35,065 bases of DNA, taken from NCBI GenBank assembly GCA_944377745.1, contig CALWFV010000039.1:1-35065 (forward strand). The letters are read 5' to 3'. Under the pieces are notes generated by a model, which was not told the DNA's origin, searched no databases, and worked only from the letters and a program-made list of their open reading frames with translations. The first letter of the stretch is position 1; the number at the start of each line of letters is the position of its first letter. The translations under genes and the position numbers were made by a program. This DNA is from an uncultured Mediterraneibacter sp. (lineage in GTDB: Bacteria; Bacillota; Clostridia; Lachnospirales; Lachnospiraceae). This document shows, piece after piece, positions 1 through 35,065 of this stretch.

Positions 1-277
1 GGTATTACCTCCATCATTTGAGACCATCTTATCAAATGCAGGAAGGGATTTGAAGGTACGGATGATTACCTACTTACTCTTGAAGCGCAGTGAAAGGAGT
101 TCGGCAAAGAACTTTTTCAGATCAACAGGAAAATATTTCCCTAATTGGCTTTTGACCTCTATGGCAGAGCATGCTATGATGATTAATGGGAGAACAAAGA
201 AAATTTTTACGGGGACATTGACATCTTGCGATGCAGGGAACGGGTGTCTCCTTCTATATAGATCAGGGGAGGACTAA
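1..277 (+). CDS. Possible C-terminal end of an unrecognised gene, cut by the window edge
   Basis: One frame is open from the left edge to a TAA at 275-277, giving about 91 residues without a recognisable motif. The only support is context: the GGGGAGG ribosome site of trmB overlaps the end of this frame, and trmB starts three bases after the stop, as in an operon. Codon choice lacks the bias of the neighbouring genes. A second frame also gives a short protein-like stretch that stops near position 104. The region could equally be a decayed gene or non-coding. I do not recognise it and assign no function. Confidence 0.25.
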   Translation, partial: VLPPSFETILSNAGRDLKVRMITYLLLKRSERSSAKNFFRSTGKYFPNWLLTSMAEHAMMINGRTKKIFTGTLTSCDAGNGCLLLYRSGED

Positions 278-280
278 AAA

Positions 281-967
281 ATGAGATTGAGAAATATACC
301 GAGGGCTGAAGGAACGATACAGGCGCATCATGCGGTTATAAAGAGACCGGAAGCGCAGAGGGGATGCTGGCGGCAGGTGTTTGGGAATAAACATCCGATC
401 CATATTGAAATCGGTATGGGAAAAGGCAGATTTATCATGGATATGGCAAAGCGTCATCCCGAGATCAACTATATCGGAATCGAACGTTATTCCAGCGTGC
501 TGCTGCGTGCTATTGAGAAATACGATACGGAAGAATATAATGAACTGAAAAATGTCCGTTTCGTCTGCATGGACGCCAGAAATGTTGCGGATGTGTTCGC
601 TGAGGATGAGATTGAAAGGATCTATCTGAATTTTTCGGATCCCTGGCCGAAGGCAAGGCACGCAAGACGTCGTCTGACGTCGACGGAATTTCTTGCAAGA
701 TACGAGAAGATCCTGAAGCCGGGAGGACTTCTGGAATTTAAGACAGATAATACCCAGCTTTTTAATTTTTCGCTGGAGCAGATAAAGGAGTCTGGATGGA
801 TTCTGCAGAACTTTACCTATGATCTTCATCATCATGAAGAGATGAACAGGGATAATGTCATGACAGAATACGAAGAAAAATTTTCAGCGAAAGGGAATCC
901 CATTAATAAGCTGATCGCGGTGCGCCAGCAGAAGACGGGGGCAGTTTCCGCGGCGGATGAAGTGTAA
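281..967 (+). CDS. trmB: tRNA (guanine-N7-)-methyltransferase TrmB
   Basis: The 228-residue product is a full-length class I SAM-dependent methyltransferase that makes m7G46 in the variable loop of tRNAs, in the cytoplasm. The SAM-binding loop EIGMGKGRF lies at residues 43-51. The family signature NFSDPWPK sits near residue 118, and a TDN motif follows near residue 150. Both are diagnostic for TrmB and absent from other tRNA methyltransferases. The start at 281 has a GGGGAGG ribosome site at the right distance. A TATAAT-like box at 987-992 after the gene suggests the next ORFs have their own promoter. Nothing in the sequence looks damaged. The assignment is secure by motif and length. Confidence 0.96.
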   Translation: MRLRNIPRAEGTIQAHHAVIKRPEAQRGCWRQVFGNKHPIHIEIGMGKGRFIMDMAKRHPEINYIGIERYSSVLLRAIEKYDTEEYNELKNVRFVCMDARNVADVFAEDEIERIYLNFSDPWPKARHARRRLTSTEFLARYEKILKPGGLLEFKTDNTQLFNFSLEQIKESGWILQNFTYDLHHHEEMNRDNVMTEYEEKFSAKGNPINKLIAVRQQKTGAVSAADEV

Positions 968-1026
968 CAGTATTTCTGTTTCTGCATATAATAGTCTATC
1001 CAGAAATCAGAAGAGAGGCAGAAGAT

Positions 1027-1194
1027 ATGAGAAGAAGGAAGTGCTGGAAAATATGCCTGAACGAATTGTTTTACTGTAACCCGAAACTGAACAGACGGCT
1101 GCTCTGTATACGCGGATCTATGAATGAAGTGCGCGAGATATTGAACAAGGGATTTTGCTGTGGGGACAGCCGGAAAAACAGAAAATGCAGGTGA
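1027..1194 (+). CDS. Small cysteine-rich basic protein, 55 residues
   Basis: This short ORF begins with ATG after an AGAGAGG-type ribosome site and ends in a TGA that lies inside the ribosome site (AGGTGA) of the thioredoxin gene, so translation is probably coupled. The product is very basic and has seven cysteines (residues 6, 10, 17, 27, 44, 45, 54). The central part, FYCNPKLNRRLLCIRGSMNE, looks like real protein rather than random sequence. No family is recognised. Given the coupling, it could be a redox partner or substrate of the neighbouring CGKC thioredoxin, or a small metal-binding protein; that is inference. The coding call itself rests on the ribosome site and spacing. Confidence 0.55.
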   Translation: MRRRKCWKICLNELFYCNPKLNRRLLCIRGSMNEVREILNKGFCCGDSRKNRKCR

Positions 1195-1199
1195 TAATC

Positions 1200-1508
1200 A
1201 TGATAGTGAAAGTAGATGAAGAAAATTTTGTGTATGAGGTGATTGAATCACCGATGCCGGTGCTTGTAGAGTTTTACGCGTTATGGTGCGGAAAATGTGC
1301 GATGATGGAAGATGTAGTGACAGAATTCGCGGCGGAGCATGAAGGCAGGATCAAAGTATGTCAGATTGACTCGGAGCGGTCCGAGAGTCTTGCCGGACGA
1401 TTCGGAGTAGAAAAAGTTCCGACATTTGTAGTGTTCCGTGCAGGGAAACCCGTGCGGAGCATGACTGGAGTTGTTGCAGGAAAAGTATTGGAAAGACTGT
1501 TTGAATAA
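1200..1508 (+). CDS. Thioredoxin family protein with CGKC active site
   Basis: The 102-residue product has a complete thioredoxin fold by sequence: the redox site WCGKC at residues 29-33, the cis-proline (VPTF, Pro74) and the usual length of about 100. It would reduce disulfides in cytoplasmic proteins. The active site has Lys in place of the Pro of classical CGPC, a variant seen in many clostridial thioredoxin-like proteins that usually changes redox potential and partner choice. An extra cysteine, Cys54, is present. I chose the ATG at 1200 over an in-frame ATG at 1155 because AGGTGA lies 6-7 bases before it and the earlier start would add 15 residues outside the fold. It is coupled to the small cysteine-rich ORF just upstream. 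Confidence 0.9.
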   Translation: MIVKVDEENFVYEVIESPMPVLVEFYALWCGKCAMMEDVVTEFAAEHEGRIKVCQIDSERSESLAGRFGVEKVPTFVVFRAGKPVRSMTGVVAGKVLERLFE

Positions 1509-1514
1509 CAGAGA

Positions 1515-1553
1515 GATCAGCACCTTCTGAAACAAGAAACAGGGGTGCTGATC
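1515..1553 (+). terminator. 10-bp hairpin after the thioredoxin gene, no U-tract
   Basis: GATCAGCACC (1515-1524) pairs perfectly with GGTGCTGATC (1544-1553) across a 19-base loop, starting six bases after the thioredoxin stop. No run of T follows, so it may protect the mRNA 3' end or act as a factor-dependent stop rather than as a classical intrinsic terminator. Confidence 0.4.
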
Positions 1554-1616
1554 AGACGGACTGCTGTGCGGACAGAAATACCTTGAGAAAAATTTGAACT
1601 AAAAATAAAAAAATGC

Positions 1617-1645
1617 TTGCATTCTCCCGAATTGTGTTATATAAT
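1617..1645 (+). promoter_or_regulatory. Sigma-70-type promoter of tRNA-Lys
   Basis: TTGCAT (1617-1622) and TATAAT (1640-1645) are 17 bp apart. The predicted start is near 1652, giving a 36-base tRNA leader. Confidence 0.75.
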
Positions 1646-1687
1646 ATCACTTGCGTTAAGGAGAAACTTGATGAAAATAAAAAATAT

Positions 1688-1760
1688 GCGCGATTAGCTC
1701 AGCTGGCAGAGCACCTGACTCTTAATCAGGGTGTCCAGGGTTCGAACCCCTGATCGCGCA
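1688..1760 (+). tRNA. tRNA-Lys (anticodon CTT)
   Basis: The 73-base cloverleaf is complete. The acceptor stem GCGCGAT/ATCGCGC, the D stem GCTC/GAGC, the anticodon stem CCTGA/TCAGG around loop CTCTTAA, a 5-base variable loop and the T stem CAGGG/CCCTG all pair perfectly. The discriminator base is A, as expected for Lys. CCA is not encoded, so it must be added after transcription. A strong promoter lies 43 bases upstream. Confidence 0.97.
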
Positions 1761-1819
1761 CTTGAAAATCGCTGTTTTTGCGGACATTGGAGCTGCGGGG
1801 ACGGCGGTTTTTGCGTGCA

Positions 1820-1860
1820 GCAATTGATCAACGCAGAAAAGAGGTGCGTTGATCAATTGC
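1820..1860. repeat. Perfect 16-bp inverted repeat with 9-base loop
   Basis: GCAATTGATCAACGCA (1820-1835) is exactly complementary to 1845-1860, with loop gaaaagagg. The RNA hairpin would be very stable, but the next bases are GGAAGGAGCC rather than a T-run, so it is not a standard terminator. It lies 60 bases after tRNA-Lys and about 140 bases before the surface-protein promoter. It might end the tRNA transcript, be a protein-binding palindrome, or be a remnant of a small repeat element. Confidence 0.7.
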
Positions 1861-1984
1861 GGAAGGAGCCAAAAGAGATTCAGCTTTTTCGGTCGGTTTT
1901 CTGCGCAAGTATAAAAGCAAAGATGACTAAATTATATCATATTGGGAAGATGTAATAAAAAACAGGGATTATGTAATTTTTTGC

Positions 1985-1993
1985 GGGGGGGGG
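1985..1993 (+). repeat. G9 homopolymer tract next to the promoter of the surface-protein gene
   Basis: Nine consecutive G bases lie four bases upstream of the likely -35 box (TTGAAA, 1998-2003), just after a T6 run. Tracts of this length are slippage-prone. Confidence 0.85.
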
Positions 1994-1997
1994 TGGA

Positions 1998-2026
1998 TTG
2001 AAAGACCAGAATAAAAAGGATATCAT
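1998..2026 (+). promoter_or_regulatory. Likely promoter of the surface-protein gene
   Basis: TTGAAA (1998-2003) and TATCAT (2021-2026) are 17 bp apart, giving a start near 2033 and a leader of about 70 bases that ends in the AGGAGG ribosome site at 2091. The region is A/T-rich and offers other -10-like hexamers, so the exact start is uncertain. Confidence 0.5.
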
Positions 2027-2104
2027 ATTATATGTATGATGCCGCGGAAAAAATGGTATTAACTTTTTGCCTGGCATCAGCTAATAAAACAGGAGGGAAA
2101 AGCC

Positions 2105-5100
2105 ATGAAGGGATTAAAGACAAGGCTGGGAGCCCTGGTACTGTCAGCGGCGCTTGTGCTGACGATGACCCCATCTATGCTGTCGAATGCGGAGGAATCC
2201 AGCGCTCCGCCAGAAAGTGCCGGGCAGATTTCCGGGACAGTGGACAGTGATCAGGTGAAAGAAGGGTCTGAGGAAACAGAAGGGAAGGACAAGCAGGAAC
2301 CCGGGCAGCAGGGAGCGCAGGAGGATGATAAAAAAGATCCTTCTGGAACCGACGGGACAGAAGAACAGGATGAAAATAATGTGAACGATCCGTCTGATGA
2401 ACAGAATCAGGGTACGGATAATGCGAACAGCCAGCCCGATGGACAGGAAGAAGAAACAGAGGGACAGGAGTCATCCAATGGTCAGTTGAAGGACGGAAAA
2501 GACCAGGATAATAATGAGACAGAGCCGGGTTCTGACAGCCTGGATGGACAGACTCCTTCAGCCAACAGCATTATGCTGCCGGAAGTTCAGCCTAATGCGG
2601 TTATGCAGGCAAGAACCGCAGATATCACAAAGCCTGTGGTTGAGGGCGTGGAGTTCGAGCAGAACGGTCAGACGCTGCAAGAGGGAGATATGCTGACCTT
2701 TAAAGTCAGGGCTTATGATACAGAAAGCGGGATCAGAGAACTCCGTGTTGAACTGAGATATCAGACAGGTGAAAATGAATACGAATTTGTTTCACACCAT
2801 ATTGACGGAACATACGATGAAGCCCAAGGATGTTATGTGGCGGAAGAGGAACTGCAAAACATCGGGACAGGAAGAGTTAATGTTACAGAAGTCTATGCAG
2901 TGGATCAGGCGGGAAATTATGTTGAATATCCGTGTGAGGATCTCTGGTTTCAGACTGAAGCGGAGTCTGATATAGCGTCCGTCTCTGAGATTTCTCTTGA
3001 CTTTAACGGGAAGACGGTCAATGAGGATGATCTTTCATCAGATACGATAATGGGATGGGTAATACTGGATAAAAAACTGGAAGATGAGAGCATTACCCTC
3101 CGGTTTGCAGGAGAAAATGGCAGTGAGTTTACGATAGACTATTACTGGAATGAACAAGAATCCAGATATGATCCGACTTCAGGGGCAGGATATACGACTC
3201 CGTGGAGCAGTGGGGCTGAAACCGTAAAATATGTCCTGAGTGGGATTTATGTGGAGCGGTTTGGCGGACATGTCCAGATTCCAATGGAAGGGATGGAAAA
3301 TTATTACCTGTATATCGAGTTTAATGAGCCGACAGAAAAAGCACTCCCGCAGATCACATCTGTAGAACTGGATAAAAATGCCCAGACCGTAGAGGTCGGG
3401 GATACAGTCACTCTCACGGTCAAAGTTGATGAGAGTGAGAAAATGCAGGATTATGGAACCGCGCATTTTACGCCGGCAGAGGACATTGATGTTTCTGATC
3501 TGTATGTGGATCTGAATTATGATGAAGCCCAGCAGGCATATGTGGGAACTTTGACTGTTGAAGAGGGAACTTATCCCTGTGAATGGTATCTCGACAACAT
3601 ATCAATTGCGAGAGAAGATTATTCAGCCTGGACAGATCTGGACCGCTCGTTCGAAGATATATATCATACATATCCGTGGTATTTTAACGTATATAATGAG
3701 GATACGTTTGTAACGTCGGCAAAAAACCTGAGTATATCATTTTACAGGCAGGACGGATCCGGAGCCTGGACTCCGGTTTCTCATATACAGAAAGAAAATG
3801 TCCCCAGAAGATTTACGCTGAAGGAGCTGGGAGTAAACCTGCCGGAAATGTCTTCTGAAATTGACGGGGTATCACAGAACGGCTGGGAGGATCAGTCGGG
3901 AAATCCGGTCACAGAGGATACCGTGCTTTTGAATAACAGTTATATCGGCATCTACGCGTCCTATGATAAAAACATGGTGAAAACCTGGTATCAATATCTC
4001 TCTGACGACGGGACAGTCAAAAATGAGAGCCGCATGATCGAGATGGGGGCAGACGCCACGTATGGAGAATACTGCAAGAAAGCAGAAGAATATGTACCCG
4101 CAGATATGACGCGGGAATACGGGTTCACAGGCTGGGAAACCACGTCGTCGATGTATGAAGATTCGGATTCCCTGGAGGAACATTTCTACGGAAGTACGTT
4201 CCAGGCAAAATATGACGGCAAGACGGTAGTGGTGCTTAATAAGCAGTATTATGACAGCCAGGGATATTCCGTAGTTGAAACGATCCCGCTCGTACTTGAC
4301 GAGGGGGCAGCGGCAGATGGAGTGATCGATTATATCAACGCGATGGATGTGCCGGAGTTATATCCTGGAATCCGTTTTCTGGAATGGGACGTTAGTCCTT
4401 ATCTGGAGAAGGGGGATCCGCTTGAAAATTTCCAGTGGGTCAGGGCTTACAGTCTGTATGAAAACTGTCTGATCCGATATGAGATTTATGAAGACAAAGT
4501 CAGTGACTCAAGACCGGATCTTCTCGTATGCCAGGTGGCTGAGCAGGGGGAGACGGTGAATGTACCGGACTCCTTTGGAGACTTTTCTAGTGTGGAATGG
4601 CTTAATATGCCTGGTGATGGAGAGAGCTTTGTAGCCAGAGGATCCGTCTGGACGATTACCGGAGTCGGAAGCCGGAACGGAGAGACTGTCACACAGCCTG
4701 AAACGCCTGAAAATCCGAATGACCCGGCAAAACTTTCCGAGGAGACGATCAATTATGTCGTAGAGAGGATCAATTCTGCGGCAGAAGGCAGCAGTGTGAT
4801 CGTGGATATGGGAAATGCGACGGTGGTTCCCAAAGATATCCTTGAAACCGCAAAGGGCAAAGACATAGATGTCGTGCTCAATATGGGCGGCTACACATGG
4901 ACGATCAACGGAAAAGATATCTTTTCAGAAAACCTGAAGGATATTGACCTGAAAGTCACCCTGGATACGGATAACATTCCAGGCAGTATTATCCAGGCGC
5001 TCGCGGGAGACAACCCGGCGAAGCAGCTTTCTCTGGCGCACAACGGAGATTTTGGATTCCTTGCGACTCTTACCGTTAATGTAGGAGCGGAGAATGCGGG

Positions 5101-5488
5101 GAGATTTGGAAATCTGTATTATTACGACAGTGACGGCAGACTGATCTTTATGAATGCCGGTACGGTCACCGGTGAAGGTATGGTAAGCCTTGACTTCAGC
5201 CATGCTTCTGAATATGTGATCGTAATGTCAGAGCAGCAGATGTCACAGGCTGAAGCGGATGTGGTAAATAATGACACTTTGAATAGTGGAAAAGGCACAG
5301 ACGAAGCTTCAGATAAAGCTGTAGATAAAGTCTCAGCTAAAGTTTCCAATCAGGCAGCGGTCAATGGGGCTGTTAAGACGGGGGATACTGAAAGCGGGGC
5401 TGCGTCGGCAGCAGTGCTTCTTGTGGTTTCGCTTGCCGTGATCGTGGCGGCAGGAGTCGCTGTCAGAAGACGGAATGTAAAACGGTAA
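2105..5488 (+). CDS. Large secreted surface protein with acidic stalk, Ig-like domains and C-terminal anchor
   Basis: The product has 1127 residues. It starts with a Sec signal peptide (KGLKTR, a hydrophobic core, then a likely cut near SNAEES at about residue 29). Residues 30-165 form a low-complexity stalk rich in Asp, Glu, Gln and Gly. Several beta-rich Ig-like segments follow (about 170-290, 294-415, 416-540). A domain near residues 880-1045, common in clostridial surface proteins, ends in an ASEYVIVMSE-like motif. The tail has KTGD near residue 1091, a hydrophobic span and the basic end RRRNVKR, typical of wall-sorted or membrane-anchored proteins, but the motif is VKTGD rather than LPxTG. 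The start is fixed by an AGGAGG site. Its ligand is unknown. A G9 tract next to the promoter may vary its expression. A bidirectional terminator follows. Confidence 0.88.
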   Translation: MKGLKTRLGALVLSAALVLTMTPSMLSNAEESSAPPESAGQISGTVDSDQVKEGSEETEGKDKQEPGQQGAQEDDKKDPSGTDGTEEQDENNVNDPSDEQNQGTDNANSQPDGQEEETEGQESSNGQLKDGKDQDNNETEPGSDSLDGQTPSANSIMLPEVQPNAVMQARTADITKPVVEGVEFEQNGQTLQEGDMLTFKVRAYDTESGIRELRVELRYQTGENEYEFVSHHIDGTYDEAQGCYVAEEELQNIGTGRVNVTEVYAVDQAGNYVEYPCEDLWFQTEAESDIASVSEISLDFNGKTVNEDDLSSDTIMGWVILDKKLEDESITLRFAGENGSEFTIDYYWNEQESRYDPTSGAGYTTPWSSGAETVKYVLSGIYVERFGGHVQIPMEGMENYYLYIEFNEPTEKALPQITSVELDKNAQTVEVGDTVTLTVKVDESEKMQDYGTAHFTPAEDIDVSDLYVDLNYDEAQQAYVGTLTVEEGTYPCEWYLDNISIAREDYSAWTDLDRSFEDIYHTYPWYFNVYNEDTFVTSAKNLSISFYRQDGSGAWTPVSHIQKENVPRRFTLKELGVNLPEMSSEIDGVSQNGWEDQSGNPVTEDTVLLNNSYIGIYASYDKNMVKTWYQYLSDDGTVKNESRMIEMGADATYGEYCKKAEEYVPADMTREYGFTGWETTSSMYEDSDSLEEHFYGSTFQAKYDGKTVVVLNKQYYDSQGYSVVETIPLVLDEGAAADGVIDYINAMDVPELYPGIRFLEWDVSPYLEKGDPLENFQWVRAYSLYENCLIRYEIYEDKVSDSRPDLLVCQVAEQGETVNVPDSFGDFSSVEWLNMPGDGESFVARGSVWTITGVGSRNGETVTQPETPENPNDPAKLSEETINYVVERINSAAEGSSVIVDMGNATVVPKDILETAKGKDIDVVLNMGGYTWTINGKDIFSENLKDIDLKVTLDTDNIPGSIIQALAGDNPAKQLSLAHNGDFGFLATLTVNVGAENAGRFGNLYYYDSDGRLIFMNAGTVTGEGMVSLDFSHASEYVIVMSEQQMSQAEADVVNNDTLNSGKGTDEASDKAVDKVSAKVSNQAAVNGAVKTGDTESGAASAAVLLVVSLAVIVAAGVAVRRRNVKR

Positions 5489-5507
5489 CAGCGCAAATAA
5501 TAAAACT

Positions 5508-5554
5508 AAAAACGGACATATCGCAATTTTTCTTTGGGCGATATGTCCGTTTTT
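5508..5554 (+). terminator. Strong intrinsic terminator, probably bidirectional
   Basis: AAAAACGGACATATCGC (5508-5524) pairs with 5538-5554, a 17-bp stem flanked by A-runs and T-runs. It lies between two convergent genes, the surface-protein gene and the dehydrogenase gene, and can end transcription from both sides. Confidence 0.92.
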
Positions 5555-5587
5555 CAGTGTCCTCCTTTTTAAATTTGAAACAATTTT

Positions 5588-6565
5588 TTATTCCGAATGA
5601 TTTTTTAGTTGGAAAGCCTTTTTGTCTGTCAGTTTATTAAAGAACTCCTGTATCTGGCCCAATATGATCTTCATCAGCCGCTGTCTCGTTTCTACGGCGG
5701 CCCAGGCAATATGTGGGGTGATGAGCAGTCGGCTCTTATCCTGCACGGTCAAAAGCGGATTGTCCTTTGCCATGGGTTCCGTACAGAGAACGTCCAGTCC
5801 GGCTGCCTTGAGCTCCCCGGAGTTCAGCGCTGTGGCAAGATCCGCCTCGTTGATGATCGGACCTCTCCCCAGGTTCAGGAGAATGGCGGAGGACTTCATC
5901 TTACGAAAGGCTTCGGCGTTCATGATCCCCTCGGTATGTTCGTTCAGGGGAGCGTGGATGGAGAGGATATCGGACTCTGAGAGCAGAGTGTCAAAATCCA
6001 CCTGATGGTATCCTTCCTGAGCAGGGGCGCCGGAGGCGGAATAGTAGATGACGTCTGCGCCGAACATGCCGGCGATATCCGCAACGCGCCGTCCGATGGC
6101 TCCTAGTCCCAGGATGCCCCAGGTCATGCCGCCGAGTTCGTGGAAGGTCTTTGCAAAATGTGTGAAGATCCGGTCGTTGATATAGCGGCCTTCTCTGACA
6201 TAATCGTCGTAATATCGCAGATTTTCCATAAGATAAAACAGGATGGCGAATGTGTGCTGAGCCACGGATTCTGTGGAGTATCCGGCTACATTGCGCCACT
6301 CGATGCCGCGCTGGGCGAGGTAATCTTTATCCAGGTTGTTTGTCCCGGTAGCGGTCACGCAGACCAGTTTCAGTTTCCCGGCAGTTGAGATCGTCTGCCA
6401 GTTTACGGGCACTTTGTTTATGACGATCACATCGGCATCCGTTACCCGCTCCGGGGCTTCCTCCGGGGTGGTGAAGGGATATCTCACGACTTCTCCCATT
6501 TGTTCAAACTGTGTGTAATCAATGTCGTCGCCAAGAGTTTTGGCGTCTAAGAATACGATTTTCAT
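5588..6565 (-). CDS. D-2-hydroxyacid dehydrogenase, NAD-dependent
   Basis: The 325-residue product belongs to the D-isomer specific 2-hydroxyacid dehydrogenases, which reduce 2-keto acids such as hydroxypyruvate or glyoxylate with NADH. The NAD-binding loop GLGAIGRRVA lies near residue 152. The catalytic triad is visible in order: Arg in LNLGRGPIINE, Glu in DVLCTEPM and His in ITPHIAWA. A glycerate-dehydrogenase-like activity is plausible but the substrate cannot be read from sequence. The upstream in-frame ATG (6575-6577) lacks a ribosome site. The ATG at 6565 has GGAG six bases before it and starts with MKIVFLDAKT, as family members do. It is monocistronic with its own minus-strand promoter. 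Confidence 0.92.
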   Translation of the reverse strand: MKIVFLDAKTLGDDIDYTQFEQMGEVVRYPFTTPEEAPERVTDADVIVINKVPVNWQTISTAGKLKLVCVTATGTNNLDKDYLAQRGIEWRNVAGYSTESVAQHTFAILFYLMENLRYYDDYVREGRYINDRIFTHFAKTFHELGGMTWGILGLGAIGRRVADIAGMFGADVIYYSASGAPAQEGYHQVDFDTLLSESDILSIHAPLNEHTEGIMNAEAFRKMKSSAILLNLGRGPIINEADLATALNSGELKAAGLDVLCTEPMAKDNPLLTVQDKSRLLITPHIAWAAVETRQRLMKIILGQIQEFFNKLTDKKAFQLKNHSE

Positions 6566-6617
6566 ATGAATCTCCATTCCGCCGCCTTTTGTGCTGGCGG
6601 CACTGTGTTTCCGTATG

Positions 6618-6645
6618 ATTATAGCATTTTTCGGCGTGGTGGAAA
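6618..6645 (-). promoter_or_regulatory. Promoter of the D-2-hydroxyacid dehydrogenase gene
   Basis: On the minus strand, TTTCCA (6640-6645) and TATAAT (6618-6623) are 16 bp apart. The -10 is a perfect consensus. It gives a leader of about 46 bases. Confidence 0.6.
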
Positions 6646-6650
6646 AGAGA

Positions 6651-6679
6651 TTGATTTTATGGAGTCCGGGAGGTATAAT
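6651..6679 (+). promoter_or_regulatory. Promoter of Rpn-family leader, copy 1
   Basis: TTGATT (6651-6656) and TATAAT (6674-6679) are 17 bp apart. The predicted start is A6686, one base before the conserved leader. Copy 2 at 28234-28262 has the same -35, the same spacing and the same distance to its leader, although the spacer bases differ. Confidence 0.75.
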
Positions 6680-6685
6680 TACGGT

Positions 6686-6810
6686 ACATCAAAATCCCGG
6701 ACAGATCAAATTTCTTATAGTTTCAAAGTCCGGAGCGGAAAGCTGTCTTTAGCAGACAGTACATATCTCGACTTTCATGGCGTTTCAGCCGGAGATACCA
6801 CATTTTGATG
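6686..6810 (+). ncRNA. Structured 124-nt leader of the Rpn-family gene, copy 1
   Basis: The conserved block runs 6687-6810, the same length as copy 2. Its ends pair: CATCAAAAT with ATTTTGATG, 9 bp. Inside, counting from the first C, CCGGAC pairs with GTCCGG (11-16 with 42-47), CTGTCT with AGACAG (57-62 with 68-73), TATCTC with GAGATA (78-83 with 106-111), and GGC with GCC (93-95 with 102-104). Nine bases differ between copies and only one falls in a helix, changing U-A to U-G. A 31-base spacer with the ribosome site follows. It may be a cis-regulatory RNA or a processed small RNA. The same stretch is also open in one frame, discussed under findings. Confidence 0.6.
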
Positions 6811-6841
6811 AAGAAAAAATTTATAAAGGGAGGAACTGCCT

Positions 6842-7740
6842 ATGGGAAAAGCAGACATTGCGGTCAAAAACTGGCTGGGCGACAAAGAAAGATTTGCAGA
6901 CCTGTTCAATGGGACTGTATTCGGAGGAAAGCAGGTGGTGCTGCCGGAGAATCTGGAAGACATGGACCGGGAAACAGATATTATCCTTACAGATAAGGAA
7001 GGAAAGGAACGGGGCGTTTAGAGGTTCAGAGATATCGTGAAAAAATGGGAGGACATGCAAAAGAAGGAGATAAAGAGAAAACAGGGAGCAGTCTGAGTCA
7101 GGAAGAATATCTGTCCCGTTTCCGGAAAGACGACCGAATCTTTCCGGTCATCACTCTTGTGTTTTATTATGATCTGAAAGAATGGGATGGAGCAGTGGAA
7201 CTTTATGATATGTTCCAGATAGATCCCTCCTTAAAAGAAACAGAGGTTTTAAAGAGATATATCCCTAATTATCGGATCAATTTGATCGATGCGGGACGTG
7301 TGGCTGATATTACGAGGTTCCACACGGATTTACAACAGGTGTTCGGCATGTTAAAATACAGGGAAGACAAGGAAAATCTTAAAAGCTATATGCTGAAGAA
7401 CCGAGATTATTTCGGACAGGTAGACGTGGAAACGTATCAGGCATTGGGAGTATTTCTGTGTTCTGAGAATAAGCTGAAAGAGATCATAGATCCCGGAGAG
7501 GAGGAACGAATCGATATGTGCAAGGCATTGGATGATATTTATGCAGATGGCGTAAAAGATGGCGAAAGGACAGGTAAGATAGCCGGGAGAAAAGAAGGAA
7601 GGGAGGCTGGAAGAGAAGAGGGACGGGCTTTTATCATCAGCCGGATGCTGAAAAATGGGCTGGAGATGACAGAGATCAAGAAGTACACAGAGGCGACGGA
7701 TCAGGAGATTGAGAAAGTGAAGAAGTCTCTGAACGTATAG
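6842..7740 (+). pseudogene. Decayed Rpn-family (PD-(D/E)XK) nuclease/transposase-like gene, copy 1
   Basis: The reading frame begins MGKADIAVKNW with a GGGAGGA ribosome site, matching copy 2 at 28434. At 7019-7021 the Gln codon of copy 2 (RGVQRY) is a TAG stop. After VKKW the gene lacks roughly 130 bases that in copy 2 encode the core LLAVLACEIQDKTHYAMPV, including the Glu-x-Gln pair expected in the nuclease active site. The frame then shifts and continues in the frame open from 7045 as EEYLSRFRKDDRI to the natural end at 7740. The 3' half is well conserved and could be translated from the ATG at 7045 as a 231-residue fragment, but it would have no catalytic core. Some stretches, for example around 7330, are nearly identical to copy 2. 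The leader and promoter remain intact. Confidence 0.85.
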
Positions 7741-7770
7741 AACTGAAGACAGGAATACAAATAGACGGAA

Positions 7771-7799
7771 GGGAGGCGTGAAGCTTCCCTTTTTCTTTT
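7771..7799 (+). terminator. Intrinsic terminator of Rpn copy 1
   Basis: GGGAGGC (7771-7777) pairs with GCTTCCC (7783-7789) over loop GTGAA, with one G-U pair. TTTTTCTTTT follows at once. Confidence 0.85.
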
Positions 7800-7801
7800 G
7801 G

Positions 7802-7862
7802 ACAAAATAAGGATAAAAAGAACAAAATAGAGTTATTTGATAAGGGCGATACCTGATAGAAT
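7802..7862 (+). promoter_or_regulatory. AraC-type operator plus -10 box of the GH43-like operon
   Basis: Two direct half-sites start at 7802 (ACAAAATAAGGATAAAA) and 7822 (ACAAAATAGAGTTATTT), 20 bp apart. A -10 box TAGAAT (7857-7862) starts 35 bp after the second half-site. The same geometry recurs at 11121-11181 and 21795-21855. The second half-site lies at the -35 region and no good -35 hexamer is seen, the picture expected for class II activation by an AraC protein. Right after the -10 a MITE-like element begins, so the first transcribed bases are now element sequence. Confidence 0.75.
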
Positions 7863-8056
7863 GATGTTGGGGTCAAAAGCCCCCAACTACGATGCCTACG
7901 GATTGTTCCGTGCTACGCACTCCCACAATCCTACCCAATATTCGCATATCGTGGGATATACATCCCACTTTTATGCTCATATTGGGGCGGGTCCCAAAGC
8001 CTTTCACCCACTTATGAGCAAGATCATGTGGGCTTACACCTTTTGACCCTGGCATC
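7863..8056. mobile_element. 194-bp MITE-like element with 7-bp target duplication
   Basis: The ends form an imperfect 17-bp terminal inverted repeat: GATGTTGGGGTCAAAAG (7863-7879) against CTTTTGACCCTGGCATC (8040-8056), three mismatches. Identical 7-bp direct repeats ATAGAAT flank it at 7856-7862 and 8057-8063. The inside holds hairpins such as GTGGGAT/ATCCCAC (7951-7957 with 7962-7968) and TTGGGG/CCCCAA near the left end. No transposase gene is present; a 69-residue frame across it looks spurious. It probably moved in trans by a full-size relative elsewhere in the genome. It sits in the promoter of the GH43-like gene. Confidence 0.8.
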
Positions 8057-8142
8057 ATAGAATACATTCAGAAAGAAAACGGCAGCAGTTTACACTCGGA
8101 GAAGAACGTTACTTTAAAGAATGGAAATGAGGAGGTATCAGA

Positions 8143-9570
8143 ATGAAAAAACAAATATATAATCCATATCTTCCGTCCTGGGAGTACATTCCGGACGGGG
8201 AGCCCCGTGTCTTTGACGGCAGGGTATATGTATTTGGGTCTCATGACAGGTTTAACGGTTATGCATTCTGCCTGAATGATTATGTCTGCTGGTCCGCGCC
8301 GGAAGATGATCTTACACAGTGGAGATATGAAGGCGTGATCTATAAAAGAGGACAGGACCCGAAAAACCCGGAGGGAGAGCATATTTTTCAGGCGCCGGAT
8401 GTAGTCAGAGGCCCGGACGGGAGATATTACCTGTATTACGTGCTGGGCGGATTTTCGGTGGTTTCCGTCGCCGTGTGTGATGAGCCGGCAGGAGAGTATG
8501 AATTTTACGGCTATGTTCATTATTCGGACGGAACCCTTTTGGGCGAGCGTGCCGGAGATTCTCCGCAGTTTGATCCCGGAGTGCTTGTGGAGGGAGAAAA
8601 TATTTATCTCTATACGGGATTCTGCGCACCTGGGGATAAAAAGGCAGAAGGCGCGAGCGTGACAGTTCTGGAGCCGGATATGCTGACAGTAAAAGAGACT
8701 TCGCGCATTGTGGCACCGGGAGTGAATACCGCGAAGGGGACGTCTTTTGAGGAACATGAGTTCTTTGAAGCGTCGTCTATCCGCAAGGTGAATGAGAAGT
8801 ATTATTTTATTTATTCGTCGGTGCTTTACCATGAACTCTGTTATGCCGTATCAGATTCTCCGCTGGGAGGTTTTGAGTGGAAGGGAGTTCTGGTGAGTAA
8901 TAATGACATAGGGATCTCGTCCTGGAAACCTGCGGAAAAGCCTATGTTCTACGGAGGAAACAATCACGGAAGTATTGCCGAGATCGACGGGAAATGGTAT
9001 ATCTTCTATCACCGTCAGACAAACGGAACGAGCTACAGCAGACAGGGGTGCGCAGAACTGCTCCACATGAACAGTGACGGCAGTTTTGAACAGGCGGAGA
9101 TGACCTCCTGCGGACTGAATGGTGGACCGCTTGAAGGAAATGGAGAGTATCCGGCGTATATTGCCTGCTGTCTGTTCTGCCCGACAGAGGAAGCCTACAG
9201 TGCGCCGCCGGGAGAGTGGATGGACGCGAGATTCCCGAAGATCACTCAGGACGGGAAGGACGGAGACCAGGTTGACGGATATATCGCAAATATGAAAACA
9301 GGTGCGACAGCGGGATTCAAATATTTTGACTGCCGCGGGATAAAACGTATCACCATCCGGACGAGAGGATTTGCGGAAGGAAGATTCCTTGTAAAGACAA
9401 AATGGGACGGCAAGGTCCTGGGCGGCATCGACATCCATATTTCAGATGAGTGGAAAGCATGGACAGGGGATGTCGCGCTACCGGACGGCGTGAACGCGCT
9501 GTTCTTCGAGTATGACGGAATGGGGAATCCGTCGCTGGCGTCATTTGAACTGGAACAGGAAACGAAATAG
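8143..9570 (+). CDS. Glycoside hydrolase family 43-like protein
   Basis: The 475-residue product has no signal peptide and should act in the cytoplasm. The N-terminal two thirds show five-bladed-propeller features of GH43 and relatives: an opening NPYLPSWEYIPDGEPRVF with the early Asp, FQAPDVVRGPDGRYYLYY with the middle Asp, and EHEFFEASSIRK with the likely acid Glu near residue 210. Repeated KYYFIYSS and KWYIFYH strands mark the blades. The last 110 residues look like a beta-sandwich, CBM6-like domain. Family members cut arabinose, xylose or galactose from plant polymers or conjugates; the sugar cannot be told here. An AGGAGG site precedes the ATG. It forms an operon with the next hydrolase (34-base gap) and is driven by the AraC-type promoter interrupted by the MITE. 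Confidence 0.85.
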   Translation: MKKQIYNPYLPSWEYIPDGEPRVFDGRVYVFGSHDRFNGYAFCLNDYVCWSAPEDDLTQWRYEGVIYKRGQDPKNPEGEHIFQAPDVVRGPDGRYYLYYVLGGFSVVSVAVCDEPAGEYEFYGYVHYSDGTLLGERAGDSPQFDPGVLVEGENIYLYTGFCAPGDKKAEGASVTVLEPDMLTVKETSRIVAPGVNTAKGTSFEEHEFFEASSIRKVNEKYYFIYSSVLYHELCYAVSDSPLGGFEWKGVLVSNNDIGISSWKPAEKPMFYGGNNHGSIAEIDGKWYIFYHRQTNGTSYSRQGCAELLHMNSDGSFEQAEMTSCGLNGGPLEGNGEYPAYIACCLFCPTEEAYSAPPGEWMDARFPKITQDGKDGDQVDGYIANMKTGATAGFKYFDCRGIKRITIRTRGFAEGRFLVKTKWDGKVLGGIDIHISDEWKAWTGDVALPDGVNALFFEYDGMGNPSLASFELEQETK

Positions 9571-9604
9571 AGAATCAACATACATAGGAAAGAGGAGAAG
9601 AGCT

Positions 9605-11113
9605 ATGAAGCAGTATGAAATGTTTGAACTGAGTTTAAAAGGAAATCCGCCGGAAGGTTCGGAAGCGCTTGCTGAGGTGGAGGCGGTTTTTTCCTGCAAC
9701 GGGACGGAGCACCGGGTAAAAGGTTTCTATGATGGCGGTGGGATATATAAAGTGCGTTTCCTGCCGGAGGAATGCGGACTGTATACATGGAAGGTGCAGG
9801 GCGCCGCAGAAGGGGAAGGCCAGGAAGAGTGTGTAAGCGGTGAGTCTCATGGGATGGTACAGGCGGAAGGCTGTCACTTCCGATATGAGGACGGGACTCG
9901 CTATACTCCTTTCGGAACCACGGTATACGCGCTGGCACATCAGGAGGAAGAGATCATAGAACAGACAATGGAGTCGCTGAAAAACGCGCCGTTTAACAAA
10001 GTGCGCCATTGTGTCTTCCCGAAATCCTATGAGTATAACCAGAATGAGCCGGAGTATTTTGCCTTTGAAAAGGACGCGTCGGGAAAATGGGATGTGAACC
10101 GTCCGGACTACAGATTCTGGGCTTGTCTGGAAAAGATCATCGTGGAGCTTGGGGAAATGGGGATCCAGTCGGATCTGATCCTGTTCCATCCGTATGACCG
10201 GTGGGGATTCGCCACTATGGCTATGGAAGAAAATGAGATCTATCTCAGATATGCCCTGCGCAGGCTGTCGGCTTTCCCGTATATCTGGTGGAGCATGGCA
10301 AATGAATATGACCTTTGCTTTGCAAAATCTCTGGATGACTGGGCTGCAATCGAGGAGATCATCAAGGAAGAAGATCCGTACGGGCACCTGCTCAGCAACC
10401 ATTACTGCATGAAGATGTACGATTATTCACGGAAGGACATCACGCACTGCAGCATGCAGAATATCCTTTTCTTTAAAGCAGAGAAGTGGATGAAGAAATA
10501 TCAGAAGCCGGTCATATATGATGAGTGCTGTTATGAAGGGAACATTCATTTTGCCTGGGGAAATATCTCGGCGGAGGAGATGGTACACAGGTTCTGGTGC
10601 GCGTATTGTACCGGAGCGTTTGCGACTCACGGTGAGACATATCTGTCGGAGGATGATGTGCTCTGGTGGGCAAAAGGAGGAAAATTAAAAGGGCAGAGCC
10701 CGGCGGGGATCGCGTTCCTCAAAGGGATCATTGATGAACTTCCTTCAGCGGTCGAGCCGTGGACAGAGCCGGAATATCTGCTCTTTGGCCCTGAGTTTCT
10801 AGAGAAGATCCAGAACGGGGAAAATCCGTTTGACAAGCTGCACGCATCATTGACAGAAACAGAGGACGACGCGGGCGCGTTAAAGGACAAGGTATATTCC
10901 GGACACTGCGGGGAAGAGGCGTTTATCAAATATTACGGGATACAGTGTCCGGCAAGATCCTATATCATGCTCCCGGAAGACCGTACCTATAAAGTTGAAG
11001 TGATCGATACACGGGAAAAGACGCGGAAGACGGTGCTGGAAGGAGCGTCAGGCATCTGCTGGGTGGATCTGCCGGGAAAAGAAAGGATGGCAGTTCTGGC
11101 AACAGAAGAATAA
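9605..11113 (+). CDS. DUF5060/DUF4038/DUF5605-type putative glycoside hydrolase
   Basis: The 502-residue cytoplasmic protein has three parts. Residues 1-80 are a beta-rich domain like DUF5060. Residues 95-400 form a TIM-barrel hydrolase of the DUF4038 (apiosidase-like, GH140-related) type. The last 80 residues resemble DUF5605. Likely catalytic acids are Glu234 in WWSMANEYD and Glu307 in VIYDECCYEG, at the ends of strands 4 and 7 as in clan GH-A. The start at 9605 follows AGAGGAGAAG; an earlier in-frame start at 9512 would overlap the previous gene by 59 bases and lacks support. Relatives act on plant cell wall side chains, which fits a neighbouring GH78. The exact substrate is not known. Confidence 0.82.
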   Translation: MKQYEMFELSLKGNPPEGSEALAEVEAVFSCNGTEHRVKGFYDGGGIYKVRFLPEECGLYTWKVQGAAEGEGQEECVSGESHGMVQAEGCHFRYEDGTRYTPFGTTVYALAHQEEEIIEQTMESLKNAPFNKVRHCVFPKSYEYNQNEPEYFAFEKDASGKWDVNRPDYRFWACLEKIIVELGEMGIQSDLILFHPYDRWGFATMAMEENEIYLRYALRRLSAFPYIWWSMANEYDLCFAKSLDDWAAIEEIIKEEDPYGHLLSNHYCMKMYDYSRKDITHCSMQNILFFKAEKWMKKYQKPVIYDECCYEGNIHFAWGNISAEEMVHRFWCAYCTGAFATHGETYLSEDDVLWWAKGGKLKGQSPAGIAFLKGIIDELPSAVEPWTEPEYLLFGPEFLEKIQNGENPFDKLHASLTETEDDAGALKDKVYSGHCGEEAFIKYYGIQCPARSYIMLPEDRTYKVEVIDTREKTRKTVLEGASGICWVDLPGKERMAVLATEE

Positions 11114-11120
11114 AAACAGA

Positions 11121-11181
11121 GCAAAATAAAGATAAAAAAGACAAAATCAGAATATTTCCACGGATATGATTCTGCTACAAT
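11121..11181 (+). promoter_or_regulatory. AraC-type operator plus -10 box of the first GPH symporter gene
   Basis: Half-sites GCAAAATAAAGATAAAA (11121) and ACAAAATCAGAATATTT (11141) are 20 bp apart. TACAAT (11176-11181) starts 35 bp after the second. The start is near 11188, followed by ACACTCA-type early sequence, very like the ACATTCA that follows the right-hand TAGAAT copy at 8058. The leader of about 85 bases can form a small AAAAGC/GCTTTT hairpin before the AAGGAGGAG ribosome site. Confidence 0.78.
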
Positions 11182-11271
11182 ACACTCAACAACAAAAGCA
11201 GCCGGTAAAGCTTTTAGCTGGAGCAGATGAATGATAAGTCTGATGAATTATGGATCTAAGGAGGAGAAAAA

Positions 11272-12684
11272 ATGCAGGGTTTAGCAACAAAACACAATGA
11301 CCCCAATGCAAGGCTCGGATGGGGCGAGCGTCTCGGTTATGGTTCCGGGCAGTTGGGAATGAACGCGATCAACGCGGTAATAGGTTCCTTTTTAACGATT
11401 TATTTTACAAACTCGGCGCTGCTCGATGCAGGTATCATCGCGTCGATCATCGCGGTATCAAAGGTATTCGACGGTATTTCCGACCTGATCATGGGAAATA
11501 TCGTGGACCGTACGAAATCAAGATTCGGTAAAGCCCGTGTATGGCTGATGCGGATGTGTATCCCGTTCGCGGTGACGACAGTGCTCCTGTTCACGGTTCC
11601 GTCCAACTGGCCGGAGATGGCAAAATATGTATATGTATTTGTTTTTTACAACCTGGTAAATACAGTCTGCTTTACATCCATGGCAGTTCCGTATTATTCC
11701 ATGATCTCTCTTATGACAAAGAATGCATATGAGAGAGGAATGCTCGGAAACGTACAGCAGATCTTCCAGACACTGGCGAACGTGATCATCAACTCCGTAT
11801 TTGTTGTCATGCTGACAGCGTTTACGGACAATACAGAAAACATTTATACCCAGAGAGCGTTTACACTGACCATGATCGTGATCTCAGTTGCCATGGTGCT
11901 CCTCTCCCTGATCTGCTTCTTCAGCACAAAGGAGCGTGTGAAGGATGAGGCTTCTGAGAATGCTTCCGAAGGAAAGAAAGAAAATGCGGCAAACCCGATC
12001 GCTGCGTTCAAGGCTCTGATCAAGAACAGATACTGGGTGACAATGATCTTCGCAAACTTCGTGATCTTCTTTGTGGTCATCATGTATTCTGTAGGAAACG
12101 TTTACTATTGTCAGTATATTTACGGTGACATGAGCTGGTACGGATGGATGTCCAACGCGATCTCCATCGCACAGTTCGCGATCATGTTCATCACACCGTT
12201 CTTTATGAAGAAGTTTGGAAAAGCAAATATCTACAAAGCAGGTATGCTGTGCATGACGCTCGGTTTCCTCGGATTCGGTCTGTTTGCCAACAGCCTTCCG
12301 ACCATCGTCATCTTCAATGCCCTGAAAGGTCTCGGCCTTGGAATGAGCGGCGGCATGGCAATGGGAATGATCGCCGATACGATTACATACAGCAGACTGA
12401 AGAGCGGGATCGATCCGGTCGGAATGGGAAATGCGGCGATGTCTGCATCACAGAAACTGGGACTTGGTATCGGAACAGCCGTCCTTGGCTGGGTGATGGA
12501 TGCGGCAGGATTCGACGCATCTCTGGATGTGCAGGGGATCGCGCAGCCGGATTCCGTTATCACAGCGATCCAGTTCCTGTACAACTGGATCCCGGTCATT
12601 ATGTGCGCTATTGTCTTCGTCGTACTGGTTGTCCTTTATGACATTGAGAAGAAGCTCCCGGAGATGGAGAAAGCCGCTAAATAA
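11272..12684 (+). CDS. GPH family sugar:cation symporter (MelB-like)
   Basis: The 470-residue product has about twelve hydrophobic segments and belongs to the glycoside-pentoside-hexuronide:cation symporters of the major facilitator superfamily. The N-terminal signature runs LGYGSGQLGMNAI. The cation-site region SKVFDGISDLIMGNIVDRTK carries the conserved acidic residues of helix 2, and FGKARVW is the loop 2-3 motif. The central TM7 region (KNRYW...) is intact, unlike the shortened homologue at 32800. It should import glycosides or released oligosaccharides with Na+ or H+. It has its own AraC-type promoter and is followed by a hairpin and by the rhamnosidase gene, so it probably carries the rhamnosidase's substrate; that link is inference from position. 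Confidence 0.93.
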   Translation: MQGLATKHNDPNARLGWGERLGYGSGQLGMNAINAVIGSFLTIYFTNSALLDAGIIASIIAVSKVFDGISDLIMGNIVDRTKSRFGKARVWLMRMCIPFAVTTVLLFTVPSNWPEMAKYVYVFVFYNLVNTVCFTSMAVPYYSMISLMTKNAYERGMLGNVQQIFQTLANVIINSVFVVMLTAFTDNTENIYTQRAFTLTMIVISVAMVLLSLICFFSTKERVKDEASENASEGKKENAANPIAAFKALIKNRYWVTMIFANFVIFFVVIMYSVGNVYYCQYIYGDMSWYGWMSNAISIAQFAIMFITPFFMKKFGKANIYKAGMLCMTLGFLGFGLFANSLPTIVIFNALKGLGLGMSGGMAMGMIADTITYSRLKSGIDPVGMGNAAMSASQKLGLGIGTAVLGWVMDAAGFDASLDVQGIAQPDSVITAIQFLYNWIPVIMCAIVFVVLVVLYDIEKKLPEMEKAAK

Positions 12685-12699
12685 CAGGAAATAATGATG

Positions 12700-12756
12700 C
12701 TGTTCAAAGGAACAGAAGAAAAGAAGAAGGACTGTTTGATATGACAGTCCTTTTCT
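12700..12756 (+). terminator. Two hairpins between symporter and rhamnosidase genes; the second is terminator-like
   Basis: CTGTTC/GAACAG (12700-12705 with 12710-12715) forms a small hairpin. AAGGACTGT (12727-12735) pairs with ACAGTCCTT (12744-12752) and is followed by TTCTTG, a weak T-run. It may cut, not abolish, read-through to the GH78 gene, which has no other clear promoter. Confidence 0.65.
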
Positions 12757-12787
12757 TGTAAAATGAGAAAGGAAAGGATGTAAGGTT

Positions 12788-15547
12788 ATGCAGATCACAG
12801 ACGTAAAGATCAACGGAATGAGAAATCCCATCGGATATGAGTATAAGAACCCGCGGATAAGCTGGAAGGTACGGGAAACAGAAGCGAAGCATCAGACCGG
12901 CGCCAGGATCGAGGTGGCGGAAGACGCGGGATTTCAGGATATTTTCTATGTGAAAGAAGGGGAGGAACTGTCCTCCCTGGGAGAACTGCTGGAGATCGAA
13001 CTGAAACCATATACAAGATACCATGCCCGGGTGCAGGTGGAGAACGAACTGGGCGAAAAGGCAGTGAGCGATCCGGTGTATTTTGAGACCGGCAAGATGG
13101 ATCAGCCCTGGATCGGGAAATGGATCACCACGCAGGATGGGGACGACTTCCATCCGGTATTCTGCAGATCGTTCCGGCCGGCGGGAAAAGTGCGCAGCGC
13201 CATACTCTACATTTCCGGGCTGGGACTTTTCAAGGCGGAGCTGAACGGAAAGCCGGTCAGTGAGGAAGTGCTGACTCCCTACTACAGCAACTACCATGAT
13301 GAGGTCCAGTACCTGACCTTTGACATCACAGATCTGGTCAGCGAGGAGAATACACTTAAGGTTTCCCTTGGAAACGGATGGTACAAAGGAAAATTCGGGC
13401 TTGCCGGGATGAAGGAGAATTTCGGAAGCCGCTTCCAGATGATCGCGGAGATCCGGATCACCTGTGAGGACGGAAGCGTCCAGACTATCCCAACGGATGA
13501 GAACTGGACCTATACAGGTTCCGACATAGAGGCGAGCGATATCTATGACGGGGAAGTCCTGAACCGGCTGCTCTGGGACGGGAAGGTAAATGAGGATAAA
13601 CATGCGGTCCTGACGGAAGCGGAAGGAAAGCTGGTGGAGAGATACAGCCTGCCCCTTCTGGAAATGGAAGACATGAAAGTGAAAGAGATCATCTTCACTC
13701 CGGCGGGGGAGCCGGTGCTGGATTTCGGCCAGAACTTTGCGGGATATCCGGTATTTTATTCCCGGCAGCCGAAGGGAGCGAAGATCGTGCTGGACTTCGG
13801 GGAGATCCTCCAGGACGGGAACTTCTACAATGAGAACTACCGCTCGGCGAAATCCCAGTTCACTTATATTTCTGACGGAAGGGAAGAGTGGGTGAAACCG
13901 TCCTTTACCTATTTCGGGTTCCGGTATGTGAGAGTGACGGGATGGACCGGGGAACTGAGGAAAGAGGATTTCGTCGGTAAGGCAGTCTACTCCTGCATGG
14001 ACGTGACCGGAAAGATAGAGACCGGGCACGCCGGAGTGAACCGGCTCTTCTCTAACGCCATGTGGGGACAGAAATCCAACTTTGTGGACTTTCCCACAGA
14101 CTGTCCGCAGCGGGACGAGCGACTGGGATGGACCGGAGACGCCCAGGTATTCTGCGGAACCGCAAGCTACAATATGGATACGGCGGCGTTCTATCATAAA
14201 TTCATCCATGACCTGCGGACCGAGCAGGTGAAGCTGGACGGCGTGCTTCCGGGCGTGATCCCGGTATTCGACAAAAATGCGGCGATCTTCAGCAGTGTCT
14301 GGGGAGACATCGCAACCTTCCTTCCGACCGTGCTCTATGAACATTACGGGGACATCTATGCTCTGGAAGAATACTATCCGATGATGAAGGACTGGGTGGA
14401 CAAGATCACAAAAGAGGACAAGGCGAGGGGACAGAGATATCTTTTTGACTACGGGAACCAGCTTGGCGACTGGCTCGCCCTGGACGGGCGCACCCAGCAG
14501 AGCATGAAGGGAGGCACGGACGATTATTACATCGGCTCCTGTTATTATGCCGCGTCGGTGAAGAAGACGGCGGATGCGGCAGGGGTGCTGGGATACGCAG
14601 AGGACGAAGCATATTACAGAGACCTGTATGATAAGATATACGCGGCGATACTGAAAGAATATTTTTCCGATACCGGAAGGCTGTGCATAGATACCCAGAC
14701 CGCCTATATCGTGGCGTTGTACTTCGGTATCTATAAGGACAGGGAGCGGGTTGTCGAGGGCCTTAAGAGCAGGCTGTACAAGGACTGCTACAAACTAAAA
14801 GGCGGGTTTGTGGGAGCGCCTATCATGTGCCGCGTCATGGCGGAGAACGGGATGGAGGAAGAGGCGTTCTACTTCCTGCTCCAGGACGGGTATCCGGGAT
14901 GGATGCACTGCATTGGACTGGGGGCGACGACGGTCTGGGAGCGGTGGAATTCCGTGCTGGACGACGGCCATTTGAGCGGGACGATGATGAACTCTTTAAA
15001 TCACTATTCTTTCGGTTCTGTGGTAGAATATCTGTATCGGGACGTGGCGGGGCTCAAGGCGCTGGAGCCGGGGTTCAAGAAGGCGCTCATCACACCGCTC
15101 ATGGACCGGAAACTGAAGTTTATGGATATGAGTTATGACTCTGCTATGGGAACCTACCGGGTGGCATGGCGTATCCTGGAGGACGGCAGGGCCAGCGTGA
15201 AGGTGGAAGTTCCTTTCGGGTGCAGCGCGGTCATCGGACTGCCGTTCTATGATGGCGGCGTCTTTGAGGCCGGAGCGGGCTCTTATGAGTACGAGTATCA
15301 GCCGACCAAGGATTTAAGGTGCCGGTATACGAAGAAGACACTGTTTAAGGATATGATGCAGGACGAAGAGACGATGAAGACGATCAGCCGTATCTCTCCG
15401 CTTTTGAGCCATTTCTTAAGTTCAGGGGATGAGGAGTTCCTAAACGAGAGCCTGGAGACGCTCCAGGGAATGTCCTTCCTCGGATTCTCGCCGGAAGAGA
15501 TACAGAAGCTGACAGAGGAGCTGACCCAGATACGGGCAGAAGTGTAA
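12788..15547 (+). CDS. Alpha-L-rhamnosidase, glycoside hydrolase family 78
   Basis: The 919-residue cytoplasmic enzyme should remove terminal alpha-L-rhamnose from plant glycosides or pectin fragments by an inverting mechanism. An N-terminal fibronectin-like domain (VNGMRNPIGYEYKNPRISW-type opening) is followed by beta-sandwich modules (WIGKWIT near residue 112). The (alpha/alpha)6 barrel carries the signature DCPQRDERLGWTGDAQ, with acidic residues Asp438, Glu444 and Asp451 matching the known catalytic cluster. A late HYSFGSVVEYLY stretch is also typical. The last roughly 75 residues, after the usual beta-sandwich, form a charged helical tail (TISRISPLLSHFLSSGDEEF) not in the core family. No signal peptide is seen, so the substrate must be imported. 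The AraC gene starts 48 bases downstream, probably in the same transcript. Confidence 0.96.
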   Translation: MQITDVKINGMRNPIGYEYKNPRISWKVRETEAKHQTGARIEVAEDAGFQDIFYVKEGEELSSLGELLEIELKPYTRYHARVQVENELGEKAVSDPVYFETGKMDQPWIGKWITTQDGDDFHPVFCRSFRPAGKVRSAILYISGLGLFKAELNGKPVSEEVLTPYYSNYHDEVQYLTFDITDLVSEENTLKVSLGNGWYKGKFGLAGMKENFGSRFQMIAEIRITCEDGSVQTIPTDENWTYTGSDIEASDIYDGEVLNRLLWDGKVNEDKHAVLTEAEGKLVERYSLPLLEMEDMKVKEIIFTPAGEPVLDFGQNFAGYPVFYSRQPKGAKIVLDFGEILQDGNFYNENYRSAKSQFTYISDGREEWVKPSFTYFGFRYVRVTGWTGELRKEDFVGKAVYSCMDVTGKIETGHAGVNRLFSNAMWGQKSNFVDFPTDCPQRDERLGWTGDAQVFCGTASYNMDTAAFYHKFIHDLRTEQVKLDGVLPGVIPVFDKNAAIFSSVWGDIATFLPTVLYEHYGDIYALEEYYPMMKDWVDKITKEDKARGQRYLFDYGNQLGDWLALDGRTQQSMKGGTDDYYIGSCYYAASVKKTADAAGVLGYAEDEAYYRDLYDKIYAAILKEYFSDTGRLCIDTQTAYIVALYFGIYKDRERVVEGLKSRLYKDCYKLKGGFVGAPIMCRVMAENGMEEEAFYFLLQDGYPGWMHCIGLGATTVWERWNSVLDDGHLSGTMMNSLNHYSFGSVVEYLYRDVAGLKALEPGFKKALITPLMDRKLKFMDMSYDSAMGTYRVAWRILEDGRASVKVEVPFGCSAVIGLPFYDGGVFEAGAGSYEYEYQPTKDLRCRYTKKTLFKDMMQDEETMKTISRISPLLSHFLSSGDEEFLNESLETLQGMSFLGFSPEEIQKLTEELTQIRAEV

Positions 15548-15595
15548 CGGGGCTTTAAATTCTGCCCGGGGCCGGAGGTAAAACAGGAGGGAAAT

Positions 15596-16810
15596 ATGGA
15601 GAGATCACGATACCAGCTTGAAAGGCTCTCGCTTTTGATACGGACGAGCATTTTTCTCTATGAGAAGGGAGAACTTTTAGAATACCGCCCGAACGCGGCG
15701 TTCAATCCCATCCGCGACAACCGGATGTTCCGGGAGAAGCTGGTCGCGCTGGCGGGAGAGCAGGAAGAGCCGCTCCTTTATCAGGACGGCTGGCAGGTGA
15801 TATACACCTGTATCCGCAAAGGGAACTCTTTTCTCCTTTCCGGTCCGGTCAGCCTGGAAAATATCGGGAATGTGGAATTGAGGCGGTATTACAGGGAGTA
15901 CGGGATGAAGTCCGGCTCCGGGAGGCAGATACCGGCGGCGCCCCTCTCTCTGATTATCACAGTGGCGCAGATGATGACCAGGGAATTTACCGGGCGGGAA
16001 TACACCGACCAGGAACTTTTAAGGGCGAACCGGATAGCGGGGAGTTCAGAGGAAAAGATCGGGCAGGAGCAGATACTTTTTGAGATACGGGAAGATGAGG
16101 AGGAACGCTACCACCACACTTACCAGGAAGAAAGAAAACTCCTGGAATGCATTAGGGAAGGGAAGCCGGATGAGGCGGTGCGCCATTCGGAAGAGATGGA
16201 CATCGGCATGGGGCGCCTCGGGCGCAAAGACATGCGGCACTGGGCCAACGCGGCGGTGGTGGCGGTAACGCTGTGTGTCCGGGCGGCGATCGAGGGCGGG
16301 GTGAGTCCGGCGGAGGCGTACCAGGTCAGCGACTTCTATATCCAGAAGACGGAGGAGTGCAGGAAAGTGGCGGATCTCCTGGAGCTGAGGAACGCGGCGG
16401 TACGGGACTTGACGAACCGCGTCCGGAAGAAGATAGAGGGGAGAAAGCACTCCAGCTATGTGGACAAATGTATGGACTATGTCAGCAGGCACTACAAGGA
16501 GAAGATATATCTTAAGGATATGGCGGAAAACCTGGGGCTGAGCAGCACATATCTGTCCCGGCTCTTTGCAAGGGAGACGGGGATGCAGCTCCAGGAATAC
16601 ATCAACCGTTTCCGCGTGGAGCGGGCGGCGAATCTTCTGACTTATTCGGAGGAGAGTATTTCTTATATCGCGGAGTATGTCAATTTCCCGTCGCAGAGCT
16701 ATCTGGGGAAAATGTTTCGGAAATACAAGCATATGACCCCGAAGGAATACAGGGACAGATACAAGCCGTCGGAGTTTACGGAAGAGACAGGTGAAAAAAG
16801 ACAGGGCTAA
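15596..16810 (+). CDS. AraC family transcriptional regulator
   Basis: The 404-residue protein ends in a full AraC DNA-binding domain of about 100 residues (from about 290): a first helix-turn-helix (LKDMAENLGLSSTYLSRLFA) and a second (ISYIAEYVNFPSQSYLGKMFRKYKHMTPKEYRDR), including the canonical PxxYR-like end. The N-terminal 280 residues are mainly helical, with a short sensor-like start (SIFLYEKGELLEY), and resemble the ligand domain found with clostridial rhamnosidase loci. It lies directly after the GH78 gene with an AGGAGGGAAA ribosome site. It is a good candidate to bind the ACAAAAT direct repeats upstream of three transcription units here; that pairing is inference, as the AraC-GH39 protein next door is the alternative. 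Confidence 0.93.
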   Translation: MERSRYQLERLSLLIRTSIFLYEKGELLEYRPNAAFNPIRDNRMFREKLVALAGEQEEPLLYQDGWQVIYTCIRKGNSFLLSGPVSLENIGNVELRRYYREYGMKSGSGRQIPAAPLSLIITVAQMMTREFTGREYTDQELLRANRIAGSSEEKIGQEQILFEIREDEEERYHHTYQEERKLLECIREGKPDEAVRHSEEMDIGMGRLGRKDMRHWANAAVVAVTLCVRAAIEGGVSPAEAYQVSDFYIQKTEECRKVADLLELRNAAVRDLTNRVRKKIEGRKHSSYVDKCMDYVSRHYKEKIYLKDMAENLGLSSTYLSRLFARETGMQLQEYINRFRVERAANLLTYSEESISYIAEYVNFPSQSYLGKMFRKYKHMTPKEYRDRYKPSEFTEETGEKRQG

Positions 16811-16833
16811 GCGCAGGAGGCAGAGGAGGAAAA

Positions 16834-19284
16834 ATGGGAGAGGTACGTTTTGAACTGGATTGTGACACAACAAGCCCACACTTTCATGATGGATTGGAAA
16901 TTATGTATATTCTTTCCGGGAGGATCGCAGTGATGCAGACGGGGAAAAATTATCTGCTCGGACCGGAAGACCTGATCGTATTTAATCCTTTTGAATACCA
17001 TGAACATTACAGGGAAGCGGGAAACCATACGCTGTCCCTGTTTATACCTTTTGAACTGCTGCAGGATGCAAAGATAGGGAATATTGTATGCTGCAGCCGT
17101 CTCTATCCAGAGAGGGAGGACTTCTTTGTCCTGCTGCGCGCAAAGCTGGCTGTCCTGTACCGGGAAATTTCAGACCGCACGGAAGAGTCAGAACTTCGGA
17201 TCAAAAGTCAGATATACGGGCTTCTTGCAGTTTTGAAACAGCAGTTTGAAGAGCCGGAGGATATAGGGGGCGGGGAAGATGAGCGCGGCAGGATACGCCG
17301 CGCCCTGAACTATATCCTGGAGAATTACACAGAAGAGGTAACGCTGCAGGATGCGGCAGACAGGATTTTTGTATCGAAGGGACAGCTTTCAAGGATGTTC
17401 CGAAAATATATGGATATGTCGTTTGCAGACTATCTCCGCAAACTCCGCACAATACAGGCGGCGCATCTTCTGCGGTCCACGGAAAAGAAAATTACAGACA
17501 TAGCCCTTGAATGCGGGTTCAGCAATACGAACACAATGATCCTGAATTTCAGGGAGGAATATGGAGAAACTCCGGGAGCTTACAGGAAGAGCCATCCGAA
17601 GGGGGCACGGGAAGAGAAGGAGGGCGAGGAAAGGACAGGGATCTCGTTCATGCCGCTTTTGAAATATGCGGTGAGAGAAGAGGAATATCATCCGCTGACC
17701 CTAAAACAGCAGAAAGCCATGCAGATCCATATCGATATGGACCGGCAGGGAATCCCTTTTTCTGTCTGCAGCAGGGAGGCGGTCACGCTGGGAAACGCCA
17801 AAGAGCTTCTTACGGAAAATATGAGAAACGCAGTCAGGGAAGCGGTAGAAGTGATCGGATTCCGATACGGGATAGTGAGCGGGCTTTTTGACGACGCGCT
17901 GGATGTATACCACGAGGATGAAAACGGAGACGTGCGCTTAAGTTTTACCTATATGGACATGGTCATCGACTTTTTGGCTGACACGGGGATAACGCCCTGG
18001 ATCGAGCTGGGAAATACGCCGCTGGCGCTTGCACCGGAAAACCCGGAGATTTACGGTTCTTCCTGCGTCAGCCTTCCGACGGACCTGGGAAAATGGGGCA
18101 GCCTGGTAAGGGGCGTCCTTTGCCATTTTCAGGAGAGATACGGAAGGGAATCCTGCGCAGGGTGGAAATTTTCCGCTATGAATGAAGTTTACGCGACGTA
18201 TTTTGTCTTTACGGAAGAGGATTACCTGGAATATTACAGAGAAACTTACCGATGCCTGAAAGAGACTATGCCTGAAGCGCGGATCGCAGGATGGACGATG
18301 GATACGGCGTTTCTCCGCAGATTTGAAGGGCGGACGCTGGAAAAATTTTTAAAGTACAGTAAAGAGCAGGGATGCATCCCGGATGAGTTCTCTTTTCAGA
18401 TCCTGCAGGCGGATGTTTCCCAGGTTGATATAAAGTCAAGCGGAAGAGAGATAACGGAAGGGACCGGAAAGCAGGACAGAGAGCATACGCCGATCAATGC
18501 CAATGAAAATATCCTCTCGGAAGATCTTGATTATGTACATGGGATACTTGAACGGCACGGGTTCGGGGAACGCCCTGTCGCAGTGACGAGATGGAACGCG
18601 TCGTCGTGGTACGGCAACCTTGCTGAGGATACGTGCTTTAACGGGGCGTTGGTATTTAAGGCTTATCTGGAAAACGCGGGGAAGATGGAGGCGCTCTCTT
18701 ATTCTAACCTGACGGACATTTCAGAGAGGATGCTTACTAATATCAACCTGTTCTCAGGAGGGCTCGGGCTGATGACATACCAGGGGATTCCCAAGGCGGC
18801 GTTCCATGCGATGGAACTGCTGAACCGGCTGGACCATGTCCTTCTGGAGAAGGGGGACGGATATGCAGTTACGCGCTCAGAAGACGGGAAACGCTTCCAG
18901 ATCGCGATGTACCATTACTGCCATTATGATCCGGATACTCATCTGAACCACTCGCTTCCCCCGGAAGAGGAGCGCACATATGACCGGTATTACGATTTTG
19001 TGGATCCCGGGACAAAGATCCTGCGGTTTTCTGTTTCCGGCATGGAAGAGGGAACTTATGATAAAGAGACATATACGGTCAGCAGGGAATGCGGGAGCAG
19101 CTATGACCTGTGGATGAAGATGGGGGCGCCGGAGACAGTGACGCGGCGGCAGAGGGATTATATCAGGAGCATGTCCCTCCCGGGATACCAGTATGAAAAA
19201 ATGTATGTCGGAGAAGGAATGTTCCAGATCTCCGCTGCTTTAAAAGCACATGAAATAAGGATAATATGCATTAAAAAAAGATAG
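16834..19284 (+). CDS. AraC regulator fused to a GH39-like domain lacking the nucleophile
   Basis: The 816-residue protein has a cupin sensor at residues 1-110 (SPHFHDGLEIMYILSGR), an AraC DNA-binding domain at about 150-250 (LQDAADRIFVSKGQLSRMFR and ITDIALECGFSNTNTMILNF), and a beta-xylosidase-like GH39 barrel from about 290 to the end. The acid/base position is kept (Asn450-Glu451 in FSAMNEVY). The place of the nucleophile, normally Glu in a TEWNSS-like motif, reads VTRWNASS, with Arg586. The barrel should therefore bind but not hydrolyse sugar, making a ligand-sensing regulator. AraC-GH39 fusions are known in clostridia. It starts 24 bases after the previous gene, within its operon. A candidate target is the 21-bp repeat at 19328. 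Confidence 0.9.
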   Translation: MGEVRFELDCDTTSPHFHDGLEIMYILSGRIAVMQTGKNYLLGPEDLIVFNPFEYHEHYREAGNHTLSLFIPFELLQDAKIGNIVCCSRLYPEREDFFVLLRAKLAVLYREISDRTEESELRIKSQIYGLLAVLKQQFEEPEDIGGGEDERGRIRRALNYILENYTEEVTLQDAADRIFVSKGQLSRMFRKYMDMSFADYLRKLRTIQAAHLLRSTEKKITDIALECGFSNTNTMILNFREEYGETPGAYRKSHPKGAREEKEGEERTGISFMPLLKYAVREEEYHPLTLKQQKAMQIHIDMDRQGIPFSVCSREAVTLGNAKELLTENMRNAVREAVEVIGFRYGIVSGLFDDALDVYHEDENGDVRLSFTYMDMVIDFLADTGITPWIELGNTPLALAPENPEIYGSSCVSLPTDLGKWGSLVRGVLCHFQERYGRESCAGWKFSAMNEVYATYFVFTEEDYLEYYRETYRCLKETMPEARIAGWTMDTAFLRRFEGRTLEKFLKYSKEQGCIPDEFSFQILQADVSQVDIKSSGREITEGTGKQDREHTPINANENILSEDLDYVHGILERHGFGERPVAVTRWNASSWYGNLAEDTCFNGALVFKAYLENAGKMEALSYSNLTDISERMLTNINLFSGGLGLMTYQGIPKAAFHAMELLNRLDHVLLEKGDGYAVTRSEDGKRFQIAMYHYCHYDPDTHLNHSLPPEEERTYDRYYDFVDPGTKILRFSVSGMEEGTYDKETYTVSRECGSSYDLWMKMGAPETVTRRQRDYIRSMSLPGYQYEKMYVGEGMFQISAALKAHEIRIICIKKR

Positions 19285-19327
19285 CGCGCCGTTTAGACAG
19301 TGCATTTTCGCCTGGTTTTCGGAAATA

Positions 19328-19369
19328 ATCACGAAAAATGAAAAAATCATCACGATTTTTGACGCATTG
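19328..19369 (+). promoter_or_regulatory. Second type of AraC-like operator, 21-bp direct repeat
   Basis: ATCACGAAAAATGAA (19328) and ATCACGATTTTTGAC (19349) are direct repeats exactly 21 bp apart, two helical turns, sitting between the AraC-GH39 gene and the second symporter gene. TTGACG (19359-19364) and TTGGAA (19367-19372) are possible -35 boxes, but only a weak -10 (GATAAG, 19389-19394) is seen. The sequence differs from the ACAAAAT type, suggesting a different regulator. Confidence 0.5.
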
Positions 19370-19498
19370 GAACGAAAAAAAGAGAACTGATAAGGGAAAA
19401 GTGGAAACAGGGAAGGACAGAAACGGGACCGAACAGGGAGCAATGAAAGGGAGGAAGGTGATAAAGTATAGGAAAATAAAAAGGAAGGAAGAGAAACA

Positions 19499-20857
19499 AT
19501 GAATCAGAAAACACAAAAGGTAGGGTTGTTTGAAAAACTTGTTTATGGTTCCGGTCAGGTCGGAATGAACGTCATGTATACGCTTTTCAGTTCGTATGTC
19601 ATGATCTTCTATACGGATACGATCGGGATCAGCGCTTCGTTGATCGGAACAGTCATTCTGGTCTCGAAGGTATGCGACGGTCTGTCGGACCTGGTGGCAG
19701 GGCAGCTGATCGACACACGGAAATCTGCGAAAGGGCACTGTATTCCGGTATTGACCCGCTGGAGCCTTCCGCTCCTTATAGCGCTTGCGCTTGTATTTAT
19801 GGTGCCGGATACGAACCTGGCACTGAAGACAGCATTTATCTTCATTACGTACAATCTGTTCAATACGGTTGTATATACTTATACAACGATGGCGTATGGA
19901 ACGCTTCCGACTTATGTTACAAATGATCCGATCGACAGGTCTCAGATGATGATCTATGCGATGCTGTTTGCAGGGATCACGCAGACTGTGATGGCGAGCA
20001 CGATCGCGCCGATGCTGGACTTTTTCGGAGGAATGGACCAGCAGAGCGCATGGGTGAAAAGCTGCCTGGTATTTGGAGTTGTAGGAGTGATTTTCCTGTA
20101 TGCGAACTGCGTATTTGTGAAAGAGCGCGTGGACAATCCGGCGCCGCCTGAAAATATCATCCAGGGCGTCAAATATGCTGTCCAGAACAAATACTGGCTG
20201 ATCTCACTTGGAATGTGCATGGCTACACAGGTCGCGCTGACGTTCAATCTTACGGTCTCTACATATTATCTCAAAGACGTTGTCGGGAATATGGGGCTGA
20301 TGGGCGCTTTTATCGCCTGCTGCAATATGCCCGGGATCGTTATGATGATCTTTATGCCTCAGATGCTGAAGAAGTTTTCAAAGAGGAGCATGTATCTTGC
20401 CGGAACGGTGATCATGCTGGCGGCAAACCTGGTCTTCGCATTTTCCCCAAGCGGGAATGTGGGGATCCTTATGGGAACGGCGCTGATCAGAGGTATTGGA
20501 TTCGGGTTCCCAATGGGGCTGAATAACGCTATGGTCGCGGAATGTATTGACTACGGCGAGTGGCGCCACGGCGTGCGTGTGCAGGGACCTCTGTTTTCCG
20601 CAAACTCTGTGGCGCAGAAAGTAGGACAGGGACTCCTGACATCGCTGTTCGGGTTCTTCCTGACTGCTATCGGCTATATCGGAACGGCGGAAGTCCAGGC
20701 GGCGCCTACAGTTTCCGGAATTGACGCCTTCTTTAAATGGGGACCGGTCGTAGTGACGCTTCTCATGATGGCGTTCGGATGGTTCTTTGACCTTGAGAAG
20801 AAACTTCCGCAGATACGTGAGGAACTCAGCGCCAAAAACAGCGGCGGGCAGGAATAG
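19499..20857 (+). CDS. GPH family sugar:cation symporter, second
   Basis: The 452-residue product is a full-length twelve-segment GPH symporter. VYGSGQVGMNVMYTLFSSY opens the protein and SKVCDGLSDLVAGQLIDTRK carries the helix 2 acidic residues. The loop after it reads SAKGHCIPVLTRW where most relatives have FGKxRPW, an unusual variant. Residues QNKYWLISLGMCMATQV show an intact TM7. The likely cargo is a glycoside or uronide related to the hydrolases nearby. An AAGGAAGGAAGAG ribosome site precedes the ATG. The metallo-hydrolase gene starts 29 bases after it, so the two are probably co-transcribed from the promoter with the 21-bp direct repeat. Confidence 0.92.
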   Translation: MNQKTQKVGLFEKLVYGSGQVGMNVMYTLFSSYVMIFYTDTIGISASLIGTVILVSKVCDGLSDLVAGQLIDTRKSAKGHCIPVLTRWSLPLLIALALVFMVPDTNLALKTAFIFITYNLFNTVVYTYTTMAYGTLPTYVTNDPIDRSQMMIYAMLFAGITQTVMASTIAPMLDFFGGMDQQSAWVKSCLVFGVVGVIFLYANCVFVKERVDNPAPPENIIQGVKYAVQNKYWLISLGMCMATQVALTFNLTVSTYYLKDVVGNMGLMGAFIACCNMPGIVMMIFMPQMLKKFSKRSMYLAGTVIMLAANLVFAFSPSGNVGILMGTALIRGIGFGFPMGLNNAMVAECIDYGEWRHGVRVQGPLFSANSVAQKVGQGLLTSLFGFFLTAIGYIGTAEVQAAPTVSGIDAFFKWGPVVVTLLMMAFGWFFDLEKKLPQIREELSAKNSGGQE

Positions 20858-20886
20858 CCCAGAAAACGCGGAAGAGAGGCAGAGAA

Positions 20887-21720
20887 ATGGACATATATAA
20901 TTCAAGAAGGCTTTCAGGGACAACGACGCAGATCATGGACTGCACCGGCGTGTATGCATTTCTTGTCGAAGGGGAAGAAAAAGCGGTCCTGATCGACACC
21001 TGTACCGGAGTCGGGGACCTGAAAGGATATGTGGAAAAACTGACGGACAAACCGCTGAGCGTTATCCTGACCCACGGGCACTGCGACCACGCAGGGGGAG
21101 CAGCTCCGTTTGGAACAGTATATCTGAATGATGCAGACCTTAAGCTCGTACAGTATCATGCCGGAATGGATATGAAGATGGACTATGCGCGGTTCTGCAA
21201 TCCGGAGGTATGCGGGGCTATGTCAGAAAAAGATTTCTGCCCGGTCCGCACAGGAGGATACAGCTCCCTCCGGGACGGACAGAGATTTGACCTGGGAGGA
21301 GTGACGCTGGAAGCGATCCAGGTACCGGGGCATACGAAGGGGATGACCTGCATCCTGAACATAGAAGAGAGGACGATCCTCTTTGGGGACGCCTGCAATA
21401 ACGGTCTTTTCATATGGGCAGAGGAAGCGACTACCATTGAAGAATATCTAGAAAGCCTGATAAAGCTGAAAAAGCATGAGCAAAGATATGATACTGTCTA
21501 TATGTCCCATGGAGACGTCACTGTGGACAAAAGGGTTTTGGACGGTTCTATCGAAGTGTGCAGGGAAGTGATGGATGGGAAAGCGGACGGCCAGCCGTTT
21601 GATTTTATGGAACATCATCTTCTTATGGCGAAGAAAACGAATGAAAAAGGCGAGCGCGCAGACGGAGGAATAGGAAATCTTGTCTATGATCCCAAAAAAG
21701 TTTTCCGTGAGCGCACGTAA
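20887..21720 (+). CDS. Metallo-beta-lactamase-fold hydrolase, first of tandem pair
   Basis: The 277-residue cytoplasmic protein has the full zinc-binding set: HGHCDH at residues 63-68, a second His in VPGHTKG, an Asp in LFGDACN and a late SHGD. It resembles the glyoxalase-II-like group, which hydrolyse thioesters, lactones or esters; true beta-lactamase activity is unlikely. Strands such as EEKAVLIDTCTGVGDLK are shared with its neighbour at 21886, as is the C-terminal MDGKADGQPFDFM. It is transcribed with the second symporter and ends in its own terminator, so the two paralogues belong to different transcription units. The substrate is unknown; a lactone or ester from the imported glycoside is a guess. 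Confidence 0.88.
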   Translation: MDIYNSRRLSGTTTQIMDCTGVYAFLVEGEEKAVLIDTCTGVGDLKGYVEKLTDKPLSVILTHGHCDHAGGAAPFGTVYLNDADLKLVQYHAGMDMKMDYARFCNPEVCGAMSEKDFCPVRTGGYSSLRDGQRFDLGGVTLEAIQVPGHTKGMTCILNIEERTILFGDACNNGLFIWAEEATTIEEYLESLIKLKKHEQRYDTVYMSHGDVTVDKRVLDGSIEVCREVMDGKADGQPFDFMEHHLLMAKKTNEKGERADGGIGNLVYDPKKVFRERT

Positions 21721-21733
21721 AAATTAAGAGGAG

Positions 21734-21778
21734 TCTGCCGGGAAACGCATAGATGAGGCGTTATCCTGGCAGATTTCT
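21734..21778 (+). terminator. Terminator between the two metallo-hydrolase genes
   Basis: TCTGCC(GGGAA)ACGC (21734-21748) pairs with GCGT(TATCCT)GGCAGA (21758-21773) around a short loop, with an internal mismatch, and is followed by TTTCTTA. Confidence 0.75.
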
Positions 21779-21794
21779 TATATCAGTAAACAGG

Positions 21795-21855
21795 ACAAGA
21801 TCGGGATAGAAAAAACAAAATAAGACTATATCGGGCGGCTTAAAACTGATATGCT
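21795..21855 (+). promoter_or_regulatory. AraC-type operator plus -10 box of the 21886-28096 operon
   Basis: Half-sites ACAAGATCGGGATAGAA (21795) and ACAAAATAAGACTATAT (21815) are 20 bp apart. TATGCT (21850-21855) starts 35 bp after the second, the same geometry as at 7802 and 11121. It begins a new unit right after the preceding terminator. Confidence 0.75.
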
Positions 21856-21885
21856 TATAGCAGTTCAGGATACGGAGGGATGAGC

Positions 21886-22722
21886 ATGAAATTCTATGAA
21901 GCAGTCAGGGTAAACGATTCTCTTACTATGATAAAGAGCAAAACAGGCGAGCTCCTTTATCTTGCGGAAGGGACAGACCGCGCGGCGCTGATCGACACCT
22001 GTGCGGGCGTGGGGCGTCTTAAGGACTTCGTCTCGGAACTGACGGAGAAACCGCTGACGGTCCTGCTGACCCACGGGCATGTGGACCACGCTATGGGCGC
22101 GCCGGAATTTGAAACGGTCTATATGAATTTAAAGGATGTGCCGCTCTACCAGAGACAGTGCTCCCTGGAAGAGAGAAAGGGGTATCTGGCAGCAGGGCTT
22201 GGCGATGCGTTCGCCCAGATCCCGGAGGACGCTTATGTGCAGCCTAAGAAAGATTACGCATTCCGTGAACTTGCAGACGGGATGGAATTTGACCTTGGCG
22301 GACTCCATATTGACGCGTATGAATTCCCGGGACATACAAAGGGGAGCATGGTGTTCCTTTTAAGGGAGATGAGGATACTGGTCCTGGGGGACGCATGCAA
22401 TACCTCTACATTCCTGTTCGACCAGGACGCGTGTCCGCTCGACGAGTATGTGAAGGCGCTGGAGAAACTCCGCGGCAGGCTGTCGGGAAAATACGACCGG
22501 GTATTTTTAAGCCATCACGATATGGAGACCGGCACGGAGATCATGGACAATGTGCTGGTGGTGTGCCGGGAGGCGATGGACGGAAAAGCGGACGATATCC
22601 CGTTTGATTTCATGGGAAATCACGCGTATATCGCAAAGAAATGCAATGAAAGATTCCAGAGGGAAGACGGGAAGTGCGGGAATATCATCTACAGCAAAGA
22701 GAAAATGAACAGCATTGGCTGA
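21886..22722 (+). CDS. Metallo-beta-lactamase-fold hydrolase, second of tandem pair
   Basis: The 278-residue product is a diverged paralogue of the preceding protein, with the same zinc motifs: HGHVDH at residues 63-68, FPGHTKG, VLGDACN and a late SHHD in place of SHGD. The start at 21886 is preferred to the ATG six bases earlier, because GGAGGG abuts that one and lies seven bases from this one. It is the first gene of a six-gene operon that runs to the ROK kinase, under the ACAAAAT-type operator. The role is unknown. Two differing copies under two regulators suggest two related substrates, for example lactone and ester forms, but that is inference. Confidence 0.88.
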   Translation: MKFYEAVRVNDSLTMIKSKTGELLYLAEGTDRAALIDTCAGVGRLKDFVSELTEKPLTVLLTHGHVDHAMGAPEFETVYMNLKDVPLYQRQCSLEERKGYLAAGLGDAFAQIPEDAYVQPKKDYAFRELADGMEFDLGGLHIDAYEFPGHTKGSMVFLLREMRILVLGDACNTSTFLFDQDACPLDEYVKALEKLRGRLSGKYDRVFLSHHDMETGTEIMDNVLVVCREAMDGKADDIPFDFMGNHAYIAKKCNERFQREDGKCGNIIYSKEKMNSIG

Positions 22723-22754
22723 GGGAAGAAAAAACAGTATATGGAGAAAATAAT

Positions 22755-23690
22755 ATGTGGAATTATAAATATCAGGTGCCGGAAAACAAAAAAGTCCGGC
22801 TGATCGTACATACAGACTGTAAAAATGAAGCGGATGACCAGTATGCACTGGCGCATCACCTGATGACGCCGCGGTTTGAGGTCGAGGGGATCATCGCCGG
22901 GCATTTCTGGAAGAATCCCAGGCAGTATAAAGAGTACGGAACGGCAAGGGCGAGCTATGATGAAGTAAAGAAAGTCCTGGGACTTATGGGACTCGGGGAT
23001 AAATATGCGGTTGTGCGCGGCGCGGAAAAAGGAATGGACAGTGAAGACAGACCGGAAGATTCGGAAGGGGCACAGTTTATCATCCGCCAGGCGCTGAAAG
23101 ATGATCCGAGACCTCTTTATATCGCCTGCCAGGGAGCTGTTACGGATGTCGCTTCCGCGCTGCTCTTAAAGCCGGAGATCGCTGAAAAGGTGATCGTGAT
23201 ATGGGTGGGCGGAGGAACATATCCGGAAGGCGGTTTTGAATTTAACCTGGCTATGGATATAAATGCCGCGAACGCCCTGTTTTCATCAGCGGCGGAGGTC
23301 TGGCAGATCCCTATGGATGTATACAAGACGTTTGCGGTATCTCTGGCGGAACTGCAGATGAAGGTAAGACCTTGCGGAAAACTGGGGGAATATCTGTTCC
23401 GGGAACTTATTGAGGTGAACGAGGAAGTATCCGGGGCAGATATGATCTGGCCCCACGGTGAAATCTGGGGATTGGGAGATCAGGCGTCGGTTGCAGTCCT
23501 GATGGAGGAGCTGGAACGAAAGAGTTATGAACTGATCGATGCGCCCCGTATCGCGGAGGATATGACTTACCTTCACGGACAGAGCGGGAGAAAAAAGATC
23601 CGTGTATATAAGACGGCTGACACAAGGCTTACGCTGGAAGATTTCTTCGCGAAACTTGCCATTAATTACGGAAGGGAGAGAAAAGTATGA
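22755..23690 (+). CDS. DUF1593-like, nucleoside-hydrolase-fold protein
   Basis: The 311-residue protein starts MWNYKYQVPENKK and shows HTDCKNEADDQYAL, with the TD-x5-DDQ spacing of the DUF1593 branch of the inosine-uridine nucleoside hydrolase superfamily rather than the DxDxGxDD of classical nucleosidases. IACQGAVTDVASALL and VIWVGGGTYPEGGFEFNL match later parts of the fold, the latter including the Asn and Asp-rich metal/sugar site (NLAMDINAAN). Such proteins probably hydrolyse an N- or O-glycosidic bond, perhaps of a ribosyl or other pentosyl conjugate. The start at 22755 has GGAGAA upstream and aligns with the paralogue at 34044; an earlier in-frame ATG at 22674 lies inside the previous gene. 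It overlaps the next gene by four bases (ATGA). Confidence 0.88.
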   Translation: MWNYKYQVPENKKVRLIVHTDCKNEADDQYALAHHLMTPRFEVEGIIAGHFWKNPRQYKEYGTARASYDEVKKVLGLMGLGDKYAVVRGAEKGMDSEDRPEDSEGAQFIIRQALKDDPRPLYIACQGAVTDVASALLLKPEIAEKVIVIWVGGGTYPEGGFEFNLAMDINAANALFSSAAEVWQIPMDVYKTFAVSLAELQMKVRPCGKLGEYLFRELIEVNEEVSGADMIWPHGEIWGLGDQASVAVLMEELERKSYELIDAPRIAEDMTYLHGQSGRKKIRVYKTADTRLTLEDFFAKLAINYGRERKV

Positions 23691-25636
23691 AACGAAAGTA
23701 TGAGAATCTTTGCAGACCGATCCGGATCGGGAACGTGACGTTCCGAAACAGGATGTTTTCCGCGCCCATGGGTGGGACGGACATCACCAACGACGGATGC
23801 ATCGGACCGAAGTCCACGGCGTTCTATGAACTGAGAGGAAAAGGCGGGGCAGCTGCCGTCACGGTCAGCGAGTGCATGGTTCATCCGAAGACGGACGGAT
23901 CCCACGCATATCACCTGAGCACGTCGATCCTGAACTCCCTGGCTTCCGCAACCTATACGGCGGACGCGATCCGGCGCCACGGGGCGATCCCCAGCATCGA
24001 GCTGTCCCATTCCGGGATGTACGCGGGGACTTACATGACGGATAAGGCAAGGCAGAAAGAGATGCACCAGTGGGGACCTTCCGATACGGTGCGCCCGGAC
24101 GGAGTGCCGGTGAAGGCGCTGACAGAGGAGCTGATCGACGAGATCGTTGAGGCTTATAAAGAGACGGCTGGGCTGGCAAAGCGCGCCGGGTTTGAGATGG
24201 TCATGATCCACGGGGGACACGGCTGGCTGATCAACCAGTTCCTCTCCCCGTATTTTAATAAAAGGACGGATGAGTACGGCGGATGCCTTGAGAACAGATG
24301 CCGCCTGGCAGTCCGCGTGCTGAAAGCGGTCCGCGAGGCTGTGGGACCGGGATTCCCCATCGAGTTTCGGATGAGTGGGTCGGAGCTGTTCGAGGGAGGA
24401 TATACCCTGGAGGACGGCGTGGAGATTGCGAAGATGCTGGAGCCCTATGTGGACCTGCTCCACGTATCAGCCGGGACATACCAGAGAGGGTTCGGCGATA
24501 CCCACCCTTCCATGTTCAAGGAGCACGGCTGCAATGTTTATCTTGCGGCAGAGATAAAGAAACATGTCTCTGTGCCTGTGGCGGCTATCGGGGCGCTGAA
24601 CAGCCCGGAGCAGATGGAGGAGATCATCGCCTCCGGGAAGGCGGACGTGGTCTACATGGCGAGAGCTCTTCTCGCGGATCCGTATCTGCCCCGGAAGGTG
24701 ATGGAGAACCGGGAGGATGAGATCGTGAAATGCCTCCGGTGCTTTACCTGTATGGCGGAGCGTGCAGCTACTTCCACGAGGAGATGTACGGTCAATCCGG
24801 TGATCGGAAGGGAGATTGAGGGAGACGAGATCCAGCCCGCCCCAGTGAAGAAAAAAGTCCTTGTGGCAGGCGGCGGCCCCGGTGGGCTGTATGCGGCGTA
24901 TACGGCTGCGAGACGGGGACATCAGGTGATCCTCTGTGAGAAGGAAGAGAAGCTGGGTGGTATCTTAAAGAGTGAGCAGGCGCTGCCCTTTAAACATGAA
25001 ATGTATGAGCTGTCCGGGACTTACGAGCTTCTGGCAAGAAAGGCGGGCGTTGAGATCCGGACTTCTGTGGAAGTGACGCCGGAGTATGTGGAGAAGGAAG
25101 CACCGGACGCGCTCATCATCGCAGTGGGCTCCAGTCCTCTGCGTCCGCCGATCCCGGGACTGGACAGAGAAAATGTGGTCGTGGTGAACGACTACTATCT
25201 CGAGAAAGATAAGGTGAGCGACAACGTGGTGGTATTCGGCGGCGGTCTTGCCGGGTGCGAGTGCGCGATCCACCTGGGGATGGAAGGAAAACACGTTGAG
25301 CTTGTGGAGATGAGGGATACACTTGCGCCGGACGCCAATGTGCGCCACCGCCCGCTGCTCTTAAAAGAAGTAGAGAAATACGTAAGCAAGGTGCATACCG
25401 GATACCGCGGCATCGAAGTGACGGAGAAAGGAATCCTCTGTGAGACGCCGGAGAAGGAACAGGTGCTGGTGCCGGGAACGACTGTGATTTGTGCGCTGGG
25501 ACAGCGCCCGAGGACAGACCTGGTGGACAGCTTAAGGGACAGCGCGCCGTATGTCGCCGTGATCGGGGATGCGGGAAGGGTTTCCACGATCACGAACGCG
25601 GTATATCAGGGATACCACGCGGCGCTGGATATCTAA
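23687..25636 (+). CDS. Fe-S/FMN/FAD ene-reductase (Old Yellow Enzyme, enoate/dienoyl-CoA reductase type)
   Basis: The 649-residue protein has the layout of 2,4-dienoyl-CoA reductase FadH, 2-enoate reductases, the bile acid enzymes BaiCD/BaiH and daidzein reductase. Residues 1-340 are an FMN TIM barrel (RPIRIGNVTFRNRMFSAPMG; IHGGHGWLINQFLSPYFNKR). A 4Fe-4S site has Cys349, 352, 355 and 367. A FAD domain (VAGGGPGGLYAAYTAARRG near 395) and an NAD(P)H domain (VVFGGGLAGCECAIHLG near 518) follow. The Cys spacing is x2, x2, x11, one residue shorter than in FadH. It reduces activated C=C bonds with NAD(P)H. Placed between glycosidases, it may reduce an enone-bearing plant aglycone. Translation is coupled to the previous gene by a four-base overlap. 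Confidence 0.92.
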   Translation: MKRKYENLCRPIRIGNVTFRNRMFSAPMGGTDITNDGCIGPKSTAFYELRGKGGAAAVTVSECMVHPKTDGSHAYHLSTSILNSLASATYTADAIRRHGAIPSIELSHSGMYAGTYMTDKARQKEMHQWGPSDTVRPDGVPVKALTEELIDEIVEAYKETAGLAKRAGFEMVMIHGGHGWLINQFLSPYFNKRTDEYGGCLENRCRLAVRVLKAVREAVGPGFPIEFRMSGSELFEGGYTLEDGVEIAKMLEPYVDLLHVSAGTYQRGFGDTHPSMFKEHGCNVYLAAEIKKHVSVPVAAIGALNSPEQMEEIIASGKADVVYMARALLADPYLPRKVMENREDEIVKCLRCFTCMAERAATSTRRCTVNPVIGREIEGDEIQPAPVKKKVLVAGGGPGGLYAAYTAARRGHQVILCEKEEKLGGILKSEQALPFKHEMYELSGTYELLARKAGVEIRTSVEVTPEYVEKEAPDALIIAVGSSPLRPPIPGLDRENVVVVNDYYLEKDKVSDNVVVFGGGLAGCECAIHLGMEGKHVELVEMRDTLAPDANVRHRPLLLKEVEKYVSKVHTGYRGIEVTEKGILCETPEKEQVLVPGTTVICALGQRPRTDLVDSLRDSAPYVAVIGDAGRVSTITNAVYQGYHAALDI

Positions 25637-25647
25637 TGACTTGATGA

Positions 25648-27087
<1,440 letters not shown>

Positions 27088-27088
27088 A

Positions 27089-28096
27089 ATGAAATATTTA
27101 TGCATTGATGTGGGAGGCACCTATACCAAATATGCGGTCATGAATGAGGAGTGCGATTTTTACCTCAAAGACAAGGTCCCCACGGTTTATGATACGCTGG
27201 AGGATTTCGTTGACATGCTTGCAGGGATCTGGCAGAAAAACCAGGCTCTGATGCAGGAAAAAGGGGAGGAACTCTCCGGGATCGCGCTGAGTTCCGCCGG
27301 GGTGATCGACAGCGAGACCGGTTTTATGTATAACGGAGGCTCCCTGACCACGATCTCCAATATCAATATCGTGGAGATCCTGGAGAAGCGTTGCGGCGTT
27401 CCGGTGACCGTGGAGAACGATGCAAAATGCGCGGCTCTTGCGGAAGTATGGCGGGGCGCCCTGAAAGGCTGCAGAAATGCAGCGGCGGTGATCTGCGGGA
27501 CCGCAGTGGGCGGCGCGGTGATCTGCAACGGGAAAGTGGTGCGCGGGAAGCGGTTCATGGCGGGAGAATTCAGTTATGTGCTGACGGAGAGCAGCGACCC
27601 CATGAACCCGGATCATACACTGGCGCAGACGGGGGGGGTTCCTGCCCTGATCCGGATGGTGGCGGAGAAAAAGCAGATCCCGGAGGAAGAACTTGACGGG
27701 GAAAAAGTTTTTTCCATGGCAAACTGCGGGGATCAGGAGGCGCTGGAGTGCATCCGGAATTATGCAGGACGGATCGCGGTACAGATCAATAATTATCAGT
27801 ATATCTTTGACCCGGACCGGATCGCGGTGGGCGGCGGGATCAGCGCACAGCCCCTTTTCATCCAGATGATCAAAGAGGAACTGAAGAAGATGAACAGCAT
27901 TTACCCCTATGTGATGCCGATCCCGGAAGTGGTCCCCTGCCGCTTCTTTAATGACTCCAACCTGATCGGTGCGCTTTACGTGCATCTGAAGTCCAGGGAA
28001 GAGAAGATCAGCCTTGAGAAGGTGGAAGAACTGATGGGGCTGGTTGGAGACCGGAGAGAAGGACGGTATCTCAGGGAGATGCTGATGGGGAGGTAA
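27089..28096 (+). CDS. ROK family sugar kinase, candidate beta-glucoside kinase
   Basis: The 335-residue protein has the ATP-binding opening CIDVGGTYTKYAVM, the catalytic Asp in VTVENDAKCAALAE (near 110), a GTAVGGAVI loop, and GGGISAQP late. The zinc motif (CxCGxxGC) of typical ROK glucokinases and repressors is absent, and the His of the ExGH motif is replaced (AGEFSYV). Both features fit the beta-glucoside kinase (BglK) branch, which phosphorylates intact disaccharides, more than glucokinase. Position immediately after a 6-phospho-beta-glucosidase supports that reading. This is inference; an N-acyl-hexosamine kinase role is less likely. A G8 run (27631-27638) lies within the coding sequence. 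A strong terminator follows and closes the operon. Confidence 0.85.
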   Translation: MKYLCIDVGGTYTKYAVMNEECDFYLKDKVPTVYDTLEDFVDMLAGIWQKNQALMQEKGEELSGIALSSAGVIDSETGFMYNGGSLTTISNINIVEILEKRCGVPVTVENDAKCAALAEVWRGALKGCRNAAAVICGTAVGGAVICNGKVVRGKRFMAGEFSYVLTESSDPMNPDHTLAQTGGVPALIRMVAEKKQIPEEELDGEKVFSMANCGDQEALECIRNYAGRIAVQINNYQYIFDPDRIAVGGGISAQPLFIQMIKEELKKMNSIYPYVMPIPEVVPCRFFNDSNLIGALYVHLKSREEKISLEKVEELMGLVGDRREGRYLREMLMGR

Positions 28097-28124
28097 GCAG
28101 GAGAAAAGAAGCAGAAATATCCTT

Positions 28125-28171
28125 CAGGGAACAGGTCAGAGAACGGAACTGTTCCCTGGGGGATGTTTTTT
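28125..28171 (+). terminator. Strong intrinsic terminator after the ROK kinase
   Basis: CAGGGAACAG (28125-28134) pairs with CTGTTCCCTG (28149-28158), extendable by ATCC/GGAT, and is followed by GTTTTTTG. It ends the operon that began at 21886. Confidence 0.93.
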
Positions 28172-28233
28172 GTCTGGAGTAAAAAGGGAACTTCTTGAAT
28201 TTGAGAATGGAAAGTGGCAGAGCGTAAAATCTA

Positions 28234-28262
28234 TTGATTTTAAAGTTCACAGGTGCTATGAT
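28234..28262 (+). promoter_or_regulatory. Promoter of Rpn-family leader, copy 2
   Basis: TTGATT (28234-28239) and TATGAT (28257-28262) are 17 bp apart, with a predicted start at A28269, one base before the leader. The same -35, spacing and start position occur in copy 1. The 60 bases between the previous terminator and this promoter show nothing else. Confidence 0.75.
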
Positions 28263-28268
28263 AACATC

Positions 28269-28393
28269 ACATCAAAATCCCGGACGGATCAGATTTCTTA
28301 CAGTTTCATAGTCCGGAGCGGAAAACTGTCTTTAGCAGACGGCACATATCTCGATTTTCATGGCGTTTCAGCCGGAGATACCAAATTTTGATG
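28269..28393 (+). ncRNA. Structured 124-nt leader of the Rpn-family gene, copy 2
   Basis: The block 28270-28393 matches copy 1 with nine substitutions and no length change. The end helix CATCAAAAT/ATTTTGATG and helices CCGGAC/GTCCGG, TATCTC/GAGATA and GGC/GCC are unchanged; the stem CTGTCT/AGACGG keeps pairing through a U-G pair. A 40-base spacer with GAGGAGG precedes the start codon. The matching of the transcription start with the helix edge, in both copies, favours a functional RNA over a chance palindrome. Confidence 0.6.
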
Positions 28394-28433
28394 AAAACTT
28401 TTATAAATATTGAGTACAGAGGAGGAACTGCCT

Positions 28434-29459
28434 ATGGGAAAAGCAGACATTGCAGTTAAAAACTGGCTGAACGACAGGGAAAGATTCGCAGACCTGTTCA
28501 ACGGAACGGTATTCGGAGGAAAGCAGGTGGTGCTGCCGGAAGAACTGGAGGATATGGACAGAGAGACGGATATTATCATCACGGACAAAGGTGGGAAGGA
28601 ACGCGGCGTTCAGCGCTACAGGGACCTTGTGAAACGCTGGAATCATGAGATCCTGCTCGCTGTTCTTGCATGCGAGATTCAGGATAAGACCCATTACGCC
28701 ATGCCGGTGCGGAATATGCTCCAGGACAGTCTTACATATACGGATCAGATCCGAAGCCTGTGGAGAAAACGCGGATATGGGAGAAACTCTTCAAACGCGA
28801 AAGGTCAGAAGAAAAAGGAGAATGGACAGGGGATGACAAGACATCTGAGTGCGGAAGAGTATCTGTCCCGGTTCCGAAAAGAAGACAGGATCTATCCGGT
28901 GATCACGCTGGTGTTTTACTATGATGTGAAGAAGTGGGACGGAGCAGTGGAGCTTTATGACATGTTCCGGCTTGACGCTTCGATGAAGAAGGAAATCTTG
29001 ATAAAGGATTATCTTCTGAACTATAAGATCAATCTGCTGGATGCGGGTAATGTGGAAGATGTGAGCTGGTTCCGGACGGATTTACAACAGGTGTTCGGCA
29101 TGTTAAAATACAGAGGAGAGAAAGAAAAACTGCAGAGATATATGCAGGAGAACCGAGACTATTTCGGACAGGTCGATGTGGAGACGTATCAGGCTCTGGG
29201 CGCGTTTCTGCATTCAGGGAAGAAATTAAAAGAGGTTGTGGATTCCGGGGAGGAGGAACAGATTGATATGTGTAAGGCGTTGGATGATATTTATGCGGAT
29301 GGTGTAAAGGATGGCGAAAAGGCCGGAAGGACTCAGGAAAAACTTATTATTATCACGAGGATGATAAAAGAAGGAATGTCTGCTTCGGTGATCAGGAAGT
29401 GCACTGAGGCGACGGATCAGGAGATCGAGCAGGCTAGGAATGAGATGAAAAGTAAGTAA
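28434..29459 (+). CDS. Rpn-family / PD-(D/E)XK nuclease, transposase-like protein, copy 2 (intact)
   Basis: The 341-residue protein is a member of the Rpn-like PD-(D/E)XK family, often labelled putative transposase in clostridial genomes; Rpn proteins are RecA-independent recombination-promoting nucleases. Expected catalytic parts are the Glu-Thr-Asp in REETDII-like context (DRETDIIITDK, about residues 41-51) and Glu-Ile-Gln in LACEIQDKTHYAMPV (about 76-90). A second domain (EEYLSRFRKEDRIYPVITLVFYYD) is also a family trait. The C-terminus is charged and helical. The start follows GAGGAGG and begins MGKADIAVKNW; a TTG 24 bases upstream is less likely. It is separate from the glycoside operon by terminators on both sides. 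Copy 1 at 6842 is broken. Confidence 0.85.
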   Translation: MGKADIAVKNWLNDRERFADLFNGTVFGGKQVVLPEELEDMDRETDIIITDKGGKERGVQRYRDLVKRWNHEILLAVLACEIQDKTHYAMPVRNMLQDSLTYTDQIRSLWRKRGYGRNSSNAKGQKKKENGQGMTRHLSAEEYLSRFRKEDRIYPVITLVFYYDVKKWDGAVELYDMFRLDASMKKEILIKDYLLNYKINLLDAGNVEDVSWFRTDLQQVFGMLKYRGEKEKLQRYMQENRDYFGQVDVETYQALGAFLHSGKKLKEVVDSGEEEQIDMCKALDDIYADGVKDGEKAGRTQEKLIIITRMIKEGMSASVIRKCTEATDQEIEQARNEMKSK

Positions 29460-29465
29460 TAGATG

Positions 29466-29492
29466 AAAAAGGAGGCTGAATACCTCCTTTTT
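29466..29492 (+). terminator. Intrinsic terminator after Rpn copy 2
   Basis: AAAAAGGAGG (29466-29475) pairs perfectly with CCTCCTTTTT (29483-29492) over a 7-base loop, six bases past the stop. Confidence 0.9.
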
Positions 29493-29538
29493 CAGATGCT
29501 TATCCGGCAGGTAAAACAGATGGAAGGAAATGGGCAGG

Positions 29539-30561
29539 ATGAAAGTAAAGGCTGTGGAGATCGCAAGAACGCTGGGATTATCGAAAGCTACAGTATCACT
29601 GGCATTGAACGGAAAACCCGGGGTCAGCGAGGAGACCCGGAAAGCGGTCTTGGAGTGCAGGGAGCGTATGGAGAATCAGGATCCTTATATTGTGAAACGA
29701 AAACGTGAAGAAAAAGGAATCCTGATCAAGCTGGTTTTTGCGAATAAGGGACTGTTTTCGAAAGATCAGGAAGTGGATCTGTGGACGGATGTGAAGAGAG
29801 TTTTTGACAGCATGGCAAAGGCGGAAGGGTATACGCTGGGAATTACATATTTCGATATGAAACTGGATTCTAAAGAGGAGCTGGAGGAAGAATGTAATTC
29901 TGAACTGGTGGAGGGAGTTATCCTGTTCGGTACAGAATTGTGCCCTGAGGATGCAGTGAAGTTCGAAGGGATACATAAACCGCTGGTGGTATATGACTGC
30001 GATATGCATTGTGGAAGATTCCCCTGTGTGGTTGTCAATAACAGAGATGGAATCAGACGTGCAGTACAGTATCTGGTTTCACATCAGATCCGTGATATCC
30101 AATATCTGGCAATTTCAGGGAAAATGTACAATCTGAATGAGCGGAGAAGAGGGTTTCGGGAAATGCTTGAGGAATTTGTGATCCCGGATGGGGAAGAGCG
30201 TATCATCTATCTGGGAGCCAGTATCGAGGAGATTTATGAGCGGATGAAGCAGTATATTCAGAAAAACCCGCTTCCGCAGGCGTTTATCATGGAGAGCTAT
30301 CATGTTTCTATCGGTGTGATGAGAGCACTTCGGGAGGCAGGGATACGGATACCGGAAGATATCAGCCTGATCGGGATCGATGAACTTCCCAGCTATGCCA
30401 CCGGGGAATACGAACTGACATCGATAAAGGTCCCTCATTCTGAAAGGGCCTGGTGGGTGATGACTGCTCTGATGAAGGAGATACGGGAAAGAGAAAAGAC
30501 AAAAGCTAATATAGCTGTAAACTGCCAGTTGATAGAAGGGAAAACTGTGAAACTACAATAA
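29539..30561 (+). CDS. LacI/GalR family transcriptional regulator
   Basis: The 340-residue protein starts with the LacI helix-turn-helix (MKVKAVEIARTLGLSKATVSLALNG, hinge helix just after) and continues with a periplasmic-binding-like ligand domain: EGVILFGTE, PLVVYDCDM, RRAVQYLVSH and the late signature ISLIGIDELPSYA. It is a cytoplasmic repressor or activator responding to a sugar. I prefer the ATG at 29539 over one at 29530, whose ribosome site is only two bases away. The gap to the previous terminator is 46 bases, so its promoter is unclear and read-through is possible. The obvious target is the next operon (30820-34967), whose upstream region holds palindromes. Confidence 0.92.
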   Translation: MKVKAVEIARTLGLSKATVSLALNGKPGVSEETRKAVLECRERMENQDPYIVKRKREEKGILIKLVFANKGLFSKDQEVDLWTDVKRVFDSMAKAEGYTLGITYFDMKLDSKEELEEECNSELVEGVILFGTELCPEDAVKFEGIHKPLVVYDCDMHCGRFPCVVVNNRDGIRRAVQYLVSHQIRDIQYLAISGKMYNLNERRRGFREMLEEFVIPDGEERIIYLGASIEEIYERMKQYIQKNPLPQAFIMESYHVSIGVMRALREAGIRIPEDISLIGIDELPSYATGEYELTSIKVPHSERAWWVMTALMKEIREREKTKANIAVNCQLIEGKTVKLQ

Positions 30562-30578
30562 GGGACCAACAAAAGAGT

Positions 30579-30624
30579 GAGCTGTTTTATTGTCATGAAA
30601 AGACAGTAGAACAGCTCTGTTTTT
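30579..30624 (+). terminator. Intrinsic terminator of the LacI gene
   Basis: GAGCTGTTTTATTGTC (30579-30594) pairs with GACAGTAGAACAGCTC (30602-30617), with two mismatches, and TGTTTTTA follows. Confidence 0.88.
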
Positions 30625-30819
30625 ATGTCTGAAACAGTTTCTGTACAGGTAAATTATAATGGGTTTAATTAGTTTAAAAAAGTATATAAAAATGAATTAT
30701 TCAGCGTTTTTATACTGATAAATTTATATAAATAAACGAAAATAAATTTTATAATAGAATAAAATAAACTCTTGCGTTAATATATGTTTAAAGAAACAGA
30801 AGGGAGGAGGGAGCGGGAT
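30625..30819 (+). promoter_or_regulatory. A/T-rich upstream region of the second hydrolase operon
   Basis: No gene is seen. A perfect odd palindrome GAAACAGTTTC lies at 30631-30641, shortly before a TATAAT (30655-30660). AGTATA(T)AAAAA at 30681-30692 is inverted as TTTTTATACT at 30707-30716. A second TATAAT is at 30750-30755. Any of these palindromes could be an operator for the adjacent LacI protein. No -35 box stands out, so the promoter cannot be placed firmly. Confidence 0.35.
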
Positions 30820-31506
30820 ATGGACAGGTTTGGAATCCCGGAAGAAGACTGGGAAAGACTTCAGAGCGAACATGTTCAATGGCAGGAGGACCTGAGAGGG
30901 CTGGACGTGATACCGCTGTGGAAGAAAGGAACGCCGGGATTTAAGAGAGAATATGGGCAGGAGGAACCAAAACTCTGTATAATTCCTTCGGAAGATCAGA
31001 AAAAAGGGACTGTGCTTGTGTGTGCAGGAGGCGGATTTCAGGCAGCAGTCCTTGACTATCGATGTATGCCGTATTCGATCTGGGAAATGCTGGATGATGT
31101 TCAGCGCGCAGTGCGTATCCTTCGCCTGCGGGGAAAGAAACGGATCGCACTCTGTGGCTTTTCAGCGGGAGGTCATCTTGCAGCCATGGCGGCGACTCTG
31201 TATCGGAATGCAAATCTCTATGAAGGGGATGAGGCAGATCAAATCAAAGAAACACCTCCGTTTTTCATGTGGATGACGGGGGAAGATGAGGTGATCCACA
31301 AAGAGGACTTTTTCGAGATGGCAGAAGCCCTGGATCGGGTAAAAGTTCCCTGTGAACTGCATTTGTTTCCAAGAGGGATCCACGGCATCGGGCTGGCGGA
31401 CGGTTCATCGAAATTTGGAAAGGCAGATCAGCATTCTGCCCGCTGGCTGGAACTATCCTGCGAATGGCTGGAAAATACAGGGTTTGATCAAAGGGAGGAG
31501 TTTTGA
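30820..31506 (+). CDS. Alpha/beta hydrolase, carbohydrate-esterase-like, internally shortened
   Basis: The 228-residue protein resembles the acetyl-esterase-like alpha/beta hydrolases found with glycosidases. The oxyanion GGGF, the nucleophile in GFSAGGHLAAM, the acid in GEDEVI and the His in RGIHGIGLA are all kept. The region after GGGF joins almost directly to AVLDYRC, and the stretch after AATLYRN joins quickly to ETPPFFMW. Relatives known to me have roughly 20 and 40 more residues at those points, so two in-frame deletions seem likely. Activity is doubtful because lost parts include the usual strand and lid segments. The start at 30820 is chosen from GGGAGGAGGGAG just upstream. The stop overlaps the next start by one base. 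Confidence 0.78.
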   Translation: MDRFGIPEEDWERLQSEHVQWQEDLRGLDVIPLWKKGTPGFKREYGQEEPKLCIIPSEDQKKGTVLVCAGGGFQAAVLDYRCMPYSIWEMLDDVQRAVRILRLRGKKRIALCGFSAGGHLAAMAATLYRNANLYEGDEADQIKETPPFFMWMTGEDEVIHKEDFFEMAEALDRVKVPCELHLFPRGIHGIGLADGSSKFGKADQHSARWLELSCEWLENTGFDQREEF

Positions 31507-32831
31507 TGATTCGGGAGATCGAGAGGAAGCAGTGTCTGGAGAATTCATTTCCTTTCGCGTCAGTAAAGGGAAAACTGGGATTTGAGGAAAGCGGTTATGT
31601 GGAAGAAGAATATTTTTTCAAAGGTACGGCAGATGTATATGAGGAAACCGGACTCCATGAAAAGAAAACGATACATATAAATAATCCGTATGTAAACCGG
31701 ATGCTGCTTAGAAGACCTGAAAACATGGAAAAGTTCAGCGGTGATATTGTGGTAGAAATTTTAAACGCTACTGCCGGATTTGATATCGACAGAATGTGGG
31801 TATTGTGCGGGACACAGCTTATGCGCAGCGGAGCTGTTTACGTAGGAATTACCAGCAAACCGGATATGCTTGACAGTCTGCGCCTCTTTGACAGCGACCG
31901 GTATCAGGAACTGAATTGGGACATTTCTTATAAACGAGAGAAAACATATTATGAATCGGCGGACAAACTGGTCAGACCAAAGCACGAAGACAGAGAGACC
32001 GGGCTGTTCTGGGATATGCTCCGGGATATGGCAAAGATATTGAAAGAGGATGACAGACTGTTGTCGACCGGAAAGAAAAGATATCTGTATCTTGCCGGAT
32101 GGTCCCAGTCAGCAAATTATATGTCCACGTATATCAGGTATTTTCATGAGCAGGATCAGATATTTGACGGATATCTTTCTGCTGGTAATATCCATAATTT
32201 TGTTACGCCTCTGCATCAGGGGGGAATCGGAAAACCGATGGATCCTTCTCTCACAATGATCGACCGGATCAATGTTCCCTATATCGCCGTGCAGACAGAG
32301 AGTGAAAATGCAGATTTTGGAGGATATGAATGCAGACAGGAAGACAGTGACGGTCCTGAGAGAAAGTACCGTATCTACGAACTGGCAGGTGCAACTCATG
32401 ACACAAAGTTTACTCTGCTGGACTATTATGATAAGGATGAGAAAATGCGGACTGCAGGGCTGACGCCCCAATATGGAGGGGATGGACTGGAGCCAAACGA
32501 TTATCCGTCGCAGTATCTCATGAGAGGAATCTGTAAATATCTGTTTGACTGGGTCAGAAAAGGTATCCTGCCTCCTGATGCAGAGCGGATACAGACAGAT
32601 GAGAAAGGGAAAAACATCAAGGATAAATATGGAAATGTGGTCGGAGGCGTGCGGCTGCCGCTGCTGGATGTTCCGGTATGTACCTATTTCCCTTCAAGTA
32701 TTGTCAGTATGGAGGCTGGAAATAAAATGGTCAACCCGCTGTTCGGACATGTGGAGTTCTTTACAGAAGAGAAGCTGAAAGAACTGTACGGCTCTCTGGA
32801 TGAATACAGAAAAAAGTTTGAATCTGGGTAA
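31506..32831 (+). CDS. Abhydrolase_10-type alpha/beta hydrolase domain protein
   Basis: The 441-residue protein matches the family annotated only as alpha/beta hydrolase domain-containing protein. YLAGWSQSANYMSTYIRYFH (near residue 200) carries the nucleophile Ser in GxSxx, FDGYLSAGNIHN follows, and YELAGATHDTKF gives a likely catalytic His. PYIAVQTESENAD marks the acid-bearing strand. Members of this family are found with catabolic genes for plant or steroid-like compounds; an esterase or lactonase role is plausible but unproven. No signal peptide is seen. Translation is coupled to the preceding hydrolase (TGATG), and the next gene starts 32 bases before this stop. Confidence 0.85.
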   Translation: MIREIERKQCLENSFPFASVKGKLGFEESGYVEEEYFFKGTADVYEETGLHEKKTIHINNPYVNRMLLRRPENMEKFSGDIVVEILNATAGFDIDRMWVLCGTQLMRSGAVYVGITSKPDMLDSLRLFDSDRYQELNWDISYKREKTYYESADKLVRPKHEDRETGLFWDMLRDMAKILKEDDRLLSTGKKRYLYLAGWSQSANYMSTYIRYFHEQDQIFDGYLSAGNIHNFVTPLHQGGIGKPMDPSLTMIDRINVPYIAVQTESENADFGGYECRQEDSDGPERKYRIYELAGATHDTKFTLLDYYDKDEKMRTAGLTPQYGGDGLEPNDYPSQYLMRGICKYLFDWVRKGILPPDAERIQTDEKGKNIKDKYGNVVGGVRLPLLDVPVCTYFPSSIVSMEAGNKMVNPLFGHVEFFTEEKLKELYGSLDEYRKKFESG

Positions 32832-34011
32832 AAAGGTTATATATGGATTTGGAGATCTGGGAGGAAATTTCCTGGCGATCTTTATAGGCGCATTTATTAT
32901 GATCTACCTGACTAATACGATCGGACTAAATGCCGGGATCATAGGAACGCTGATGCTGGTTGCAAGGATCTTTGACGGGGTTACGGATGTGATCTTTGGA
33001 TCGATCATGGATCACACTCATACTAAATTCGGAAAGGCAAGACCGTGGATGCTGGGCTCAGCTTTTCTGTGCGCAATCGGAATCGCTGCGATCTATGCGA
33101 TGCCGGAAGGGATTGGAGCGACCGCGCAGTATGCATATTTCTTTATTGTCTATGTGCTGACAAATGCGTTTTTCTATACGGCAAATAATATTTCTTATTC
33201 TGCTCTTTCCGCTCTGATCACGAAAAATTCTGAAGAGCGTGTGCAGCTCGGAACAGCAAGGTATGTCTGCTCTACGATCGCAATGATGGTGATCCTGAGT
33301 GTATCCGTCCCGCTGGTGACATATTTCGGAGGCGGCACGGCTGGCTGGAGAACTGTGGCTCTGATCTATGCGGCAGTCTTTCTGATCCTGAACCTGATCT
33401 GTGTACTGGGGCTTAAGGAACTTCCGGAAGATGACTATGAAACTAAAGACGGCAAGAGAGAAGGCGATGTCTCCATGCTGGGGGTTTTCAGTACTGCACA
33501 GAATATATGCTGTATGATCGGACTGATGGCGACACCGGTCTTTGTGAAAAAATTTGGAATGTACAAGGCAGTTACTACGCTGACTGCTGTCGGCATCCTG
33601 CCTGCGCTTCTATTCGCAGGGGCGGCGTATTCCAGCAGATTTGCAGTTCTTATCCCTGCGACCGCATTGCTCGGACTTTTCATGGGGCCGATCATGGGAA
33701 CGCTGAGTGCAACGGTTGCTGATATCGGAACTTACCTGAATCTTACAAAGAAGGTGCATGTAGAGGGCTCGCTTTTCTCCTGTTCTTCAATCGGGATCAA
33801 GGTAGGAAGCGGAGTCGGCGGAGCAATGGTAGGCTGGATCCTGGAACTGTCCGGATTTGACGGAATGGCGGCAGTGCAGCCGGATTCTGCAATCTTTGCA
33901 ATGCGGGTTACATTCGCAGTAATGCCGGTTCTTGTGTTTATCGTTGTATGTCTGTGTTTTAAAGGACTCAACATGAAGGCAGCCATTGAAAATGCAAAAG
34001 CGGAAAAATAA
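32800..34011 (+). CDS. GPH family symporter lacking TM7 region
   Basis: The 403-residue product is a GPH symporter by its opening (LGKKVIYGFGDLGGNFLA), helix 2 motif (ARIFDGVTDVIFGSIMDHT) and FGKARPW loop. It is about 50 residues shorter than the two other symporters in the window. Alignment by eye with the protein at 11272 places the gap after SMLGVF, which joins STAQNICCMIGLMATP: the KNRYW segment, TM7 and the following loop are missing, in frame. The remaining topology would be odd-numbered, so function is doubtful. The start overlaps the previous gene by 32 bases; MNTEKSLNLGKK looks like a natural N-terminus, though its ribosome site is weak. Confidence 0.83.
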   Translation: MNTEKSLNLGKKVIYGFGDLGGNFLAIFIGAFIMIYLTNTIGLNAGIIGTLMLVARIFDGVTDVIFGSIMDHTHTKFGKARPWMLGSAFLCAIGIAAIYAMPEGIGATAQYAYFFIVYVLTNAFFYTANNISYSALSALITKNSEERVQLGTARYVCSTIAMMVILSVSVPLVTYFGGGTAGWRTVALIYAAVFLILNLICVLGLKELPEDDYETKDGKREGDVSMLGVFSTAQNICCMIGLMATPVFVKKFGMYKAVTTLTAVGILPALLFAGAAYSSRFAVLIPATALLGLFMGPIMGTLSATVADIGTYLNLTKKVHVEGSLFSCSSIGIKVGSGVGGAMVGWILELSGFDGMAAVQPDSAIFAMRVTFAVMPVLVFIVVCLCFKGLNMKAAIENAKAEK

Positions 34012-34043
34012 CAGAAAGAAACAGAGGATAGGAAGAAAGAACA

Positions 34044-34967
34044 ATGTGGAAATACAGCTATAAAGTACCAGAGAATAAAAAAATCCGTCTGATCATACAT
34101 ACAGACTGCAAAAATGAGGCGGATGACCAGTATGCGCTGGCACATCATCTGATGACGCCCCGATTTGAAGTTGAGGGGATCGTTGCGGGACATTTCTGTG
34201 GAAACCCGAGACAGTATAAAGAATATGGAACAGCCAGAGCAAGCTTTGATGAGATTGAGAAAGTTCTGGAGCTTATGGGCATCAGAGGAAAATATCCTGT
34301 CCTGCTGGGCGCAGAGAAAGCACTGGAAGGAGAGGAACGGCCGGAGGATTCAGAGGGGGCCAGATTTATAATACGCCAGGCGATGAAGGAAGATGACAGA
34401 CCCCTCTATATCGCATGCCAGGGGGCGGTGACGGACATTGCGTCCGCTCTGCTCCTGGAACCGGAAATCGCGCGGAAAATAGTCGTGATCTGGGTGGGAG
34501 GAGGCGCTTATCCGGAAGGAGGATTTGAGTTCAATCTTGCTATGGATATCCATGCGGCGAATGTCCTGTTTTCATCCCAGGCGGAGGTATGGCAGATCTC
34601 TATGGACGTCTATAAGATGTTTGCCGTATCCCTTACGGATCTTCAGCTTAAAGTAAAACCCTGTGGAGAAATAGGAGAGTATCTTTTCTGGGAACTTACA
34701 GAGGTTAATGAAATGGCGGCAAAAGACAACAGGGTGTGGCCACACGGAGAGATATGGGGCCTGGGGGATCAGGCTTCGATCGCTGTGCTGATGGAGGAAC
34801 TGGAGAGAAAAAGCTATGACCTGATCCCGGCCCCACGTGTGGCGGAGGATATGACTTATCAGCACGGGATACAGAACAGAAAGATCCGGGTTTACCGGAC
34901 GGCAGATGTGCGGCTGACACTGGAGGATTTTTTTGCAAAGCTTGCAGTCAATTATGGGAGGAGGTGA
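34044..34967 (+). CDS. DUF1593-like, nucleoside-hydrolase-fold protein, paralogue of the gene at 22755
   Basis: The 307-residue product is closely similar along its length to the protein at 22755: HTDCKNEADDQYALAHHLMTPRFE, CQGAVTDIASALL and WVGGGAYPEGGFEFNLAMD recur, and both end at NYGR. Both lie downstream of a GPH symporter gene, this one 32 bases after it. The catalytic Asp pair and the late Asn/Asp cluster are intact, unlike the shortened genes upstream in this operon. Two copies with two transporters suggest related conjugates handled by two operons, or a recent duplication. A hairpin overlaps its stop codon. Confidence 0.87.
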   Translation: MWKYSYKVPENKKIRLIIHTDCKNEADDQYALAHHLMTPRFEVEGIVAGHFCGNPRQYKEYGTARASFDEIEKVLELMGIRGKYPVLLGAEKALEGEERPEDSEGARFIIRQAMKEDDRPLYIACQGAVTDIASALLLEPEIARKIVVIWVGGGAYPEGGFEFNLAMDIHAANVLFSSQAEVWQISMDVYKMFAVSLTDLQLKVKPCGEIGEYLFWELTEVNEMAAKDNRVWPHGEIWGLGDQASIAVLMEELERKSYDLIPAPRVAEDMTYQHGIQNRKIRVYRTADVRLTLEDFFAKLAVNYGRR

Positions 34968-34981
34968 AACTAATCACCTCC
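34960..34981 (+). terminator. Hairpin overlapping the stop codon, weak terminator
   Basis: GGAGGTG (34960-34966) pairs with CACCTCC (34975-34981) over an 8-base loop. TTAAAAAATT follows, a poor T-run on this strand. Confidence 0.45.
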
Positions 34982-35060
34982 TTAAAAAATTGTCTGGTCT
35001 CGGAAACTAAAATTCCTTGAATTTCCTGACTTTTCTCAAATCAAAATTAATAGTTTCACC
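34963..35060. repeat. 10-bp inverted repeat at the right edge
   Basis: GGTGAAACTA (34963-34972) is inverted as TAGTTTCACC (35051-35060), 98 bp from end to end. The stretch in between has no gene and is A/T-rich. It may be a small repeat element or the edge of an insertion sequence beyond the window. Confidence 0.4.
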
Positions 35061-35065
35061 CCTAT

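Follow-up and report, generated by a model that had tools for sequence, protein, structure and literature searches.

A structured RNA leader, probably cis-acting, upstream of Rpn-type nuclease genes and surface-protein genes in Lachnospiraceae

Introduction

At two loci on a contig of an uncultured Mediterraneibacter sp. (GCA_944377745.1, CALWFV010000039.1; the window, i.e., the whole analyzed stretch of 35,065 nt), an Rpn-type gene or its remains is preceded by nearly the same block of DNA, which begins at a predicted transcription start. Is this block a structured RNA, and does it act on the mRNA that it heads or with the nuclease encoded behind it? In the literature, Rpn genes are described as coding for toxic nucleases with a role against phages, and the genomes analyzed here carry as many as six or more copies. 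A leader that heads genes of two Rpn subfamilies as well as Uma2 and surface genes would offer a handle on how Rpn genes are checked, and the signal would be identified through the ligand or protein that the leader binds.

Two leader copies in the window

The first leader copy, here called W28, is located at 28269..28394 on the + strand (126 nt), its base 1 being the predicted transcription start. The second, W6, is located at 6686..6811 (+ strand, 126 nt). Both could be aligned without gaps over 127 nt each (28269-28395 and 6686-6812) with nine substitutions, and both aligned blocks begin with the predicted +1 A. This confirms the original prediction of two blocks of equal length with nine differences behind a start A. 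The promoter geometry that it had described is present as well. The W28 promoter (28234..28262, + strand), of the sigma-70 type like that of W6, consists of the −35 hexamer TTGATT (28234-28239), a spacer of 17 nt and the −10 hexamer TATGAT (28257-28262), with 9 of 12 matches. The W6 promoter (6651..6679, + strand), identified in the sequence, consists of TTGATT, 17 nt and TATAAT (6674-6679). The −10 hexamer ends 6 nt ahead of the A in both cases. At W28, another promoter-like site (28201-28230) was slightly better, with 10 matches of 12 compared to 9.

In the predicted fold, a junction is surrounded by P1, P2 (which has a large loop), P3, and a P4 helix that carries P5 at its top. In W28 (all on the + strand), the 5′ strand of P1 (28270..28278) pairs with its 3′ strand (28385..28393), i.e., bases 2-10 with 117-125, as determined from folding and from relatives, in which compensatory changes were found. 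The P2 hairpin (28280..28316; 28280-28285 with 28311-28316) carries a conserved UUC in its loop. The P3 hairpin (28326..28342; 28326-28331 with 28337-28342) is the most variable helix, shows strong covariation and is absent in the shortest relatives. The P4/P5 arm (28347..28380) is formed by P4 (28347-28352 with 28375-28380) and P5 (28361-28364 with 28371-28374); the UCA that precedes P5 and the UUC of its loop are conserved. The pairing of the 5′ end of the transcript with the end of the block and the internal helices, both part of the original prediction, were thereby recovered for W28 and W6 alike.

W28 is followed by the Shine-Dalgarno sequence AGGAGG (28420..28425, + strand, identified in the sequence) of an Rpn-A gene of 341 aa (28434..29459, + strand), which appears to encode a divergent Transposase_31/Rpn-family nuclease. 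Behind W6 there is an Rpn-A pseudogene (6842..7740, + strand) with an in-frame stop and an internal deletion. The start codon behind both copies opens MGKADIAVKNW..., and the gene is intact only behind W28. A terminator-like hairpin was annotated at 29464..29494 on the + strand; the terminator scan lists it on the − strand.

A Clostridiales-1 RNA (RF01699, 138.7 bits) is located directly behind the W6 pseudogene (7890-8057, − strand), and a second one was observed in one of the six Rpn-A neighborhoods of genome G018 (L101 2525-2692).

Distribution of the leader

A blastn search of the window's own genome revealed five copies, all ahead of Rpn-A genes or their remains. A sixth copy, C49, ahead of an Rpn-B gene, was added by the final covariance model R3, which was built from 38 sequences. 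Among 58 genomes of the genus, a DNA search found a match in 12, and R3 found 52 matches in 24. The model separates the leader cleanly within the genus, with no matches between E = 2.3e-4 and the limit of 0.05.

Copies in other genera of the family are rarer and divergent. The earlier model R2 gave matches in at least 11 of 397 genomes of the family sample; three of these matches (G271, G201 and G437) are weak and are not counted as shown. In the order sample, R3 gave matches in at least 3 of 392 genomes, all of the window's own family. Both searches scored up to nine candidates per genome, which limits their sensitivity beyond the genus. The covariance-model search of Lachnospiraceae proposed with the original prediction thus yielded further copies, mostly ahead of Rpn-type genes.

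A pattern scan of genome contigs detected 23 stretches, of which 17 were taken as true and 6 were judged to be chance or coding sequence. The copies taken as true are labelled Mediterraneibacter except for one each from Mordavella massiliensis, a Lachnoclostridium sp. and a Lachnospiraceae bacterium; one carrier is the cultured strain M. glycyrrhizinilyticus An427. The leader was not found in viral contigs by the pattern scan, nor in plasmids and phages by blastn.

Some candidates were set apart. L036 and L037 were judged by eye to be false leaders. Weak, leader-like matches precede a comM-like gene (L180 in G437) and a gene for a large OmpL47-type surface protein (L181 in G201). The match in the comM context (L129/L180) scored 34.7 bits with R2 and 27.8 bits with R3 and is weak, as are L127 and L128/L181. 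Upstream of Rpn-B genes, L188 and L198 (G310) appear by eye to be more divergent relatives of the leader; L198 scored 18.2 bits, below the threshold.

Conserved structure and covariation

Folded alone, W28 is unremarkable (z = −1.41), and the case for a structured RNA therefore rests on the relatives. The R3 alignment comprises 61 leaders (60 distinct; L127, L180 and L181 weak). Because it was fitted to the structure, it favors the structure, and the shuffles used for comparison ignore kinship. With this reading, 92.7% of the 1540 pair cells of the 60 distinct leaders are standard pairs, compared to 76.6% after shuffling, and 31-54% of the cells pair when the partner is slid by 1-3 columns. 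Two-sided changes were found in 24 of 27 base pairs (249 cells), and none of 500 shuffles of this structure-fitted alignment reached any of the five covariation measures.

A structure-blind MAFFT alignment of 19 sequences, with P3 left out, gave 97.3% pairing cells compared to 96.0% shuffled and 26-52% slid. Two-sided changes were restricted to two pairs, both in P2, and were not above the shuffled level (251 of 500 shuffles as high). P1, P4 and P5 are nearly invariant in this alignment, so that only P2 is informative there. A mutual-information scan of 58 rows of the structure-fitted alignment (effective number 39 at 85% identity) ranked ten column pairs at the top, all of which are predicted pairs of P2 and P3.

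In distant members, P1 varies by compensation (C-G to U-A or A-U), and P5 changes from GGC/GCC to GAC/GUC and UGC/GCA. Unpaired residues with a weighted conservation of at least 80% include the UCA before P5 and the UUC of the P5 and P2 loops. The expectation that helices are kept by compensatory change in relatives is borne out by the structure-fitted alignment; the structure-blind alignment is consistent with it but weak. Judged from these alignments, the leader is a real structured RNA family with conserved helices and compensatory changes.

The aligned leaders are 88-140 nt long, and some of the short ones lack P3 and part of P4. The indels break every reading frame, and the leader is therefore not coding. 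This also disposes of a coding block in the W28 frame M-A-F-Q-P-E-I-P, which by eye is broken in relatives by a P5 loop of 6 or 7 nt and by other indels. The possibility that J4/5 (UUCAU) pairs instead with the P1 end was rejected by eye, as this pairing is not kept in relatives with GAUCA ends. Pseudoknots were rejected as well, since non-helical column pairs high in the mutual-information list mostly do not pair. In two of the six copies of G018 (L100 1064-1249 and L101 929-1114), 77 extra nt were observed within the leader near the P3 site, with the flanks kept.

Predicted transcription start

The leader lies between the predicted transcription start and the start codon of its gene. In 48 of the 61 leaders, which are related rows and not 48 independent events, a hexamer matching TATAAT in four or more positions has its end exactly 6 nt ahead of base 1. 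At any other of 30 distances, a −10-like box was found in at most 14 of 61. The fixed distance suggests that transcription most likely starts at base 1, so that P1 would begin at +2. In this respect, the idea of a structured RNA placed at the very 5′ end of the predicted transcript was sustained beyond the two copies of the window.

Genes behind the leader

The gene neighbors were counted for 67 leaders, i.e., the 61 of alignment A8 (weak matches included) and six further copies; all 52 genus matches are among them. Rpn-A genes or remnants follow 45 leaders, Rpn-B genes or remnants 10 and a Uma2 gene one. A sortase-pilus operon follows three and a predicted secreted protein two. The remaining six comprise a degenerate copy ahead of cysK, one copy with no gene left, one at a contig end and the three weak matches. 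L014 and two stubs ahead of recA were assigned to Rpn-A by eye, and the Rpn-B copy G212:C25, found later, is outside the count.

The Pfam family PF04754 (Transposase_31) was detected with 20.7 bits in the W28 protein, slightly below the cut-off of 21, and with 23.9 bits in the fragment behind W6. Rpn-B stretches reached 49.7-84.7 bits for Transposase_31, and the Uma2 gene 74.1 bits for Uma2. A profile comparison of Rpn-A and Rpn-B resulted in a probability of 77%, with the E-x-Q in register and an hhalign identity of 16%. No match to PDB sequences was found for the Rpn-A protein at E up to 1, and its AlphaFold model (mean pLDDT 60.9) was too poor to use. By these comparisons, the genes behind most leaders appear to belong to or border on the Rpn/Transposase_31 family. 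The Uma2 gene (L182, G409:C4) also matches the PADLOC candidate defense family PDC-S03 (6e-30, first 137 residues).

The start codon of intact Rpn-A genes is located 24-47 bases after the leader, with one exception of 75 bases (L017). The distance is 29 bases for a secreted-protein gene and 41 for Uma2. For Rpn-B it is about 57-209 nt, the starts being uncertain; Rpn-B is perhaps transcribed from a second promoter, seen by eye, so that the leader could be a separate RNA there.

In the reverse direction, 30 Rpn-A loci were fetched, 25 of which had the N-terminus and upstream DNA. The leader was identified in 21 of these 25 (the window's own copy included); two of the four loci without it are only 34-37% identical to the query. 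Rpn-B homologs occur in 13 genomes, in which 23 of 24 loci were scanned. Three of these genomes have the leader, at nine loci. In the other ten, some of whose loci are cut near contig ends, no clear match was found; there were two weak matches of 18-20 bits.

Genome G041 has the leader before three Rpn-A genes, a pilus operon and a secreted protein. Pilus leaders were found in three genomes (G041, G052 and G005) and secreted-protein leaders in two (G041 and G052). The G041 operon was identified by Pfam (SpaA, TED, LPXTG, pilin backbone and two sortases), those of G052 and G005 by similarity and the G005 tip protein also by Pfam; the name of the secreted protein rests on visual inspection of its N-terminus. 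All three orthologous pilus operons have the leader, and it was not found at the loci of four distant SpaA genes (the L210 stretch lacking the gene start).

The pilus leaders of G041 and G052 are only 60-63% identical to that of G005 (63% for G041), and all match the model over its full length. In the tree, the pilus and secreted-protein leaders of G041 and G052 form one clade (96/96), which looks like the spread of one element to several genes. The G041 and G005 pilus leaders stand apart, and at least two changes are forced for the pilus label, in a tree that leaves 25 of its 54 inner branches open and has L024 on a long branch. Since the G041 and G005 pilus leaders are diverged and ungrouped, the leader probably reached surface genes by more than one transfer and was kept there with no Rpn gene immediately downstream.

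The leader is strongly, yet not exclusively, associated with Rpn-type nucleases. The proposed link to putative PD-(D/E)XK-type genes holds for most leaders (Rpn-A, Rpn-B and one Uma2), and fails as an exclusive rule because of the pilus and secreted-protein genes.

Two further arrangements were observed. In L166 and L167 (G013 and G028), Rpn-A is cut to an N-terminal stub, the leader is kept and recA starts 172 bases after it; in G035 and G006, Rpn-A lies between the leader and recA. L106 and L108 (G041 and G052) have a similar small ORF of 19 codons (MEKHIC...) with a Shine-Dalgarno sequence between the leader and the pilus operon.

Comparison with known RNAs and Rpn systems

A search of the whole window against Rfam 15 resulted only in a tRNA and Clostridiales-1, both elsewhere than the leader. 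Among 20 loci, of which most contain leaders, none of the leaders was matched at the gathering score, and the W28 region gave only two chance snoRNA matches at E up to 10. No description of the leader was found among the literature matches listed, which were open-licence papers. The original statement that no such RNA was known thus agrees with these searches, and the leader is apparently a structured RNA family without prior description. It adds to the known RNAs a covarying family missing from Rfam 15, together with a covariance model.

Orphan RNA motifs known from genome comparisons are likewise structured and covarying, many of them lie upstream of genes, and their ligand or factor is often unknown. 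One collection of this kind comprises 104 motifs (PMC2864571). The leader differs in having no Rfam 15 match and in its association with Rpn nucleases and pili, which was not met among the literature matches listed.

Riboswitches, e.g., those for c-di-GMP, control adhesins and pili. Like the c-di-GMP riboswitches, the leader is located at the 5′ end of several transcription units per genome, with surface genes among its targets; unlike them, it has no Rfam match and no expression platform was found.

The known Rpn systems (YhgA-like, Transposase_31; PMC5350276, PMC10327210) appear to be of the same family as, or to border on, the genes behind most leaders. The words leader and UTR are absent from the main text of PMC10327210, as are leader and untranslated from that of PMC5350276.

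Search for an expression platform

No leader segment was found to pair consistently with the Shine-Dalgarno sequence in 33 leaders. Native pairs of leader and start region were not better matched than shuffled ones in 29 cluster representatives (11 segments, best P = 0.04), and three segments were worse than 95% of the shuffles. The median openness of the Shine-Dalgarno sequence was 0.55 with the leader compared to 0.72 without it. Sequestration of the Shine-Dalgarno sequence or start codon by the P2 loop or P5 was rejected, as there is no common partner segment and the permutation test was negative. An association of leader CAUGGC with GCCUAUG in the start region (7 of 12 versus 2 of 17, P = 0.014) is post hoc, is contradicted by the energy test of the segment and was rejected as well.

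In the energy model with the gene start included, P1 of W28 reached only 0.05, and the J4/5-P5 side preferred the start region as its partner. Over 37 leaders, including three pilus rows with wrong start codons, P1 had a median of 0.55. No + strand terminator was found between leader and gene in W28, the one copy scanned. Together with the short distance to the start codon in most Rpn-A loci, this is as expected of an mRNA leader. Since no expression platform was found, what the leader does beyond being structured is something that we infer.

Possible function of the leader

Its structure, start-site fit and gene neighbors are supported by the computations. On predicted starts, the leader most likely acts in cis as an mRNA leader, and we consider it probable that it represents a new family of such cis-acting structured elements. 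Transcription from base 1 would make bases 2-10 available for P1 pairing with the opposite end of the element. P1 would close the junction, and the conserved single-stranded UCA and the two UUC stretches would provide a binding site, either for a protein or for a small ligand. Folding or binding may then set the stability or translation of the downstream mRNA, which encodes an Rpn-type nuclease in most cases and a pilus or secreted protein in some.

A special case of this is a new riboswitch class, with the junction binding a small molecule, perhaps a second messenger, to which nuclease and surface-protein expression would be coupled. The same structure before unrelated genes of one genome (G041) and the conserved unpaired residues of the P4/P5 arm and the P2 loop are in line with it. 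However, neither a terminator (W28 only) nor a Shine-Dalgarno switch was found, no metabolic theme points to a ligand, and some short members are without P3 and part of P4, which leaves a riboswitch a tentative possibility. Equally tentatively, a ligand- or signal-responsive RNA might switch not only phage-defense-type nucleases (Uma2 and the two Rpn subfamilies) in Lachnospiraceae but, along with them, sortase pili and a secreted protein; one signal would then set both nuclease toxicity and the cell surface. Less is asked of the RNA if P1, which starts at the predicted +2, merely hides the 5′ end from 5′-dependent decay as a passive stabilizer or insulator, from which mRNAs of unrelated genes would profit equally. 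A plain hairpin would suffice for this, and the conserved loop residues and near-invariant P1 sequence would be left unexplained, so that we regard it as unlikely.

Other readings tie the RNA to the nuclease itself. RNAs work with TnpB-like nucleases, and by analogy the leader might be processed out and act as a partner or guide of the Rpn nuclease. Such a role would fit the 55 of 67 leaders that are followed by an Rpn-type gene or its remnant and the one followed by a Uma2 nuclease, as well as the more distant Rpn-B start codons. Yet the presence of the leader before pilus genes speaks against an RNA whose sole role is guiding or binding the nuclease encoded downstream, and favors a cis-acting mRNA leader. 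The original suggestion of such guiding or binding is not upheld, given that pilus operons in three genomes and a secreted-protein gene in two carry the same RNA. Moreover, 4 of 25 Rpn-A loci and 10 of 13 Rpn-B genomes are without a (clear) match, no variable guide-like end was seen, and E. coli RpnA is reported to show little sequence specificity when cutting DNA in vitro (PMC5350276); we therefore rate this role as very unlikely. An Rpn protein could also bind its own leader and so limit a toxic product, pilus and secreted-protein genes being side targets. The strong link to a gene family described as toxic (PMC5350276, PMC10327210) fits autoregulation of this kind, and multi-copy genomes would allow cross-regulation. 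Two Rpn subfamilies as distant as 16% identity and one Uma2 would hardly share RNA recognition, however, which makes it rather unlikely compared to the cis-acting leader in general.

Duplication of the W28 locus

Could the block be conserved as DNA, as the end of a mobile unit? W28 and the copy C23 (G000:C23) are 97.3% identical over exactly 28257-29492, from the −10 box to the terminator-like hairpin, near whose end this common stretch stops. In the relatives G007 and G023, however, a single copy is bordered by the W28 left side and the C23 right side, so that recombination between copies, or an assembly join, explains the sharp-ended duplication, and a mobile unit was rejected. The compensatory changes, which demand pairing within one strand, and the start-site fit also speak for the RNA leader, and conservation at the DNA level is highly improbable. 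In six relatives, a search for the W28 right side yielded nothing, which shows little without a positive control. Just upstream of the C23 leader, a sequence of 76 nt (L095, about 3119-3195) recurs at seven other genome sites, six of them contig ends, and is probably the end of an insertion sequence.
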